In this document: piece after piece, positions 1-64,000 of the stretch
Layout of the letters: the number at the start of each line of letters is the position of its first letter
Numbering within the stretch: the stretch's first letter is position 1
Assembly: GCF_000147715.2 (NCBI RefSeq)
Contig: NC_017934.1
Span: forward strand, 2,294,001 to 2,358,000
Length of the DNA: 64,000 nt
Source: Mesotoga prima MesG1.Ag.4.2
Lineage (GTDB): Bacteria > Thermotogota > Thermotogae > Petrotogales > Kosmotogaceae
Direction: 5' to 3'
The notes under the pieces: generated by a model
Databases searched by the model: none
What the model saw: only the letters and a program-made list of their open reading frames with translations
Told to the model about the DNA's origin: nothing
Program-made: the position numbers and the translations under genes

Positions 1-179
1 GAGAGACCCGAAACTTCCTTAGCTATCAGTCTATATTTATCTACGTCGACGTGAATTTCTCTACTCGGGCAAAGTTCACTCATAGGATGTCTCCAAATCA
101 ATTAGACGGTCATCTAATTGATTGTAACTGCATTCTCTTCTCAAGTCAAGTCATCTGCCCATAACTCTCGCGGATGTCG

Positions 180-1418
180 ATATCAAGAGCTCCTTTCCAC
201 CAAAGTTGAAAACGCCTTCGAAATAAAACGCGGTTGAGCTTTGAGAGTCAGTTCTTTTGAACTGCATTCTTTGACATGGATCGATTCGAATCTTGTCTTT
301 CGAAAATCTCCATCCGGGGAAGACGATCTGAATAGCCTCAGTTCCTTTAGATTCGCATTTTCTTTTTCCATCAAGGTTCTAACCTTCAACGTTCCTTCTG
401 GTTGCTCTTCTACATAACTCATTGAAGAAAGAGGCTTACCTGTGTTCAGGTGATGAATCATTGAACTTATCGCCTGAGAAACTCTGAAGACTTCGGCCCC
501 ATGTCCTGCCTTTGGAGCATAGACCATTGATGAACAGCCGGGCAGTTCTTCTATGTATTAGTTAGCTGAGTCTATGGGCCATATGGATCATTCGTTCCGA
601 CAGCAATTTGCTTTGGAATTACGAGTTGAGATCGATATGTGAAAGATCTGTGTACTCTGGCAAATCTAGTTATGCCGGGCTATTTAGATCATCAAGGATT
701 CATCTCTGTACATATTCCTCAATGGAGTGACAAAAGCCTCCCCAGAAGTCAAGCTTGTGTTCCATCTGTACAGCAATATTGAGGTTGTCAAAGGCTGTGG
801 GAACGATTTCTTTGACTCTCTTGTGCATCGGGGCAGTTAGCCATGTAGTCCAACCTCGCTTGGAGCCCCCCCGATAAAGTGAAGCCTTCAACTCCGTCCC
901 CCTTGTTCCCTATGAAGTCATTCATGATGTTCATTGAAGCAATAGTGGCTTGAACCATGGGCAATAAGGCGGGTCATGTGTAATCACAACTCTTAAGACA
1001 TCTTACAAGAGAATAGCTAAGTAACCAGTCCTCTTTGGGACCGCCAAAAAGTGGTTGATTTGGGATGTTGAATAGGACGGCAACGTAAGCTCTATTTGCA
1101 AAGCCAGCAGTCCGAATAATGCCAGCTCTTCCTACGAGTATCCGTGGTCACCAGTTATGAACATCACTGCAACTTTTGACTCTATCCTTGGTGGTTTTAT
1201 GATCATCGGATCGTTTAGCCACTTAATCCTCTGCAATACAACCGAGTCGAAGTTTAACGTATCTATTTCGATAAGCCCCTCTGAAGGCGACTCCACAATC
1301 TTGACATTTGCATTATCCATAGTTGATGGAATTGAGTGGAGTTCAGAAAACTATCCACTGTTACCGATGAAAGAGAGGCCGCAACAATCAAGAGCAAGAA
1401 AACTGGAATTGCTCTCAT
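180..1418 (-). pseudogene. decayed PhoPQ-activated pathogenicity-related (PqaA) family gene
   Basis: Several reading frames on the minus strand together spell one PqaA-family protein. An ATG at 1418 opens a signal peptide (MRAIPVFLLLIVAASLSS). It is followed in other frames by VAVMFITGDH (1132-1320), NIPNQPLFGG (about 1045-1080), GGSKRGWTTWLTA and QMEHKLDFWGGF (700-891), and YAPKAGHG (183-527). These match conserved blocks of the family (LFITGG, PNQPL, GASKRGWTTWLTA, QMEHQLExWG, PNAGHG). At least three frame changes and several stops separate them, so the gene is broken. The start lies one base after the stop of the WYL regulator, so the two were probably co-transcribed. Members are secreted alpha/beta-hydrolase-like proteins of uncertain function. 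Confidence 0.8.
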
Positions 1419-1419
1419 C

Positions 1420-2097
1420 TCAGTCAGCTATTGTCTTCAGAAGATTTTCGGCAACTTTTCTGAGTTCGTCAATGATCTCCTGCGGCCCAATAACCTTGAA
1501 GGAGTTCTCAGAAGCCAGGAACATCACCAAATCTCCTATCTCGAAGAAATGGTATTTATGGCGATCGCCACCAAAATCTAGGTCTACTTCGTGGAATTCA
1601 GCTTCTCGCGGGAATATTCGGTTCCAGAGCATTGGTTCTTCCAAATACCTCTTGTTCGAAAAGATGACCTTATCAATCTCGTCTGACCTGACAAATCGGA
1701 CGTTACCATCCTCTTGAAGACCACAAAATAACTCGCGTCTTTCATCGAAACAGGCGGGATAGAAAATGAACTCTTTGCCCCCTCTTTGAAAAATCTTCAC
1801 AGCTTTCTTACTAGCTATCGCGTTCAGAAAGACTGAGCTTATTCGATATTCTGTTCTTAGTTGAAATTTCATGCTGTCTTCGAAAAGAGAAGGCAAATGA
1901 TAGGGTTCGGAATAGAAGTACTCGCCTCTTTTCCTAGAGTATTTCATGGGCGCTCCAAGATTTGCTCTCAGATACTTGAAATCTCTATGGGCCTGTCGGA
2001 CTGAGATGCCAAACTTCTGAGTGTAGTCTTTCATGGCTGCGAAATCATTCTTTAGCAAGCGATTGTGCAGCCACATAATCCTCATTTCCCTAGACAC
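1420..2097 (-). CDS. WYL-domain HTH transcriptional regulator
   Basis: 225 residues from a GTG start at 2097. That start has an ideal GGAGGTGG six bases upstream; longer in-frame starts lack a ribosome binding site. Residues about 5-60 look like a winged helix (RLLKNDFAAMKDYTQKFGIS, then VRQAHRDFKYLR). The middle has the WYL pattern: KAVKIFQRGGKEFIFYPACF, then ELFCGLQEDG, then RFVRSDEIDKV. WYL proteins are usually transcription factors that sense a nucleotide or other ligand. The only gene directly downstream is the dead PqaA-like gene, so the local target may be lost. It is divergent from the HAD gene at 2224, which could also be a target. Confidence 0.75.
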   Translation of the reverse strand: MSREMRIMWLHNRLLKNDFAAMKDYTQKFGISVRQAHRDFKYLRANLGAPMKYSRKRGEYFYSEPYHLPSLFEDSMKFQLRTEYRISSVFLNAIASKKAVKIFQRGGKEFIFYPACFDERRELFCGLQEDGNVRFVRSDEIDKVIFSNKRYLEEPMLWNRIFPREAEFHEVDLDFGGDRHKYHFFEIGDLVMFLASENSFKVIGPQEIIDELRKVAENLLKTIAD

Positions 2098-2177
2098 ATC
2101 TGCCACCTCCAGTGGCCCAGACGAGAGACATCTGAACATCGCAGAACAGAATTCGAAGGTGCTAGAATTGCAATAGT

Positions 2178-2206
2178 ATTATACAAAAATTCGAAAAGTA
2201 AATCTA
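2178..2206 (-). promoter_or_regulatory. probable promoter of the WYL regulator
   Basis: On the minus strand a perfect TATAAT (2178-2183) lies 17 bases from a weak TAGATT -35 (2201-2206). It sits about 80 bases upstream of the GTG start in the intergenic region shared with the divergent HAD gene. Confidence 0.4.
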
Positions 2207-2223
2207 GAAGATGAAATGGAGAC

Positions 2224-2886
2224 ATGATGGTTAGAGGAATCATATTTGACTTGTTTGGAACCATTGTCAGTAACGCGAGGCTCTTCAGACCTGTATGCTC
2301 CAAGATGGCAGAAGAGTCGTCAGCTGAAGTGGCGGAAATAGAGAGAGACTTTGTGAATCTCTACGGCCACTACTTCAAGGACTGTCATAAAATGCCCTTT
2401 CAGCCGGAGAGATACTATTATTATCTTCTGATAAGCGATTTGATTGACAAGTACGATTTGCCAGGAGACATGGAAGCCTACTGTAACTTCATGTACGATT
2501 CCTTCTCTAAGTTCCGCGCCTATCCGGATGCAAGGATCCTAAGGGCGATCGTAAACAAGTATTCCGTTGCAATCCTAACTAATGCCGATAATTCCTTTGC
2601 TGAGAAGGTTGTAAAAAGAAATAAAATTCCACATCATTTTCTGCTGACTTCGGAATCGGCAAGATCGTACAAACCATGCGAAGTTATCTTTGAGAAGCTA
2701 CTGTCTATGATGGAAATCGAGAAGAGGCACGTCATTTTTGTTGGTGACAGCATTCAAGTAGACATGCTTGGCGCTTCTGCAGCCGGAATTAAGGGAATTC
2801 TTATCGATCGGTCAAGATCTTACTTAGACTACGCACCAAGAATCGAAAGCTTGGAAGAACTGCCTAGCTTGCTAGAGTCCTTGTAA
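2224..2886 (+). CDS. HAD-superfamily hydrolase
   Basis: 220 residues, starting at ATG 2224 or the adjacent ATG 2227, after GGAG. All four HAD motifs are visible. Motif I is FDLFGT (nucleophile Asp near residue 9), motif II is ILTNAD, motif III is the Lys in SYKPCEVIF, and motif IV is VFVGDSIQVDMLGA. An alpha-helical C1 cap lies between motifs I and II. This is the haloacid-dehalogenase/phosphoglycolate-phosphatase branch, probably a small-metabolite phosphatase; the substrate cannot be read from the sequence. The 3' end overlaps the convergent threonine aldolase gene by 23 bp. Confidence 0.85.
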   Translation: MMVRGIIFDLFGTIVSNARLFRPVCSKMAEESSAEVAEIERDFVNLYGHYFKDCHKMPFQPERYYYYLLISDLIDKYDLPGDMEAYCNFMYDSFSKFRAYPDARILRAIVNKYSVAILTNADNSFAEKVVKRNKIPHHFLLTSESARSYKPCEVIFEKLLSMMEIEKRHVIFVGDSIQVDMLGASAAGIKGILIDRSRSYLDYAPRIESLEELPSLLESL

Positions 2887-3901
2887 GAGCACCTTCGAAT
2901 TCCTCAAGAACTATATCGAGATCTTCTCTGGTAACGTTTAGATTGGTTACGAATCGCCATTCGCCAGCTTCAGGCGGATTTATCTTTATTCCCTTATCGT
3001 GAAGAGTTTCAACGATAAACTTTGAACTTGCTTTACCGGTGATTCTGAAGAAAACCATGTTTATGTCGAGACGATCAAAGAAGACTTCGATTTTTGGTAA
3101 TTTTGAAAGCCCTTCAGCCAGGTATTTAGCATTGTCGTGGTCTATTTGAAGACGATCGATCATTCTCTCGAGTGCGAATACTCCGGCGGCAGCAATAATA
3201 CCTGCCTGACGCATAGCTCCTCCCATGATCTTTCTTCCCTTTCGTGCCTTGGCTATGAATTCTCGTTTACCTACCAGCATTGACCCTATCGGTGCACCGA
3301 GTCCCTTCGAGAGGCAAAACATAACCGAGTCGGAACAAGAGGCAATTTCTGCGGGGCTAACCCCTTCGGCAATAGCAGCGTTGAATATTCTTGCACCATC
3401 AAGATGCAGGGGGACTTTCTGCGCTGAAGCCAGTTCGTAGATCTCCCTGATGTAATTCATGGGGAGGATTCGTCCGCTGGAGTGGGCATTTTCCAGACAG
3501 ATTAATCCGGTTCTCGGATAATGAAGATCCTCAGATCTGATGGCACTTCTGATTCTTTCGGCTGAAGGTTTGCCATCATCACAGTCAAGAGTTCTCATCT
3601 GAACTCCCGCTATCACTGCAGAAGCTCCGGCCTCGTGGACAATGATGTGATTGGACGCTGGAATAATCACCTCATCTCCCCTTAGAGTGTGTGTGAGGAT
3701 TGAAAGTTGATTCCCGAATGTTCCTGAAGGAACGAAAAGGGCGGCTTCCTTCTTCAAGATGTCTGCTGACATCTCTTCAAGTCTGTTGACTGTCGGATCG
3801 TCTCCGTACACATCGTCTCCTACCTCTGCACTGGCCATAACCCGCCTCATTTCTTCACCGGGGACCGTAACTGTATCACTTCTAATATCTATCCACTTCA
3901 A
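2864..3901 (-). CDS. ltaE: low-specificity L-threonine aldolase
   Basis: 345 residues from a TTG start at 3901 with GGAGGT seven bases upstream. Starting further upstream would add an unrelated hydrophobic stretch. The family opens with DIRSDTVT, has the VGDDVYGDDPTV block, the PLP-interacting Asp in HLDGARIFNA and the PLP lysine in CLSKGLGAPIGS (near residue 200). It is a cytoplasmic fold-type I PLP enzyme that cleaves L-threonine or L-allo-threonine to glycine and acetaldehyde. Length matches the family. Its stop lies inside the 3' end of the HAD gene on the other strand. Confidence 0.93.
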   Translation of the reverse strand: MKWIDIRSDTVTVPGEEMRRVMASAEVGDDVYGDDPTVNRLEEMSADILKKEAALFVPSGTFGNQLSILTHTLRGDEVIIPASNHIIVHEAGASAVIAGVQMRTLDCDDGKPSAERIRSAIRSEDLHYPRTGLICLENAHSSGRILPMNYIREIYELASAQKVPLHLDGARIFNAAIAEGVSPAEIASCSDSVMFCLSKGLGAPIGSMLVGKREFIAKARKGRKIMGGAMRQAGIIAAAGVFALERMIDRLQIDHDNAKYLAEGLSKLPKIEVFFDRLDINMVFFRITGKASSKFIVETLHDKGIKINPPEAGEWRFVTNLNVTREDLDIVLEEFEGALTRTLAS

Positions 3902-3971
3902 GACAGCACCTCCATAAGGTAAGTTATGAAAACAATTATAAACCAGAATTACTATCAAGAATAACAAGAAT

Positions 3972-3998
3972 AAAAAAAGCCGGATCTAATGATCCGGA
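3972..3998 (-). terminator. rho-independent terminator
   Basis: Read on the minus strand: CCGGATC, loop ATTA, GATCCGG, one C, then seven T. It lies between the DUF3795 gene (4321-4671) and ltaE, so it would end DUF3795 transcripts before ltaE. Confidence 0.8.
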
Positions 3999-4320
3999 CT
4001 ATATGGGGTTCCTATCTAAGGGGGATAGGGGGGTTATAAACTATATTTATTCTAGTTTGTTTGTATGAATATTGCTTTGTGAAAATAGGGCGAAAACATG
4101 CAGTGTGCATTACCTATAGATTACCTGTTAAAATAAACATTAACATTAACACAACGGATGCCACATCTCATAAATACTATGGGTTGTTACTTATGGAGTG
4201 AGAGATAACCAGATACAGTATATCAATGTTACACTTTAAAAAATATCTTATCAGTAAAGAGAGACATCAGGACTTTTCTGGTATCGGTGACTGCGAGGAT
4301 AATTCACGTGTAATTATGCT
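3999..4320. other. intergenic region, nothing recognised
   Basis: About 320 bases of AT-rich sequence downstream of the DUF3795 gene. I see no open frame with a ribosome binding site, no RNA fold and no repeat. There is a run of G around 4020-4035 with no obvious partner. Confidence 0.4.
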
Positions 4321-4671
4321 TTACTCTGAGGTATGGTAACATTTCTCGTGTATGGAGTCCAATCTTCTTCTAGCATTTGGTAGGGCTTTCAAGAATCTTT
4401 CCAGCGTTTCGCATGGATACTCTTCGCATTCTCCGCAGTTTGAGATTCCCTTCTCTTCACAACAGAGTTTGAATGGGCAGCCGGAGCATAACTTAAAAAG
4501 AGAATTACCATGACATCCACTGCAGCTGACGTCTTCCGAAGAAATATCAAAACCAAAATCGACAGACCACCTATTTGCAGTCTCTCTTCTTAATGAATTA
4601 TCATCAGCGATAGTGGCCCTGTATGTATCACACTGACTGCAGTCTATCCCGCAGAATGCTATCATAGTCAT
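4321..4671 (-). CDS. DUF3795 cysteine-rich protein
   Basis: 116 residues from ATG 4671, chosen because it has GGTGA five bases upstream and the family begins directly with MIAFCGIDCSQCDTY. The cysteine pattern is typical of DUF3795: CGIDCSQC near the start, CSGCHG in the middle, then CSGCPFKLCCEEKG and CGECEEYPC near the end. These are probably metal-binding, zinc or an Fe-S cluster. The biochemical role of the family is unknown. The gene stands alone and is divergent from the acyl-ACP thioesterase at 4764. Confidence 0.8.
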   Translation of the reverse strand: MTMIAFCGIDCSQCDTYRATIADDNSLRRETANRWSVDFGFDISSEDVSCSGCHGNSLFKLCSGCPFKLCCEEKGISNCGECEEYPCETLERFLKALPNARRRLDSIHEKCYHTSE

Positions 4672-4763
4672 GCAATCACCCGGACTCAGCTTAACTGATG
4701 TTTTTGTCCATGTGTAGAGCATAGCATTATTTATTGAATTGTCATATCTTTGGAGGGAGAGCT

Positions 4764-5501
4764 TTGAAACCTGTAATTACTAAAGAAGTTTACAAGGTTA
4801 GATACTACGAACTCGATTGTCACTGGAAAGCTTCAGTTTCCACACTCATGGATTATTTTAATGATATAGTGACACTTCAGACTGTCGAGATAGGCCACGG
4901 AGTTGACATTATGAGCAAGGGTGAATACGCTTGGCTTCTTCTTCGTTGGGATGTCAATGTGAACAGGTATCCTGACTACATGGAAAACGTTGTTGTTCAG
5001 ACTATTCCTTACTCAATGGATAGATTCTATGCGTACAGGCGTTTTGAGATATTTGACCGTTCAGATAATCTAATTGTTGACGCGAATTCTCAGTGGATCC
5101 TAATTGACCAAAGGAAACGAAGACCAATCAGGATCGGAGACCAGTTCTACGCATTGTATGGTATTGACAGTGATTTCCACCAACCTCTTTCTTTTCCACA
5201 GGTTAACGATAATGATTCATATGGTGAAGAGATCACCTTTAGAGTACGCAGTTCGGACTTGGATACGAACGGGCATTCTAACAACGTGTCATATGTTAGA
5301 TGGATTATGGAAACCGTTCCCGATGAGTTTGCGAAGAGATCCTTGAGAAGGCTTACAATCGAGTACAAACGCGAATCTCGAGAGGGTGATGAGATTTCTG
5401 TAGAAAGTGTATTTGAGAACGGGGACGAGTTTGCTGAAGGCAAACACAAGATAATCAGTTCTGGAAGAGTACTTTCTCTTGCCAGAACTGAATGGAAGTG
5501 A
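4764..5501 (+). CDS. acyl-ACP thioesterase (FatA/FatB-like)
   Basis: 245 residues from a TTG start at 4764 behind GGAGGGAGA. There are two hotdog domains, residues about 1-125 and 150-245. The second carries the DxNxHxNN catalytic pattern as DTNGHSNNVSYVRW. The family hydrolyses acyl-ACP and releases free fatty acids in the cytoplasm. Its opening segment, VRYYELDCHWKASVSTLMDY, also fits the family. No fatty acid synthesis genes are adjacent, so the role (release of fatty acids, membrane lipid control) is inferred from the family only. Confidence 0.85.
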   Translation: MKPVITKEVYKVRYYELDCHWKASVSTLMDYFNDIVTLQTVEIGHGVDIMSKGEYAWLLLRWDVNVNRYPDYMENVVVQTIPYSMDRFYAYRRFEIFDRSDNLIVDANSQWILIDQRKRRPIRIGDQFYALYGIDSDFHQPLSFPQVNDNDSYGEEITFRVRSSDLDTNGHSNNVSYVRWIMETVPDEFAKRSLRRLTIEYKRESREGDEISVESVFENGDEFAEGKHKIISSGRVLSLARTEWK

Positions 5502-5521
5502 ATGGCTGTTGAAGCCGCCTA

Positions 5522-6616
5522 TTATACAAGTGAGTCTGGATCTACATAATCATCCAGCCAATACGCATCTGGATTCCTGTTGAAAGCCATAAAGAGATCG
5601 TACCGTCTTGGATCGGCCGCTCTATGATATTTCATGTATATCTTCTTCTCGTCCAGGCCGACATATTCGATTTTGCCGGTTGCGTGTGACATTACGAATC
5701 TAGCCCTCTTTGCCAGACCTGAGACTGAATCTATGGACTTCTTGAAAATTTCATAACCATTCTCTGCTGGCACTGCATAAGTGTGATTTCCCTTTGTCGG
5801 TCTGCACTGAAAGACATAGTAAGGTGGAATCCCAATAAATGAGAGTTTCCTGAATAATTCGGTCATGACTTCCACACTGTCATTCACGCCACGGATCATT
5901 GGCGTCTGATTGCATATAACTGCACCAGCATCTCTCAGAATGTTCAGACCTCTTATTGCTTCATCGGTTAGCTCTCTAGGATGATTGAAATGTGCCATTA
6001 TATATATCCTTTTCTTTGGGGTGCTGTATTTCTTAACCATATCTGGCAAATCTGGATCGTTAATAATTCTGTAGGGGTTAAAAGCAACCATTTTGCTTCC
6101 AAATCTTATTATGCCAACATGGTCAATCTCCCTCAACTGTCGAACAATATCTCCCAGTTTTTCTGTAGAAAGTATTAGAGAGTCCCCACCGGTGAGAAGT
6201 ACGTTCGTGATTTCCTTGTGCTTTCGAATGTACTCAACACCAAGAGTAACGTCATTTACCACTTCTTTGTTTTCTGTGGAGAACAGTCTCTTCCTGAAAC
6301 AGAATCTGCAGAAGCTTCCGCAAACCTTTGAGACAAGAAGCAAGGCGGTGTCTTTGTACTTATGCTCCATACCGGGAGCAACGGTGTATATATGCTCCTG
6401 AGAAGCATCCAGATCCCCCCACTCATCGAGTTCTTCGAAGTCGGGAAGGATAATTCTCTTTATAGGATCGTGCGGATCGTTCCAGTTAATGAGCCCCAGA
6501 TAGTAATCATTGGCTCTGAAGGGGTAAACATCGGTCACCTTCTTCATTTCAGTTATCTGTTCATCATTTAGCTCTTCGATCTTCTCTACACTAGTAAGAT
6601 ATGTTGGTTTCTGCAA
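5522..6616 (-). CDS. KamA-family radical SAM protein (lysine 2,3-aminomutase-like)
   Basis: 364 residues from a TTG start at 6616 with AAGGAG eight bases upstream. The radical SAM cluster motif CxxxCxxC is CGSFCRFC near residue 100, followed by FRKRLF. Also visible are LLTGGDSLIL (SAM-binding GGD) and GSKMVAFNPYRI, and near the C-terminus a YAVPAENG block. The family includes PLP-dependent lysine 2,3-aminomutase, glutamate 2,3-aminomutase and the EF-P lysine-modifying EpmB. The sequence alone does not decide which. It lies tail-to-tail with the thioesterase gene. Confidence 0.82.
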   Translation of the reverse strand: MQKPTYLTSVEKIEELNDEQITEMKKVTDVYPFRANDYYLGLINWNDPHDPIKRIILPDFEELDEWGDLDASQEHIYTVAPGMEHKYKDTALLLVSKVCGSFCRFCFRKRLFSTENKEVVNDVTLGVEYIRKHKEITNVLLTGGDSLILSTEKLGDIVRQLREIDHVGIIRFGSKMVAFNPYRIINDPDLPDMVKKYSTPKKRIYIMAHFNHPRELTDEAIRGLNILRDAGAVICNQTPMIRGVNDSVEVMTELFRKLSFIGIPPYYVFQCRPTKGNHTYAVPAENGYEIFKKSIDSVSGLAKRARFVMSHATGKIEYVGLDEKKIYMKYHRAADPRRYDLFMAFNRNPDAYWLDDYVDPDSLV

Positions 6617-6940
6617 ATCTATCACTCCTTTGTTTAATATACAGACTAAAAACATACGAAGCCTGTATTCGATCATTCCGAAGAGGCCTTTGGCAGAGAC
6701 TGCCCGCAATGGTAATCGACATTGATCCCTTCTAGTGAATCTTCACTTGTACGCAAATCGATATTTGATCTGAATCAAACGAGTAAGCCGGCATCGCGCA
6801 AATACAAGCAATCATGCAGGCACTAACAATAATTAATTATAGCATACTCAAAACTCTGATAAAAATGATGCAGTTAGACTCTCTGAGTTGCTTTTCAAAT
6901 ATGCTTCACAGAAGTATACTCACATAGGGTATTTGGTAAA
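6617..6940. other. intergenic region upstream of the KamA-like gene
   Basis: About 320 bases between the KamA-like gene and the terminator of the repeat-protein gene. It must hold the KamA promoter, but I see no convincing -35/-10 pair and no small gene. A repetitive ATTAATTATAGCATACTC stretch near 6830 is AT-rich without further structure. Confidence 0.3.
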
Positions 6941-6967
6941 CAGAAAAGCCCCTCTTCTTGGAGGGGC
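6941..6967 (-). terminator. rho-independent terminator of the cadherin-like gene
   Basis: On the minus strand: GCCCCTC, loop CAAGAA, GAGGGGC, then TTTTCTG. It starts about 25 bases after the stop of the 1000-codon repeat-protein gene. Confidence 0.8.
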
Positions 6968-6992
6968 GAATAGACAAAATCTAGCGTTGCAG

Positions 6993-9900
6993 TTATTCGG
7001 TCACTAGTATGATATTTCCCACATAATCTCCGGAGGGAGAGTAGATCTTTCTGTTCAGTGAATCGTCTGTAGAATCGAATATCGCCGTTCCGATTAATGT
7101 TTCTTCAGATTCATTGATCGAATAGAACCGAATCTCATCGAAACTGAATTCCCAGTTGGTTTTGATAACAGCCTGTTTTCGGTCGGATACGATTTCATAC
7201 TCACCGGCAACAATCCTAACGTTTTCCGAACTAAATAAAGGAAGCGCATATGATACCCTTACAACCTTTTCTGACGCTATGACTTCAAGTCTAAATCTCT
7301 TTTTCGTCTTCATACCTAGTTCATCTGAGACTTCTAGAATTACCTCTCTTTCTCCGATGTCGGCTCTTTCCGGAAGGAAAAAGTATCTATCTACCACGAC
7401 TTCACCCGGACCAGAAATCAGGTTGAATCTGAGGGCGTCGCCATCTGGATCAGTTGCGAATGCCCGAAGGTACAAAGAGAACTCCTTTCCAGCCTCCGCG
7501 ATGCAATCTGGCAAAAAAACGTCCGGTGGCCTGTTCAGATTTCTTACTTCGATTCTGATTGGAAGACTCTGGCTTGAGCCATTAGAGTCTATGGCTGTGA
7601 CTGTGGCTGTCTTCTCACCGCTGTCATTAAACCCGGGAGTGTAAATGTAACTATTTGCTGATATGCTCCCGATCCCCTGTAATTCGAATTGAAGATCATC
7701 TCCGTCAGGGTCAACGAAAAGACTTCCCAGATCGAGGTCAAGAGTGAAGCTTTCCATGATGCTGGTGTTTATCGAGGGTGATAACGTTACGGGCGATCTG
7801 TTTACGTTTTCTACCGTGACTTTGAAGAACCCTACGCTTTCAAGTCCTTTATTATCTTTTGCCGTTAGTGTCACTTCATGTATTCCTTCGGAATCGAAGT
7901 CAGGAGTGAATAGATAATGGTCATCCTCAATGAAGCCCGGTCCGTCTGCGATTTCGAAGGTGACCTCATCTCCATCGGGATCGAAAATGAAACCCTTCAG
8001 GTATATTTTCAACTGCTCTCCCTCTTTCACCGATTGATCGGGAATAGATATTTGAGGAGGTCTGTTGACATCTATTACAGATATGATTATTGGTAGAGAA
8101 AGACTTCCTCCGTTGTTATCAGAAGCCGTAACAATAACGTTTTTCTCCCCCGCCTCGTCATAGCCCGGTGAGTACGAGTAGTTACTGCCCTCAATCTCTC
8201 CGATACCACTGAGACTGTATATCAATTCGTCTCCGTCTGGGTCTGAGAACAGGGGTCGAAGATCGATTTTCAAGGAAGAGCCTTCATGTATCGAGGTTTT
8301 CATCTCTTCTATTGACGATTCTGGGTTTCTATTCCTGTCTTTGACATCGATTCTGATCACCAAGCTATCTGACAGTCCGTAAGGATCTGTGGCAGTTACA
8401 GTTGCAACCTTCTCTCCCTTGTCGTTGTACCCTGGAGAGTACTGATAGCTATTGTCGACGACTATACCATAGCCTTCCACTTCGAATTGAAGATCATCTC
8501 CGTCAGGGTCAACGAAAAGACTTCCCAGATCGAGGTCAAGAGTGAAGCTTTCCATGATGCTGGTGTTTATCGAAGGTGATAACGTTACGGGCGATCTGTT
8601 TACGTTTTCTACCGTGACTTTGAAGAACCCTACGCTTTCAAGTCCTTTATTATCTTTTGCCGTTAGTGTCACTTCATGTATTCCTTCGGAATCGAAGTCA
8701 GGAGTGAATAGATAATGGTCATCCTCAATGAAGCCCGGTCCGTCTGCGATTTCGAAGGTGACCTCATCTCCATCGGGATCGAAAATGAAACCCTTCAGGT
8801 ATATTTTCAACTGCTCTCCCTCTTTCGCCGATTGATCGGGAATAGATATTTGAGGAGGTCTGTTGACATCATTGACTCTAACCATAAAAGAAGCCGTGTT
8901 TGTTGCTCCTTTTTCATCTTCGAGAATTAATACGACCGATTTGTCCCCTGCATCTGAGTAATCTGGATTGTATATGTAAGATCCGTCAACGATCTCTCCA
9001 GGTCCCTCTAGGCTGAAGGTCACGTTATCTCCATCTGGATCGACAACCCTGGAAAGCAAATCGAAAGAAAGGGACTCTCCTTCATTCACGTTCATGTCGC
9101 TAAGCAAGGACTTTGGCGGGCGGTTCACGTCTATTACGAGGATTTCGAAGCCTGAAAAGACATCGTTACCCGAGCCGTCTGATGCCTTGATTCTAACGGT
9201 TTCAGTTCCGGAATCCGAGTATGATGGCTCGTAAGTGAACACTCCTTCCGTAATCTCTCCCGGGCCTTCTTCTAGAGAAAGGACCACTTTGTCGTTATCT
9301 TCATCGACTACCTTTGAAGAAATATCAACCGAGAGAACCTCTCCTTCATTAACGATCTGATTCTCGAGCTGCAAAACAGGCGGGGCGTTAACATCGATTA
9401 CTTCAAGTTCGATATCTCGTGCTGTTTCGTTTCCATTTGGGTCCTTCGCCAGTACTCTCAAAACCGTCTTACCGGAATCACTGTAGCCTGGAGAGTAAAT
9501 GTAAGCACTTCCGTGAAGCTCCCCTGGGCCTTGAACGGAGAATTCAAGTTCTTCACCATCTGGATCAACTGCTAGCGAGTTCAAGTTGATAGTCACTGTT
9601 TCACCTTCGCGAACTACGATAGGAGAAGTGTCTATTTCCGGTGGGCGGTTCACTCTAACTACGTTTATCAGCATTTCTTGCTGAGAACTCTTTCCCTTCT
9701 TGTCGGTTGCCCTTATACTTACACGAACTTCTCCCTCATAGGAGAAGCCTGGTTCGAATACATAGGAAAAACCGGATATTGTGCCGGGACCTTCTACCAG
9801 TTCAAGAACTACTTCATCGATTTTTTCATCGATAACGAACGGCTTCAGATTTGCAGATAGCTTCTCGCCCTGATTCACTACATGAACTGGAAACTGCAGT

Positions 9901-9995
9901 TTCGGTTCTTTGTTTAGGAGCGCGGGAAGTGCAATAATCAGAACGATTGCCACGGCAACTGCGGCAATGAGTAGATATATCATCCATCTCTTCAT
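6993..9995 (-). CDS. membrane-anchored cadherin-like tandem repeat protein
   Basis: 1000 residues from ATG 9995 (AGGAGGAG upstream). An N-terminal anchor (MKRWMIYLLIAAVAVAIVLI) is followed by about ten extracellular repeats of 85-90 residues. Each repeat has a DPDGD calcium-type turn near its middle, a YxYxPGYxDxG strand and a VxDVNRPP linker. A final ~90-residue non-repeat domain ends near YSPSGDYVGNIILVTE. The pattern fits cadherin-like/Big_9-type bacterial adhesion or envelope-spacer proteins. Two internal blocks are almost identical in DNA (7683-8072 and 8481-8870), pointing to recent unequal recombination. It probably forms an operon with the DUF4230 gene upstream. Function (adhesion, toga/sheath structure) is inference. 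Confidence 0.8.
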   Translation of the reverse strand: MKRWMIYLLIAAVAVAIVLIIALPALLNKEPKLQFPVHVVNQGEKLSANLKPFVIDEKIDEVVLELVEGPGTISGFSYVFEPGFSYEGEVRVSIRATDKKGKSSQQEMLINVVRVNRPPEIDTSPIVVREGETVTINLNSLAVDPDGEELEFSVQGPGELHGSAYIYSPGYSDSGKTVLRVLAKDPNGNETARDIELEVIDVNAPPVLQLENQIVNEGEVLSVDISSKVVDEDNDKVVLSLEEGPGEITEGVFTYEPSYSDSGTETVRIKASDGSGNDVFSGFEILVIDVNRPPKSLLSDMNVNEGESLSFDLLSRVVDPDGDNVTFSLEGPGEIVDGSYIYNPDYSDAGDKSVVLILEDEKGATNTASFMVRVNDVNRPPQISIPDQSAKEGEQLKIYLKGFIFDPDGDEVTFEIADGPGFIEDDHYLFTPDFDSEGIHEVTLTAKDNKGLESVGFFKVTVENVNRSPVTLSPSINTSIMESFTLDLDLGSLFVDPDGDDLQFEVEGYGIVVDNSYQYSPGYNDKGEKVATVTATDPYGLSDSLVIRIDVKDRNRNPESSIEEMKTSIHEGSSLKIDLRPLFSDPDGDELIYSLSGIGEIEGSNYSYSPGYDEAGEKNVIVTASDNNGGSLSLPIIISVIDVNRPPQISIPDQSVKEGEQLKIYLKGFIFDPDGDEVTFEIADGPGFIEDDHYLFTPDFDSEGIHEVTLTAKDNKGLESVGFFKVTVENVNRSPVTLSPSINTSIMESFTLDLDLGSLFVDPDGDDLQFELQGIGSISANSYIYTPGFNDSGEKTATVTAIDSNGSSQSLPIRIEVRNLNRPPDVFLPDCIAEAGKEFSLYLRAFATDPDGDALRFNLISGPGEVVVDRYFFLPERADIGEREVILEVSDELGMKTKKRFRLEVIASEKVVRVSYALPLFSSENVRIVAGEYEIVSDRKQAVIKTNWEFSFDEIRFYSINESEETLIGTAIFDSTDDSLNRKIYSPSGDYVGNIILVTE
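7683..8072. repeat. 390-bp direct repeat, copy A (within the cadherin-like gene)
   Basis: Matches 8481-8870 over 390 bases with only two differences that I can find (7776 region g/a and 8029 region a/g). The offset is exactly 798 bases, or 266 codons, equal to three protein repeat units. The reading frame is preserved. Confidence 0.93.
8481..8870. repeat. 390-bp direct repeat, copy B (within the cadherin-like gene)
   Basis: Partner of 7683-8072. Both ends fall inside the coding sequence, and the flanking protein repeats are clearly more diverged, so the duplication or gene conversion is recent. Confidence 0.93.
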
Positions 9996-10076
9996 TATTT
10001 CTCCTCCTTTCTCACGATTGCCTTCTTTCAATATATCTGCTGATAGTGATCCAAAGGACTACGAGTAAAGTTTATA

Positions 10077-10721
10077 TTAATTAATCTCCTTTCTTTGATT
10101 GCCAGCTTTCTCAATTTCCACATTAGTTTCTAATGAGTTATCCTGCTCAAACAGAACAACAACTTCGTCAAACCCCATTCCGAGGAAGAGACCGTGGAAG
10201 AAGTTTCTTGCGCTTTCTCTAGATGTCTCTTCAACTCCCATTTCTGAGGCGTTCTGAAGTGCCTGCTTTTCTATTTTGTCGCTGTAAGACTGAAAAATCT
10301 TCAACATATCTTTGTTTCCAAAGATCCTTGTCAAAACACCACTCTGGTTGATTACCCTAATATCGGGAATCTTACTCTGAGGAATTGTAACTTCGAGTCT
10401 TGGAGAAGGCAGGATCAGCTTAATCCTTCTTGCTTCACCTTCATGGATTTCGATTGAATCCTCTTTCAACTTTCTTAGGTCTACATAACCCCTTACCTGA
10501 AAGGGAACAATGAAAATAAACCGCTGAAATGTTCCGGGAACAAGACTTTCCCGCTCAGGTTCGAAAATCAGAAGCGTTGTCATCCTCGCAGTACTCAGTT
10601 CCGAGATTCTCTCCACTTTGTGAATTATCGATTCTGTCCTGAAGCTGGTCTTTCGCCTGGACATGAGAATAAACGCTGCAAGCAGAATCACAAGTGCAAT
10701 CAGAACAACATTGAGTATCAA
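10077..10721 (-). CDS. DUF4230-like membrane-anchored protein
   Basis: 214 residues from a TTG start at 10721 (GGAGGT upstream). One N-terminal membrane segment (ILNVVLIALVILLAAFILM) is followed by a domain resembling DUF4230. It includes STARMTTLLIFEPER, a strand-rich core (FIFIVPFQVRGYVDLRKLK, then RRIKLILPSPRLEV) and a C-terminal helical region that contains ESARNFFHGLFLGMGFDEVVV. DUF4230 proteins are bitopic and of unknown function. About 80 bases separate it from the cadherin-like gene, so the two are probably co-transcribed. Confidence 0.65.
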   Translation of the reverse strand: MILNVVLIALVILLAAFILMSRRKTSFRTESIIHKVERISELSTARMTTLLIFEPERESLVPGTFQRFIFIVPFQVRGYVDLRKLKEDSIEIHEGEARRIKLILPSPRLEVTIPQSKIPDIRVINQSGVLTRIFGNKDMLKIFQSYSDKIEKQALQNASEMGVEETSRESARNFFHGLFLGMGFDEVVVLFEQDNSLETNVEIEKAGNQRKEIN

Positions 10722-11219
10722 CTACGAGTCACCTCCAAACACTGACGACCATCAGAAGGTATTCATAAAAGTGTCATTCCGCCTCCCTTGGCAGCCATTA
10801 CATTACTTCAATCAGTTACATCTAAAGTAAATCGAGAGTTTTGCACATACAGCAAAAAAATCCCTCAACTCTCATTAGTGATTTCTGAGAACTATATAGA
10901 TTTTGAATGAGCGCAAGCACCAAATTCCATTACTGATCTTCGGAAAAGATCTTCCGCCATTCGTTCGAATTTCCATCGATTCCAACACTTATATCCTGTT
11001 GTGGCCAAGTGACCACACAGAAGTCGAATGAGCAGGATAGATCAACTTTATACTTCGGGAATCCCAAAGCTGGTACTTAAGCTTTCTCTTTCCAACAGAA
11101 ATAGGCATCTTCGATTCTCTTTCATACCAAGTTTATCAGAGAAAAAAGAAAATCCATCCTGTAAACAGATTTGTCGTTTAAATACATAAGTATAATAACT
11201 CTCGTGACGATTCTTATGA
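10722..11219. other. intergenic region between divergent units
   Basis: About 500 bases separating the DUF4230 gene from the aldo/keto reductase. I see no frame with a ribosome binding site. A short imperfect palindrome, TGTGGCCAAGTGACCACA, lies near 11000-11017, with no gene it clearly controls. Confidence 0.35.
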
Positions 11220-11228
11220 TGATATAAT
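11220..11228 (+). promoter_or_regulatory. extended -10 promoter of the aldo/keto reductase gene
   Basis: TGATATAAT, a perfect extended -10 (TGnTATAAT), lies 44 bases upstream of the chosen start. No good -35 is visible, as is common for this class. Confidence 0.5.
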
Positions 11229-11271
11229 TAAAACAATCTATATCGGAATTAAAAAGGGAGGTATGATTTGG

Positions 11272-12228
11272 ATGGAATATCGCAAAGTTGGTAAAAGTGG
11301 CCTTCTTGTCAGTGAGTTAAGTCTTGGTTCATGGCTTACCTTTGGGGCTCAGCTAGATATAGACAATGCAAGAGAGGCGATGAGAGAGGCGTACAGAGCT
11401 GGAATAAACTTCTTCGACACTGCTGAAGCATATGCCAGCGGAATGGCAGAGTCGATGATGGGCGAAATTCTGAAGGAATTCAAGCGGGAAGAAGTAGTTG
11501 TTTCAACGAAGATCTTTTGGGGAGGAAACAAACCAAATCAAAAGGGACTCTCAAGAAAGCATCTGCTTGAAGGAACCTGGAATTCTCTAAAACGACTCCA
11601 GTTGAATTATGTTGACATTCTGTTTGCTCACAGGCCAGATCCGGAGGTTCCAGTGGAGGAAGTGGTCCTTGGGATGGATTACATCGTAAGAAACGGTCTC
11701 GCTTTCTACTGGGGAACATCTGAATGGAGTTCCAAAGAGCTCGAAGAAGCCCATAAAGTAGCCGACAGGCTGAATGCAATTCACCCGGTTGTCGAGCAGC
11801 CGCAGTATAACATGTTTGTGAGGGAAAGAGTAGAGTCGGAGTATCGACCGATTTACGAGAAGTATGGGTTAGGGCTTACCGTCTGGAGTCCCCTGGCGAG
11901 CGGGCTTCTGACAGGTAAATACAACAAAGGAATCCCGGAAGACAGTAGATTGGCAAAGTTTCCCGGTTTGAAGAAGCATCTGGAAGAGAGCAAGCTCTTT
12001 TCGAGTGAGAATCTAAAAAAGGTGGAAAGACTTGCCGCCGTTGCGAAGAAACTCGACACTGAGCTTGCTCAGCTTGCACTTGCCTGGATTTTGAAGAATG
12101 AAAACGTCAGTTCAATAATACTCGGAGTCAGCAAGGTTCAACAGCTGAGAGATAACCTAAAGGCTTTGGACGTAAAGGATAAACTTACCGAAGAGATAAC
12201 AAAAGAAATCTACTCCATTATTGAATGA
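11272..12228 (+). CDS. aldo/keto reductase
   Basis: 318 residues from the ATG at 11272; GGGAGG lies ten bases upstream, and the ATG at 11263 is too close to it. The protein opens MEYRKVGKSGLLVSELSLGS. The AKR catalytic residues are visible: Asp and Tyr in FFDTAEAYASG, Lys in VSTKIFW and His in DILFAHRPDP. It is most like the KCNAB2/YghZ subgroup (AKR6/AKR14), which reduces aldehydes with NADPH in the cytoplasm. It is followed after 49 bases by a lipoprotein gene on the same strand. Confidence 0.9.
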   Translation: MEYRKVGKSGLLVSELSLGSWLTFGAQLDIDNAREAMREAYRAGINFFDTAEAYASGMAESMMGEILKEFKREEVVVSTKIFWGGNKPNQKGLSRKHLLEGTWNSLKRLQLNYVDILFAHRPDPEVPVEEVVLGMDYIVRNGLAFYWGTSEWSSKELEEAHKVADRLNAIHPVVEQPQYNMFVRERVESEYRPIYEKYGLGLTVWSPLASGLLTGKYNKGIPEDSRLAKFPGLKKHLEESKLFSSENLKKVERLAAVAKKLDTELAQLALAWILKNENVSSIILGVSKVQQLRDNLKALDVKDKLTEEITKEIYSIIE

Positions 12229-12277
12229 CCGTTTTCGAGTGTTCTTTTGGAATGAAGAGAGGGAGGAGAAATCCAAT

Positions 12278-12892
12278 ATGAAAAGACTCTTGCTTTTTTT
12301 TTCGGTTATTTTGATTATTTTTCTGGGGAGTTCTTGTCTGTATGTAATTTCGGTGCCGATCCCAGTTGGCGAAGGATTGATAGAACCCATCGAATTTGAA
12401 CTCCCCGGGAGTATATTGCCGTTATCTGGCTTTGCTTTCGGAACCGAGACAGTCCCATCGCTCGACGAGATAATCCAAGAGGCCGAAAAAGAAACCCAGT
12501 TGAATCTTCCAGATAACTTCGTAATCACCGGTATGGAGATCAAAGCTAGAGTAGAATGGGTACCAGAGAACCCTGATTCAGAAGGCTCTATTGATATTGA
12601 CTTCTATGTCTTCAGAGAGAGACATTCAGAAGAACAATTCCTGGATTTTTTCAACGATCCTGATTTAATAAGCGATCGCAAGCTTTTCAGCGGTTTAATT
12701 TATCCCGGCGAAAACACTTTCAGGTTGCATTCTGGCGAATCCGCTGCACTAGATATGATACTAGAAATAATCAACGGTGGAACGGCCGAAGATATAGATT
12801 GGTTTGCGATTTACGACTATGAAGCACCTTCGGATTCAACTATCACTATTCATCTAAGTGGAACTATTTCGGTTAAGAGAGTTGCAGAATAA
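12278..12892 (+). CDS. lipoprotein of unknown function
   Basis: 204 residues from ATG 12278 (GGGAGGAG upstream). The N-terminus MKRLLLFFSVILIIFLGSSC is a clear lipoprotein signal with lipobox LGSSC. The mature part is acidic and predicted mainly beta. It includes NFVITGMEIKARVEWVPEN and ends TITIHLSGTISVKRVAE, which suggests a sandwich-like fold. I recognise no family. It is the second gene of a short unit with the aldo/keto reductase and ends at a strong terminator. Confidence 0.7.
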   Translation: MKRLLLFFSVILIIFLGSSCLYVISVPIPVGEGLIEPIEFELPGSILPLSGFAFGTETVPSLDEIIQEAEKETQLNLPDNFVITGMEIKARVEWVPENPDSEGSIDIDFYVFRERHSEEQFLDFFNDPDLISDRKLFSGLIYPGENTFRLHSGESAALDMILEIINGGTAEDIDWFAIYDYEAPSDSTITIHLSGTISVKRVAE

Positions 12893-12908
12893 GACGTGAA
12901 GTTAGATG

Positions 12909-12939
12909 AAAAAGGTCTCCCTGACGGGAGACCTTTTTT
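12909..12939. terminator. bidirectional rho-independent terminator
   Basis: AAAAAGGTCTCCC, loop TGAC, GGGAGACCTTTTTTT. There are A residues on the left and T residues on the right, so it can end both the lipoprotein transcript and the minus-strand proline operon. Confidence 0.9.
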
Positions 12940-12952
12940 TCTACAGTCGAAT

Positions 12953-14524
12953 CTAAAGTATCTTCTCGCTGATGGATTTTCCCTGAAGGAAAAGTAGTAA
13001 GTAATCTCTTCCGCCCGCTTTAGAATCAGTGCCGGACAGATTAAACCCTCCAAATGGCTGGACGCCCACAAGCGCTCCGGTACACTTTCTGTTGAAGTAG
13101 AGATTTCCAACGTGAATCTCTGTCTTTGCCTTTTCAATTCTGTCTCTTCTCTTGCTGTAGAAGGCTCCAGTTAGACCATATTCAGTACCGTTGGCGATTG
13201 CTATCGCATGGTCGAAATCGCGCGCCTCTATTATGGCGGTTACAGGTCCAAATATCTCTTCCTGTGCAATTGCTGCTGTTGGTGATGCGTCGGCAAATAC
13301 AGTAGGTTCTATGAAATATCCCCTGCGTTTCAAACGATTACCGCCAGTTATAAGCTTGCTTTCCTTCTTTCCCAGTTCAATGTAGCGGAGTATCTTTGAC
13401 ACAGCACTTTCGTTTATAACCGGCCCCATGTAAATGTTGGGATCGGTTGTATCTCCAATGGTTAGAGCTTCCGTTTTCTGCTTCACCAGCTTAACCATCT
13501 CGTCATAGACTTCACGAACAACGATGATCCGTGATCCTGCAGAGCATTTCTGCCCCTGAAAACCAAACGCACTGGCTACAGCTCCAGTCGACGCGGCATC
13601 GGTGTCTGCCGTTTCATCTACCACTACACAGTCCTTGCCGCCCATCTCGAGTATCACTCTCTTTATCCATTTCTGGCCCTTTTGATGTTTCGCAGCCAAC
13701 TCGTTGATTCTCAATCCGACCTCTTTGGAGCCAGTGAATGATACGAACCTGGTCAAAGGGTGTTCAACAAGATAATCGCCAATTTCACTACCTGAACCTG
13801 GTACATAGTTGACCACACCATCTGGAAGTCCTGCTTCCCTTAAAATGTCTACGAACTTTGCGGCGATAACCGGAGCATCAGATGCTGGCTTAAGCAAAAC
13901 ACAGTTTCCGGATACTGCGGCCGCAGTTGTCATACCGGCCATTATTGCACTGGGGAAATTCCAGGGTGGGATTACCACGCCGACACCAAGAGGAATATAT
14001 CTGAGCTCATTGTATTCGCCGGGAATTTGAACAACGGGCTGAGATTGTCCATATCTAAGCGCTTCACGAGAGTAGTATTCTAGAAAATCGATGGCTTCGG
14101 CTAGATCTGCGTCGGCTTCTATCCAGCTCTTGCCCACCTCAAGAATCATCGTAGCATCTAATTCGTATCGTCGATCTCTCATTATTTGCGCAGCTTTCAG
14201 AAAAGGGACTACTCTTTCTGAAGCAGGCATTCGGCTCCAGCTCTTGAAAGCGAAATAAGCAGCATCAATCGCTTTGTCAACGATCTCTCTAGTAGCTTTT
14301 GAAACCGTTCCTACTACTTCATCGGGATCTGCAGGATTTTTCGAGACTATTTTGGATTCAGTCGAAAGATATCTTCCTCCAATAAACAAGTCGTAGTTTC
14401 TTTCATGAGAACGAATTCTTTCAAAAGCTAACATCATCTGCGATCTTACTTCTGGATCTGAAGGGTCGATATATGGTTCATTCTTGAATGGTGGAATTAT
14501 CTGGAAATCCGTAACATCAAACAT
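12953..14524 (-). CDS. pruA: L-glutamate gamma-semialdehyde (P5C) dehydrogenase
   Basis: 523 residues from ATG 14524 (GGAGGT upstream). The family is aldehyde dehydrogenase type RocA/PruA. Visible are the general base Glu in LEMGGKD and the nucleophilic Cys in [16 protein letters not shown]-binding IPPWNFPSA and the [16 protein letters not shown] substrate-side block are also present. It oxidises glutamate semialdehyde to glutamate with NAD+. It is the last gene of the unit with the three flavin/Fe-S genes upstream (12-base gap), which together fit proline breakdown. Confidence 0.92.
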
Positions 14525-14536
14525 AGTAATTACCTC

Positions 14537-15685
14537 CTACACTACGTTTCTTTCTTTGGTGATGCCATGTTCAAATCTCTCAAGGCTGAGATCTGAAAGA
14601 TCGGCGCTCCTTGGCTCGCCGTATATGATCCACTCGGCAACTGCCTCTCCTACTGCTGGGGCCAGCATAAATCCATGTCCTGAGAATCCGACTGCATAGA
14701 AGAAATTCTCTAAATCTTTGGATCGGTCAATTATGGGCCTCGCGTCGGGAGACATATTATAAAGACCGGCCCAGTGTCTAAGCACTCTAACGTTCCTGAG
14801 AAATGGGAAAATCCCTGGCATTTTCTTAGCCATTTCCGAAATGAAGGTCCAAGTCGGCTCGATATTGTGACCAGGAAGTTCGTCCTTGCTACCCTGACCC
14901 ATAATGAAATTTCCAGACTTTGTCTGTCTTATGTAGAAATTGTTCTCAAAACTTATGACAAGCGGATCTAGCATATGTTCCAGCGGTTCTGTAACAAATA
15001 TCTGGTGTTTATAAGATTCTGTTGGCAGATCAATGCCAGCCATTGCCCCTACCTCTCGGGAATATCCACCGGCAGCGTTAACAACGATTTCAGCTTCAAT
15101 TTTCCCCCTGTCGGTTACTACACCGGTTATTCTTTCGTTTTGAGTTAAGATTCTCAGCGCGGTTGTGTGAGTTGAAAAATCAACTCCCATCGCTTTGGCG
15201 GCGTGTGCGTAAGCAAAAGTTGTTAAGTGAGGATTGGCATGACCATCACTTGGACAGTAAGCGGCAGCCTTTATACCTTTTAAATCTATCAGCGGAAATC
15301 TCTTTGCGGTTTCTTTTGCCGAAAGCATTAAGACATCTAGTCCCTCTTCCCGTTGCATCTTGGTATTCTTTTCAAAGAGAGAAACCTCTTCGTCTGTGTA
15401 TGCAAGAAGCAAATATCCACCCTGAAAGTACTCAATATCAAATCCTACTTCCTTTTGGAATTCCTTGAAGTGTTTGACGCTTCTAATTGCGAGTCTCACA
15501 TTCGACTTTTCAGACCACTGTTGCCTTATTCCACCCCCACACCGTCCAGTTGAACCCGACGAAAGATACTCTTTTTCAATAACAACAACATCATTCAAGC
15601 CGCTCTTCGCAAGATAGAAGGCAGTCGCCGTTCCGACGATTCCCCCTCCTATTATCACTACTTTGTATTTACTCCTCATAACCAT
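14537..15685 (-). CDS. FAD-dependent amino-acid oxidoreductase, beta subunit type (proline dehydrogenase-like)
   Basis: 382 residues from ATG 15685 (GAAGG eight bases upstream). The start overlaps the preceding gene by 17 bases. VVIIGGGIVGTATAFYLA is the FAD dinucleotide-binding motif, and RCGGGIRQQW and YNMSPDARPIID fit the DAO/sarcosine-oxidase-beta family. The partner is a 605-residue FAD/NAD/Fe-S subunit. This layout is known from dye-linked L-proline dehydrogenases and from heteromeric sarcosine, octopine or hydrogen cyanide-type oxidases. With pruA adjacent, proline is the most likely substrate; that is inference. Confidence 0.8.
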   Translation of the reverse strand: MVMRSKYKVVIIGGGIVGTATAFYLAKSGLNDVVVIEKEYLSSGSTGRCGGGIRQQWSEKSNVRLAIRSVKHFKEFQKEVGFDIEYFQGGYLLLAYTDEEVSLFEKNTKMQREEGLDVLMLSAKETAKRFPLIDLKGIKAAAYCPSDGHANPHLTTFAYAHAAKAMGVDFSTHTTALRILTQNERITGVVTDRGKIEAEIVVNAAGGYSREVGAMAGIDLPTESYKHQIFVTEPLEHMLDPLVISFENNFYIRQTKSGNFIMGQGSKDELPGHNIEPTWTFISEMAKKMPGIFPFLRNVRVLRHWAGLYNMSPDARPIIDRSKDLENFFYAVGFSGHGFMLAPAVGEAVAEWIIYGEPRSADLSDLSLERFEHGITKERNVV

Positions 15686-17486
15686 CAACTCTGCCTTCAC
15701 CAAGTGCTTTGAAACTAACCGGTATTGAGGGCGGCCTGAAGACACCTGGAGAAAGTCTTTCGACAGGTACCCCGGTTTCCTCTGACAGAATCATGAGGGT
15801 GTTTAGCCTGCAAGTTCTCCCACCACATGGCCCCATACCGATTCTCAGGTATCGCCTCAGCTCTTCAAAGTCTGTATAACCATCTTTAATTGCCTTTCTT
15901 ACTTGATCAACCGTCACTTCTTCACACCGACAGACCATAGCCCCTGATTCTTTGGAGGGCACCAAGATATGTCGGACATCTGAAGCATACTCGCGGGGAA
16001 CTCTTATATAGACAAGATTTGTTTTGTTCGCCGATTTGACCACTTTTTCTACCTTCGCCTTGCAAATTGTCTCTCCATTTCTTCCCAGAGCTGTTACATA
16101 TTGTCCGTCAGCAGGAAGTGGAAGGAATTCGTAAGGAATTCCAACAGAACACGTGCCATCCTTGTTCTCTCTAAACATGAAAATGGCAAGCCCCGGACAA
16201 GTAGTTGCACAGATGCCACATCCAGTACACTTTGAATAATCTATGATCGGTCTACTGTTGATATTATCACCGATGCTTATGGCACCAGCCGGGCAACTTG
16301 TTTCACAAGGATTACAGGGAATTGCTTCGAAGCATTCAATTAATGGTCGCATCTTACCCGTATACTTGGTGAAATCATTCTGATTACCATTTGTGAATGA
16401 CACTTCCTCAAACTTGCTTCCAAGTTTAGAGAGACCGGCTCTTGTCTTTGAAGAAGTAGGACCGCTTCTGAATTTCCTGAGAGTATCCTTAAGATACTTC
16501 AATCTCTCTTGAATGCTATTCTTGGTGAGGTCACTCACCACTGCTAAACCTGCAATTTGTCCTTCAATCATGGCCGTAGTTGCTTCTTCAATCCCGGCAG
16601 CATCACCTGCTATAAATATGTCATCTATCGATGTTCTCATGTCCTCGTCTCTGAGAGGGACATAACCTCCAAGTTCTTGGACATACTTCATTTCGCAGCC
16701 GGCCTGAGCTGCTAGTTCTATTGATGGTAAAAGTCCCACTGCGATGCAGATCGTGTCAACGACAAGTTCCCTCTCCGTTCCCGAAATCGGGCTCCATCTT
16801 TCATCAAGTTTGGAAATGACAGCTCCCCTCACGGACTCCTCTCCAATCGCTCTCAAAATTGTATGCTGCAGCAGAATTGGAATTCCCACTCTTCTCACCT
16901 TGTCAGCGTGTACCTGGTAACCTCCTATCCGATTTGAAGCCTCAAGTATCGCTTTAACCTCTACACCTGCCTGAAGCAGCTGATAAGAGACTATGAGTCC
17001 GATATTTCCCGATCCAATCATAAGCACACTTCTTCCGGGGAGAATTCCGAACTGATTCATGAGAGTTTGAACGGCACCGGCTCCATAGACACCAGGTAGA
17101 TCATTGTTTTCAAATTGAATAAACCTCTCCGATGCACCTGTTGCGAGGATGATCTTCTTTGGTTTCAAAAGTGAAGTGTGATCATTTTTCATATCATGGA
17201 CAAGTATTCCATCAGGATAAATTGCGACAACGGAGCTCTCGTTTTGAAGCTTAGCTGAGTCCAGGGAATTCAATTGTTCAGTAAGCCTTCTGCTTATTTC
17301 GAAGCCTCTCACCGAAGCAAAAAAACTCTCATTCCCAAAGAATTTATGTGTCTGTTTGACCAGTTGACCGCCGGAGGAAATCCCCTCATCTACAACTAGA
17401 ACCGTAAGTCCGTTCTTGGCAGCTTCAATTGCGCTCGAAAGGCCGGCCGGTCCACCGCCTATGACAAGAAGATCCAGATTACTCAC
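15669..17486 (-). CDS. FAD/NAD(P)- and Fe-S-containing oxidoreductase, alpha subunit (proline dehydrogenase-like)
   Basis: 605 residues from the GTG at 17486 (AAGG nine bases upstream); the start overlaps the preceding gene by 8 bases. Order of parts: FAD site VIGGGPAGLSSAIEAA, an NAD(P)-type second site MIGSGNIGLIVSYQL, and FAD-closing DDIFIAGDAAGIEEATTAM. A ferredoxin-like pair of cysteine clusters (CNPCETSCPAG; CTGCGICATTCPG) follows. Last comes a BFD-like [2Fe-2S] domain (VCRCEEVTVDQV ... GPCGGRTC). It would pass electrons from the catalytic beta subunit to a carrier. The inserted ferredoxin domain makes it longer than simple OoxA/HcnB proteins. Confidence 0.82.
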   Translation of the reverse strand: MSNLDLLVIGGGPAGLSSAIEAAKNGLTVLVVDEGISSGGQLVKQTHKFFGNESFFASVRGFEISRRLTEQLNSLDSAKLQNESSVVAIYPDGILVHDMKNDHTSLLKPKKIILATGASERFIQFENNDLPGVYGAGAVQTLMNQFGILPGRSVLMIGSGNIGLIVSYQLLQAGVEVKAILEASNRIGGYQVHADKVRRVGIPILLQHTILRAIGEESVRGAVISKLDERWSPISGTERELVVDTICIAVGLLPSIELAAQAGCEMKYVQELGGYVPLRDEDMRTSIDDIFIAGDAAGIEEATTAMIEGQIAGLAVVSDLTKNSIQERLKYLKDTLRKFRSGPTSSKTRAGLSKLGSKFEEVSFTNGNQNDFTKYTGKMRPLIECFEAIPCNPCETSCPAGAISIGDNINSRPIIDYSKCTGCGICATTCPGLAIFMFRENKDGTCSVGIPYEFLPLPADGQYVTALGRNGETICKAKVEKVVKSANKTNLVYIRVPREYASDVRHILVPSKESGAMVCRCEEVTVDQVRKAIKDGYTDFEELRRYLRIGMGPCGGRTCRLNTLMILSEETGVPVERLSPGVFRPPSIPVSFKALGEGRVDGYEE

Positions 17487-17790
17487 TAATCTCACCCTTA
17501 CCGTGCTGTCTTCTAACGATCATTCCAGGTTTTACGGGTGTTATGCAAGTTCGCACGTTGGGTTTACCGTCAACTTCCATCAAGCATGACGAACACTTCC
17601 CAATCGCACAGAAAAGACCTTGGGGTCGATTTCTTATCGGGCTGTACCTTAAGTCTTTTATCCCATTTGCATGAAGTGCTGCGGCAATAGTCTCTCCAGT
17701 ATATGCCGAGAGTTCTCTTCCTTCAAAGAAAAAAGTGATAATCTCGCCTCTCTTGAAAGAGATTAACGGATGTTCGAAAATTCTTTCCAA
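17479..17790 (-). CDS. small [2Fe-2S] subunit of the oxidoreductase complex
   Basis: 103 residues from a TTG at 17790 with GGAGG upstream. It is a plant-type ferredoxin-like fold with FFFEGRELSAYTGETIAAAL and the cluster ligands in GLFCAIGKCSSCLMEVDG plus a later Cys in VRTCITPV. Such small subunits (HcnA/OoxA-small type) accompany the FAD alpha and beta subunits. First gene of the four-gene operon, so the promoter should lie between 17791 and 17956; I do not see a clear one. Confidence 0.8.
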   Translation of the reverse strand: MERIFEHPLISFKRGEIITFFFEGRELSAYTGETIAAALHANGIKDLRYSPIRNRPQGLFCAIGKCSSCLMEVDGKPNVRTCITPVKPGMIVRRQHGKGEISE

Positions 17791-17956
17791 GGTATCGCCT
17801 CCATACAACTTCTATCACACAATGATCTGTCTCAAATCCGGTCCCATGAAGTACATTGCTCTTAAGCTTCTTAGTGGTCTCCAGTGGATAGTACTACGCC
17901 AATATCAGTTATGAAACATTCATGATTAACGCCTAAGAAAATATACTAATCACTCG

Positions 17957-18709
17957 TCAAATTCTGCTTAGTTTAGGAATGATTTTGCTGCGAGTGGCAT
18001 GCGCTATCTCTTTGATTTTATCCAGTTGCTTTTCCGAAATGGGGACCTTTACTTCTTCCGTTGAAAAGGGTACTTCTTTCATCCTGCAGACGCTAAAGAA
18101 CAAGCTCATGTCGTCTTCCATTCTGGTAAACATCAAATTATCCTCTGCCTCTTCCCACTGTTTGATTTCGTCTGCAAAGGCACTTGTACTGACCGAAAAC
18201 ATGTATGATTTGCTTTTGTCACTCTTAATAACCTCTGTTATATAATTTAGCATCCCCTGTCTATAGGTTGGAGAAAACAGAAGTAGGTTTAGGGCTGATC
18301 CAAAAACTAGAGTGCCTAGTTCACTCGGTTCAAGCATATTGTTTGCTGTTTCGACAACCGACTTCCACACCTCAGGCTTTAACAGATTAGCTTTTATTGT
18401 GTTTTTCCCGATTTCTTCATGTTTGTCCATATCCGGCTCAAACTGAATATAAGAAACGTGGTTTTCGTAATCGTTCAGATCAACCCTATATAGATCCTTT
18501 AACGCAGTCTTCCCCATTTCCATTGTCGGGTATTGCAGAGGGATGCTGATTACTGAACCGCCAGCTTTCAACCAAGAGGCAACAAACGCATATTCAACTA
18601 ACGGTTTCCCAGATCCACCAGGTCCGCTGATAACTGTTGAAGATGGATAAACGATTCCTCCTGGAAGAGTTTCCTGAAGCCATTTTTCTTCCAGTTTCAA
18701 TGTATCCAT
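17957..18709 (-). CDS. RecA/KaiC-like ATPase with altered Walker A
   Basis: 250 residues from ATG 18709 (AAGGTGG upstream). The N-terminal P-loop reads SGPGGSGKPLVEYAF, where the usual Thr/Ser after the invariant Lys is Pro. A Walker B-like strand (LGTLVFGSALNLLL) and a C-terminal helical part follow. The overall plan resembles single-domain KaiC/RadA-like ATPases, but I cannot assign a function. ATP hydrolysis may be weak or lost. It is expressed from a promoter whose spacer is filled by a Fur-like box, so metal or redox control is likely. It lies 166 bases upstream of the proline oxidation operon on the same strand. Confidence 0.6.
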   Translation of the reverse strand: MDTLKLEEKWLQETLPGGIVYPSSTVISGPGGSGKPLVEYAFVASWLKAGGSVISIPLQYPTMEMGKTALKDLYRVDLNDYENHVSYIQFEPDMDKHEEIGKNTIKANLLKPEVWKSVVETANNMLEPSELGTLVFGSALNLLLFSPTYRQGMLNYITEVIKSDKSKSYMFSVSTSAFADEIKQWEEAEDNLMFTRMEDDMSLFFSVCRMKEVPFSTEEVKVPISEKQLDKIKEIAHATRSKIIPKLSRI

Positions 18710-18775
18710 TTTTCACGCCACCTTTTATCTCGTCATATTCTCGATCATTTAGATCGAATATGGCACGATACTAAT

Positions 18776-18805
18776 ATTCTAATTGAGAATGATTCTCTTT
18801 GTCAA
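18776..18805 (-). promoter_or_regulatory. promoter of the KaiC-like ATPase gene
   Basis: On the minus strand TTGACA (18800-18805), an 18-base spacer, then TAGAAT (18776-18781). It lies about 67 bases upstream of the ATG at 18709. The perfect -35 makes this one of the clearest promoters in the window. Confidence 0.75.
18784..18798. promoter_or_regulatory. Fur-like operator box
   Basis: TGAGAATGATTCTCT is a near-perfect 7-1-7 inverted repeat of the type bound by Fur-family regulators (TGAtAATnATTaTCA; GAGAAT/ATTCTC arms). It lies entirely between the -35 and -10 of the ATPase promoter, a position expected for repression. Confidence 0.65.
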
Positions 18806-19099
18806 CGTTTTGAAGTTTTTTTCAAAACATATTGCGATACAGTGTTAGTAATACAAAAACTGCCGTCTATGCAAAGTGGTATTGGGTATCTGATCATGTT
18901 TATCCTGATCTGCCCCATAATTTCCATTCTTCTTTTGAAGAGAGTTTTCATATTAACGAATTCTCCTGAACAGACAAAGTATGCTGCTATAATTGTGAGT
19001 ATATGCAGATACCGCAGATGAAACGAAATAACAGACAGCTTACATTGAGTCCTTGTTAGTGCTTTCGATTATGTGATCATTATCGAAATGGAGGTTCTT
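18806..19099. other. intergenic region with a possible gene remnant
   Basis: About 290 bases. A 50-codon plus-strand frame (18869-19021) would encode one hydrophobic segment (GYLIMFILICPIISILLL), but it has no ribosome binding site. It may be a remnant or chance. A weak hairpin GTTTTGA/TCAAAAC lies at about 18808-18828. Confidence 0.3.
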
Positions 19100-19840
19100 A
19101 TGAATTTCAGGCCTTTGATTCTTGGACATAGGGGTATGGGAACCGGAGAAGGTGAAAACTCACTTCTTTCATTGATCAGAGCAGTTCAGGTTGGAGCAGA
19201 CGGAGTTGAACTAGACGTGCAGCTTTCGAAAGATGGAGTCCTGGTTGTCAATCATGATTCCAGTTTGAAACGAACACTGGGCGTTGATGTAGAGATAAAG
19301 GATACCACTTTTAGATCTCTAAGAAAGATGAAACTTGTAAGACCTGATGGCATTACTACTCTGGAAAGAGTCTATCTTGAGCTTCCGGAGGAGTCCTTCA
19401 TCAATGTTGAAATAAAGGATCCTCTAGCGGCTGATCTTGTAGTACCTTTGGTGAAAAGCTTCAACGCAATAGATAGAACACTCTTTTCTTCGTTTTGGCA
19501 TGAGTGTCTCAGAAAGGTGAAGGAGAAGGATGAAAAGGCGAAGATTGGGCTCCTCATCGGAGAAGACGCGAGAGGAAAGAATCCTGTCGAGTATTTCGAA
19601 GAGCTTCTAGCATACCACCCATATTCGATAAATCTGCCGGTTCAACTGTTTGACGAGATCGGCTTCGAGTTGGGAATGAGTTTGATTAGATTTGTAAGAG
19701 CCAAAGGAGTTAAGGTCGCACTCTGGACATTAAACGATCCCGCATTGCTTATTAAGATCAGGGGTGAAGTAGACATTATAATTACTGACAATCTTCGGGG
19801 TATAATGGCTGCACTTGGAGGAAAAGGCGAAAGAAGGTGA
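19100..19840 (+). CDS. glycerophosphodiester phosphodiesterase
   Basis: 246 residues from ATG 19100 (GGAGGT upstream). GDPD signatures are clear: LGHRGMGTGEGENS (HRG and metal-binding Glu), GVELDVQLSKDGVLVVNHD (second metal Glu/Asp and catalytic His) and a TIM-barrel length. It hydrolyses glycerophosphodiesters to glycerol-3-phosphate and an alcohol. There is no signal peptide, so it acts in the cytoplasm. The stop overlaps the next start by 4 bases (GTGA). Confidence 0.92.
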   Translation: MNFRPLILGHRGMGTGEGENSLLSLIRAVQVGADGVELDVQLSKDGVLVVNHDSSLKRTLGVDVEIKDTTFRSLRKMKLVRPDGITTLERVYLELPEESFINVEIKDPLAADLVVPLVKSFNAIDRTLFSSFWHECLRKVKEKDEKAKIGLLIGEDARGKNPVEYFEELLAYHPYSINLPVQLFDEIGFELGMSLIRFVRAKGVKVALWTLNDPALLIKIRGEVDIIITDNLRGIMAALGGKGERR

Positions 19841-20604
19841 CGGCATTGCTGTATCTTGAGAAATCCGCTTCAGCTATTCTTACACCACCGGGACTATTCA
19901 TCCTAATCTTTCTTATAATTGCAGTGATTCTTATTAAGAAAAGCGAAGAACGACGCACAAAGATCTCTGGAGTAGTCATGATTATTCTGTGTTTCTTCGC
20001 ATATCTTCTCTCTACGGGCTTTGGAACTCACCTATATCTTCAGCCTTTGGAAAGGGCATATACTGCGCCAAATAACGTGAGCGGTCAGGCCATAGTGGTC
20101 TTGAGCAGCGGGATAATTATCTCTCCTGAAGGTCAGGTACTCGACAATCACTCTGTTGCCAGATTATCTAAAGCCTACTCTCTTCATCTACAGACGAAGC
20201 TGCCCATAATTGTGACAGGATCGTTTATGCCTGGCAGATCCACTGTGGCCGTTTCAGAACTTATGAGGGACTGGCTTTTGGATCGTGGTGTTGCATCATC
20301 CAAAGTTATCGTTGAACCGATGGCTCAGACAACCTGGGAAAACGCAAGATATTCTGCCGACATATGCAGTCAGTTCAACTGGTCCAGCATAGTGCTTGTT
20401 ACTTCGGCGGTTCATATGAAGAGAGCGGTCACTTCATTTGAGAAGTTCGGTTTGAGAGTAACACCCTTTCCTACAGACTATTTATACGATCACACAAAAC
20501 TTAGTTTTGTTGATTTCCTTCCTAATCAGGGAGCTTTAGATGCTAATCTGGCGTCCATTCATGAGTATTTCGGGCAGCTGTGGTATCTTTTTAAGAGCCC
20601 TTAA
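19837..20604 (+). CDS. YdcF-like DUF218 membrane protein
   Basis: 255 residues from GTG 19837, overlapping the upstream stop. Two N-terminal membrane segments (about 14-32 and 43-58) are followed by the DUF218/YdcF domain. Its marks are AIVVLSSGI, the acidic/Arg pattern RLSKAYSL, PIIVTGSFMPG, MAQTTWENARYSADIC and VLVTSAVHMKRAV. The family includes SanA and ElyC, linked to envelope integrity; the exact reaction is unknown. Middle gene of a plus-strand trio. Confidence 0.85.
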   Translation: MTALLYLEKSASAILTPPGLFILIFLIIAVILIKKSEERRTKISGVVMIILCFFAYLLSTGFGTHLYLQPLERAYTAPNNVSGQAIVVLSSGIIISPEGQVLDNHSVARLSKAYSLHLQTKLPIIVTGSFMPGRSTVAVSELMRDWLLDRGVASSKVIVEPMAQTTWENARYSADICSQFNWSSIVLVTSAVHMKRAVTSFEKFGLRVTPFPTDYLYDHTKLSFVDFLPNQGALDANLASIHEYFGQLWYLFKSP

Positions 20605-20616
20605 GAAGCTGAGATT

Positions 20617-21909
20617 ATGTGCGATACTTTTGTAGTACTTGGAAGTTCAACTCCGGACGGTATTACCCTGTTTGGAAAGAACAGTGATCGAGAGCCAAAC
20701 GAACCTCAGGCCGTATACTTCTTTCCTCGCTCATCAAACAATCCCGACGAACTCTTCACGACAAACCAAAAAGTGGATCAGGTAAGTGAGACCAACGCAA
20801 TTCTCATTTCTAAACCTTCATGGATGTGGGGCGGCGAAATGGGAGTAAATGACAAGGGAGTAGTTATCGGTAATGAAGCGGTCTTCACCAAAGAGAGAGT
20901 GCGAAGAGATGGTCTTCTTGGAATGGACATACTGAGGATTGCGCTTGAGAGATCTGAAAATGCAGAGCACGCTGTAAGAATAATAATCGGAATTCTTGAG
21001 AAATACGGTCAGGGAAGCAACGGGGGTTTCACGAAAACGCTCTATTATCACAATTCATTTCTGGTTGCAGATCGAGAGAGTGCGTGGATTGTTGAGACTT
21101 CCGATCGATTTTGGGTAACCAAAAGGGTTTATGGATCAGCGGCGATTTCGAATTGCCTCACTATTGAAACGGAGATCGACGAAATGCATCCTCAGGTTGT
21201 CAGTAATTCACAAGATCGAAAATGGCATAATCCAGCTAAGGAATTCGATTTTGCCGGTTCATATGAAAGGAGATTATTCAGGAAGTTCTCGGGTGCCGAA
21301 ATCAGGCTTAAAAGGATGAGAGAGCTAATTGAAGAGAAAGAAATGAATATCGAAAGATGTTTCGAGATCCTTAGAGACCACAATGACAGAAGACATCAGA
21401 GCTCGATGAAAAATATTTGCATGCATGCCGGGGCAGGAGTTGTAACTTCTCAAACAACCGCTTCCATGGTTGTAGCTATTGGAGATAAGATAGAGGTGTG
21501 GGTCACAAATAGCAGTCTGCCGTGCCTTTCAATATATAAGCCAGTTTGGTTCAACAGTCAAGAATCAAGCTTATCATTTGGAGAAGGGGAAAGTGGCTTG
21601 AACTACTGGGGAAACTGGGAGATCTTCAACCGACTTGCCATATTGAGAGATTCTAAAGCCGCAGAGTTATGGAAAGAATACTGTCTTCCTTTTGAACAGG
21701 ACTTGTTGTTAAGCAGGGGGAAAACAACTGAGGCAGATCTAACGAAACAGGCCTTTGAAAAAAGCTGGAAGATTGCAAGGAAGATGACCTCTATTCTTAG
21801 AGGAGAAAGAGAAGAGGCAGGTTTCTTAAAGAAAAGCTACTGGAAGAAGCAAGACGCATTGCTTCACCGGCTGAAGTCCAGAAACTTCAGGAAAGAATTG
21901 CCTACATAA
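20617..21909 (+). CDS. C69-family peptidase (secernin-like)
   Basis: 430 residues from ATG 20617. It begins MCDTFVVLG, so processing would expose Cys2 as the N-terminal nucleophile of the Ntn-hydrolase fold. LFGKNSDREPNEPQ, GGEMGVNDKGVVIGNEAVF and GLLGMDILRIALER are typical secernin/dipeptidase blocks. It probably cleaves dipeptides or another amide bond in the cytoplasm. The 3' end overlaps the convergent hydrolase gene by 8 bp. Confidence 0.85.
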   Translation: MCDTFVVLGSSTPDGITLFGKNSDREPNEPQAVYFFPRSSNNPDELFTTNQKVDQVSETNAILISKPSWMWGGEMGVNDKGVVIGNEAVFTKERVRRDGLLGMDILRIALERSENAEHAVRIIIGILEKYGQGSNGGFTKTLYYHNSFLVADRESAWIVETSDRFWVTKRVYGSAAISNCLTIETEIDEMHPQVVSNSQDRKWHNPAKEFDFAGSYERRLFRKFSGAEIRLKRMRELIEEKEMNIERCFEILRDHNDRRHQSSMKNICMHAGAGVVTSQTTASMVVAIGDKIEVWVTNSSLPCLSIYKPVWFNSQESSLSFGEGESGLNYWGNWEIFNRLAILRDSKAAELWKEYCLPFEQDLLLSRGKTTEADLTKQAFEKSWKIARKMTSILRGEREEAGFLKKSYWKKQDALLHRLKSRNFRKELPT

Positions 21910-22498
21910 AGAATGGATTTTCTCTCAAGATAATTCTAGCAGTTGTCTGCCGGCCATGTCCCGGGAAAACTATTAAATCAGGCATTTTAGTGAAAAGCTC
22001 TTTGAGTCGATTTATGCTGCTCGTCATTTGATCATGGTCGCCTCCAGGCAGATCTGTTCTTCCGACAGAAGCAGAAAACACGGTGTCTCCTGAGAACAAG
22101 AATCTTTCGTCGAAAAGAAAGCAGCAAGAGCCTTCTGTGTGGCCTGGAGTATGAAGGCATTTCCAACGATCACGGAGAACTTCAGTAGATAACACCTTCT
22201 TTCCACCAAGGAGGAGAGCATTCTTCCCGAATAAATTGAGAAAGCTTTTTTCGGCATCCAGTAACATTGGCTTGTCCATGGGGTGAATTATGATTTCATC
22301 TGTTTCAATCTGGTCAAGATCAAAAATGTGATCTGCATGTCCGTGAGTAAGCAATGCTCTTAGATGTTTCTTGTCTTCAAAAGCTGCCAGTTCTGTGGAA
22401 ACGCCATAACCCGGATCAATTATAGTTATTCTTTCGTCCTCCCTGACCACATAACAGTTTTCATCCAATGCTTTAGCCAGTAACCTTATTACTTCTAT
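21902..22498 (-). CDS. metallo-beta-lactamase-fold hydrolase (glyoxalase II-like), possible AUA start
   Basis: Metal ligands are visible: THGHADH, then His in LHTPGHTEGS, Asp in FLFSGDTVF, and VFPGHGRQT. Relatives usually begin with about 10 residues before ENCYVV. Here those residues (IEVIRLLAKAL) are encoded upstream of the first TTG (22468). An in-frame stop lies just before the ribosome binding site AAGGAGG (22509-22515). The only codon at the right spacing is ATA at 22498, so translation may begin at AUA, giving 198 residues. A TTG start at 22468 would give 188. Probably a thioester or small-molecule hydrolase. Confidence 0.75.
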   Translation of the reverse strand: MEVIRLLAKALDENCYVVREDERITIIDPGYGVSTELAAFEDKKHLRALLTHGHADHIFDLDQIETDEIIIHPMDKPMLLDAEKSFLNLFGKNALLLGGKKVLSTEVLRDRWKCLHTPGHTEGSCCFLFDERFLFSGDTVFSASVGRTDLPGGDHDQMTSSINRLKELFTKMPDLIVFPGHGRQTTARIILRENPFFM

Positions 22499-22726
22499 CG
22501 TTTGGGCACCTCCTTATAGAAACGGATCATCTGGACAGGAATCTTCTGGCCCCGATATAGGATGAGAAAGCCAACAATCCCCAGAACTCCTGCATTGAAA
22601 ACATTGTCTTCGGAGTGAAAATACACAACTCTTTTGAAAGCTCCCGATGGCTCAAAGCACCACACTTTTGATTTTACCAGATAGCCTTCGCCATGATAGA
22701 ATAATGGGGGGAAAGAGGAGTTGGAT

Positions 22727-24400
22727 TTGAAGAATTCTAGAATTTGCGGTCTGGCCTTAAGATTTAATTATGACAATCCCGAGGATTTCAGATCAGAGCT
22801 GAGATCCATTTATGAGCAAGAAGACCTTTCTAGAGAAGAGATTGGAATGCTTCTGGCTCTCGATTTTGCTTACTCTAGTACGTTTGATGAGGCGAGGGAA
22901 TTTGATTCCTCTGGTACAGATCTCAAGCTTCTGGCCGAAGGAGTGTATTCGCTGTCCTATTTTTATGCCAGGAATTCCGAAGACAAGATAGCGTACCTTG
23001 TGTCGAAGCTTGCGGTAGATCATATTGCCAGAGAATGCGAAAGGGAGCAAGAGATTAATCTGAAGATACTCCATATGATGACCTCGTTCGAAATGGGCTT
23101 CGGTGAAGAAACACTACTTCTCTTCGAAGAACTTATGAAGCTCGAAAAGTATGTTCCAGTTCAGAAGCGCTTTGAGTATTACAACGATCTTGGTCTTGTA
23201 TCAACTCAGCTCCGAACTGGCGGCAATCCGTTGAGGTTCTACGAGAAGGCTAAGGAACTTGCCGGTTCGCCGGTAAGAGCTCTGATGGTACAGCTGAATA
23301 TGATTGATTATCTTTACTCTAAGAACATGTTCAAAGAAGCTCTTAAGCTTCTTGACAAGACGGAAAGCTGCAACGTAGTTTCCATAAACGGATACAGACT
23401 CATGATAAATCTCAAGATCCTGCTGCAGATGAGTAGCCTCGCAAGAGCAACTGCCGTTGCCGATCAACTTGAATCCCTAATTCGTTCTCATGGGGAATGG
23501 ACGGATATCGCAGTATCTTACATTTTTCTGGGGCATTTCTACGTGAAGATTGGCAATATCTCTAAGGCACAAAACTATCTAAATCTTCTGAAATCTCTTC
23601 CGGACGAATCCCTTACAAACTATATCCGAGGGGAGACGCTTATTCTCGAGGCTTCGATAATGCAAGCCAAGGGAGAACATTTCCGAGCACTTGAAAACTC
23701 TGTTGGCGCTTTCGAGACGCTTACACTTTACAGTACAACGTCGCCACATCTTAAAGATTTCGTAAATAATCTCTTTGGAAGTATTTCGGCAGTTTTCACT
23801 CAGCTCATCAGAGAGCTCAGGCTCAAGGATAGCTATACCGCTCTTCATACACTTAGAGTTCTGAAGATATGCTACGAGTTTGGTAAAGAGCTTGAACTAG
23901 AAAAGATAGATCTGTTCAATCTATCAATAGGTGCAATGCTGCACGATTACGGCAAGGTCGACATACCATTCGACTTGTTGAACAAGCCGTCAAAGTTGAC
24001 TGAAGAGGAATTCACGGAGATAATGAATCATCCCGTGTACGGCGAGCGTTACTTGCGGGATTTGAACTTTCCTATAGCAATAAGAGATATAGTCAGACAT
24101 CATCACGAAAGAATAGACGGAAAGGGCTACCCCGACGGTTTGAAGGGAGACGAAATTCACAAGCTCGTTCAAATAGTTGCAGTAGCAGACGTATTCGATG
24201 CACTGACGACCGACAGACCATACAGAAAAGCGATTACAAAGGAGAAAGCTCTGGAGTACCTAGAAGAAAAAGGCGACCAATTAATCTCAAAAGGTCTCCT
24301 CTCTAGGTTTATAAGATTTGCTCAGCACAAAGAAATAAGCATACAAGAAAAAGAAATAACTGTACTATGGCGTTCAATAATCTCCGAACTCTTCAAATAA
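22727..24400 (+). CDS. HD-GYP domain protein with helical-repeat N-terminus
   Basis: 557 residues from TTG 22727 (GAGG eight bases upstream). Residues about 1-360 are helical and repeat-like, probably TPR-type (paired helices rich in Ala, Leu and Tyr). Residues about 370-540 form an HD-GYP domain: LHDYGKVDIP, MNHPVYGERYL, VRHHHERIDGKGYPDGLKG and DVFDALTTDRPYRKA. HD-GYP enzymes degrade cyclic di-GMP. The TPR part may bind a protein partner. No signal peptide or membrane segment. It is convergent with the small-peptide array. Confidence 0.85.
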   Translation: MKNSRICGLALRFNYDNPEDFRSELRSIYEQEDLSREEIGMLLALDFAYSSTFDEAREFDSSGTDLKLLAEGVYSLSYFYARNSEDKIAYLVSKLAVDHIARECEREQEINLKILHMMTSFEMGFGEETLLLFEELMKLEKYVPVQKRFEYYNDLGLVSTQLRTGGNPLRFYEKAKELAGSPVRALMVQLNMIDYLYSKNMFKEALKLLDKTESCNVVSINGYRLMINLKILLQMSSLARATAVADQLESLIRSHGEWTDIAVSYIFLGHFYVKIGNISKAQNYLNLLKSLPDESLTNYIRGETLILEASIMQAKGEHFRALENSVGAFETLTLYSTTSPHLKDFVNNLFGSISAVFTQLIRELRLKDSYTALHTLRVLKICYEFGKELELEKIDLFNLSIGAMLHDYGKVDIPFDLLNKPSKLTEEEFTEIMNHPVYGERYLRDLNFPIAIRDIVRHHHERIDGKGYPDGLKGDEIHKLVQIVAVADVFDALTTDRPYRKAITKEKALEYLEEKGDQLISKGLLSRFIRFAQHKEISIQEKEITVLWRSIISELFK

Positions 24401-24424
24401 GTCGAAAGAGCTGTAGCTATAAAA

Positions 24425-24571
24425 TCAATAACCTTCGGGAATCTTCCAAAGTCCCGGGCCACCATCAACGGTAAACTCGCCTTCGGGAATCTTCCAAAGT
24501 CCAGGTCCTGCAAGCGCAACCGTACCAAACGATACCAAACCTATCAAAAGAATTGCGATCATCTTTTTCAT
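24425..24571 (-). CDS. small secreted GPGLWKIPEG-repeat peptide precursor, copy 1
   Basis: 48 residues from ATG 24571, with GGGAGGT seven bases upstream. MKKMIAILLIGLVSFGTVALA is a textbook signal peptide with an A-L-A cleavage site. The mature 27 residues are GPGLWKIPEG, linker EFTVDG, GPGLWKIPEG and a final Tyr. It has one Lys and one Trp per repeat and no Cys. The repeated decapeptide resembles precursors that are cut into identical short signals, but no processing enzyme is adjacent. Function is unknown. The last gene of the array, convergent with the HD-GYP gene. Confidence 0.75.
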   Translation of the reverse strand: MKKMIAILLIGLVSFGTVALAGPGLWKIPEGEFTVDGGPGLWKIPEGY

Positions 24572-24614
24572 CAAACTAACCTCCCTTTACCCATGAAAAA
24601 ATCGATGTTGAAAA

Positions 24615-24761
24615 TCAATAACCTTCGGGAATCTTCCAAAGTCCCGGGCCACCATCAACGGTAAACTCGCCTTCGGGAATCTTCCAAAGTCCAGGTCCTG
24701 CAAGCGCAACCGTACCAAACGATACCAAACCTATCAAAAGAATTGCGATCATCTTTTTCAT
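24615..24761 (-). CDS. small secreted GPGLWKIPEG-repeat peptide precursor, copy 2
   Basis: Identical in sequence to copy 1, including its ribosome binding site and 43-base spacer to the next copy. 48 residues: Sec-type signal peptide, then two GPGLWKIPEG units joined by EFTVDG. Exact identity means the copies add dosage rather than diversity. Confidence 0.75.
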   Translation of the reverse strand: MKKMIAILLIGLVSFGTVALAGPGLWKIPEGEFTVDGGPGLWKIPEGY

Positions 24762-24804
24762 CAAACTAACCTCCCTTTACCCATGAAAAAATCGATGTTG
24801 AAAA

Positions 24805-24951
24805 TCAATAACCTTCGGGAATCTTCCAAAGTCCCGGGCCACCATCAACGGTAAACTCGCCTTCGGGAATCTTCCAAAGTCCAGGTCCTGCAAGCGCAAC
24901 CGTACCAAAGGATACCAAACCTATCAAAAGAATTGCGATCATCTTTTTCAT
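24805..24951 (-). CDS. small secreted GPGLWKIPEG-repeat peptide precursor, copy 3
   Basis: As copies 1 and 2 except for one silent base change in the signal-peptide part (a Ser codon). Same ribosome binding site and the same 27-residue mature peptide. Confidence 0.75.
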   Translation of the reverse strand: MKKMIAILLIGLVSFGTVALAGPGLWKIPEGEFTVDGGPGLWKIPEGY

Positions 24952-24994
24952 CAAACTAACCTCCCTTTACCCATGAAAAAATCGATGTTGAAAA

Positions 24995-25141
24995 TCAATA
25001 ACCTTCGGGAATCTTCCAAAGTCCCGGGCCACCATCAACGGTAAACTCGCCTTCGGGAATCTTCCAAAGTCCAGGTCCTGCAAGAGTAACTCCACCAAGT
25101 GCTATCAATCCAATAAGAAGAATTGCTGCTACCTTTTTCAT
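24995..25141 (-). CDS. small secreted GPGLWKIPEG-repeat peptide precursor, copy 4 (probable founder)
   Basis: 48 residues from ATG 25141 with GGAGGTGA upstream. The signal peptide differs in sequence (MKKVAAILLIGLIALGGVTLA) but keeps length and an L-A cleavage site. The mature 27 residues are identical to the other copies, also in DNA. It is the promoter-proximal gene, so it is probably the founder. Independent drift of the signal peptide with an intact mature part supports translation and selection, although gene conversion of the 3' half could also explain it. Confidence 0.78.
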   Translation of the reverse strand: MKKVAAILLIGLIALGGVTLAGPGLWKIPEGEFTVDGGPGLWKIPEGY

Positions 25142-25198
25142 TCACTTCACCTCCAAAAATCTGCTTGATGAATTTCGTTCCGTTTCAGCACCTTACTC

Positions 25199-25231
25199 TT
25201 AGTGATCTTCTTCTTCAGGTATCTTCCACAT
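25199..25231 (-). CDS. possible ten-residue WKIPE peptide
   Basis: ATG 25231 is preceded by GGAGGTG at good spacing and encodes MWKIPEEEDH then a stop. The DNA (CTTCAGGTATCTTCCACA on the plus strand) is clearly related to the repeat unit of the array downstream. There is no signal peptide. It could be a leader peptide, an intracellular partner, or a truncated remnant of an older copy. Confidence 0.4.
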   Translation of the reverse strand: MWKIPEEEDH

Positions 25232-25717
25232 ACACCGCACCTCCTGGTCAAGTGTTCGAGTGATAAATTACCTTTTGAATCTCTCTCCACCTCTAAAATT
25301 TCTTAACAAAACTCAAGCTACTACGAATAAATGTTTGGTCGGATGGACAAGAAGAAAACAACAGCATCTCTACATGAACAAGATAACAACTACATTCTAG
25401 AACAAGAGCAATCAAATACGCAAACATCAATAGAAGAAGAATGGAAGTGATAATCAGGTGCAAAAGGTGATAATCGCTGACAAACGACTATGATGAAGCG
25501 TAGAACAGATAATCAAACGTAAGAACTATAAATATGACCAAATCATATGCTGTACTATTAATTATAACCTTTGCGAGGCAAGATTAGAAACTGATCTCAC
25601 AAAAATTAAACTAGTAATTCATGCGAGTGTAAAAATCAAAAATAGAAATCGAAAGTTCGCATTGTCTAATGAGGCGAATACCTTTTATAAGTTTAGCCTT
25701 TGCTAGTTTGTTGTGGT
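25232..25717. other. intergenic region upstream of the peptide array
   Basis: About 490 bases, A-rich on the plus strand. It must hold the promoter of the peptide array, but I see no convincing -35/-10 pair. A 39-codon plus-strand frame at 25331-25450 is very polar (Glu, Gln, Asn, Lys) and lacks a ribosome binding site. No hairpin or RNA fold was recognised. Confidence 0.35.
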
Positions 25718-26251
25718 TTATAGAGGTAAAAAGAAGCTCCAAAAAACGCCCAATATGCCCGTACCAAATACGATCCAGATGACTGAAAGTTTGAATTTGT
25801 AGAGGATATAGAAGGCAGATACCGCTGTAACAATGGTGAAAACACTATTAATAGACTCAATCCCTATCCTTAAAGTAGCCGAAAGGATCAGTGCGATTAT
25901 CCCGAGCCTTAGGGCATTAAAGACCTCTGCCGTGTCGATCCATTTGGATAGAATTTTCAGAATCTTTAGTATCAGAAAAATCCAGAACACGCTTGGAAGA
26001 ACAACTCCGATAGTTGCGAGAATCGATCCTTGTACTCCGGCAATTCTGTAGCCAATAAAAGTGGCCGAGTTGATCGCAATGGGACCGGGAGTCATCTGTG
26101 AGATGGATATTAGAGTAAGGAACTCTTCAATTCCAATCCATTTGTTTACGTTTACTATTTGATCTTGTATTAAACTCAGAGCGCCATATCCTCCTCCGAA
26201 AGCTAGAAAACCGATCTTAAAGAAAGACCAGAAGAGATTCAGTAGAATCAT
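25718..26251 (-). CDS. chromate transporter half-protein (ChrA type)
   Basis: 177 residues from ATG 26251 (AGGAGG eight bases upstream), overlapping the preceding stop by 4 bases (ATGA). The N-terminal CHR motif is FFKIGFLAFGGGYGALSLIQDQIV, split here into FFKIGFLAFGGG and YGALSLIQ. There are five or six membrane segments with SQMTPGPIAINSATFIGYR. Short ChrA proteins work as pairs (homologous halves). Family role is export of chromate or related anions; the true substrate in this organism is unknown. Confidence 0.87.
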   Translation of the reverse strand: MILLNLFWSFFKIGFLAFGGGYGALSLIQDQIVNVNKWIGIEEFLTLISISQMTPGPIAINSATFIGYRIAGVQGSILATIGVVLPSVFWIFLILKILKILSKWIDTAEVFNALRLGIIALILSATLRIGIESINSVFTIVTAVSAFYILYKFKLSVIWIVFGTGILGVFWSFFLPL

Positions 26252-26790
26252 CTGGTCGACCTCCTGTCGATGAAATAAATGAGAAGCGAGCATACCAGCA
26301 AAACCAAGATAGACGATACATTAAGAAAGACAATTACCAAAGTGCCAGCAGCGATAACGATTACAATCAGGTATCTTCTAAGACTTTTTCGAAGAAGCTG
26401 AAACGAAAGATTAGCAAGTATTACAGTCACACCCACTCTCGCGCCGGCAAAAAAGCCTTTGAAGACAGGAAGGTCTACGAAATCGGTGAAGAAACTTGCT
26501 ATTACAAGTATTATAATAAATGGAGTTAACGAAGCTCCAAGCACCGCAAAAAAAGCGCCCCAAAACCCTGCAAGCCTACTTCCAAGGATCATAGCTGTGT
26601 TTATCGCTATAACACCAGGTACAGTTTGGGCAGTGACAATGACATCGAGAAACTCGTCTTCCTTTATTATCCTGTATTTGTCTACAATAAACTCCTTTAT
26701 TACAGGAATCATTGCATATCCGCCGCCTATAGTGAATGTGCTGACTTTGACGAATATCCAGAAAAGCCTAAGTGGGCTCATTGATTTCAA
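26248..26790 (-). CDS. chromate transporter half-protein (ChrA type)
   Basis: 180 residues if the TTG at 26790 is used; ATG 26781 would give 177, and neither has a strong ribosome binding site. FWIFVKVSTFTIGGGYAMIPVI and AQTVPGVIAINTAMILGSRLAG are the CHR-family signature blocks. Partner of the downstream half gene; the two together equal a full-length ChrA. Confidence 0.87.
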   Translation of the reverse strand: MKSMSPLRLFWIFVKVSTFTIGGGYAMIPVIKEFIVDKYRIIKEDEFLDVIVTAQTVPGVIAINTAMILGSRLAGFWGAFFAVLGASLTPFIIILVIASFFTDFVDLPVFKGFFAGARVGVTVILANLSFQLLRKSLRRYLIVIVIAAGTLVIVFLNVSSILVLLVCSLLIYFIDRRSTR

Positions 26791-27008
26791 CGTCCATCTA
26801 ATCCATGCTGGAGCGACGAACTTCCTCCTCTCATCATTATGAGTGCTCAGTCAAATGCAATAACCCGGAAAGACTCTAAGTCTTCTGTTCTCCGCCCATT
26901 TGCTCCTATATTTTACAACTCGTTCTGGTTTTCTGCAGTCATAAGTCAAGTTATCCTTTTGAACGGAGCATGTCTCACGTGATAAACTTTACTAAAGGGG
27001 GTGAACCT

Positions 27009-27629
27009 ATGGAAAACAGAATCAGATGGGGCGCCAAAGCGATTTCTTCTGACGGCAAAGACCTCGGGAAAGTCATTCGGGTAGTCATTCATCCTAAGAA
27101 CAACGAAGTCACTCATCTAGTGATAGAAAAGGGCATCTTCAATAGAGTGGCAAAATTGGTGCCAATAGCTACTGTGTTTTTTGCAGCTCCCGACGAAATT
27201 AGATTGAGAATTGAATCGAAAGACGTTGAAACACTGCAGGATTACGAAGAGACGTTCTTCGTTACTGGAGAAGAAATAGAGAATCTCGAAAGCGGAGTCA
27301 CCCCGGTTTACTGGTTAAGACCGGTTGGGGATTACGCAGAGCTATACCCTCTTCCACCGTTAAACACTTCGATAAATGTTCCAAAGGACAGCAAATCCCT
27401 TGAGCCGGGATGTGATATCGTTACCGCTGAAGAGAAGATTGTGGGAAGGGTAAAAAGCTTCGTTCTAAATGACGAAGGCAAGATCACCCATTTGATAGGT
27501 GAATGCGGAGGGTTTGGTTCTAGGTCAAAGAAACTGATACCGATAGACTGGGTTGAAGAAATCGATGAGTGTAAAGTAAGAGTTTCTGCATCGTCAGTTA
27601 TGGTAGAGAAATTGCCGGAAATGGATTGA
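27009..27629 (+). CDS. protein with two PRC-barrel domains
   Basis: 206 residues from ATG 27009 (GGGGGTG upstream). Two PRC-barrel-like halves are visible. The first has AISSDGKDLGKVIRVVIHPK and VTHLVIEKG; the second has DIVTAEEKIVGRVKSFVLND and ITHLIGECG. PRC barrels bind RNA or membrane-associated partners; the function here is unknown. First gene of a tightly packed seven-gene plus-strand run that ends at 33860. Confidence 0.75.
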   Translation: MENRIRWGAKAISSDGKDLGKVIRVVIHPKNNEVTHLVIEKGIFNRVAKLVPIATVFFAAPDEIRLRIESKDVETLQDYEETFFVTGEEIENLESGVTPVYWLRPVGDYAELYPLPPLNTSINVPKDSKSLEPGCDIVTAEEKIVGRVKSFVLNDEGKITHLIGECGGFGSRSKKLIPIDWVEEIDECKVRVSASSVMVEKLPEMD

Positions 27630-28180
27630 TGAAGAAAGTGACGGTGTACTATATGGCATCAGCCGGAATCTTATTCGTGCTCAATTTTTCTAAGGGTGCC
27701 TATTTTCATCCAGTCTTTTTTTTCTTGCCTTTCTTAATCATTGTTGATTATTTAATAGTTTCAGGTATTCCGGGGAGGAGTTATTCAATAAGAATTTCAG
27801 CCTTTCTGAGAAATATACAGTCTATACTCACCCTCAGGCGAACATTCGATGAGAGCACAAAAGGTAAGATTATCGATTCTGAGAATCTGAGAAACCTTGA
27901 GAAGGTAGTTTCCTCACTCGAAGAAAAACTGAAGAAGCCATCTGAGCTACAGAGAAAGCTGTATATTTTTTCAGCTTATGCAGCGCCGCTTTTTCCGCTC
28001 GCGGTTATGTTATCCTCCGTGATTGTTCAGAGAAGAGTCGAAATTGTGGCGGGTCTTTTTTCGTATGTGGCATCGTTGATAATTGTTCTCTTGTCAAGAA
28101 AGGCCTTTTCAAATCTTGAAAAGACTATCGAAAAACTGAATGAAGAAATTAGGAAAGCTGTGGACGATATCACTCAATAA
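27629..28180 (+). CDS. membrane protein of unknown function
   Basis: 183 residues from ATG 27629, overlapping the previous stop by one base. Four likely membrane segments in two hairpins (about 7-25 and 28-46; 115-135 and 141-160) flank a charged helical middle (FDESTKGKIIDSENLRNLEK) that may be a coiled coil. A second helix ends the protein. I recognise no family. Its position between the PRC-barrel gene and an ABC transporter suggests envelope function. Confidence 0.6.
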   Translation: MKKVTVYYMASAGILFVLNFSKGAYFHPVFFFLPFLIIVDYLIVSGIPGRSYSIRISAFLRNIQSILTLRRTFDESTKGKIIDSENLRNLEKVVSSLEEKLKKPSELQRKLYIFSAYAAPLFPLAVMLSSVIVQRRVEIVAGLFSYVASLIIVLLSRKAFSNLEKTIEKLNEEIRKAVDDITQ

Positions 28181-28211
28181 TTGAGAGTTTTTTATTGGAA
28201 GGAGATTCAAA

Positions 28212-28910
28212 ATGGCATTTGTTGAGGTCAGAGACCTTAGTAAAACTTACAGGTCGGGTGAAGTGTCGGTCGAAGCACTGAAGGGAGTTTCATTTGATAT
28301 TTATGAAGGCGAGATACTAGCGATTCTCGGACCGTCCGGATGCGGAAAAAGTACACTCCTGAACTGTCTTTCAGGAATAGATACGCCTACGGAGGGGAAG
28401 GTTACAGTCAAGGGGGTTGATCTTCACTCTTTGAAGGATGATGAAAAGACCCGCTTTAGGGCGATGAATATGGGGTTCGTGTTTCAATTCTACAATCTTA
28501 TACCTGTCTTAAAAGCAGTCGAAAATGTGGAACTCGCGATGCTTACAATGGGAAGTAATGAAAAGAAAGCCCGTGAAGCGGCGATGGAAATTCTTGCAAA
28601 AGTCAATTTAAGGGAGCGAGAACATTACCTCCCTTCAAGATTGAGTGGTGGTGAGAGACAGAGAGTCTCAATAGCAAGGGCACTCGTTCACAGGCCGGCT
28701 ATTGTATGGGCCGACGAGCCTACGGGAGCCCTGGATACGAAGACCAGCAATGATCTAATGAATCTCATCACCGAGCTGAATGAAACGTTCAATCAGACCT
28801 TCGTAATTGTTACGCACGACGAGAGAGTTTCTGCATTCTCAAACAGAGTTCTCCACATGGATAGTGGTAGCATTTTGAAGATTGAAGAAAATAAAGAATT
28901 GAAGGTGTAA
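28212..28910 (+). CDS. ABC transporter ATP-binding protein (MacB/LolD type)
   Basis: 232 residues, AAGGAG nine bases upstream of ATG. Walker A GPSGCGKST, Q-loop GFVFQFYNLIP, signature RLSGGERQRVSIARAL, Walker B VWADEPTGALD and switch His in VTHDERV are all intact. The sequence belongs to the group that pairs with FtsX-like permeases. Two bases separate it from the permease gene. Confidence 0.93.
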   Translation: MAFVEVRDLSKTYRSGEVSVEALKGVSFDIYEGEILAILGPSGCGKSTLLNCLSGIDTPTEGKVTVKGVDLHSLKDDEKTRFRAMNMGFVFQFYNLIPVLKAVENVELAMLTMGSNEKKAREAAMEILAKVNLREREHYLPSRLSGGERQRVSIARALVHRPAIVWADEPTGALDTKTSNDLMNLITELNETFNQTFVIVTHDERVSAFSNRVLHMDSGSILKIEENKELKV

Positions 28911-28912
28911 CA

Positions 28913-31900
28913 GTGATAATACAGATAATTAGTCTTTTTGCGGGTGTTGCCGTAATTGCGATACTAGTTTCAATGATAAGGAATCCGATAATTTTCAAAA
29001 TCGGTTACAGAAACATTTACAGGAGAAAATCCGATACTTTTTTGGTGATAATGGGATCTCTGATTGGAACGGCGCTTATCATGGGTTCGATGGCCATGAA
29101 TGATTCTTTTCAGAATTTCCTTTACGGTCAGATCGAAAGAACCCATGGTGAGATCGATGAACTGATCTACATCCCTTCAGATAATCAAAACATTGGTAAA
29201 GAGCTCATTCCCAATTCCAAAATCGAGATTCTTGTCGATTCACTTTTGAAGAACGAACAGGTAGACGGTGTCCTTCCTATTCTTAGTAGAACTGTCTCTA
29301 TTGGACTCCCCGGAGAGGCCAGAAGTCAAACTGGAAAGAGTTTTCAGGTGAGCATGATAGGAGTAGAAGCCGATCAACTCTCAAACTGGCCTGACGTCGA
29401 TAAAGTGGATCTGGTCCTCCCCTCTGCTACAGATGAACTTCCCGAGGTTGTCATCAACAAAGAGCTGGCCGAAGTTGCCGGGGTGGCGGTCGGGGATACT
29501 CTTGAAATTCTTGTAGACCCAGGACAGAGATTGCTTTTCTGGATTCCTCTTCCTGAGGTAAGGGTGGCTGAAATTGTTGAAGGGAATGGGATTCTTCACT
29601 ACCAGATAGAAAACCAGGGTTCAAATGGGTTTACCATGTTAATGGATGTTGAAGAAGCCAGAGAAGTACTTAAGATAGGTGTTGAAGACTATTATAATGC
29701 ACTAATCGTTTCGAACCGTGGGGATTTTCTAACAGGTGAAAGGCTTACAGATCAGGTTGTGGCAAGCATAAAGCCCTTAGTCGGTGAGGAAGTGGTGGTC
29801 AGGGAGGTCAAGAAGGATTCCTTGAGTATGGTTGACCAGGGGAATATCGGTCTCTTATTCCTCATGCTCAGTGTCTTTGCCATATTTGCAGGTGTGCTTC
29901 TTCTTACAAACATTTACTTGATGCTTGCTCAAGAGAGGAGGACCGAGCTTGGTACCCTCAGAGCGATTGGTTATTCAAGAAAAAGAGTGTCCAGGACGAT
30001 TCTCTATGAGGGTTTTTTCTATTCTATTTTCTCGTCAGGTATTGGAGTCCTCGCTGGGTTGGGAATTGCGAGGTTTATTTTAGGTAGTTTCGTAAACCTA
30101 TTTGAGGATGCGGTCTCACTGATACCTTTCGAAGGTGCAAATATCGCTTTTAACTCCATGCAGAACTCATTCGTGTTCTTCGTGCGGATCGATTCAATTG
30201 CCTATGGATTTCTTTTGGGGCTTATCATACCTATGATAATCATTGTTTACACGGGAAGGAAGATTTCACGCACGAATATAGTGACCGCGGTAAGAAATAT
30301 ACCTGAAGAGCTTGATGAAAGGAAGAGACTTCTGCTGAATGTCATAGCAGCCGTAGGGGTTCTTGTTTCAGTAGTGATGGCATACAGTGGATATTCGTTG
30401 GGAAATGCGACTGGCTTTTTTACCGGCGTTATGCTTGCGGGATTGCTGATTCCGGTTGCGATTCCGATGAAGAACAAAAGATGGATAGAATCTTTCTTCT
30501 CAATTGCGGTAATCGTATTCACAATGTTCAGCAATTCCTTTGATCTAATAGCATCGAATAGTGGCTCATCAATCTATCTCACGATTGCAAAAGGCGCAGC
30601 AATTCTCTTTGCCGGGCTATTTTTGATTGTCTACAACTTGAAGACCTTTGAGTACCTTCTGAACAAACTCTTTCAGAAAGCAAGAGCCGCAGCTCCTGTA
30701 TTCAAGATTTCAATTGCCTTTTCGGCAAGAAACCGTTTGAGAACAGGCCTCACTATTGCCATGTTTGCCGTTGTCATTTTTGTTATTACCCTGATTTCGA
30801 TAATTCCCTACTCTATGGAACAGATGCTCGTCAAAAGCAGAGATGCAATCTTTGCTGGCTTTGATGTTGGAGCTTTTTCTTTTACTGGTGAAAGTGCAAT
30901 TACCTTAACTGAACTGAAATCTCAGCTGGAAGTCAGGGAGATTTCGACGGTGTCGGGGATAAACGTTGCGCTGAGAAGAGACGGAAGATATGATGTGGAG
31001 CAAGTCTTTGCGCTTGACGATAATTTCATTGACTATAACAGGATGACGGAACTCGATTTCGTTGAAGGGCTTGGGATCTCAGACGTGAAAGACTTGTGGA
31101 ATTATCTGAGAGACAATTCCGGCACTGTTATAGTTTCAAACAGTGTTTTGCCGGATGTTCGACCAGGGGATGTGCTTGAACTAAGAAGGATAGCAGATCA
31201 AAGCGATACCGGAAACGGTGCCGCTGCTTTCACGCAGAAAAAGCTATCTTCAGAGATGATTGATTCAGGCCCTATTTATCTTGAAGTGATAGCAACGATC
31301 CCGGAAAACACCATCTCCTTCCTTAATGGACTGCTCATTTACATAGGGAATACTCCTGCGGAGTTGACAGGCAGCAGTGCCGCGAGACATTTCCTTTTCA
31401 ACCTTTCAGGAGACACCGAGGTAGAGAAAAAGGCAAACTTCGATTCGCTTCAGGATAAGATATCATCTAGAAGTCCTTTTCTTCTATACGTAGATGACAT
31501 AATGAACCTGACCTCAACAATGTTGCAAGGGACAATAAGCATTCTAAGGTCTTTTCTGTACTTCGGAATGCTTGTCGGCATAGTTGGTATAGCGATCATT
31601 ATGTTCAAAGCTCTTCATGAAAGGAAGAGGATTATCGGCATGCTCAAAGCAATTGGTTTCACCAAAGCAATGGTGTTTTCTTCTTTCTTACTTGAGACAT
31701 CGTTTATCGCGATCATTGGAATTCTCCTTGGGATGGTGACCGGTACGCTTACAAGCGTTGAAATCTTTGCCTCTCCTTTAATGGAGGGCATGAAGCTTTA
31801 CATTCCCTGGGATCAGCTTATCTCAATGGCGTTAATATTCTACATTGCCTCTCTTGTTTCGACCATTATTCCCAGCTATTCTGCTTCTAAAATTGCACCT

Positions 31901-31927
31901 GCAGAAGCTTTGCGATACTTTGAATAG
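28913..31927 (+). CDS. FtsX-like ABC transporter permease, two-domain
   Basis: 1004 residues from GTG 28913 (AAGGTG upstream). A first FtsX-type unit has an N-terminal anchor, a large extracytoplasmic domain, then membrane segments around RTELGTLRAIGYSRKRV. A second follows, with membrane segments around residues 600-625 and RKRIIGMLKAIGFTKAMV near the C-terminus. Such mechanotransmission-type transporters move lipoproteins, peptides or lipids, or act in envelope stress. The cargo cannot be read. Co-transcribed with signalling genes downstream. Confidence 0.88.
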   Translation: MIIQIISLFAGVAVIAILVSMIRNPIIFKIGYRNIYRRKSDTFLVIMGSLIGTALIMGSMAMNDSFQNFLYGQIERTHGEIDELIYIPSDNQNIGKELIPNSKIEILVDSLLKNEQVDGVLPILSRTVSIGLPGEARSQTGKSFQVSMIGVEADQLSNWPDVDKVDLVLPSATDELPEVVINKELAEVAGVAVGDTLEILVDPGQRLLFWIPLPEVRVAEIVEGNGILHYQIENQGSNGFTMLMDVEEAREVLKIGVEDYYNALIVSNRGDFLTGERLTDQVVASIKPLVGEEVVVREVKKDSLSMVDQGNIGLLFLMLSVFAIFAGVLLLTNIYLMLAQERRTELGTLRAIGYSRKRVSRTILYEGFFYSIFSSGIGVLAGLGIARFILGSFVNLFEDAVSLIPFEGANIAFNSMQNSFVFFVRIDSIAYGFLLGLIIPMIIIVYTGRKISRTNIVTAVRNIPEELDERKRLLLNVIAAVGVLVSVVMAYSGYSLGNATGFFTGVMLAGLLIPVAIPMKNKRWIESFFSIAVIVFTMFSNSFDLIASNSGSSIYLTIAKGAAILFAGLFLIVYNLKTFEYLLNKLFQKARAAAPVFKISIAFSARNRLRTGLTIAMFAVVIFVITLISIIPYSMEQMLVKSRDAIFAGFDVGAFSFTGESAITLTELKSQLEVREISTVSGINVALRRDGRYDVEQVFALDDNFIDYNRMTELDFVEGLGISDVKDLWNYLRDNSGTVIVSNSVLPDVRPGDVLELRRIADQSDTGNGAAAFTQKKLSSEMIDSGPIYLEVIATIPENTISFLNGLLIYIGNTPAELTGSSAARHFLFNLSGDTEVEKKANFDSLQDKISSRSPFLLYVDDIMNLTSTMLQGTISILRSFLYFGMLVGIVGIAIIMFKALHERKRIIGMLKAIGFTKAMVFSSFLLETSFIAIIGILLGMVTGTLTSVEIFASPLMEGMKLYIPWDQLISMALIFYIASLVSTIIPSYSASKIAPAEALRYFE

Positions 31928-31939
31928 GAAGTGATCCGG

Positions 31940-33061
31940 GTGAGTAGGATACTCGTGGTGGATGATGACTTGTCGGTTAGAGTTCTGTTGAAATCGATTC
32001 TTTCGAGAGACAACCATGACGTTGTAGAAAGTGCGGATGGCAGGTCGGCATTCTCATCGCTGGCTGTGCAGAAGCCGGATATAGTACTTCTTGACCTAAT
32101 GTTGCCTGATTATAATGGACTTGATATTCTGGCTCAGCTCAAAGAAAGTGAAGAGCTAGAGCCTATACCCGTTATTGTTCTTACGGGCTCTTCCGACAGA
32201 GAAAGCAAGCTCACTGCTCTGAGTTCAGGTGCCGTAGATTTCATTTCAAAGCCCTTTCTCCCCGAAGAGGTTCTACTTAGGGTAAATACTCATCTGAAGC
32301 TTCATGATCTTATCAGATCTTTGAGAGTGGCGGTAGATAATCTAGAAAGCGATGTCATAGCAGCCGGTAAAATTCAAAATGCTCTTGTTCCAAAAAGCAA
32401 TCCTCAAGGACTCTCTGTTGAATGGATATATGAACCTTCTTACAGGGTTGGTGGGGATATCTTCGATATATTCAAGCTGGATGAAAATCGGTACTTTGTT
32501 TATCTCGCCGACATGTCAGGACACGGCGTAAATGCGGCAATGCTATCGGTGATGGTACACAGGTTCATTGAAGATTTCAGGGCCAGTATCTATGATGGTG
32601 AGTTCGATTTGAGAAGTTTTATGAAGGAGCTGGATAGAAACTTTATTTTTGAGAGGTTCAACCTTTTCTTCACAATTGTTTCCGCAATAGTGGACTTTAA
32701 GGAAGGCTTCGTTCTGCTTTCAAATGCGGGACATCCGACTCCTTTGATGCAAAGAGAGGGATCTGTACAGTTTCTTGAAGGGAAGAGAGAAGCTCTTGTC
32801 GGAATAAATATGATTCACGGAGATGTTTCTAAGGTGCCTTTCCGTAGCGGTGATCGCTTGTTATTGTATACCGATGGGCTGATCGAAGTAATGAACGAAA
32901 AAGGTGAAATGTATGGCGAGGAAAGACTTAGAAATCTTATGAAGAGCAGTTCAGATATCGATATAAGGAGTACCGCTTTGCACTTGAAATCCTCTTATGA
33001 GAGTTTCAAGGGGAGTACACTTGCGGAAGACGATATTACGGCCTTACTGATACAGTTCTAG
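31940..33061 (+). CDS. response regulator with PP2C-type phosphatase output (RsbU/SpoIIE-like)
   Basis: 373 residues from GTG 31940 (AGGAAG upstream; the GTG at 31931 is too close to it). Receiver domain at residues 1-120: ILVVDDD, phospho-Asp in IVLLDLMLPDYNG, and the conserved Lys in FISKPF. SpoIIE/PPM phosphatase domain about 165-373: SYRVGGDIFDIF, ADMSGHGVNAAML, LSNAGHPTPLM, LLYTDGLIEVMN and EDDITALLI. It would dephosphorylate the STAS protein encoded next door. Confidence 0.9.
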   Translation: MSRILVVDDDLSVRVLLKSILSRDNHDVVESADGRSAFSSLAVQKPDIVLLDLMLPDYNGLDILAQLKESEELEPIPVIVLTGSSDRESKLTALSSGAVDFISKPFLPEEVLLRVNTHLKLHDLIRSLRVAVDNLESDVIAAGKIQNALVPKSNPQGLSVEWIYEPSYRVGGDIFDIFKLDENRYFVYLADMSGHGVNAAMLSVMVHRFIEDFRASIYDGEFDLRSFMKELDRNFIFERFNLFFTIVSAIVDFKEGFVLLSNAGHPTPLMQREGSVQFLEGKREALVGINMIHGDVSKVPFRSGDRLLLYTDGLIEVMNEKGEMYGEERLRNLMKSSSDIDIRSTALHLKSSYESFKGSTLAEDDITALLIQF

Positions 33062-33109
33062 TTCGGTAAGCTGTTGCCGAAAAGTCTAGGATGAGGAGCT
33101 GAGTGAAGA

Positions 33110-33454
33110 ATGTTCGAATTCAAGAAGGCTAACGATGAGATTGGAGTGATTTCCCTTGTTAAGAGGGCAAGAATTACGGGGGAAATGTCGGCAAATTTCA
33201 GAAAATGGCAAGAGACTGTTGATCTGAAAAGTTGCTCAACAGTTATTGTGGACGGCAACAACATCGAGTTCATTGATTCCATGGGAATTGCAGCTCTGAT
33301 AAGCATTTACAAGACGGTTTCCGCAAAAGGAAGTGATTTGATTCTGGTGAATCTTTCTGAAGAGATAAAGAAACTACTGAATACATTGCGACTTGACAGG
33401 CTCTTCATCATTAAGAACTGCAGCGTTGTAGAGGCCATCAAGGATTTGTGTTGA
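33110..33454 (+). CDS. STAS-domain anti-sigma factor antagonist (RsbV/SpoIIAA-like)
   Basis: 114 residues from ATG 33110. The STAS core STVIVDGNNIEFIDSMGIAAL holds the predicted phosphorylatable Ser in DSMG. Unphosphorylated protein of this type binds the kinase partner and frees its target. It sits between the phosphatase and kinase genes, giving a complete partner-switch. Confidence 0.88.
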   Translation: MFEFKKANDEIGVISLVKRARITGEMSANFRKWQETVDLKSCSTVIVDGNNIEFIDSMGIAALISIYKTVSAKGSDLILVNLSEEIKKLLNTLRLDRLFIIKNCSVVEAIKDLC

Positions 33455-33458
33455 AATA

Positions 33459-33860
33459 ATGGCCGAAGAGAACTACAGTTTCACGGTCGAACCCGAGCTG
33501 TATAAGATTGATGCTTTTTCTGCAAAAGTGTCCGAGATAGTCAGAAGAACTAAAGGAAATGAAACAGGATTCAGGGCAGGGCTGATAGTAATAGAAGCGT
33601 GCTCGAATATCGTTAAGCACGGTGAACTCAAGGAAGATGATCTTATTTCGGTAAACCTTGAAGTTGGAGAAGAAGAAGTGACTATCACCATCGAAGATGC
33701 CTCCACAGAGTTCAATCCTCTTAAGGTAGACGATCCAAATCTTGAGAACATAGAACTTCTGCAAAAAGGTGGAATGGGCGTTTATTTGATAAAGAGGTTT
33801 TCAAAGAGGGTTGATTATCGTTACGAGAACGGGAAAAACCTTTTGAAGATCATTATCTAG
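33459..33860 (+). CDS. anti-sigma factor serine kinase (RsbW/SpoIIAB-like HATPase)
   Basis: 133 residues from ATG 33459, four bases after the STAS gene. GHKL ATPase motifs: IVIEACSNIVKHG (N box), TIEDASTEFNP (G1) and GGMGVYLIKRF (G2). It would phosphorylate the STAS protein and hold an unknown target. No sigma factor gene is adjacent, so the target may be a sigma factor elsewhere or a different enzyme. Confidence 0.88.
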   Translation: MAEENYSFTVEPELYKIDAFSAKVSEIVRRTKGNETGFRAGLIVIEACSNIVKHGELKEDDLISVNLEVGEEEVTITIEDASTEFNPLKVDDPNLENIELLQKGGMGVYLIKRFSKRVDYRYENGKNLLKIII

Positions 33861-33881
33861 TACTGCCAGTACAGAGGCTGT

Positions 33882-33911
33882 TTGACTAAGTTGGTTTTGA
33901 TATGATATAAA
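33882..33911 (+). promoter_or_regulatory. promoter of the ABC-F leader region
   Basis: TTGACT (33882-33887), 18 bases, TATAAA (33906-33911). It directs a transcript with a leader of about 150 bases before the ABC-F gene. Confidence 0.6.
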
Positions 33912-33940
33912 TAAAAGATCATAGAACAGCAGGTGCCGAA

Positions 33941-33961
33941 ATGAAGAAAAAGCTTCTCTGA
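33941..33961 (+). CDS. possible six-residue leader peptide (MKKKLL) of the ABC-F gene
   Basis: AGGTG five bases before ATG, then five more sense codons and TGA. It lies on the long leader of the ABC-F gene. An inverted repeat AACTACA/TGTAGTT at about 34003-34036 follows it. Resistance-type ABC-F genes are often controlled by stalling on such short frames; here this is only a hypothesis. Confidence 0.35.
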   Translation: MKKKLL

Positions 33962-34070
33962 ACTGCGTAATTCAATACTTTCTCATACGACTCATCGATC
34001 AACAACTACATAAGTGATCCCTAGTTTTTTGTAGTTTATTGCTGCCAAGCCTTTACTGGAGGTGATCGAA

Positions 34071-35780
34071 TTGCTTCAGATAAAAGACCTTTCCATTTCG
34101 TTCGATGGTTTTGAAGTATTAAGAAAAGTGAATCTGGATCTTGCCGCAGGGGAGACTCTCGCCTTGACGGGAGCGAATGGAACTGGTAAGACAAGTCTCC
34201 TGAGAGCAGTTGCCGGCGAGATAACCCCTTTGGAAGGAGAGATTTTACTTCAAAAGGATATTGCCCCATTTTTCGTTCATCAGGAGTGTGACACTTTCTC
34301 CGGCACGGTGAAGGAGTATCTTTTCGGCGCGAAACCAGAAATCTCCAGGATTTACACCGAACTGTGTCGCTCTTCAGATCCAATTGTTTACGCAGAACTA
34401 ATAAATGCTTTTAACGATGCCGGAGGCTTTGAGTTGGAAGCCTCGATTTCCTCTACAATAAATAAATTTGGAATAGGCATCGATGATCTAGACTTTCCGT
34501 ATAGGAATCTATCTCATGGATTTAAAAGGATACTTTCCGTAATCAGAGGAGCTCTCTCCGGCTCCAAACTTCTTTTGCTGGATGAGCCGACAAATCATCT
34601 TGACATCGAAATGACTTTGAAGCTCGAAGAGATAGTAAGTTCTCTTAGTGAAAGTGGTGTGGGAATAATTGTTGTAAGCCACGATAGAACTTTCATTGAT
34701 CGGGTCGCCCATAAAACAGTCTATTTGAAGCGGGGAATAGCAATATCCATAAGCGGCGGTTATTCCGAGATGCTGGCCTTCTTAGAAAAGGATTTTCTTT
34801 CGAGAAAAAAGAAGTGCGTAGAAATAGACAAGAAAATCCGTCAGCTTGAACTCGATGTGGCCAGGAGGAAAAGCTGGTCTGATTCAAGAGAGGCTTCAAA
34901 AAGACTTTCGTCGGATAAGGGGCATGAAGGTCACATGGCGGCTAAACTTGCAAAGCGCGCACTTGTTGTCCGGAAAAGGAAGGAGAGATTAGTCCAACAA
35001 CTAGAACAGGAAAAACCATTCGTCGAGAAACCTATAACCATCAAGATTCCCCAGTACGAAGTGCCTAATAGAAAAATGCTTAATGCCGAGAGGATATCAT
35101 TCTCATACGGAAAGAAAAACATCTTTAGGGAACTCTCGTTAAACGTCGATACTAATGAGAGAATAGGGCTAATCGGTCCCAACGGTTCAGGAAAGACAAC
35201 TCTCATGAGATGTCTTGTAGGTATTCTGAAGCCGGTAAATGGCAGAATTTACAGAAACGACAGTGTCGATTGGGTATTTATTCCACAGGATATGACGCGC
35301 CACTTCAAAAAGAAAACTCCCTTTGAAGAGATCTCCGATGTCGGGCTGGATGAACAGACAACCAGAAGCCATCTGGCAAATATCGGATTCAGGGGCGACA
35401 GAGCACTGGCAAATGCTGAATTGATAAGCTGCGGAGAACGCATGAGGCTTGCCATATTGAAAGCCATCCTTTCACGAGTAGAATTTATCTTCATGGATGA
35501 ACCGACGAATCATCTAGATATTGAATCTCTTGAAATGCTCGACAAACTTCTGAATGATTTTCCAGGAGGGTTCCTCTTCATTAGTCATGATCGGCAGTTC
35601 ATTGCGGAACATGGTGAAAAGATCTTTACCATTGAAGACGATGGATTGAAGAGTCTTGATTACACTAAAGATATCGACATCGATTCTTTTACTGAAACAA
35701 AGCGAAATCTTACCGATTCTTATGAACAATCGATAACTAGAAGAAAGAGTGGGGATAGCTGGTCTGAGTTTCTACAGTAA
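34071..35780 (+). CDS. ABC-F family ATPase
   Basis: 569 residues from TTG 34071 with GGAGGTG at good spacing. Two ABC cassettes without membrane segments: Walker A GANGTGKTS and GPNGSGKTT; signatures NLSHGFKRI and ISCGERMR; Walker B LLLDEPTNHLD and IFMDEPTNHLD. A charged linker with SRKKKCVEIDKKIRQLELDV lies between them. ABC-F proteins act on the ribosome, either in translation or in protection against antibiotics. The deviating signature sequences and the leader are compatible with the resistance branch, but this is not proven. Confidence 0.85.
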   Translation: MLQIKDLSISFDGFEVLRKVNLDLAAGETLALTGANGTGKTSLLRAVAGEITPLEGEILLQKDIAPFFVHQECDTFSGTVKEYLFGAKPEISRIYTELCRSSDPIVYAELINAFNDAGGFELEASISSTINKFGIGIDDLDFPYRNLSHGFKRILSVIRGALSGSKLLLLDEPTNHLDIEMTLKLEEIVSSLSESGVGIIVVSHDRTFIDRVAHKTVYLKRGIAISISGGYSEMLAFLEKDFLSRKKKCVEIDKKIRQLELDVARRKSWSDSREASKRLSSDKGHEGHMAAKLAKRALVVRKRKERLVQQLEQEKPFVEKPITIKIPQYEVPNRKMLNAERISFSYGKKNIFRELSLNVDTNERIGLIGPNGSGKTTLMRCLVGILKPVNGRIYRNDSVDWVFIPQDMTRHFKKKTPFEEISDVGLDEQTTRSHLANIGFRGDRALANAELISCGERMRLAILKAILSRVEFIFMDEPTNHLDIESLEMLDKLLNDFPGGFLFISHDRQFIAEHGEKIFTIEDDGLKSLDYTKDIDIDSFTETKRNLTDSYEQSITRRKSGDSWSEFLQ

Positions 35781-35880
35781 GGTGGAGTTCTGATAAGAAC
35801 TTAAGATGCCATGTAGTAAACGTAATTCACTTTGACCGTTCGTATTGCTTTGGCTGCACCTTATTACCATTCTTTTGTTG

Positions 35881-35886
35881 TATAAT
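35881..35886 (+). promoter_or_regulatory. -10 element upstream of the MFS leader
   Basis: A perfect TATAAT lies 32 bases before the leader-peptide ATG. The -35 is poor, so activity may depend on other factors. Confidence 0.5.
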
Positions 35887-35917
35887 GATTTTGATCCAAA
35901 AAGGAGGAGCAACCCAC

Positions 35918-36013
35918 ATGCTAGAAATCATACAGGTGTATTTTATGGTTATGTCGGGCGGATTTTCAAGATCTGTGGGTGAATGCTACCTCGTTGAGCC
36001 TGTATCCATCTAG
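35918..36013 (+). CDS. 31-residue leader peptide of the MFS gene
   Basis: ATG 35918 follows a strong AAGGAGGAG. The frame reads MLEIIQVYFMVMSGGFSRSV then GECYLVEPVSI and TAG. A strong terminator begins 21 bases after its stop and the MFS gene starts right behind it. This is the classic order promoter, translated leader, terminator, resistance gene. The peptide itself matches nothing I know. Confidence 0.6.
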   Translation: MLEIIQVYFMVMSGGFSRSVGECYLVEPVSI

Positions 36014-36034
36014 AACTGTTAAGCTTAGACAATG

Positions 36035-36062
36035 GCCGTGACGAGTGTCACGGCTTTTTTTT
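36035..36062 (+). terminator. terminator or attenuator in front of the MFS gene
   Basis: GCCGTGAC, loop GAGT, GTCACGGC, then eight T. GGAGGGC, the ribosome binding site of the MFS gene, starts immediately after the T run. I did not find an obvious competing antiterminator stem. Confidence 0.9.
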
Positions 36063-36076
36063 GGAGGGCAATTTCT

Positions 36077-37264
36077 TTGAAGACAATGACAGAACTCATG
36101 GAAAGCAACATAAAGAAAAACTACGTATTCTCCTTTCTTATGAATTTCAGGTTATCAAATGGCCTCTGGATGATATACATGGCCTCCAGAGGAATGAGTT
36201 TGACGCAGATCGGCTTCCTTGAAGGAATATTCCACGTGACCTCTTTGATGATGGAGGTCCCTACCGGGTCTGTAGCAGACTTGTTCGGAAGAAAACTCAG
36301 CAGAAGTATCGGGAGGTGTCTCTCTCTTGTGAGTATTCTGGTGTTGATCGGTGCGACAAGCTTCTTTCATTTCACCATTTTCATGGTACTCGCTGCACTT
36401 TCGTATAACCTGGAATCGGGTTCTGGAGAGGCTCTTGTATATGATTCTCTCAAATATCTGAAAGCAGAAAACAATTTTATATCGGTGCTTGGAAGGCAGG
36501 AGGCAATATTTCAAGTGTCTTCAGTTGTGGCGCTTCTGATCGGCGGGTTCCTGGGAACGTACAGTTATCACTATGCATTTTGGGCTTCCTCCGGGATCAT
36601 CGCATTTTCGGTGGTCTATTCTCTTTCGTTCACAGAACCACCAATCCTTGAATCGGTGGGCCGTAATTCAAAAACTTTCCGGGGCTTCTTGAAGCAGATT
36701 GTTGACAGCTTCTCACTAATCGCCAGAGATAGAAAGGTTGCATTTCTTATCTTTTTTGTTCAGACTATACTGGCATTCAGCGCCTGCATATTCTTTTACA
36801 TTCAGAATTACTGGAAAGGACTTGGCCGCACGGAGTTTCAGATTGGCATATACCTCGCGGCCGGGTCGTTTCTAGCGGGATTAGTGGCCATGAAGGTTCA
36901 GAGGCTATCTCACCTGCTGAAGGAGAAGAAAGTCCTAATCATACTGCCTCTTATTTCCGTCGCATCTATGTGGGGTGTGGCGCTTTGTTCAAACAAGTTA
37001 CCTTTCTTCATGGTTGTAGCAATGATTGAAGCTATGTTGTTTGTAGCGGGTAACGACTACATAAATAAGCTGATTCCATCCAGGAGCAGGGCAACGATAA
37101 TATCCTTTGCAAGTATGATGTATAGCTTAGTAATGATAATCTTCTTCCCCATCTTCGGAAGAATCGCTGACACAATCTCGTTTGGAGTTGCTTTTGTCTC
37201 ACTGGCTGTAATGGCAAGCTGTCTTTATGTGCTTAGTATGTATCTACTCAAGAAGATCGGATGA
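36077..37264 (+). CDS. MFS transporter, drug-efflux-like
   Basis: 395 residues from TTG 36077, eight bases after GGAGGGC. About 12 membrane segments. The A-like motif between TM2 and TM3 reads GSVADLFGRKLSRSIGR, and the N-terminus MTLIGFLEGIFHVTS-like block (residues 48-63) resembles macrolide/tetracycline-type exporters. Substrate is unknown. Expression seems to need read-through of the terminator just upstream, so induction by a translation inhibitor or another signal is plausible. Confidence 0.82.
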   Translation: MKTMTELMESNIKKNYVFSFLMNFRLSNGLWMIYMASRGMSLTQIGFLEGIFHVTSLMMEVPTGSVADLFGRKLSRSIGRCLSLVSILVLIGATSFFHFTIFMVLAALSYNLESGSGEALVYDSLKYLKAENNFISVLGRQEAIFQVSSVVALLIGGFLGTYSYHYAFWASSGIIAFSVVYSLSFTEPPILESVGRNSKTFRGFLKQIVDSFSLIARDRKVAFLIFFVQTILAFSACIFFYIQNYWKGLGRTEFQIGIYLAAGSFLAGLVAMKVQRLSHLLKEKKVLIILPLISVASMWGVALCSNKLPFFMVVAMIEAMLFVAGNDYINKLIPSRSRATIISFASMMYSLVMIIFFPIFGRIADTISFGVAFVSLAVMASCLYVLSMYLLKKIG

Positions 37265-37337
37265 AAGAGTTGATTCGTGCTCGAAGCGATGCCGGTCAAA
37301 AACCGCCTCGTGTTCCAATATCAAGAGAGTGGAATGC

Positions 37338-38297
37338 TCAGTAAAGGTGACAGCTTACGAAATGATCTTTCGAAACCTCAATTATTCTGGGTTTGACTCT
37401 CGAGCAAATCTCCATTCTTTTGAAACATCGGGGATGAAAAAAACACCCAGATGGCGGATTCATAGGACTTGGAGCGTCACCTTCGAGAATTATTTTTTCA
37501 GTCTTCCGATAAGAGCCGCCGGGTATTGCCGAAAGAAGAGACTGTGTATAGGGATGGAGGGGCGATCTGTACAATTCTTCGGATTCGGAAAGCTCAACGA
37601 TTTCTCCGAGGTACATAACGGCTATTCTGTTGCAGAAATAGTGCACGACGTTCAGGTCATGCGAAATGAAGAGATAAGTTAGAGAAAGCCTATCCTGAAG
37701 TTCGTTCATAAGGTTAAGTATCTGTGCCTGAATGGAGACATCTAAAGAAGACACTGGTTCGTCGGCGATGATGACTTCCGGATCGAGTATGAGCGCGTTT
37801 AAGATACCTATACGCTGTTTCTGACCTCCGGAAAGCTCATGAGGAAATCGACCTAGAAGGTCTTTGTCTAATCCTACGAGTTCAAGACTATCAACAACTA
37901 GATTTCTGATTTGTTTTTTCGCCATACCCATTGCTCTTAGTGGTTCAGACAGTATCCATTCAACCGTTCCTCTGGGGTTAAGAGAGCCTGAAGTGTCCTG
38001 AAAAACAAGCTGTACCTTCTTTCTGAACTCTCGAAGACTGTTTGCATCCATTGAATTGACTTCTTCGCCTTTGAACAATACCTTCCCTGCCGTGGGCTTC
38101 AGAAGTCCCACTATGCTATATCCTGCCGTTGATTTACCGCAACCCGATTCACCGACGATGCCGAAGGACTCTCCTCTAGAGATACTGAAGGAAATTCCAT
38201 TAAGCGCTTTTATAGAGCCCGGCCTCCGTAACAAGCTGGTTCTTCTCAAGCGAAAATGCTTCGTGAGATCCTGAATCTCGAGAATTCTCTCCTTCAA
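37338..38297 (-). CDS. peptide-type ABC importer ATP-binding protein (OppF/DppF-like)
   Basis: 319 residues from TTG 38297 (GGAGG upstream), overlapping the stop of the preceding gene (TTGA). Walker A GESGCGKST, signature HELSGGQKQRIGIL, Walker B IIADEPVSSLD, and the C-terminal oligopeptide-transporter region with LSAIPGGSYRK and a Cys-containing GCFFHPRC. Last gene of the importer operon. Confidence 0.9.
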   Translation of the reverse strand: MKERILEIQDLTKHFRLRRTSLLRRPGSIKALNGISFSISRGESFGIVGESGCGKSTAGYSIVGLLKPTAGKVLFKGEEVNSMDANSLREFRKKVQLVFQDTSGSLNPRGTVEWILSEPLRAMGMAKKQIRNLVVDSLELVGLDKDLLGRFPHELSGGQKQRIGILNALILDPEVIIADEPVSSLDVSIQAQILNLMNELQDRLSLTYLFISHDLNVVHYFCNRIAVMYLGEIVELSESEELYRSPLHPYTQSLLSAIPGGSYRKTEKIILEGDAPSPMNPPSGCFFHPRCFKRMEICSRVKPRIIEVSKDHFVSCHLY

Positions 38298-39274
38298 AGT
38301 TTGCCTCCGGCTAAAAAACATCGCACCTCGTGATCGGAATCGATTTCTTTCAGATCGGGGAACTCCTTCCTGCATCTCTCGAATGAGTAATCACATCTTG
38401 GTTCAAAAGGACAACCTTGAGTTAAATCGGCAATGGATGGAACTCTGCCTCTAATATCAAAAAGCTCTTTCCCCTTAGATTCAAGTTTTGGTAGAGCTTT
38501 TATCAAGCCCAAAGTATAAGGATGGCCTGGATTCGTGAAAAGTGCCTCTGTAGAAGCTCTCTCAACGATGTGACCTGCATACATTACATAGACCTTAGAA
38601 CATATTTCCCGAATGACTCCAAGATTGTGCGAGATAAAAATAATAGAGCAGTTGCTTTCACGGTTTATCTTTCTCAGAAGTTCCAGTATCTGTGCCTGAA
38701 CTGTGACGTCCAGAGCGGTCGTCGGTTCATCTGCGATAATCAGATCGGGATTACACACGATGGCAATAGCAATGGCTATTCTCTGTCTCATCCCACCGGA
38801 GAGTTCGTGAGGGTACTTGCCGTATGTTCTTTCTGGATCTGGAAGACCGATACCTTTCATGATCTCAAGAACCCTTGAGAATCGCTCTGCTTTGTCGAGA
38901 GAAGTGTGCATCATGAGATTCTCGTCGATTTGTCTTCCTACTTTCATAAGGGGATTTAGAGAGGAGAGGGAGTCCTGAAAAATCATTGATATATCTCTTC
39001 CGCGTGTTCCCCTCGCTTCGTCTTCCGTGAGTGAAAGAAGATCGATGCCGGAGAAATTTATGCTTCCAGTAGCGAATGAATTATCGGGTAAAAGGCGCAT
39101 TATTGACAATGCCGTTACTGTCTTTCCACAGCCGGATTCTCCGACTATCCCAACGATTTCTCTCTTTTTTACTTCAAGAGATATTCCTTTCACAGCGTGA
39201 AGAAGCCCTTCTGGAGTCTTGAATCCAATTTTGAGATCTTTGATTTCTAGTAAGGGCTCGTTTTCACAGTTCAT
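38294..39274 (-). CDS. peptide-type ABC importer ATP-binding protein (OppD/DppD-like)
   Basis: 326 residues from ATG 39274. Walker A GESGCGKTV, signature HELSGGMRQRIAIAIA, Walker B IIADEPTTALD, and the C-terminal cysteine block CPFEPRCDYSFERC that is typical of OppD/DppD and may bind an Fe-S cluster. It pairs with the OppF-like protein. Confidence 0.92.
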   Translation of the reverse strand: MNCENEPLLEIKDLKIGFKTPEGLLHAVKGISLEVKKREIVGIVGESGCGKTVTALSIMRLLPDNSFATGSINFSGIDLLSLTEDEARGTRGRDISMIFQDSLSSLNPLMKVGRQIDENLMMHTSLDKAERFSRVLEIMKGIGLPDPERTYGKYPHELSGGMRQRIAIAIAIVCNPDLIIADEPTTALDVTVQAQILELLRKINRESNCSIIFISHNLGVIREICSKVYVMYAGHIVERASTEALFTNPGHPYTLGLIKALPKLESKGKELFDIRGRVPSIADLTQGCPFEPRCDYSFERCRKEFPDLKEIDSDHEVRCFLAGGKL

Positions 39275-39280
39275 TCTCTT

Positions 39281-40084
39281 TCACCTATTCTCTCTAATGT
39301 CTCTGATCCCATCTCCTAGGAAGTTGAATCCCAGCACAAGAAGCGTGATAAAGATTCCGGGTGCTATCGCGTACCAGGGGCTGACGGTTATGAAGACCTG
39401 AGACTCACTCAGCATTCTTCCCCAGCTGGGATTGGGCGGCTGAATTCCAAGTCCAAGATAACTCAGCGCCGCTTCGGCGAGAACTGCGTTTGCAAATCCC
39501 ATTGAAGCAGCAACGACTATTGGGGAAAGCACATTTGGCAGTATGTGTCTGAACATTATCCGCAAATTCGAGATGCCCTTTATCTTTGCATTCTTGACGT
39601 AATCCAGCTCTTTGTGTTGAACGAAACCGCTTCTTGTGATTCTGGCAAACGAAGGAATTGACATTATCCCTATTGCAATAATCGTATTTCTCAAGCCTAC
39701 TCCAAAAACGGATACAAACATCAGTGCAAGAAGGATACTTGGGAAAGCCATCATAGCGTCGACGATTCTCATTATTATCTCGTCGACTATTCCTCCAAAG
39801 TAACCAGAGATTGCGCCGATAAGTACGCCAAAAACACTGCCAATCGATACCGCGACTAGTCCCACAAAGAAGGCTGTCTGGGATCCTTTCATTATTCTGC
39901 TGAGCACATCTCTTCCAAAGTTGTCTGTGCCCAGGAGGTGACGCGCTGAAGGAGGTTCAAATCGTTCAAGTCTATTGATCTCTGTTACAGGAAATGGAGT
40001 ATAGAATAGACTGACTACCATCATCAGCATCAGAATGGAAATCAGCACTGTCCCAATCCATAGATTGATCCTCCTTTTGTTCAT
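39281..40084 (-). CDS. peptide-type ABC importer permease (OppC/DppC-like)
   Basis: 267 residues from ATG 40084. Six membrane segments; HLLGTDNFGRDVLSRIM and the EAA loop NAVLAEAALSYLGLGIQPP are standard OppC marks. One base separates it from the upstream permease gene. Confidence 0.92.
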   Translation of the reverse strand: MNKRRINLWIGTVLISILMLMMVVSLFYTPFPVTEINRLERFEPPSARHLLGTDNFGRDVLSRIMKGSQTAFFVGLVAVSIGSVFGVLIGAISGYFGGIVDEIIMRIVDAMMAFPSILLALMFVSVFGVGLRNTIIAIGIMSIPSFARITRSGFVQHKELDYVKNAKIKGISNLRIMFRHILPNVLSPIVVAASMGFANAVLAEAALSYLGLGIQPPNPSWGRMLSESQVFITVSPWYAIAPGIFITLLVLGFNFLGDGIRDIRENR

Positions 40085-40085
40085 G

Positions 40086-41036
40086 TTAGTCCCTCTGACC
40101 CAATCTGATTCTTGGGTCGATAACTGTGTATATGACGTCGATAAAGAAGTTAATAATAACGACTATGAAAGCAATGTACAAAACCATTCCCTGCACCAGA
40201 GGGAGATCCCTGGTCGTGATGGCGTTTATCAGAAGTCTTCCGACGCCGGGAAGCGTGAAAACCTGTTCAATGACGATTGATCCGCCTAAAATGTTTGCCG
40301 TTATCATTCCAAGTACAGTGATAATAGGAATCAGGGCATTCTTGAGTACATGTCTCAATAACACTGAATTCAGGTTCATCCCTTTCGACATTGCGAGCCG
40401 TACATAATCGTTCTTCATCTGATCCATTACGGAGTTTCTTGTGTATCTTATGACTGATGCAATCGATGGAAGCGCTATGGCGATGGCTGGTAGGATAAGT
40501 GACTTGAACGCTCCATAAGCATCCTCGCTCCAAGGAACATATCCTCCAGGTGATACCCAGCGAAGGAGAATTCCAAATATATAGATCAAAATAATCCCAC
40601 TCCAGAAAGATGGAATTGCCATCCCAATCTGTGAGATTAGTGTGATCATAACTCCTGGTAGCCTTTCACCATATTTTGCGCTAACTATGCCAAGAGGAAT
40701 GCCTATTAGGATAATCAGGGCCAAAGCCATCACTGCGAGAGAAATAGTTACGGGCAATCTGTCGAGGATTAATTCCGATACAGGAACGGAGTATCTCATT
40801 GAGATTCCAAGATCACCCGTGAAAAGCCCTTTCAACCACCTGGACAGCCTTATCCCTAATGGATCATCCAAACCTAGTTCTGCTGACAAGGCTTCATACT
40901 GGGATTCTTGAGCATCCACACCAAGTCTTGACAACGCAGGATTGCCCGGAATGATCTCAAATGTAACAAAGGTTATCAGCAAAACCAGAAGCACCGTTAA
41001 AATCATGGCAAAGAGCTTCTTTAAATAAACAAACAC
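40086..41036 (-). CDS. peptide-type ABC importer permease (OppB/DppB-like)
   Basis: 316 residues from GTG 41036 with GGAGAGG upstream. N-terminal membrane segment, then IPGNPALSRLG and LGLDDPLGIRLSRWLKGL, and the EAA-loop region ARNVERDE is absent, replaced by KNDYVRLAMSKGMNLNSVLL. GGSIVIEQVFTLPGVGRLL is typical OppB. Confidence 0.92.
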   Translation of the reverse strand: MFVYLKKLFAMILTVLLVLLITFVTFEIIPGNPALSRLGVDAQESQYEALSAELGLDDPLGIRLSRWLKGLFTGDLGISMRYSVPVSELILDRLPVTISLAVMALALIILIGIPLGIVSAKYGERLPGVMITLISQIGMAIPSFWSGIILIYIFGILLRWVSPGGYVPWSEDAYGAFKSLILPAIAIALPSIASVIRYTRNSVMDQMKNDYVRLAMSKGMNLNSVLLRHVLKNALIPIITVLGMITANILGGSIVIEQVFTLPGVGRLLINAITTRDLPLVQGMVLYIAFIVVIINFFIDVIYTVIDPRIRLGQRD

Positions 41037-41051
41037 AAATGCCTCTCCTTG

Positions 41052-42521
41052 TCAGCGATAATAGAGAGTCGACATGTCTTGCACGTAGAGAGGATAGACC
41101 GTGTATCCGTGCAAATTGGGAGCTAGAGCAACGATAAAGTTGGGATCCATGATGTAAACTGCGGCGGCATCTTCTGTAAGAATCTCTTGAGCTCTTTTGA
41201 ACATAGATGCTTTTTCTTCGACGGCAGTCTTTTCAATAGCCAGACTAATTATACGGTCGTATTCACTGTCGGAATAGTTGTAGAAATTTCTCGGATAGTC
41301 GGAAACATATCGCCTCAATATTTCGTAAGCACTCAATTTGCCAGTAAGACCGATTATTGTCATTTCGTACTCTCTTGCTGTGTAGACTCTGTCCAGCCAA
41401 ACACTCCACTCGACAAGCTCGATCTCCGCCCTTACACCCACTCTCTTAAGCTGTTCCGCAATTACCTGGGCAGTATCTATATGAAACTGATAGTTGGAAG
41501 GCACAGTAATCTTTGTGTCAAATCCATCTGGATATCCAGCTTCTGAGAGAAGAGCTTTTGCTTTCTCGACACTCGGTTCGTAGTAGTCCTCAAGACCTTC
41601 TCTGTAATACGCGCTCATTATCGGCGACATGTTTGAGCCGAGCTTTGTCCCGTAACCGCCGGCCACGATTTCTATAATCTCCTCCTTGTCCACAGCATGG
41701 TTTATCGCTCTCCTGACTCTAATGTCGTCGAAAGGGCTGACCGCATGGTTCATTGCCATCAACTGAACCATATTCTGTTCGGCAGTTAATAGATTGTATC
41801 GATCTCCTAGTGCCATTGCCTGAATAGCATCGAGTCTCGGAAGTATCTGAACCTCTCCTGCCAGGAAACTCATTATTGCTGCCTGATTGTCGGGAATTAT
41901 TCTAAATTCAACTTCCTCGACTTTTGGCAGCTCAGGATTCCAATATTCCTCAAACTTTTCGATAACTAGCCTCTGACCCGGTCTATATTCTACGAACCTA
42001 AAAGGACCTGTTCCCACAGGATTCTTCTCATGGTTTTCGTTACTTTCCGGAATAATTGCCACTATGAACTTCTCGAGAAAGTCAGTGTTGAGTGTACTGA
42101 GTTTGACCCTGACAGTCTTGTCATCTACCGCTTCAATCTTCGAAACAAACTTCTCAAAATCGGGAGAAAGTCCTCTTTCGCCGTTAGAGCCTTTGAGCCG
42201 GTTCAAAGAGTACAAAACATCGTCTACCGTAACCTCTGATCCGTTATGAAACTTCACTCCGCTCCTGAGATTGAAAGTGTAGACCATACCGTCTTCAGAA
42301 ATACTGTAGCTTTCGGCTATGGCAGGTATTACGGTACCATTAGGGTTGGGCTTGAGAAGACCCTCGAACACGTTAAACATCATTTCGTAGGTTCCCGAAG
42401 CCGCCGCCCTGTGTGGATCGAGAAAATCGGGATCCTGCATCACCGCAACCACTATTCTCTGTGAAAGCAAGGCAGTAACGGCAACAATCAACAACATCAA
42501 CATTAAGCCAATTCTTCTCAC
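41052..42521 (-). CDS. solute-binding protein of the peptide-type importer (SBP family 5)
   Basis: 489 residues from GTG 42521 (GGGGAGG upstream). Signal peptide RRIGLMLMLLIVAVTALLSQ, without a lipobox Cys. Family 5 marks: VAVMQDPDFLDPHRAAASGT, PAIAESYSISEDGMVYTFNL, VKFHNGSEVTVDDVLYSLNR and NPVGTGPFRFVEYRPGQRL. It would bind peptides, but in this phylum related proteins often bind oligosaccharides, so the ligand is open. First gene of the five-gene importer operon. Confidence 0.9.
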   Translation of the reverse strand: MRRIGLMLMLLIVAVTALLSQRIVVAVMQDPDFLDPHRAAASGTYEMMFNVFEGLLKPNPNGTVIPAIAESYSISEDGMVYTFNLRSGVKFHNGSEVTVDDVLYSLNRLKGSNGERGLSPDFEKFVSKIEAVDDKTVRVKLSTLNTDFLEKFIVAIIPESNENHEKNPVGTGPFRFVEYRPGQRLVIEKFEEYWNPELPKVEEVEFRIIPDNQAAIMSFLAGEVQILPRLDAIQAMALGDRYNLLTAEQNMVQLMAMNHAVSPFDDIRVRRAINHAVDKEEIIEIVAGGYGTKLGSNMSPIMSAYYREGLEDYYEPSVEKAKALLSEAGYPDGFDTKITVPSNYQFHIDTAQVIAEQLKRVGVRAEIELVEWSVWLDRVYTAREYEMTIIGLTGKLSAYEILRRYVSDYPRNFYNYSDSEYDRIISLAIEKTAVEEKASMFKRAQEILTEDAAAVYIMDPNFIVALAPNLHGYTVYPLYVQDMSTLYYR

Positions 42522-42985
42522 TTCATTCCTCCCCAAACGAACCCATCAGTGCATCATTCAATCCGGGCGTAATATACAGTAAAGCCAGCATCGATTGATA
42601 TTTTAAACATTATGAGTGGAAAAACCTAACTCTGGCTTTGTTGAGAAATATTCCGGGATAATTTGCAAATCTTCCGTTTCATCAATAGTCTATCGCAGAT
42701 TACGTTGCTTTATGCGAAGATTCTTGTAGTTCTTATCCAGCTCATCAATCTTCATTGTGTGTTCGTAGGTAGTTCTAGGTATTTAGGTCGCCGAGACGGC
42801 TTCTTCAGAACTACATGTGTTGATTTCAAACTTCGGAAAAACCAGAGTACGAATGTCCAAAGAAACTGTGAAAAAGCCGGACGCTACCATCTTAGTAAAA
42901 TCTCCCGATAACTCTATATGAGATGGTTTGTCATAGGTTATTATGTAGTTATACTCGATACTTTTCTTATTGCGGGAGGTGCTCG
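42522..42985. other. intergenic region with no recognised gene
   Basis: About 460 bases between divergent genes. Frames are short and lack ribosome binding sites. A minus-strand frame opens MKIDELDKNYKNLRIKQRNLR and stops, near 42690-42760; it may be a remnant. Around 42762-42810 TAGTTCTAGGTA and AGAACTAC form a loose inverted pattern. Confidence 0.35.
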
Positions 42986-44074
42986 TTGATAAGGAAAATA
43001 GCTACATTAGCAGTAATCGTCGTGATGTCTTCTGTATCTCTGGTTTCCAATCCCATAAATGATGTGATAAATAGAATTATCGACTTTGAGGGTTTTTGGG
43101 GGGCCATTCTTGTCTCCAGGGGAGACGTTATCCTTCATGCAGGCGGCTATGGCATGGCCGATATCGAGAGAACTATCCCCAATACTCCAGAGAAGAAGTT
43201 CAGAATTGCCTCTATAAAAAAGCAGTTCACTGCGGCGGCGATTCTGAGGCTATGCGAAGATGGTCTTATGTCTCTTTCAGATCCGGTTGGGAAGTTCATA
43301 CCTGAGTTTCAAAACGGCGACATCATTTCGATCGAACAAATGCTTAATCATTCTTCTGGAATCCCCACAATGATTAACACGCAAGAACTCCGTGAGGAAA
43401 TCAGGAAATTTGAAGTGGGAAGAACTCTTCAAGAGGCCGAAATCGCCTACATCTCCTCTCTGCCTTTGAGGTTTGAACCTGGAAGCAGCTTTCTCTACAG
43501 CAACAGCGCCTATTTCCTTCTCAGTGTCATAGTAGAAAGGGCAAGCGGGAAGCGCTATGATGAATATCTGAGAACGAGCTTCTTCGAACCACTGGGAATG
43601 AACAACACCGGTTACGACTACAATGAATACGATAGCGGATGGGGTCTTCCTTACTACTGTGATTCCTATGTTATAGATCTCTCTAGCGTAAGACCTGCTG
43701 ACTGGGTCGATAGAAGGCTTCCCGGAGGAGCCGGGGGGTTATACTCCACTGTGTATGATCTGTATCTGTGGGACCGAGCGCTTTCCGCCGGCGAAGTGCT
43801 TTCAGAAAGCTTTTTAAGACTAATGCAGAGTCCATCAAACGAACTCTTTGAGGCAGGCTATGGAGTCTTCATCGGTAACGAGCTTATAGATGGCGAGTAC
43901 AGAAGAGTTGTTTATCACGACGGAGACACGAAGGGTACCTCGACTAGAATAAATAGGTATGTCGATGACGACATCTTTGTGGTGGTGCTGAGCAACATCG
44001 AGGGAAAGGATTTCACCGCTCTCGCGCACGAACTGGCGAAAGCCGTTATAGTGAACGATATGGGAAGTAATTGA
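42986..44074 (+). CDS. exported serine beta-lactamase-like hydrolase (class C/PBP4-type)
   Basis: 362 residues from TTG 42986 (GGGAGGTG upstream). Signal peptide IRKIATLAVIVVMSSVSLVS. The active-site SxxK is in FRIASIKKQFTAAAI, the YxN is in FLYSNSAYFLLS, and the third element is HDGDTKG. The family covers penicillin-binding D-alanyl carboxypeptidases, esterases and class C-like enzymes; the true substrate is unknown. Length is normal. It ends at a strong hairpin shared with the convergent operon. Confidence 0.87.
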   Translation: MIRKIATLAVIVVMSSVSLVSNPINDVINRIIDFEGFWGAILVSRGDVILHAGGYGMADIERTIPNTPEKKFRIASIKKQFTAAAILRLCEDGLMSLSDPVGKFIPEFQNGDIISIEQMLNHSSGIPTMINTQELREEIRKFEVGRTLQEAEIAYISSLPLRFEPGSSFLYSNSAYFLLSVIVERASGKRYDEYLRTSFFEPLGMNNTGYDYNEYDSGWGLPYYCDSYVIDLSSVRPADWVDRRLPGGAGGLYSTVYDLYLWDRALSAGEVLSESFLRLMQSPSNELFEAGYGVFIGNELIDGEYRRVVYHDGDTKGTSTRINRYVDDDIFVVVLSNIEGKDFTALAHELAKAVIVNDMGSN

Positions 44075-44116
44075 TTCGGCGGGTTGAGCGTTTTTTGTCG
44101 GAAGTTCTAAATGGAA

Positions 44117-44149
44117 AGAACCGCTCTCATTCATTTGAAGAGCGGTTCT
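44117..44149. terminator. hairpin between convergent genes
   Basis: AGAACCGCTCT and AGAGCGGTTCT form a perfect 11-bp stem with an 11-base loop. T runs are weak on both sides, so termination is likely but not certain. Confidence 0.55.
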
Positions 44150-44190
44150 CTGCCTTATCGGAAGACTCGATTTGCTAACGGGGTTAATCT

Positions 44191-45435
44191 TCAATCGGTT
44201 TTGTACAGAGCTTCTACAGTCTTTCTTATGTCGGAGTAATTGAGCATCAACTTTCCGTTCTGCGGCCGGTCAGTGTCGAGGCTCGCCTCGTCGACCCAGT
44301 AGCTGTCTAGTTCGGCGATAACGCCCTTCGAGTCGACGATGAAAACCCTCTCCTCGCCTGGGAAGCCGTAGAAATCGACCAGGGCTTTTTCGTCTCTCAA
44401 ATAGATATTTTCCAGCAGCGCCGCTTCCGGCTCGACTTGCTCCTTTCCTGTGAGTACCCATAGAACCTTCAGATCTGTGTACCTTTGGGCGAGATCGATG
44501 ATTCCGTCCAATCTGAACCTTTCGAAAGCGCTCAGAGAAATGCAGTCGCAATCGGAGTATACCGGTTCGACGACTGTCGCAGGCGTGACTTTGCTGAGGA
44601 CGATCAGGCTGGGGGATCCCTCAAAAAAGGCCGCATTAACAATTGGATCCGTCTGGAGAACTCCGGGAATCGGAAGAGCATCTCCCTTGAGAAATCTCGG
44701 TTTCTCCGTCGGAGCGTACCCGGTCTCCTCGAAGGAAACCTTTTTCCCGTCTTTGGAAACTTCGCCAAGTCTGTATGCCTTGCCGTTCAAAGAGAAGACT
44801 TCCCCATGCAGGAAGATCTCGTAAGAGTCGTGGATTAGAGCAATTTCGCCGTCGCCGTCCGTATCGACTCCGAAGTAAACCTGGTCGGTAGAGTAAAAAC
44901 CTTTGGGGTCGAGCGTGAAGAGTTTGAGCTTTCTCGGGCCGTCTTCGGCCCAGACTAACCCCTCCATGTGCTCATACAAACAGTATCGGAACTCCAACTC
45001 GCCAGTCAACCCCGTCTTTCTGGCTAACAGTTTGACAGATCTTGATTCCCAATAACCCTCGAGTTCATAAAAGGTTTTGACTCTGGTAATCCACTCGTAG
45101 GTCGTAGTGTCTTGGTGGGTCTCCTTGAAGTCCGGTGCGATCGTTGGGTCGTCAAGCACATTGCTGTTGTTGTTTGCGTCGATCCACAGGAGGGGGATCT
45201 CTCCGGGTATGAGCGCGAATACTATCGGCTTGGCGCCGAGCTCGAGAAGGCCGTACTTCAATCCTTTTATAGATGGAGCTTCCAGAGTGTCAGGTTTTGA
45301 TTCGCTGAGCGGGACGAGCGTCATTTCGTTTCCGGCCATCCATGGAATCTGTTGAGTCAAGTAGCCTGTAAGGCCGGCGGCAAAGGTAGTGACGAAACAC
45401 AGAGAAAGTATTAGAAAAAGCATTGTCCTTTTCAT
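44191..45435 (-). CDS. exported protein with possible thioredoxin-like C-terminus
   Basis: 414 residues from ATG 45435 (GGAGGTG upstream). Signal peptide MKRTMLFLILSLCFVTTFAA. The first ~270 mature residues are unrecognised, strand-rich, with a calcium-like DTDGDGE loop near the middle. From about residue 270 a SLIVLSKV strand, CDC motif (YSDCDCISL), helix, LKVLWVLTG strand and RVFIVDSKGVI strand recall a thioredoxin-like domain, with the cysteines placed unusually late. By eye the gene is richer in G+C than its neighbours. It lies 39 bases downstream of a cysteine-rich exported protein, which suggests a shared role in disulfide chemistry. Confidence 0.55.
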   Translation of the reverse strand: MKRTMLFLILSLCFVTTFAAGLTGYLTQQIPWMAGNEMTLVPLSESKPDTLEAPSIKGLKYGLLELGAKPIVFALIPGEIPLLWIDANNNSNVLDDPTIAPDFKETHQDTTTYEWITRVKTFYELEGYWESRSVKLLARKTGLTGELEFRYCLYEHMEGLVWAEDGPRKLKLFTLDPKGFYSTDQVYFGVDTDGDGEIALIHDSYEIFLHGEVFSLNGKAYRLGEVSKDGKKVSFEETGYAPTEKPRFLKGDALPIPGVLQTDPIVNAAFFEGSPSLIVLSKVTPATVVEPVYSDCDCISLSAFERFRLDGIIDLAQRYTDLKVLWVLTGKEQVEPEAALLENIYLRDEKALVDFYGFPGEERVFIVDSKGVIAELDSYWVDEASLDTDRPQNGKLMLNYSDIRKTVEALYKTD

Positions 45436-45474
45436 AAAATCACCTCCAGTTATCTGTGACATTTCGGAGAAACT

Positions 45475-45864
45475 TTATGAGTCCGAACAGGCACATGATG
45501 ACTCATAAGTGAAGCAAGAGCCTTCGTAAGGCCCGGTGTTTATGAAACAACCCACCGAACCTTCAACCTCTCCGATGCCGGAAAACTCACCGCTGGAACT
45601 GCAGGACTGAACGATGAAATAAACGACGTAACAATCTAGATAGAGATGCAATGTTACGGCCAGTGGATTTCCGTTGCCATCGAAGTTCGCCGCTCTGCCC
45701 GTTAGTACGCAGTCGTATCCCTGATCGCCCCGGAAACAGCTTCCGTAGCATCTTATGATATAACAACCCGGAAGTTCGACACGCGTCTGTTTTGTTTGCT
45801 CCAGACCGTTTGCGAAAGAGACTGATAGAAGGCAGAGCAGAAGTAGAACTACCGTAAGTCTCAT
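45475..45864 (-). CDS. exported cysteine-rich small protein
   Basis: 129 residues from ATG 45864 (GGAGGTGG upstream). Signal peptide MRLTVVLLLLCLLSVSFANG. The mature part holds ten cysteines, including CYIIRCYGSC, DCY, SCSSSGEF, GCF and a C-terminal SCFTYESSCACSDS. An even number of cysteines in an exported protein suggests five disulfides. I recognise no family. It is the first gene of a two-gene operon with the exported CDC protein and has a palindromic operator upstream. Confidence 0.65.
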   Translation of the reverse strand: MRLTVVLLLLCLLSVSFANGLEQTKQTRVELPGCYIIRCYGSCFRGDQGYDCVLTGRAANFDGNGNPLAVTLHLYLDCYVVYFIVQSCSSSGEFSGIGEVEGSVGCFINTGPYEGSCFTYESSCACSDS

Positions 45865-45926
45865 AATACCACCTCCAATGATTGAATTTGGATAGGGCAC
45901 ATGAGTATGTACACCAATAGTTTACC

Positions 45927-45959
45927 ACAATACCGTATTGTAAATTAAAGGCAATACGG
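45927..45959. promoter_or_regulatory. palindromic operator upstream of the cysteine-rich gene
   Basis: ACAATAC-C-GTATTGT is a perfect 7-1-7 palindrome (45927-45941). CAATACGG (45952-45959) repeats the half-site and also pairs with CCGTATTG (45933-45940). It lies 63 bases upstream of the ATG, where a promoter would be expected. Confidence 0.6.
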
Positions 45960-46621
45960 AATCTCTATAAATACATTTCATTATATTGGTGAAGTACTGC
46001 CAACAAAGCGATGAAGGCGATCGGGAGACCAAGCTTTTCCGCTCGAGGCGGTTGGAAAGGTTCAGCAGGTTCTGATTTTTTTGGCGCGCGGATTTCTGTA
46101 TGACGGCATTGGTTCTGCGAAGAGGCTGGATTGTCGCAGTGAAGAAGATTGACGGTTCGTGAAATTCTAGGTTGTGGCTGGCTGTCAAAAAACTCTGTAG
46201 AAACACGCACGTTGTTAATCTGATTGCATTCTGATCGAGAGAGTGACCCGGTCTTTAATGAAGAGAGTGAAAATAAATTTAAGAAAGCTATCGCTTGGCG
46301 ACTGTTCATGAGAATGTGATCGATTATGCATCCATATGCCCGTCTTTGATGTCCAAAATTACGAAAACGGCTTGCGATTGGTCCGAATCGGAAGGCAGCA
46401 GAAAACTTTGAATGTTTCCTTTATTCAGGGGAAAGCTTTTTCCTCAAAGATTTTCCATTTCTACTTTTGTAATAGATGCCGTAATGCATCATAATTAAAT
46501 CTACTTAAGAGAGAGTTGATGCATCAAAATAAAATCTACTCGAAGTCGACATGAAGGAGATTAAGAACACGTCCCTTTGAGTTAGATTTTGACTTCATTA
46601 TCTGCATATCGGATGCTCGAT
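45960..46621. other. long intergenic region with operators but no convincing gene
   Basis: About 660 bases. Minus-strand frames of up to 114 codons (45965-46309) have no ribosome binding site and no family resemblance. A hairpin-forming CTTTTCCGCTCGAGGCGG stretch lies at about 46033-46060. Two 22-bp direct repeats starting ATGCATCA lie at 46484-46505 and 46519-46540. Confidence 0.4.
46484..46540. repeat. two ATGCATCA-type direct repeats, possible operator
   Basis: ATGCATCATAATTAAATCTACT and ATGCATCAAAATAAAATCTACT, 35 bases apart. The second is part of the 12-bp palindrome TTGATGCATCAA. They lie about 150 bases upstream of the YbaK gene. Confidence 0.55.
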
Positions 46622-46649
46622 TTGACTCTCAAACTCGTGGTATCATAAT
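46622..46649 (+). promoter_or_regulatory. promoter of the YbaK gene
   Basis: TTGACT (46622-46627), 16 bases, CATAAT (46644-46649), about 26 bases before the start codon. Confidence 0.5.
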
Positions 46650-46674
46650 TCAATTGCTTTCCCGGAGGTGTACG

Positions 46675-47145
46675 ATGATTCCAGAGAAGGTAATGGCCAT
46701 ACTGAAGGCCAACGACCTAGAGTTTTACGAGTTTCCTGAAGGGACGACACCCACTGCCATCACGGCTGCGCAGATGTTGAAGGTGAAAGTCGGTCAGATA
46801 GCAAAGTCGATCCTCTTCATTTGCAAAAGTGGAAGAGCTTATCTTGTGGTCTGCCCGGGTGATCGGAAGGTGTCGCTTTCGAAGCTCAAGAAAATCGCCG
46901 GTGAAAAACCGAGACTCGCAGATGAGACCACAACACTTCAGTTAACAGGCTTTTCTCCCGGAAGTGTTTGCCCCTTCGGACTTCAGGATATCAATATTAT
47001 CGTTGATCTTAATCTACGGGAATATGATGTCGTGTTCCCTGCCGCGGGGACTTCGGGTTCTGCAGTTGAGACGAGCTTCGAAGAGCTTGTAAGGATAACT
47101 GGAGCCAAGGTAGCCGATGTCAGCAATCCCATGTCTCAATCGTAG
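46675..47145 (+). CDS. YbaK/EbsC-type aminoacyl-tRNA deacylase
   Basis: 156 residues from ATG 46675 (GGAGGTG upstream). VGQIAKSILFICKSGRAYLVVC holds the catalytic Lys; GDRKVSLSKLKKIAG, VCPFGLQD and FPAAGTSGSAVETSFEEL complete the fold. These enzymes remove wrongly attached amino acids from tRNA(Pro), or act on related substrates, in the cytoplasm. The 3' end overlaps the convergent btuD gene by 10 bp. Confidence 0.85.
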   Translation: MIPEKVMAILKANDLEFYEFPEGTTPTAITAAQMLKVKVGQIAKSILFICKSGRAYLVVCPGDRKVSLSKLKKIAGEKPRLADETTTLQLTGFSPGSVCPFGLQDINIIVDLNLREYDVVFPAAGTSGSAVETSFEELVRITGAKVADVSNPMSQS

Positions 47146-47915
47146 AATACTACCAGTGGCAGCCCGCTGATCGGGTTTTCCATGATTCTTGATTTGAGGC
47201 CGTAAACCAAACTAATAATTTCCGGAGTAACGATATCCCATACCTTGCCTGAAGCAATTACTCTTCCATTATTGATGAATAGAAGCCTGTCTGAAATTTC
47301 TACCGCCTGATTTATATCGTGAAAGATCGCTATTGCACTTAGTCCTTTTGCGCGGACGAGATCGGTCGCGATTTTTCCGACTCTTCTTGCGTGGCCAGGG
47401 TCTAGGTGAGTTGTGAACTCGTCCATAAGAAGTATCTTCCCTTCCTGGGCAAGAGCCTTTGCAATTATTACACGCTGTTTCTCACCTCCGCTGAGCGTAC
47501 TGAAGGGACGATCCTTGAATTCATATACTTCCGTAAGCCTCATCGATTCCTCAATGATCCTGTAATCTTCATTTGTCATGTTTCCCAGTCCGTTCAAATG
47601 TGGATTTCTTCCAAAGGAAACAATAGTCTCAACTTTCAGATCAAATGATGGTTCAAAGCTCTGTGGAATGTAAGATACTATTCTTGCCAGTTTTTTTGTC
47701 GAGAGGCCCCGAAGGTTATCGCCCATCACACTAATTTTGCCGCTCCAGTTCTTTCGAATTCCGCAGATTACGCTCATGAGGGTTGATTTACCGCTTCCAT
47801 TAGGTCCCAGAACTCCAAGTACTTCACCATTCTTTAGGTGGAGATCGATTCCTCTCAAGACCTCCTCTTTGCCGTAGCTGAAATGGAGTCCCTCTATTTG
47901 TATAGGTTCAACCAT
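47136..47915 (-). CDS. btuD: cobalamin/siderophore ABC importer ATP-binding protein
   Basis: 259 residues from ATG 47915, overlapping the permease stop. Walker A GPNGSGKST, signature TLSGGEKQRVIIAKAL and Walker B ILLMDEFTTHLD, in which Phe replaces the usual Pro of DEPT. FecE/BtuD subfamily by the region around RIVSYIPQSFEPSF. The cobalamin riboswitch in front of the operon supports a corrinoid role. Confidence 0.88.
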   Translation of the reverse strand: MVEPIQIEGLHFSYGKEEVLRGIDLHLKNGEVLGVLGPNGSGKSTLMSVICGIRKNWSGKISVMGDNLRGLSTKKLARIVSYIPQSFEPSFDLKVETIVSFGRNPHLNGLGNMTNEDYRIIEESMRLTEVYEFKDRPFSTLSGGEKQRVIIAKALAQEGKILLMDEFTTHLDPGHARRVGKIATDLVRAKGLSAIAIFHDINQAVEISDRLLFINNGRVIASGKVWDIVTPEIISLVYGLKSRIMENPISGLPLVVFYD

Positions 47916-48900
47916 CTTTAGCCACTTCCTTGCTTCTCAACAAGAAGATGAATACGGGCGCTCCCACAAGCGCTGTAACTGCACCTATAGGAAGCTCTGT
48001 TGGTTGAAACAGTGTTCTTGCAAAAGCATCGCAAATCACCAAGAACAGCCCTCCAAGCAGCGCAGTTGCAGGAAGGTTCAATTTGCTGTCCGCCCCAAAA
48101 GCAAGTCTTATCATATGCGGAATGACTAGACCTACGAAACCTATCAACCCTGCAGTTGAAACGGCGACGGCGGATACTATAGAAACCGTGAAAAAGACGA
48201 GAAACTTGAGTAATTCAGGACGGACACCGACGGTAATTGCGTGTTCTTCACCAGCCGCCATAATTACCATTTTCCTGTGGATTACCGCAAATATTCCATA
48301 CTGGGCAAAAATGACAGGAGTTAATTTGAAGACGTCATTCCATGTAGCTCCAGACAGCGAACCCAGGGACCAGAAATGTAGAGTTATTACGTTTCGCCAC
48401 GCAAAAACGACGAGAAATGTTACTGCTGCATTAAAGAGAAAAGAGACTATTACCCCGGATAGGACGAGTGTTGTAATCGGAATCCTTCCTCCCCTTCTGG
48501 AGATCGTGTAAGTCAGGAAAGATGAAAACAGGGCGAATGCAAAAGCAAGCGTGTTCATATTGAGGTCTAATCTGCTCACTTCCCGCAAGAATAGAGAAAG
48601 AACAGCTCCAAAAGAAGCCCCTGCAGATATACCGATAATGTAAGGATCTGCCAAAGGATTTTTAAGGGTTAACTGAAGACCGTTTCCACCCACTGCCAGT
48701 CCCGAACCGATTAGGAATGCCACCAATAACCTTGGAAGCCTTAGATTCAGATAGATACTGGAGGCAGTTCCCGAAGAATTACCGATGAGTATCTCGAAGA
48801 TTTCGCCGAGGGAATAGCTTATCGTGCCGAAACTCGAAAACCACAGCATCCCTAGAATGGATGCTGTGGAAAGCAGTACGAATAATACAGTTCGTTTCAA
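47908..48900 (-). CDS. btuC: cobalamin/siderophore ABC importer permease
   Basis: 330 residues from TTG 48900 (GGAG upstream), overlapping the btuF stop (TTGA). FecCD/BtuC family: LRLPRLLVAFLIGSGLAVGG, NPLADPYIIGISAGASFGAV, LIGFVGLVIPHMIRLAFGAD and about ten membrane segments. Confidence 0.92.
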   Translation of the reverse strand: MKRTVLFVLLSTASILGMLWFSSFGTISYSLGEIFEILIGNSSGTASSIYLNLRLPRLLVAFLIGSGLAVGGNGLQLTLKNPLADPYIIGISAGASFGAVLSLFLREVSRLDLNMNTLAFAFALFSSFLTYTISRRGGRIPITTLVLSGVIVSFLFNAAVTFLVVFAWRNVITLHFWSLGSLSGATWNDVFKLTPVIFAQYGIFAVIHRKMVIMAAGEEHAITVGVRPELLKFLVFFTVSIVSAVAVSTAGLIGFVGLVIPHMIRLAFGADSKLNLPATALLGGLFLVICDAFARTLFQPTELPIGAVTALVGAPVFIFLLRSKEVAKDG

Positions 48901-49781
48901 AAGAAGAACTCCTTTAGCGTTTTAACTAAGTTGACAAAATTGGGGTTTGCATAAGCTGTAAGTCCGTCATAAAGGGGATAAACTCTATCGTTCTTCACAG
49001 CTGGCAGTTCTTCAAAGGGCTTGTATGAGACAATCATATTGACAGCTTCTTCCTGCCCACCTTCGTAATAGTATGGAACCAGTATTATCTCGGGCTGAGA
49101 ATTCAGCACAAACTCTGGGCTTACTGGAAACCACCCGTTGTTTCCACTGTATGGAGCGGCGACGTTCGCACCGCCTGCGAATGCGATTGCTTGATTCACA
49201 AAGGAACCTGTCCCGCATGTCCATATATCGCTAACCTCCCCGGCTATCATTATGTAAATTACTCTGGGTTTCTCATCTTGAGATAGCTTATGAGAGTCTT
49301 TTGCGATTGCGAGAACCTCTTCTCTGAAGTCATCGGCGGAGGTCTTGCCTCTCTCGGGAACGCCAAAAATATTCCCAACAACCACGAGATTTCTGTAGAT
49401 GTCCTCGAAGGAGTTTGGATTCATCACGTATGTATTGACCCCGATATTCTCCAGTTTCTCAACTTCTGCCTCCTGAAACCCTCCCGAAATCATCACAAGA
49501 TCAGGACTGAGTGAGACTATCTTCTCCAGGTTTAAGGGAACCAGATTGCCGATCTTTTCTACTTCGTTCGAAAGCGCAAATGGATCCCAGTCGGTTACTC
49601 CTACGATTCTGGATGAAAGGTCAAGAACCTCAAGATACTTCGTTATCGCGGGAGAAGCGACAACCACTCTTTCGGGAGGTTCATTGATCGTTACGAGTCT
49701 TCCAAGATCATCCACAATGTCGATCGCAGCTGACAAAGCAGCAAACAGTACAACCAAACCAACTGTTAAAGCTCTTTTCAA
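48897..49781 (-). CDS. btuF: cobalamin-type periplasmic binding protein
   Basis: 294 residues from TTG 49781 with GAGGTGAG upstream. Signal peptide KRALTVGLVVLFAALSAA, then IDIVDDLGRLVTINEPPERV, the standard opening of helical-backbone binding proteins (BtuF/FecB). PDLVMISGGFQEAEV and WFPVSPEFVLNSQPEIILVP follow. First gene behind the riboswitch. Confidence 0.88.
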   Translation of the reverse strand: MKRALTVGLVVLFAALSAAIDIVDDLGRLVTINEPPERVVVASPAITKYLEVLDLSSRIVGVTDWDPFALSNEVEKIGNLVPLNLEKIVSLSPDLVMISGGFQEAEVEKLENIGVNTYVMNPNSFEDIYRNLVVVGNIFGVPERGKTSADDFREEVLAIAKDSHKLSQDEKPRVIYIMIAGEVSDIWTCGTGSFVNQAIAFAGGANVAAPYSGNNGWFPVSPEFVLNSQPEIILVPYYYEGGQEEAVNMIVSYKPFEELPAVKNDRVYPLYDGLTAYANPNFVNLVKTLKEFFF

Positions 49782-49839
49782 AACACTCACCTCTTTTGCA
49801 AGGAATTTCACCACCCCTCTACCTCGGAAGGATGGTGAT

Positions 49840-49985
49840 ATCTGAGCTTCACTCAGGTCTCCTGACTTGCGGATCAACCTAATGTCTGCGCCTTCCCGGT
49901 TACCCAGTGGCACTCGCAGAGTTCGTACCGCTCACAGTGGCGGGACCGTACCGGATTCACACCGGTTTCCCTTGATATGAAGCTA
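49840..49985 (-). ncRNA. cobalamin riboswitch
   Basis: Read on the minus strand: GGGAAACCGGTGTGAATCCG, then CGGTCCCGCCACTGTGA, then ACTGGGTAACCGGGAAGG and AAGTCAGGAGACC. These are the conserved blocks of the AdoCbl-type riboswitch (B12 box GCCACTG included). It lies just before btuF and begins only about 13 bases after the mutL stop. A hairpin TCACCACCC/GGATGGTGA at 49808-49838 follows it without a T run, so control may be at translation. Confidence 0.95.
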
Positions 49986-49997
49986 TGTTTTTCAGAG

Positions 49998-51794
49998 TTA
50001 CCTGGAGAAATACCTGTCCAGATCCTCCAGTCTTATTACCATGGAGATTGGTCTTCCATGGGGACAAACAAGAAGATTCTTTCTTCTCAGCTCTTCGAAG
50101 AGCTCCTCCGCTTGTCCTATGTCAAGTCTGTTTCCGGTCCTTATTGCAGCCTTGCATGCAATCGATGCCAGGAGATTATCGAAAACCGTTTTCGGATCCT
50201 CAAGACCTTCAAGCCTCATTTCGTCGAGAATCTCCTCTAGCACATCGACTACGCCTTCTACTCCCATGACCTGAGGGATAGAGACCATTATGATTTTATC
50301 ATTGACGAAATCGAAAGTGAACCCAAGTTTCTTCAGCGTTTCCTCTCTTGCGATAACCAGATCCATTCTTGACCTCTCGAGATTCAGTTCAAGAGGCATT
50401 AGAAGATTTTGCGGGGCGATTCTCTTGCTTTCTTTGAGGGTCTCGAAAATGATCCGCTCATGAGCGGCATGCTGATCGATCAACAAGAGACCGTCCTCGG
50501 ATTCCGCAATCAAATACCTTTCTCCGAATACGCCAATAAAACTGACTTTTCCTTCCCCACTTTTTTCCTTTTCCGGTGAACCTTCACGCTCTCCACCAAG
50601 AGCAAATGATCTGAAATGGTGACGATCAATTCTGGACTGCGTGTAGGTGTCGCTAGCATTGTTATCGAAGACTTTTTGGTTCCTCCATGGGTGTTTGAAG
50701 CCGTGATTACTTACTTCGTGATCCTGATAAATCTCTGAGACATCTTTCCGTTCCTCCGAACTTCCGGTTATGTTCTCTTCGCTATGGACTATATTGATTG
50801 TGAAATGACCGGCACCTTTGATGGCCGACCGCACTGCTCTCTTCACCTCATCCAGAACGGCTGCAGTAGAAGCAAACTTAACTTCGAGTTTCTGTGGATG
50901 GATGTTAACATCGACTTCCTGAGGGTCAATATCAATAAAAAGAACTGCAAAAGGAAAATTACCTTTTTGAAGGGTTTCGCCATAACCTCTTTCCAGTGCA
51001 TAATTCAGTTCGAATTGTCTCACATATCTTCTGTTCACAAAGATGTTTTCACCCATTCTGTTTTTTCTCGTGCGGCTAGGGAGTGTAACGTAACCATTGA
51101 CCTTGATTTCGCCTGAATCACCTGATACGGGAATTAGATCCCTCGTAGAGATCCCCGGATAGATGAGAGCGATCCTATCCTGAAGAGATCCGGCTCCTCT
51201 TGTGTCGAATACCGTTTGAGAATCACGGGAATACACAAAATCGACATTTTCGAAAGCTAAAATAAATCTCTGGATCATCTCAGTTACCATACGACCTTCA
51301 ATTGAGGCGGACTTCAAGAACTTCCTTCTGGCGGGTGTGTTGTAAAGCAGATCAAAGACCTCCACGAAAGTGCCATTTGAGCCGCTTAGGGGTTTCTGCC
51401 CAGTGACACTTCCTCCTGCGATTTCCAGGATCGTCCCAAGTTCTTCTGAATCTGCTGCGGTCGAAAGACGCATGCGTGAAACTGAAGCAATTGTCGAGAG
51501 AGCTTCGCCTCTAAAGCCAAACGTAATGAGCGAGTCAAGATCCTCTATCGAGGAGATCTTACTCGTAGTATGGGGTTTTATTGCAAGTTTCGCTTCCTGG
51601 TTAGTCATCCCACTACCGTTGTCTCTAACCATTATGTATTCCTTACCACCGGATCTTATTTCGATTTCAACTAATGATGCTCCTGCATCTATACTGTTTT
51701 CTACAAGCTCCTTTACAACAGAAAAACAACCCGTTACCACTTCTCCCGCCGCGATCTTTCTCACAACATCTGTCGGGAGCTCGTGTATTCTCAT
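49998..51794 (-). CDS. mutL: DNA mismatch repair protein MutL
   Basis: 598 residues from ATG 51794. GHKL ATPase: VKELVENSIDAGA, VRDNGSGM, TFGFRGEALSTIASV and a C-terminal dimer domain. The endonuclease metal motif DQHAAHERIIFE is present, together with CKAAIRTG and VCPHGRPI, so this is a nicking-type MutL as in most bacteria without MutH. Last gene of the frr-to-mutL run. Confidence 0.95.
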   Translation of the reverse strand: MRIHELPTDVVRKIAAGEVVTGCFSVVKELVENSIDAGASLVEIEIRSGGKEYIMVRDNGSGMTNQEAKLAIKPHTTSKISSIEDLDSLITFGFRGEALSTIASVSRMRLSTAADSEELGTILEIAGGSVTGQKPLSGSNGTFVEVFDLLYNTPARRKFLKSASIEGRMVTEMIQRFILAFENVDFVYSRDSQTVFDTRGAGSLQDRIALIYPGISTRDLIPVSGDSGEIKVNGYVTLPSRTRKNRMGENIFVNRRYVRQFELNYALERGYGETLQKGNFPFAVLFIDIDPQEVDVNIHPQKLEVKFASTAAVLDEVKRAVRSAIKGAGHFTINIVHSEENITGSSEERKDVSEIYQDHEVSNHGFKHPWRNQKVFDNNASDTYTQSRIDRHHFRSFALGGEREGSPEKEKSGEGKVSFIGVFGERYLIAESEDGLLLIDQHAAHERIIFETLKESKRIAPQNLLMPLELNLERSRMDLVIAREETLKKLGFTFDFVNDKIIMVSIPQVMGVEGVVDVLEEILDEMRLEGLEDPKTVFDNLLASIACKAAIRTGNRLDIGQAEELFEELRRKNLLVCPHGRPISMVIRLEDLDRYFSR

Positions 51795-51801
51795 AAAAAG
51801 C

Positions 51802-52545
51802 TCACTCTCCTCCCAGGGCAAGCTGGCGACGCCTGTCAAAGAGAATAATTGCGGCCGAGGCGGCTACATTAAGGGAGTCCACTGTATCTTCCATAGGTAT
51901 CGAAATGAGACGGTCACTTCTTTCCTTTACCAGTCGCCTTACACCCTTCCCTTCATTCCCGAACACAATAGCAGACTTTTCAGAGTATTCGTTTTCATAA
52001 TAAGGGATTCCTTCCATATCTGAAGCATAAATCCAGAACCCTTTCTCCTTCAGAATCTCTTCGAACTGTGCCATATTTATTATCTTTATTATCGGAATTT
52101 TAAAAGCAAGACCGGCAGAGACTTTCACAACCGACGGGGTTATTTCCGCGGAGTTACTCGAGGTAATTGCGATAGCATCCGCCCCAACTGCCACTGAAGT
52201 CCTAATTATTGCACCAAGATTATGCGGATCCTGAATCTGGTCAAGAAGTACAATCGTAGCTGTCCTTTGCTCTTCAATTGCTCGGAGGAGCTCTTCGGAG
52301 TCAGAGTAAGGAAACTGTTTAAGATCAATCACGACGCCTTGATGCTTCTTCTCTCTACAGAGATTGGCAAGCTTTTCTGGTGCCATCTCTTCAATTCTGA
52401 ATCCCCTTGCCTTTGATTCCTCAGCCAGTTCAAGAAGTTGCGAGTCGACATTTTTCTGATTAGTGAAAACTATGCGCTTTACGTTCAGAGCTGAAGAGTC
52501 GACTGTGAGAAGCTCTCTCAATACATTTCTTCCATGTAAATACAT
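51802..52545 (-). CDS. rlmB: 23S rRNA 2'-O-ribose methyltransferase RlmB (TrmH family)
   Basis: 247 residues from ATG 52545, overlapping the mrnC stop (TAATG). N-terminal substrate-binding part followed by the SPOUT knot: LLDQIQDPHNLGAIIRT, IVFGNEGKGVRRLV and ISIPMEDTVDSLNVAASAAI. It methylates G2251 in the peptidyl-transferase loop by family homology. Confidence 0.92.
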   Translation of the reverse strand: MYLHGRNVLRELLTVDSSALNVKRIVFTNQKNVDSQLLELAEESKARGFRIEEMAPEKLANLCREKKHQGVVIDLKQFPYSDSEELLRAIEEQRTATIVLLDQIQDPHNLGAIIRTSVAVGADAIAITSSNSAEITPSVVKVSAGLAFKIPIIKIINMAQFEEILKEKGFWIYASDMEGIPYYENEYSEKSAIVFGNEGKGVRRLVKERSDRLISIPMEDTVDSLNVAASAAIILFDRRRQLALGGE

Positions 52546-52955
52546 TAAATCACCCTTTCGAACAGCTCTCTGATTCTCTCAGTCTTTCCTTCAAGAAATA
52601 AATATCCGATGAGAGCTTCAAAAGCGGTGGCCATTTTATAGTCCTCATCATCTCCATGTTTTTTTGAACCTCTTGAATTGTAACCCCTTCTGACGATTTC
52701 TTTCTCTTCTTCATCAAGAAGGTCAGCAACTTCTTCAAGAGCTTTCCTTTGACCTGAGGCACTTACGTAATCTTTTACTATGTTGTGCTGATGACCTGCT
52801 CTCCTCCGGGCCTGCGGCAAGGTATTCAATCGAAAATAGAGCGAATAAACTGCATCTCCTAAGAAAGCAAGGCTGTCAAGCGACAACTGGTCAGGACTTA
52901 CCGAGAAAGAAAAGAGATTATCCCTTTTGTCGTTACCGTTGTTATAGGTATTCAT
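52545..52955 (-). CDS. mrnC: Mini-ribonuclease 3
   Basis: 136 residues from ATG 52955, overlapping alaS by 14 bases. RNase III catalytic domain without a dsRNA-binding domain: LDSLAFLGDAVYSLYFRL, DEEEKEIVRRGYNSRGSKKH and TAFEALIGYLFLEG. It matures 23S rRNA in bacteria that have it. Confidence 0.93.
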   Translation of the reverse strand: MNTYNNGNDKRDNLFSFSVSPDQLSLDSLAFLGDAVYSLYFRLNTLPQARRRAGHQHNIVKDYVSASGQRKALEEVADLLDEEEKEIVRRGYNSRGSKKHGDDEDYKMATAFEALIGYLFLEGKTERIRELFERVI

Positions 52956-55551
52956 CAATCCTCTCGATTAATGTTTGCAACTTTGATAGATCCTTTCCAC
53001 CTGCCTGGGCAAAGTCTGGTCTACCTCCACCGCCCCCTCCAAGGTCTCTTGCGATTTTCCTGGCGATCTCACCTGCGTTGAATTTGTCAGTAAGTTTCTT
53101 CTCGACCTTCACAACGAACGAGACTGAGTCTTCCAGCTCGTTGAATATTATCACTATTCCGCCGCCTTCTTTGCTAAGAAGAACATCGGCCCCATTTCTC
53201 AGGGCGCTAGAAGGAGCGTTTTCGACCCTTCTTATGAGCAGTTTCGTCCCATTAACGATCATCTTCTTATCTTTCATCAGGGAGTCTCCAGAGAGCAGCT
53301 TTTCTTTCAATCTTTTTATCTCTTGTCCACCTGACTTCAGCTCGTTCAAAACCCCTTGAAGCCTCTGGATAATTAAATCTTCGGGAACCTCAAGCACTTC
53401 TCTTATTGTTTTCTGCCTGTTGAACAGATTTCTGAAATAATTAAGAGACGTTTTTCCTGTTATCGCTTCTATTCGCCTTGTCCCTGCAGCAACAGAGGTA
53501 TCGGAAAGGATTTTGAAGAGACCGATTTCTCCGGTGTTGTCAACATGAGTGCCTCCGCAAAGTTCTCTGCTGAATCCTTCGACTGATATTACCCGCACCT
53601 TGTCGCCGTACTTCTCTTCAAAAAGCGCCATCACATCCTGCCCTTTAATCTCGTCAAAGCTTTTTTCTGCCTTATCTACTACTTTAGCCTTGAGGATCTC
53701 TTCATTTACGATTTCTTCAACTTCGTTGAGTTCATCTGTCGATAACGGCTGAAAATGCGAAAAATCGAAACGTAATCTATCTGGCTGAACCAGAGAACCA
53801 GATTGGTGGACGTGTTCCCCAAGCACCTTTCTTAACGCTGCGTGCAGCAAATGAGTAGCGGTGTGATTTCTCGTTATCGCCTTTCTTCGGTCCTCATCCA
53901 CCGAAAGCCAAGCTTTGTCCCCAACATGTAAAGCACCTTCTTCAACAAAAGCCCTGTGGACTATCATCTCCTGGTAAGGTATGAACACTCTCTCGACCTT
54001 TGCAGAAGCATTGTCTGTACGGATCAAACCCGTATCGGTAACCTGTCCTCCTCTTTCGGGATAGAACGGTGTTTTTTCAAAGATTAAATCTCCGGTTTCG
54101 CCTTTGCTAAGGGTTTCTACGGCGTCACCTTCTTTTAGAATGGCGACGATCTTGGATTTGTCTTCGAATCTCGAGTAACCTGTGAATTTCGAATTGCCGG
54201 TCACAGGAAATATAGTTGAATATGCTTCGACGTTGCTAAGATATTCTCTGTCTCCCATTGCCTCCCTGGCCCTCTCTCTCTGTAACGCCATTTCCCTTTC
54301 ATAGCCTTCTTTGTCAAGAGTTACACCGGTACCCGCAACGATCTCCTCAACAAGTTCCAGGGGGAATCCATAAGTATCGTGTAGCATGAATAATTCGGGA
54401 CCTGAAAGTTCTTTCTTGTCGACAAGTACTGACTTCAATCTCTTTTCACCATTTACAAGTGTTGAGAGGAATCTCTCCTCCTCTTTAAGAGTGATTTCTT
54501 GAGTGAATGAAAGCCTCTGCCTCAGTTCGGGATATACATTTCCCATATGATCCGCAACTGTCTCCACTATTCGGTAAAGAAACGGGGAACTGTATCCGAG
54601 CAGTGAACTGTGGCGTACAGCCCTTCTCAAAATTCTTCTGAGTACGTATCCACGACCTTCGTTAGAGGGAAGAATACCATCTGAAACCATAAATGCAACC
54701 GATCTCGCATGATCGGCAATGACTTTTATCGAGATATCGGAGCCCGGTTTTTCCTTATACTTAATTCCAAGGATCTCTTCAATCTTTTTGATTATCGGTA
54801 TGAACAAGTCGGTGTCGAAATTCGAATCGACATCTTGAAGTATCGAGGCGGCTCTTTCAAGGCCAAATCCCGTATCGATGTTCTTTCTTTCGAGGTAAGT
54901 GAGATTTCCTTCCTCGTCCTGGTTGAATTCTGTAAATACAAGATTCCAGAATTCAAGAAATCTACCGCAATCGCAAGCGGGGCTGCAGTTCTCGGGATCC
55001 GGGCAGTTGTCTCCATGACCTCTGTCTATGAAGATCTCTGAATCGGGTCCACATGGACCGGAGGGCCCGGCCGGACCCCACCAGTTGTCCTTCTTTCCAA
55101 GCCTAATGATCTTCTTTTCTGGGATGCCGACTTCATCTCTCCATATTGAAAACGCTTCGTCATCGTCAAGATAGACGGAAACCCACAAACGGTTTTCCGG
55201 GAGATTCAGATACTCGGTAACAAATTCCCAAGCCCATTTTATGGTCTCTCTCTTAAAATAATCGCCGAACGAGAAGTTACCCAGCATCTCGAAAAACGTT
55301 TGATGTCTAGGGGTTCTTCCTACGTTTTCGATGTCGTTAGTCCTTACGCATTTCTGACAGGTTGTTACTCTTCTGTAAGTGGGTTCTATCTTGCCCCAGA
55401 AGATCGGTTTAAAAGGAACCATCCCGGCGACTGTGAACATCAGCTGGGGATCGTTCGGTATCAATGAAGCACTCTGCAACCTTTTGTGATCTTTAGATTC
55501 AAAAAACTTGAGATAACTCTCTCTTATCTCAGCGCCAGTCATGTATTTCAC
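52942..55551 (-). CDS. alaS: alanyl-tRNA synthetase
   Basis: 869 residues from GTG 55551 (GAGGAGG upstream). Class II catalytic core (ESKDHKRLQSASLIPNDPQL; RTPRHQTFFEMLGNFSFGDY in two blocks), editing site RNHTATHLLHAAL with CGGTHVDNTGEIG, and the glycine-rich DLGGGGGGRPDFAQAGG C-terminal domain. A full-length, normal enzyme. Ten or so bases separate it from cdsA. Confidence 0.97.
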   Translation of the reverse strand: MKYMTGAEIRESYLKFFESKDHKRLQSASLIPNDPQLMFTVAGMVPFKPIFWGKIEPTYRRVTTCQKCVRTNDIENVGRTPRHQTFFEMLGNFSFGDYFKRETIKWAWEFVTEYLNLPENRLWVSVYLDDDEAFSIWRDEVGIPEKKIIRLGKKDNWWGPAGPSGPCGPDSEIFIDRGHGDNCPDPENCSPACDCGRFLEFWNLVFTEFNQDEEGNLTYLERKNIDTGFGLERAASILQDVDSNFDTDLFIPIIKKIEEILGIKYKEKPGSDISIKVIADHARSVAFMVSDGILPSNEGRGYVLRRILRRAVRHSSLLGYSSPFLYRIVETVADHMGNVYPELRQRLSFTQEITLKEEERFLSTLVNGEKRLKSVLVDKKELSGPELFMLHDTYGFPLELVEEIVAGTGVTLDKEGYEREMALQRERAREAMGDREYLSNVEAYSTIFPVTGNSKFTGYSRFEDKSKIVAILKEGDAVETLSKGETGDLIFEKTPFYPERGGQVTDTGLIRTDNASAKVERVFIPYQEMIVHRAFVEEGALHVGDKAWLSVDEDRRKAITRNHTATHLLHAALRKVLGEHVHQSGSLVQPDRLRFDFSHFQPLSTDELNEVEEIVNEEILKAKVVDKAEKSFDEIKGQDVMALFEEKYGDKVRVISVEGFSRELCGGTHVDNTGEIGLFKILSDTSVAAGTRRIEAITGKTSLNYFRNLFNRQKTIREVLEVPEDLIIQRLQGVLNELKSGGQEIKRLKEKLLSGDSLMKDKKMIVNGTKLLIRRVENAPSSALRNGADVLLSKEGGGIVIIFNELEDSVSFVVKVEKKLTDKFNAGEIARKIARDLGGGGGGRPDFAQAGGKDLSKLQTLIERIDEYL

Positions 55552-55563
55552 TATCTTGCCTCC

Positions 55564-56418
55564 TCAAGTCAAAAGAGTAAGGAAAATATAAAACATGGGT
55601 GTTACGAAAAGAACACCGTCTATACGATCAAGCATACCACCATGTCCAGGCAGCAAACTGCCAGAATCCTTAACACCGTGATATCTTTTGAAAGATGATT
55701 CGGCAATGTCACCAATTGTACCAAATACGGCTACCACAACTGCCAATACCATGAACTGAAGTATTCCCAGGTCGGGACCGTTGTAAAGTCCTGTTAGTTT
55801 GCTCAAAGAGACGAACAGAAGCATAAAAAGAAGAGAAGTCACGTATCCACCAATTACTCCCTCGAGACTCTTTTTGGGGCTGTAACTCGGAGAGATCCTG
55901 ATGTGACCAAATTTCTTTCCTAAAAAGTAAGCCCCGGTGTCGAATAGCCACACAGATGTTAATGACATCAACGCCATAGATGAACCGAACCCGAGATAGA
56001 TGTGATAAAAGAATGCAAGATCGAAGCCAATGTATATAAGGGAGAATACGGAATTAGCTATTATCTCTTTGGCACTCCTTACATCGGCGACTGTAGTTAT
56101 GACTATCGAAGTAATAGAAATCACACCCACTGCAAAAATCAACTCCGGTCTAGGAGCTGCAGATTCAACTCTGGCAAATCTATCGAGAAGTATTCCGTAA
56201 GCAACGATTATCGCAGGTATTACCCCGGACAGAGCAATTCTGACTGACTGATGGTTCCGCTCTTTTAAACTGAACTTTAGGTATTCATAGTTTGAAAAAA
56301 GCACCACGGCAGAGACCAATCCAATGAATGAATAATAGTTAACGAAACATAGAATGACAAAAGGAGCCACAACGGCAGCGGTCACTATCCTGATACCTGT
56401 CTCCGAGATTTTCTTCAT
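55564..56418 (-). CDS. cdsA: phosphatidate cytidylyltransferase
   Basis: 284 residues from ATG 56418, overlapping the uppS stop by one base. About eight membrane segments. The C-terminal signature is FGTIGDIAESSFKRYHGVKD followed by PGHGGMLDRIDGVLFVTP. It makes CDP-diacylglycerol for phospholipid synthesis at the membrane. Confidence 0.95.
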   Translation of the reverse strand: MKKISETGIRIVTAAVVAPFVILCFVNYYSFIGLVSAVVLFSNYEYLKFSLKERNHQSVRIALSGVIPAIIVAYGILLDRFARVESAAPRPELIFAVGVISITSIVITTVADVRSAKEIIANSVFSLIYIGFDLAFFYHIYLGFGSSMALMSLTSVWLFDTGAYFLGKKFGHIRISPSYSPKKSLEGVIGGYVTSLLFMLLFVSLSKLTGLYNGPDLGILQFMVLAVVVAVFGTIGDIAESSFKRYHGVKDSGSLLPGHGGMLDRIDGVLFVTPMFYIFLTLLT

Positions 56419-57101
56419 CAGTCCAATGCACCAAACCTTCTTTTCCTTTTTGAGTAATCGTCCACTGCTCTATGGAATTCCTCTTTCGTGAAATCAGGCC
56501 ACAGAGTTCCAGTGAAAAACAGCTCACTGTATACCGATTGCCACGTCAAAAAGTTGCTGAGTCTTTCTTCTCCAGAGGTTCGAATGATCAGATCGGGTTC
56601 GGGAACATCTGGAAGATAAAGATTCATGGCTATGTCTTCTTCCGATATTTGTTCCTTTCCGATCTTAAGAATCTCGTTTACCGCGTCAACAATCTCTGCC
56701 CTTCCACCATAATTAAGGGCTACGATAACATCAAGTTTCTTACCCATCGAAGTCTTGTTCTCGATCTGAAAGACGAAGTCCCCGAGTTCAGGAGGAAGCT
56801 CGTTCAGCCTCCCCATGAATCGCATTCTAACGCCCTCTTCCAGCATACTGCCGACTTTGCTGCTTATGTAAAGGAGCATCAGTTCAAATAGAAATTCGAC
56901 TTCTTCCTTTGGACGCCTCCAGTTCTCCGTGGAAAACGCGTAAAGTGTTACGTATCTTATTCCAAGATCTGCACACCAGTGAGAGGCGGCGTCCGCTACT
57001 TCAGCACCCTTTCTGTGTCCTTCAATTCTCTCAAGTCCCCTTTTCTTGGCCCATCGGCCATTTCCATCCATTATAAAGGCTACATGAACGGGAAAGGCCA
57101 T
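56418..57101 (-). CDS. uppS: isoprenyl (undecaprenyl) diphosphate synthase
   Basis: 227 residues from ATG 57101, overlapping the frr stop (TAATG). Cis-prenyltransferase marks: HVAFIMDGNGRWAKKRGLER, YVTLYAFSTENWRRPKEEV and PEPDLIIRTSGEERLSNFL. It makes the lipid carrier for cell-wall and polysaccharide synthesis. Confidence 0.95.
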   Translation of the reverse strand: MAFPVHVAFIMDGNGRWAKKRGLERIEGHRKGAEVADAASHWCADLGIRYVTLYAFSTENWRRPKEEVEFLFELMLLYISSKVGSMLEEGVRMRFMGRLNELPPELGDFVFQIENKTSMGKKLDVIVALNYGGRAEIVDAVNEILKIGKEQISEEDIAMNLYLPDVPEPDLIIRTSGEERLSNFLTWQSVYSELFFTGTLWPDFTKEEFHRAVDDYSKRKRRFGALD

Positions 57102-57655
57102 TAAAAGTCCATGATCTCCTTACTCTTCTTTTCAAAGGCCTTGTCCATCTCTTCAATATATCGATTTGTAAGCTCCTGAATTTCCTCCTCGAATTTCTTA
57201 AGATCGTCCTCAGTCATCTCTGATGCCTTTTCAAGTTCTCTAGCTTCCTTTATAACGTCTCTTCGGATATTTCTAATAGCTATCTTTCCCTTCTCCGCAT
57301 TATCTCTTGCGATCTTCACCCACTTTTCTCTCTGTTCCGTCGTCGGTACAGGAAAGTTCAACTTGATATTGACCCCGTCGTTTATGGGAGTCAAGTCAAG
57401 TTTAGAGGCAAAGATTGCTTTTTCAACTTGGCTGAGGACGCTTCTATCCCAGGGCTTAATGACTAAAGAACGGTCTTCGGTAGTTGTGATTGTGGCTATC
57501 TGGTTAATCGGTGTAGGCACTCCGTAATAGTCGACCTTTACAGACTCAAGAAGGGCAGGGGAAGGTCTGCCCGTACGCATTTGGGCGTACTCTTCCACGA
57601 TTTTTTCTACGCTCTTCTTCATTCGGTTTTCAGCATCTTTCAGCAGGCTATTCAT
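57101..57655 (-). CDS. frr: ribosome recycling factor
   Basis: 184 residues from ATG 57655 (GGGAGGA upstream). [20 protein letters not shown] and [20 protein letters not shown] are family blocks, and the length is standard. First gene of the seven-gene housekeeping run down to mutL. Confidence 0.96.
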
Positions 57656-57688
57656 GATCTTCCTCCCTTTCTCTCGTATGTCAACGGA

Positions 57689-57697
57689 ATTATATCA
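57689..57697 (-). promoter_or_regulatory. extended -10 promoter of the frr operon
   Basis: TGATATAAT on the minus strand, a perfect extended -10, 34 bases upstream of the frr start. Confidence 0.6.
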
Positions 57698-57748
57698 TGT
57701 AAGGCTTTTCGTATTAGTAGCGTCAGAACTGCAAAAAAGGTTTGTTAG

Positions 57749-57777
57749 TTGAATTGGGTAGTCTATTCTGGTAAAAT
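57749..57777 (+). promoter_or_regulatory. promoter of yajC-secDF
   Basis: TTGAAT (57749-57754), 17 bases, TAAAAT (57772-57777), about 37 bases before the yajC start. Confidence 0.65.
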
Positions 57778-57813
57778 CATACAGGTGCTCTAACCATGAC
57801 AGGAGGTATGTAA

Positions 57814-58206
57814 ATGTTTTCAGTCCTTAGTTTCATTGCATATGCCCCGGCAGGAGATGTGGCAGCTCCTTCGACAGATCCGGGGGCAGCAACCAGCGGG
57901 GGCTTCTCAGGAATAATCATATGGCTAGTTCTTATGGTTGCTTTCTTCTATTTCCTCATAATTATGCCTCAAAGAAAGAGGGATAAGCAGTTCAAGCAGA
58001 TGATGGAGAAGCTCAAGGTTGGCGATAGAATAGTTACGGCCGGCGGAATCATCGGAAAGATTACAATGATAAAACCTGACAGCCTAAGGATCAGGACCGG
58101 CACCGGAACAGAACTTGATGTTACAAGAAAGGCAATCGCCGTCGTAGTTAATAAAGGCGAGAATGACAAAGAAGAAGTAGAACCCGATGTGAATGTCAAA
58201 CAGTAA
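57814..58206 (+). CDS. yajC: preprotein translocase subunit YajC
   Basis: 130 residues from ATG 57814 (AGGAGGT upstream). One membrane segment (IIIWLVLMVAFFYFLIIM) followed by the family block PQRKRDKQFKQMMEKLKVGD and RIVTAGGIIGKI. Associates with SecDF in protein export. Confidence 0.95.
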   Translation: MFSVLSFIAYAPAGDVAAPSTDPGAATSGGFSGIIIWLVLMVAFFYFLIIMPQRKRDKQFKQMMEKLKVGDRIVTAGGIIGKITMIKPDSLRIRTGTGTELDVTRKAIAVVVNKGENDKEEVEPDVNVKQ

Positions 58207-58272
58207 TAGTTTCAGGTACATTTGTAGATATTGGAAGGGGGTGTCTGTCCGAGTCTTTCGGGCAAAGTCCGT

Positions 58273-59778
58273 ATGAGAGCAAACCAAAAACGCTTGATCG
58301 TTACCGTTGTGGTGTTTGTTGCGGCATTATTGCCACTACTTATACCTCACGGTAGTGCACCAGCCGGAAGCAGCTTCATAGATAAATTGGCTGCGAACAT
58401 CAAGTTAGGGCTTGATATAAAGGGTGGAGCTCTTCTTGAGTACCAGATGCTTACCGATGTCTCTGATCAAGAGATGAATGCACTTGCAGACAGAGTCATT
58501 GAAGTTTTGAGGGCAAGACTGGATGCTGCCGGATTCACTGAAGCAACAGTAGAAAAGGTTACCACGGGAATTTCGTTTGGGGAAGATATTCCACCTGTGA
58601 GAGTGAGAGTTCAAATTCCTGGAATAACAGATGTATCTAGAGCCGAGAGTCTAGTGGGAAAGACCGGGAGGCTCTATTTTGCTGATGTTCTCGCGATTGA
58701 AACTTCGGTTTCTACGCCTTCTATCCCAGCAGGAATGTCGCTGGAGATAAGCAGGAGAAAGCTTCAAGGAGCCGAACCTTACTGGGTCAAGGAACTTCAC
58801 TACGGAGAATACGTCGGAGGAGTACAGAACAACACATGGTATTTCATCAGTCCCAAAGTCAGCATAGGGTCTAGCTATGCAGAGCTTGACGGAAGCGTGG
58901 TTACAGATGCTAAGCCTTTGGTGAACAATCAGCCCAGACCCGGGCAAGGAAGATTCATGGTTTCTCTGAAGTTCAGTTCCGAAGGTGCGAAGACTTTTAG
59001 GGACATTACTTCAGTGAAGTCCACATATGCCGATACCGATATGAAGAAGAGGCTCGCAATTGTCCTGGACGATAGGGTAATCATCGCACCTCTAGTTCAG
59101 TCTCAGATTTCCGATGGAAATGCCGTAATTGAGGGTTTGAATTCAATCGAAGAAGCGAAGGAAGTTTCCATTCTTGTCGGAAGTGGAAATCTTCCCGTCG
59201 ATCTCGCATCGTTCAACAAGAGAGTTTTGTCGCCCACGCTCGGCAGAGATATCATAAATTCAAGCCTTTGGGCCGGAGTAGCAGGTATCGTTATAATAAT
59301 GATCTACATGGTTGTCTTCTACAAGAAGATGGGTATTGTGGCAGACATCGCCTTGCTGTATAATGCGGTGCTTCTCTTTGGAATGATATCTCTTACCGGT
59401 TCAATTCTCACACTGCCTGGTATAGCTGGTATAGTTCTGACAATAGGAATGACAGTCGATGGAAATGTTCTGATCTTCGAGAGAATAAAAGAAGAATTGA
59501 GGTTGGGAAAGACGCCGGAGAACTCAATAGATTCGGCCTTTTCTAAGGTTGTGTGGACGATTTTCGACGCCAACCTCACTACAATACTCGCCGGTCTCGT
59601 TCTCTTCTATTTTGGAACGGGTACGGTTAAGGGATTCGCAGTCACACTTATAATAGGCGTTGTAGGCGCAATGTTCACAAATATAGTGGTGTCAAGAACC
59701 GTACTTACGGGAATGGCGGGAAGTCTCAAACCCCATCGCTACGTTGAAGTTGAAACGGAAGGGAGAGATGCAAGATGA
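58273..59778 (+). CDS. secD: protein translocase subunit SecD
   Basis: 501 residues from ATG 58273; the ribosome binding site is weak. One N-terminal membrane segment, then the conserved LGLDIKGGALLEYQM, a periplasmic domain, and a five-segment C-terminal half with GMTVDGNVLIFERIKEELR. SecDF uses the proton or sodium gradient to help export. Confidence 0.95.
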   Translation: MRANQKRLIVTVVVFVAALLPLLIPHGSAPAGSSFIDKLAANIKLGLDIKGGALLEYQMLTDVSDQEMNALADRVIEVLRARLDAAGFTEATVEKVTTGISFGEDIPPVRVRVQIPGITDVSRAESLVGKTGRLYFADVLAIETSVSTPSIPAGMSLEISRRKLQGAEPYWVKELHYGEYVGGVQNNTWYFISPKVSIGSSYAELDGSVVTDAKPLVNNQPRPGQGRFMVSLKFSSEGAKTFRDITSVKSTYADTDMKKRLAIVLDDRVIIAPLVQSQISDGNAVIEGLNSIEEAKEVSILVGSGNLPVDLASFNKRVLSPTLGRDIINSSLWAGVAGIVIIMIYMVVFYKKMGIVADIALLYNAVLLFGMISLTGSILTLPGIAGIVLTIGMTVDGNVLIFERIKEELRLGKTPENSIDSAFSKVVWTIFDANLTTILAGLVLFYFGTGTVKGFAVTLIIGVVGAMFTNIVVSRTVLTGMAGSLKPHRYVEVETEGRDAR

Positions 59779-60695
59779 CCTTCAAAGCAGACTTCGTCGG
59801 AAAAAGGAAGTATTTCATTGCTCTTTCCCTTGTGCTGATTGTCGTCTCTGTTATCTTCATTTTCACAAAAGGATTCAATTTTGGAGTTGACTTCACCGGC
59901 GGAATCGAAATAAGCGTTTCCGTCCAGGATGTCGATATGACTGTGGCTGAGATGAGAGAGCTCCTGAGCGCAGAGGACCCCGATTTTGCGGCTGCAAGAA
60001 TCATAAAACAAAGACCGCTTACCGAAGAAGGTTCTTCCGAACAGAGGAGTAGATTCTCGATTATCGTCAATACTTCAGAGAGTGAAGAATCCATAACAGC
60101 AAAGATGCTGGCCGGACTAGAAGTGAAAGATGTTACAAATGACAATATACTTTCTGTGAGTACAATTTCGGGATATGCTGCCCAGGAGATAAGGGGATAT
60201 GCTTGGATTGCCGTAACAGTGTCCATGGCGCTTCTTCTTCTATACATAACGATTAGATTCAAGTTCTCTTTTGGAGTAGGAGCTATACTAACGCTTATTC
60301 ACGATGTGATTATAGTACTGGGATTCTACAGTATCTTCGGAATTGAGTTCAATGCACCGGTAGTTGCGTCACTCCTTACTTTGGTTGGATACTCTCTCAA
60401 TGACACGATCGTCGTTTACGACAGAATTAGGGAGAATACCAAGAAGATGAGGGGAAAGACGATAGAAACAGTGGTAAATACAAGTATCAATGATGTAATA
60501 GTTAGATCGATAAACACTTCTTTGACCACTTTTCTGGCTGTTCTCACTCTCTTCATATTCTCGGGAGAGGTCTTGAGACCATTTGCGTTCGGAATGCTGG
60601 TCGGTGTTGTCGTTGGAACATATTCCTCTCTGTACATCTCCAGCCCTGTCGTTATCGAGTGGTTGAAGAGATCAGAGAGCAGAAGCCACGCTTGA
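59775..60695 (+). CDS. secF: protein translocase subunit SecF
   Basis: 306 residues from ATG 59775, overlapping the secD stop by 4 bases (ATGA). FNFGVDFTGGIEI and YSLNDTIVVYDRIRENTKKM are the family marks, with six membrane segments. Confidence 0.95.
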   Translation: MTFKADFVGKRKYFIALSLVLIVVSVIFIFTKGFNFGVDFTGGIEISVSVQDVDMTVAEMRELLSAEDPDFAAARIIKQRPLTEEGSSEQRSRFSIIVNTSESEESITAKMLAGLEVKDVTNDNILSVSTISGYAAQEIRGYAWIAVTVSMALLLLYITIRFKFSFGVGAILTLIHDVIIVLGFYSIFGIEFNAPVVASLLTLVGYSLNDTIVVYDRIRENTKKMRGKTIETVVNTSINDVIVRSINTSLTTFLAVLTLFIFSGEVLRPFAFGMLVGVVVGTYSSLYISSPVVIEWLKRSESRSHA

Positions 60696-60709
60696 TCGTT
60701 GTCTACCTC

Positions 60710-60738
60710 TTGAAAAGTGAAACCTGGTAGAGTATAAT
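60710..60738 (+). promoter_or_regulatory. promoter of tRNA-Ala
   Basis: TTGAAA (60710-60715), 17 bases, TATAAT (60733-60738), 11 bases before the tRNA. Confidence 0.8.
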
Positions 60739-60749
60739 TTTTTTAGAGT

Positions 60750-60825
60750 GGGGACGTAGCGCAGTTGGGAGCGCGATACAATGGCATTGTATAGGCCGAG
60801 GGTTCGAATCCCTTCGTCTCCACCA
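60750..60825 (+). tRNA. tRNA-Ala (GGC anticodon)
   Basis: A full cloverleaf can be drawn: acceptor GGGGACG/CGTCTCC, D stem GCGC/GCGC, anticodon stem ATACA/TGTAT with loop ATGGCAT (anticodon GGC), T stem GAGGG/CCCTT with loop TTCGAAT. The CCA end is encoded. 76 bases. Confidence 0.97.
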
Positions 60826-60870
60826 GGCGGGGAACGTGAGTTCTCCGCTTTTTCAATTTTGGTGATGTGG

Positions 60871-61779
60871 ATGAAGAGACTCCTCGTTTTTGTCTTGGTG
60901 TTAATTGAAGCCGCACTAGTTGCAGTCCCCTCTGTGTTTTTCACTGATGATGGGAGAGCGGTGCAAAGAATACTGAACGTTCTTGAGGATGCGCAAGAAG
61001 AAGTTATCTTGGTATCTTACTCTCTTGATGAAACCGAGATAATTAAATGTCTCAATCACCTTGAAAGAAGGGGAGTAAGAATTGAGGTGATGATCGATGA
61101 TTCGACTGTGGATAGAGCCTTCGCAAAATCACCGGAGTTTGAAATCAGGAGCGATACTGCAGCGGCTCTAGTCCACTCGAAATTTCTTGTCGTTGACAGA
61201 CAAGTGATTGTCTTCGGAACGGGCAACTTCACTGAAGGAAGCCTAAGAGAAGATTCGAATAGCTTTTTGGTTTTCGAATCTCCATCGGTAGCTGAGTTGT
61301 TTCTACGATACTTTGAAGCGATTGAAACTGGGGTCTCTTTGGACGAAGTTAATATTGGAAACATTGATTTCTACTTGTGCCCTTCACAGGAGGCAAGGAA
61401 AAGAGTAATAAAGGAGCTTATGGGAGCTAGAAGGGAGATATGTTTCGCTATGTTTGCCTTTACCGACCCGGAAATCTTAGCAGCTTTGAAATTTTGCGCT
61501 TCCATTGGAGTGAGGGTTACTGGAATAGTAGACAGCTGGAACGAGGATTCTCCTTTGCGGGAATATCTAACTTCTGGAATGGAAGTAGATGAAGGCGGTG
61601 CTGTCACAATTCACGACAAGACATTTGTCGTTGACGGAGAAACTGTGATTACTGGTTCGGCGAATGCGTCTCTGAGCGGCTGGGGGAAAAATCGAGAGGT
61701 AGTTGCTATAATCGACTCGAGAGAACTTGCAAAGGAATTTGTGAATCATTTCGAGTATATAAGGGGGGTCTCAAGATGA
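60871..61779 (+). CDS. phospholipase D-like protein with two HKD motifs
   Basis: 302 residues from ATG 60871 (GGTGATG upstream). N-terminal hydrophobic segment MKRLLVFVLVLIEAALVAVP, probably a signal or anchor. Two HKD sites: HSKFLVVDRQVIVFGTGN and HDKTFVVDGETVITGSAN. The size and two-site layout recall the PLD-type endonuclease/phospholipase group; an exported nuclease or phosphodiesterase is plausible. Its stop overlaps the nadE start (ATGA). Confidence 0.85.
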   Translation: MKRLLVFVLVLIEAALVAVPSVFFTDDGRAVQRILNVLEDAQEEVILVSYSLDETEIIKCLNHLERRGVRIEVMIDDSTVDRAFAKSPEFEIRSDTAAALVHSKFLVVDRQVIVFGTGNFTEGSLREDSNSFLVFESPSVAELFLRYFEAIETGVSLDEVNIGNIDFYLCPSQEARKRVIKELMGARREICFAMFAFTDPEILAALKFCASIGVRVTGIVDSWNEDSPLREYLTSGMEVDEGGAVTIHDKTFVVDGETVITGSANASLSGWGKNREVVAIIDSRELAKEFVNHFEYIRGVSR

Positions 61780-63485
61780 TTGTCAGAACGGCGCTGGCTC
61801 AGATAAATACGACTGTTGGAGATATAAACGGCAACAAGAATAAAATCATAGAGGCAATTGATCAGGCGACCGCAAGTGATTCGGAAATACTTTTGTTCCC
61901 CGAACTGACAATTACGGGCTACCCACCTGAAGACCTATTATTAAACACAGGCTTTCTCAGAGAGAATTTGGCTGCGCTTAAGGAAATCGCCAACTACACA
62001 GAAGGAAGCAAAACAATGATCGTTCTTGGGTTTGTAGATTTCTCCAACGAAATCTACAATGCTGCTGCCGTGATTCATTCGGGCGAGATTAGAGCCGTCT
62101 ATAGAAAGATGAGCCTGCCAAACTATTCGGTATTCGATGAAAGGAGATACTTCTCTCCGGGAAGCCACCCTTTACTAGCAAGATACGGGGAAGCGAATAT
62201 CGGGATAAATATCTGTGAGGATCTCTGGGTTCCTTCCGGCCCGATAAACGAACAGGCTATTGGAGGCGCAAATCTCATACTCAATCTTTCAGCTTCTCCC
62301 TTTTCCGGGATGAAGAGCAAGACAAGGTCCGCTCTGTTGCTTACAAGGGCGATGGAGTACTCCAGCATCATAGTATACGTTAACCTGGTGGGTGGTCAAG
62401 ATGATCTAGTCTTTGACGGCAGAAGCTGCGTAGCGATGCCGGATGGAAGATTGCTTCTAGGAAAGGCTTTTGAAGAAGATATGATTCTGCTCGATATAGA
62501 CACCGATGTTTCGACTAGATACAACCTTTTCGAAGGAAAGAGGAAAGACTATTCTATGCAGGTAAGCCTCGAAGAGGTCTCAATAACGCCATCTCATCGA
62601 CAGAGTCCATCGGTAAACCCTGATAGCTCCTGTCAAGAACTCTGCAAGTACGATGAGCTGATAGCGGCCCTGGAAATCGGTATAAGAGATTACGTGAAAA
62701 AGAACGGCTTCAAGAAGGTAGTTCTTGGCTTAAGTGGGGGAATGGATTCCTCGCTAGTAGCAGCACTAGCTGTTAGGGCAATCGGTAACGACAATGTTAA
62801 GGGTGTAATGATGCCCTCGAGGATAACTTCCGGCGAATCAAAGAGAGATGCACTGGAACTTGTGAATAATCTCCAAATAGAGGGTTTGGAAATACCAATA
62901 GACGATATCATGTGTACGACACTGAGCACTCTAGAACCAGTGTTTACGGGGACATCTGAAGATATTACTGAAGAGAATCTGCAGGCAAGAATTCGAGGGA
63001 TGATACTGATGGCTCTCTCTAACAAGTTTGGATGGCTGGTTCTTATTACCGGCAACAAGAGTGAGATGGCAACAGGTTATGCTACTCTTTACGGGGATAT
63101 GGCGGGGGGATTTGCCGTCCTCAAGGATCTGTACAAGACCCAGGTATATAGAATCGCAGAGCGAATAAATGAACTCGCGAAGAGAGATATGATACCGCGA
63201 AATGTGTTTTCCAAAGCTCCGTCAGCAGAGTTGAGAGAAGGTCAAAAAGATCAGGACTCTCTTCCCCCATATGAGATTCTTGACGAAATCCTCAGGCTTC
63301 ACATTGAAGAGGGTCAGTCGGCGGAAGAGATTGTGCTGGAGGGTTTTGAGAGGGATACTGTGGAGCACTCGCTCAAACTTTTGAGAAGGAGCGAGTACAA
63401 ACGCAAACAGTGTCCTCCCGGAATAAAAGTGTCCAAGAGAGCTTTCGGAAAAGACTGGAGAATGCCAATTACCAATCACTACTGA
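61776..63485 (+). CDS. nadE: glutamine-dependent NAD+ synthetase
   Basis: 569 residues from ATG 61776. The N-terminal nitrilase-type glutaminase domain shows LLFPELTITGYPPEDLL (Glu), YRKMSLPNYSVFDERRYF (Lys) and NICEDLWVPSGP (Cys). The C-terminal synthase has VLGLSGGMDSSLVAALAVRA and LITGNKSEMATGYATLYGDM. It makes NAD+ from nicotinic acid adenine dinucleotide with glutamine as ammonia source. Confidence 0.95.
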   Translation: MIVRTALAQINTTVGDINGNKNKIIEAIDQATASDSEILLFPELTITGYPPEDLLLNTGFLRENLAALKEIANYTEGSKTMIVLGFVDFSNEIYNAAAVIHSGEIRAVYRKMSLPNYSVFDERRYFSPGSHPLLARYGEANIGINICEDLWVPSGPINEQAIGGANLILNLSASPFSGMKSKTRSALLLTRAMEYSSIIVYVNLVGGQDDLVFDGRSCVAMPDGRLLLGKAFEEDMILLDIDTDVSTRYNLFEGKRKDYSMQVSLEEVSITPSHRQSPSVNPDSSCQELCKYDELIAALEIGIRDYVKKNGFKKVVLGLSGGMDSSLVAALAVRAIGNDNVKGVMMPSRITSGESKRDALELVNNLQIEGLEIPIDDIMCTTLSTLEPVFTGTSEDITEENLQARIRGMILMALSNKFGWLVLITGNKSEMATGYATLYGDMAGGFAVLKDLYKTQVYRIAERINELAKRDMIPRNVFSKAPSAELREGQKDQDSLPPYEILDEILRLHIEEGQSAEEIVLEGFERDTVEHSLKLLRRSEYKRKQCPPGIKVSKRAFGKDWRMPITNHY

Positions 63486-63712
63486 ACCACTCCACTGTTT
63501 TGAACAGAGCAAATATCATCAAGGGATTCGAGGTAGTCTTCAGCAATTTTGGTATTTTACCTTATTTGGTAATGTGATAGGAATTCTCTGTGTGATAACT
63601 CAAGTAAGAAAGCTTCAAGATCTCGATTCCTCGAGAGACAGTCGCCATCTTAAGCGCCGAGAAACTGATTGTCATTTGCGCTAGGCAGTCAGTTATGGAG
63701 GAATGAAAGAGA

Positions 63713-64000
63713 CTAAGTAACCTTTCTGCCAATAAAGATTGTGCCTACTTCTTCATCGTGATCGCGTACAATTTCCCCCGTGAATTCAATGACGGCATTT
63801 GATTCCTGCCTGACTGGAAATCTGATCTTGTTTTCAAGGGGCTCTGATGGCTTTGAAGCGGCAATCTTAAGGAAGTTCCTTAGAGGTTCTGAACTAATGT
63901 CCTCCAGAGCTTTATTTTCTTCATCTTCCAGTCTGGTTTCAAAGTATTTCTCGGCAGCTTCATTCAAGTAAATCAGTCGATTCTTCATATCGGTTGCGAT
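63713..64000 (-). CDS. C-terminal part of a PAS-domain protein (cut by the window edge)
   Basis: The frame is open to the right edge, reading IATDMKNRLIYLNEAAEKYF, a typical PAS opening, then FTGEIVRDHDEEVGTIFIGR and a stop at 63713. Whatever precedes it lies beyond the window. Proteins that end in a PAS domain are usually sensors or regulators. Confidence 0.6.
   Translation of the reverse strand: MATDMKNRLIYLNEAAEKYFETRLEDEENKALEDISSEPLRNFLKIAASKPSEPLENKIRFPVRQESNAVIEFTGEIVRDHDEEVGTIFIGRKVT

Follow-up and report, generated by a model that had tools for sequence, protein, structure and literature searches.

A tandem array of secreted repeat-peptide genes and a convergent TPR-HD-GYP gene suggest an undescribed peptide signal controlling c-di-GMP in Thermotogota

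In Mesotoga prima, four secreted repeat-peptide genes and a leaderless mini-gene upstream of them run convergently to a gene encoding a TPR-HD-GYP protein, and this locus suggests an undescribed peptide signal controlling c-di-GMP in Thermotogota. We consider it about an even call that the convergent TPR-HD-GYP protein has its cognate ligand in these peptides, the two forming an RRNPP-like pair outside Bacillota to which secreted propeptides were added in Mesotoga and its sister genus. The window, that is, the whole 64,000-bp stretch of DNA analysed, spans positions 2294001-2358000 of the 2,974,229-bp chromosome. The features of the locus are given below in window coordinates.

22721-24400, plus strand: TPR-HD-GYP protein of 559 aa, the proposed receptor and effector
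24425-24571, minus strand: copy 4 of the secreted repeat-peptide gene, encoding the same protein as copy 2
24615-24761, minus strand: copy 3, encoding the same protein as copy 2
24805-24951, minus strand: copy 2, signal peptide MKKMIAILLIGLVSFGTVALA followed by the mature peptide of copy 1
24995-25141, minus strand: copy 1, signal peptide MKKVAAILLIGLIALGGVTLA followed by the mature peptide GPGLWKIPEGEFTVDGGPGLWKIPEGY
25199-25231, minus strand: leaderless mini-gene of 10 codons, MWKIPEEEDH (DNA ATGTGGAAGATACCTGAAGAAGAAGATCACTAA), lacking a signal peptide
25238-25245, minus strand: ribosome binding site of the mini-gene, AGGAGGTG
25394-25424, minus strand: possible promoter, TTTGCG-19-TAGAAT, proposed from the alignment by eye
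25443-25517, minus strand: region with three GATTATC boxes (25449-25455, 25469-25475 and 25508-25514)

The four 48-codon minus-strand frames of the original prediction were all present, each with an ATG start, a 48-aa product and an upstream ribosome binding site (GGAGGTGAAGTGAATG for copy 1 and GGGAGGTTAGTTTGATG for copies 2-4). The predicted signal peptides are basic-hydrophobic and, with the signal peptidase site placed by the -3,-1 rule, end in TLA before G in copy 1 and in ALA before G in copies 2-4, in agreement with the ends first proposed. The 27-residue mature peptide, GPGLWKIPEG-EFTVDG-GPGLWKIPEG-Y, was likewise found as described and was the same in all four copies. It matched no family in Pfam or NCBIfam, so the earlier statement that it could not be matched to any described family stands as far as the peptide is concerned. 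An Rfam search over the array and related loci returned nothing relevant, and the plasmid and viral contigs searched contained no relative. Related genome contigs came from Kosmotogaceae/Thermotogales MAGs only. A match in Halobacteriales (L140) was a chance occurrence inside a long ORF, and motif matches in L084 and L075 were dismissed as chance on reading.

TRF reported the array as a 190-bp period present in 3.5 copies, with 99% matches and a score of 1321. The mature coding DNA is identical among the four copies of the Mesotoga prima window, with 0 synonymous differences. Therefore, the combination of a conserved mature part with variable signal peptides inside the array reflects recent duplication or conversion, and the array in Mesotoga prima is by itself a case of recent homogenisation, not selection. 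The evidence of selection comes from comparison between species rather than from within the array. Orthologues of the secreted gene were found in all nine Mesotoga-genus genomes retaining the locus, and these relatives include homologues with conserved mature and variable signal sequence, whose absence was to have refuted the original prediction; this check thus came out in its favour. Compared with the window copy, the mature part of other species carries 4-12 synonymous and 0-6 replacement codons (dN 0-0.1 where dS is 0.25-2.2; dN/dS about 0-0.1 across the genus), and the signal peptides diverge faster than the mature part. This pattern, as read from the codon comparison, indicates that the mature sequence is under strong purifying selection across the genus. 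Furthermore, the precursor of the sister genus consists of a signal peptide followed by GPGMWKVPSEG-DCINS-GPGMWKVPSEG-ELEP, and the core GPG-[LFM]-WK-[IV]-P is invariant between Mesotoga and the sister genus except at the bracketed positions. Copy number in the Mesotoga-genus relatives ranges from one to four, which lends little weight to the claim that the peptide is made at high dosage; several of these arrays sit at the ends of contigs, as assemblies break at tandem repeats. In one relative, a decayed second copy (L063:9763-9855) has lost its signal peptide and kept VTVDGGPGLWKIPEGY, a case of array turnover. A short gene that multiplied in tandem by neutral expansion, with no role for the organism, would account for the near identity of copies 2-4, the varying copy number and the decayed copy, but the purifying selection seen in the mature part when species and genera are compared makes this extremely improbable.

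A TTTGCA/TCTAAAAT-like sequence recurs, again by eye, at the position of the possible promoter in relatives. A scan with the sigma-70 consensus found sites no more numerous than in shuffles and did not call the possible promoter. Boxes similar to GATTATC precede the array in several relatives, the sister genus included, and are possible sites of a regulator. The last 20 bases of L066 (TGTATAAGAGACAG) we take to be a transposase adapter, that is, a library artefact and not upstream DNA.

The mini-gene MWKIPEEEDH, overlooked in the original prediction, is presumed to be the first gene of the array's operon. It was found in all eight Mesotoga-genus genomes whose contigs reach the spot and, as MWKVPDDEEE, in both sister-genus genomes. 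Identity is 88% over the first seven codons of the mini-gene and about 32% in the flanks, and the differences within the first eight codons are synonymous or exchange I for V or E for D. The ATGTGGAARNTNCC site occurs once in the window's genome, at the mini-gene. A second locus was observed in three other Mesotoga-genus genomes and is absent from the window's genome. There, a lone mini-ORF encoding MWKIPEG or MWKIPEGE lies behind a terminator-like hairpin at the following positions.

L072:2843-2869, minus strand: second-locus mini-ORF
L073:2788-2811, minus strand: second-locus mini-ORF
L074:2909-2935, minus strand: second-locus mini-ORF

The second-locus mini-ORF is conserved, and in the most distant genome the DNA around it is no more than 72% alike. 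Nearby (L072:1105-1536, L073:1237-1512 and L074:4234-4653), secreted proteins carrying thrombospondin type 3-like DEDGDGxNDNCP repeats and small secreted GPGDGxPDGPD peptides are encoded, and a group II intron domain (Rfam RF01999; L074:1274-1393, minus strand) also lies close by.

The stop codon of the TPR-HD-GYP gene is separated by 24 bp from that of the last array copy. The encoded protein consists of an N-terminal TPR superhelix (about aa 1-340) and a C-terminal HD-GYP domain and has no signal peptide. The HD-GYP part matched Pfam HD_5 (3e-34) and, in Foldseek searches of the PDB, 4mcw and 9rbz. Its catalytic motif is intact (HDYGK at 408 and HHERIDGKGYP at 461), and with the HD, HHExxDGxGYP and metal-site motifs present it is a predicted c-di-GMP phosphodiesterase. 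TPR matches in Pfam were below cut-off only. The AlphaFold2 model (pLDDT 87.5 overall) shows residues 1-353 (pLDDT 86.7) as an all-helical TPR superhelix. The highest TM-scores of this predicted part against the PDB were obtained with Rap receptors (0.64/0.64 for apo pLS20 Rap, 6t3h; 0.64/0.60 for RapF, 3ulq; 0.63/0.62 for Rap-Phr*, 6t46). TPR folds are generic, and others also matched (MalT, TM 0.60; LGN, about 0.5-0.57), LGN having the best Foldseek E-value (2e-5). Sequence identity between the TPR part and Rap is 11-13%; therefore, the resemblance is a likeness of fold and not proof of common ancestry. Polar conserved positions fell on inner TPR helices in 9 of 13 cases, which was not significant (p = 0.26). 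The sister genus has its array flanked on one side by the TPR-HD-GYP gene and on the other by a second gene, whose product is homologous to the TPR part (3e-10; also found by the profile) and has no HD-GYP domain.

L065:6071-7468 and L111, divergent from the array: second TPR protein of the sister genus

In four genera, a WxP peptide gene, leaderless or secreted, faces TPR-HD-GYP orthologue 1 as its immediate convergent neighbour. In the thermophilic (Kosmotoga-type) genera, the homologue is leaderless only, 21-24 aa long and always convergent to the TPR-HD-GYP orthologue; one genus has such a leaderless homologue in three genomes, and a fourth genus has one too. The convergent leaderless ORFs past the orthologue stops in other genera (MIPTPMGSPGLWAVPVEDEELGEV, MFTVLMGPGMWTFPDDDDKLED, MFTVLMGPGMWVFPDDDDKLED and MLMMGPGMWQIPDEEEEFDPT) each have a strong ribosome binding site and no signal peptide, and they lie 50-140 bp beyond the point where the HD-GYP match ends. 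Outside the peptide/TPR-HD-GYP pair, the flanking DNA differs among genera, indicating that the pair was kept while its surroundings changed. In addition, of the 103 Thermotogota genomes scanned with the DNA pattern GPGxWxxP[DE], 12 had matches; these numbered 37 and never fell outside this locus, compared with 3 matches for the reversed-pattern control, and the TPR domain was detected in 15 of the 103, all of the same family. One family genome of another genus (G013, 91% complete) had neither the motif nor the TPR domain; both were also missing from G008, which at 78% completeness is too incomplete to weigh. Beside the unlinked second TPR-HD-GYP paralogues of two Kosmotoga-type genomes (L115 and L116), no WxP peptide was found; these paralogues are instead convergent with a gene for a 434-aa secreted protein starting FGPELxFG. 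The linkage evidence all comes from one family, about 17 genomes, and could partly be inherited synteny.

This distribution also bears on a different function for the DNA, in which its coding look is secondary and the region is a regulatory RNA, an attenuator or an antisense RNA against the 3' end of the HD-GYP transcript. The close convergent arrangement, short hairpins in each copy and a tiny leader ORF resembling that of an attenuator fit such a function. However, the changes between relatives are overwhelmingly synonymous, Rfam has no match, and the motif is retained despite DNA variation and differing contexts, making this explanation very improbable. A translation-arrest or Trp-attenuator leader was set aside because there is no regulated downstream enzyme gene and because other genera have the leaderless homologue by itself.

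The neighbours of the array, identified mostly by reading, are the TPR-HD-GYP gene, a C69-type peptidase, a metallo-beta-lactamase-fold protein and a chromate-transporter-like pair. Among the neighbours, all read and in part searched, no dedicated exporter, protease, immunity or modification gene adjoined the locus, and the adjacent immunity, export and modification genes that mark a bacteriocin or RiPP cluster were missing with them. The original prediction had offered a signal, an adhesin-like peptide or an antimicrobial. The first option is strengthened by the neighbouring receptor candidate, the family-wide linkage and the precedent of Rap-Phr repeat propeptides; the other two are weakened, since the forms encoded by the family's other genera are all leaderless and nothing beside the locus is dedicated to export, proteolysis or immunity. 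Clear signal peptides, the repeats and the high copy number in the window's genome would suit a secreted peptide acting outside the cell, as a matrix or toga component, an adhesin or an antimicrobial, with the HD-GYP gene co-regulated or historically linked. We regard this as distinctly unlikely, because it gives no reason for the leaderless homologues and the conserved Mesotoga mini-gene, or for linkage to one specific gene with no immunity, export or modification genes nearby.

The leaderless peptide occurs in every genus with the orthologous receptor gene and was therefore taken as the ancestral TPR-HD-GYP ligand. As the receptor has no signal peptide and this ligand is leaderless, the two would meet in the cytosol. 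Kosmotoga-type genomes have no Sec-secreted form, and intercellular signalling is thus not family-wide. The same facts leave room for a purely intracellular arrangement, in which the leaderless micropeptide is a fixed subunit or inhibitor of the TPR-HD-GYP protein and the secreted copies serve elsewhere (periplasm or toga) or as a sink, with no cell-cell signalling. The leaderless form alone in Kosmotoga-type genera, the mini-gene at the head of the Mesotoga array and the shared cytosolic location all agree with it, but the same core in secreted form, the strong selection and the up to four copies are left unexplained; on balance, we judge it unlikely.

Under the preferred reading, in which the peptides are ligands of the TPR-HD-GYP protein, the ligand core would be [GPG]-[LMF]-W-x-[IVF]-P-acidic, and the output would lie in c-di-GMP breakdown rather than in transcription. 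The leaderless form (MWKIPEEEDH in Mesotoga prima), made in the cytosol, would be the ancestral, family-wide component, and the secreted propeptides of Mesotoga and the sister genus would provide a further way to export that core. Signal peptidase would free the mature peptide, and proteases would trim it to WKIPEG-type oligopeptides, which may be re-imported by an oligopeptide permease. The imported peptide would then bind the TPR groove, competing or acting in concert with the leaderless form, so that phosphodiesterase activity would be set by cell density or envelope retention, with an effect of either sign. We infer all of these steps, from signal-peptide cleavage and trimming through import to TPR binding, and likewise the direction in which the activity would change. 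The window's genome encodes 16 SBP_bac_5 (oligopeptide-binding-type) proteins and 18 GGDEF domains, making peptide import and c-di-GMP turnover plausible. Many SBP_bac_5-type proteins in Thermotogota bind sugars. SBP_bac_5 and GGDEF match pairs with identical scores (G000:C1, 1772018/1858550 and 1832696/1908999) suggest recent duplications elsewhere on the chromosome. The acidic C-termini of the leaderless forms may be analogous to those of EEVD-type TPR ligands. A more specific version, which we put forward tentatively and consider rather unlikely, is peptide quorum sensing in a diderm outside Bacillota, in which one array would supply a leaderless cytosolic ligand and a secreted repeat ligand sharing one core, both binding a single TPR-HD-GYP protein, and c-di-GMP breakdown would report the ratio of own to imported signal.

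Thermotoga maritima reportedly has a density-responsive peptide, and peptide signalling is said to have been proposed in the same phylum. No sequence relation of the peptides described here to it was found, GPGxWxxP[DE] being absent from Thermotogota outside the family in the 103 genomes. PMC6022435 cites peptide signalling with a methanogen. In Rap-Phr systems, repeat and multi-gene propeptides are established (PMC5199041, PMC11343458, PMC9765709). The Mesotoga pair resembles them in a small propeptide with a predicted Sec-type signal beside a predicted TPR protein, a proposed non-DNA-binding output, propeptide repeats or multiple genes, and the best TM-scores of the predicted TPR part. In contrast to Rap-Phr, it belongs to diderm Thermotogota, has as proposed effector a predicted HD-GYP phosphodiesterase C-terminal to the TPRs in a candidate receptor of 559 aa, is convergent, and has a longer, tryptophan-containing peptide core, with identity of about 12%. 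RopB-LCP pairs in Streptococcus and other Bacillota use leaderless signals from a very short ORF beside a TPR receptor (PMC10518010), as do, in layout, MWKIPEEEDH and the Kosmotoga-type peptides, which are very short, lack a signal sequence and lie beside a TPR protein. However, LCPs are hydrophobic, whereas the Thermotogota leaderless peptides are C-terminally acidic; the Mesotoga array mixes leaderless and secreted forms, and its candidate receptor is not a transcription factor. In Vibrio RcbA/RcbB, a TPR domain directly controls a GGDEF c-di-GMP enzyme (PMC12282931), and the Mesotoga pair is proposed to follow the same principle, although the Vibrio partner is another TPR protein and not a peptide, and the Vibrio enzyme makes rather than breaks c-di-GMP.

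The five-point RRNPP signature comprises a propeptide of 10-100 aa, Sec secretion, a receptor of 250-500 aa, peptide-binding TPRs and adjacent genes (PMC10075063), and RRNPPA proteins have been described from Bacillota (PMC9765709). The propeptides fall within the size range (48 aa secreted, 10 aa for the mini-gene and 21-24 aa for the Kosmotoga-type forms), and the receptor candidate and propeptide genes are direct neighbours. Sec features (KK, a hydrophobic core and an AxA-type site) are present by sequence in Mesotoga and the sister genus and absent from the leaderless forms. The receptor, at 559 aa, exceeds the length limit because of its HD-GYP domain, the TPR part alone being about 340 aa. 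As for homology with Rap/NprR/PlcR/AimR, the fold is similar at 11-13% identity, and the LGN and MalT TPRs match too. With size and adjacency in line, Sec export partial, TPRs recognised by fold only and the receptor overlength, we did not class the pair as RRNPP; its mode of action may be similar.

Known RRNPP receptors of imported linear peptides come from Bacillota and their mobile elements and act mostly on transcription or phosphorelays. If our reading is true, it would tie peptide signalling directly to c-di-GMP and carry the principle into a diderm phylum that branched early, and leaderless and secreted ligands sharing one core would represent a new control design. Moreover, peptide signalling, reported but poorly understood in Thermotogota, would gain sequences that can be tested.
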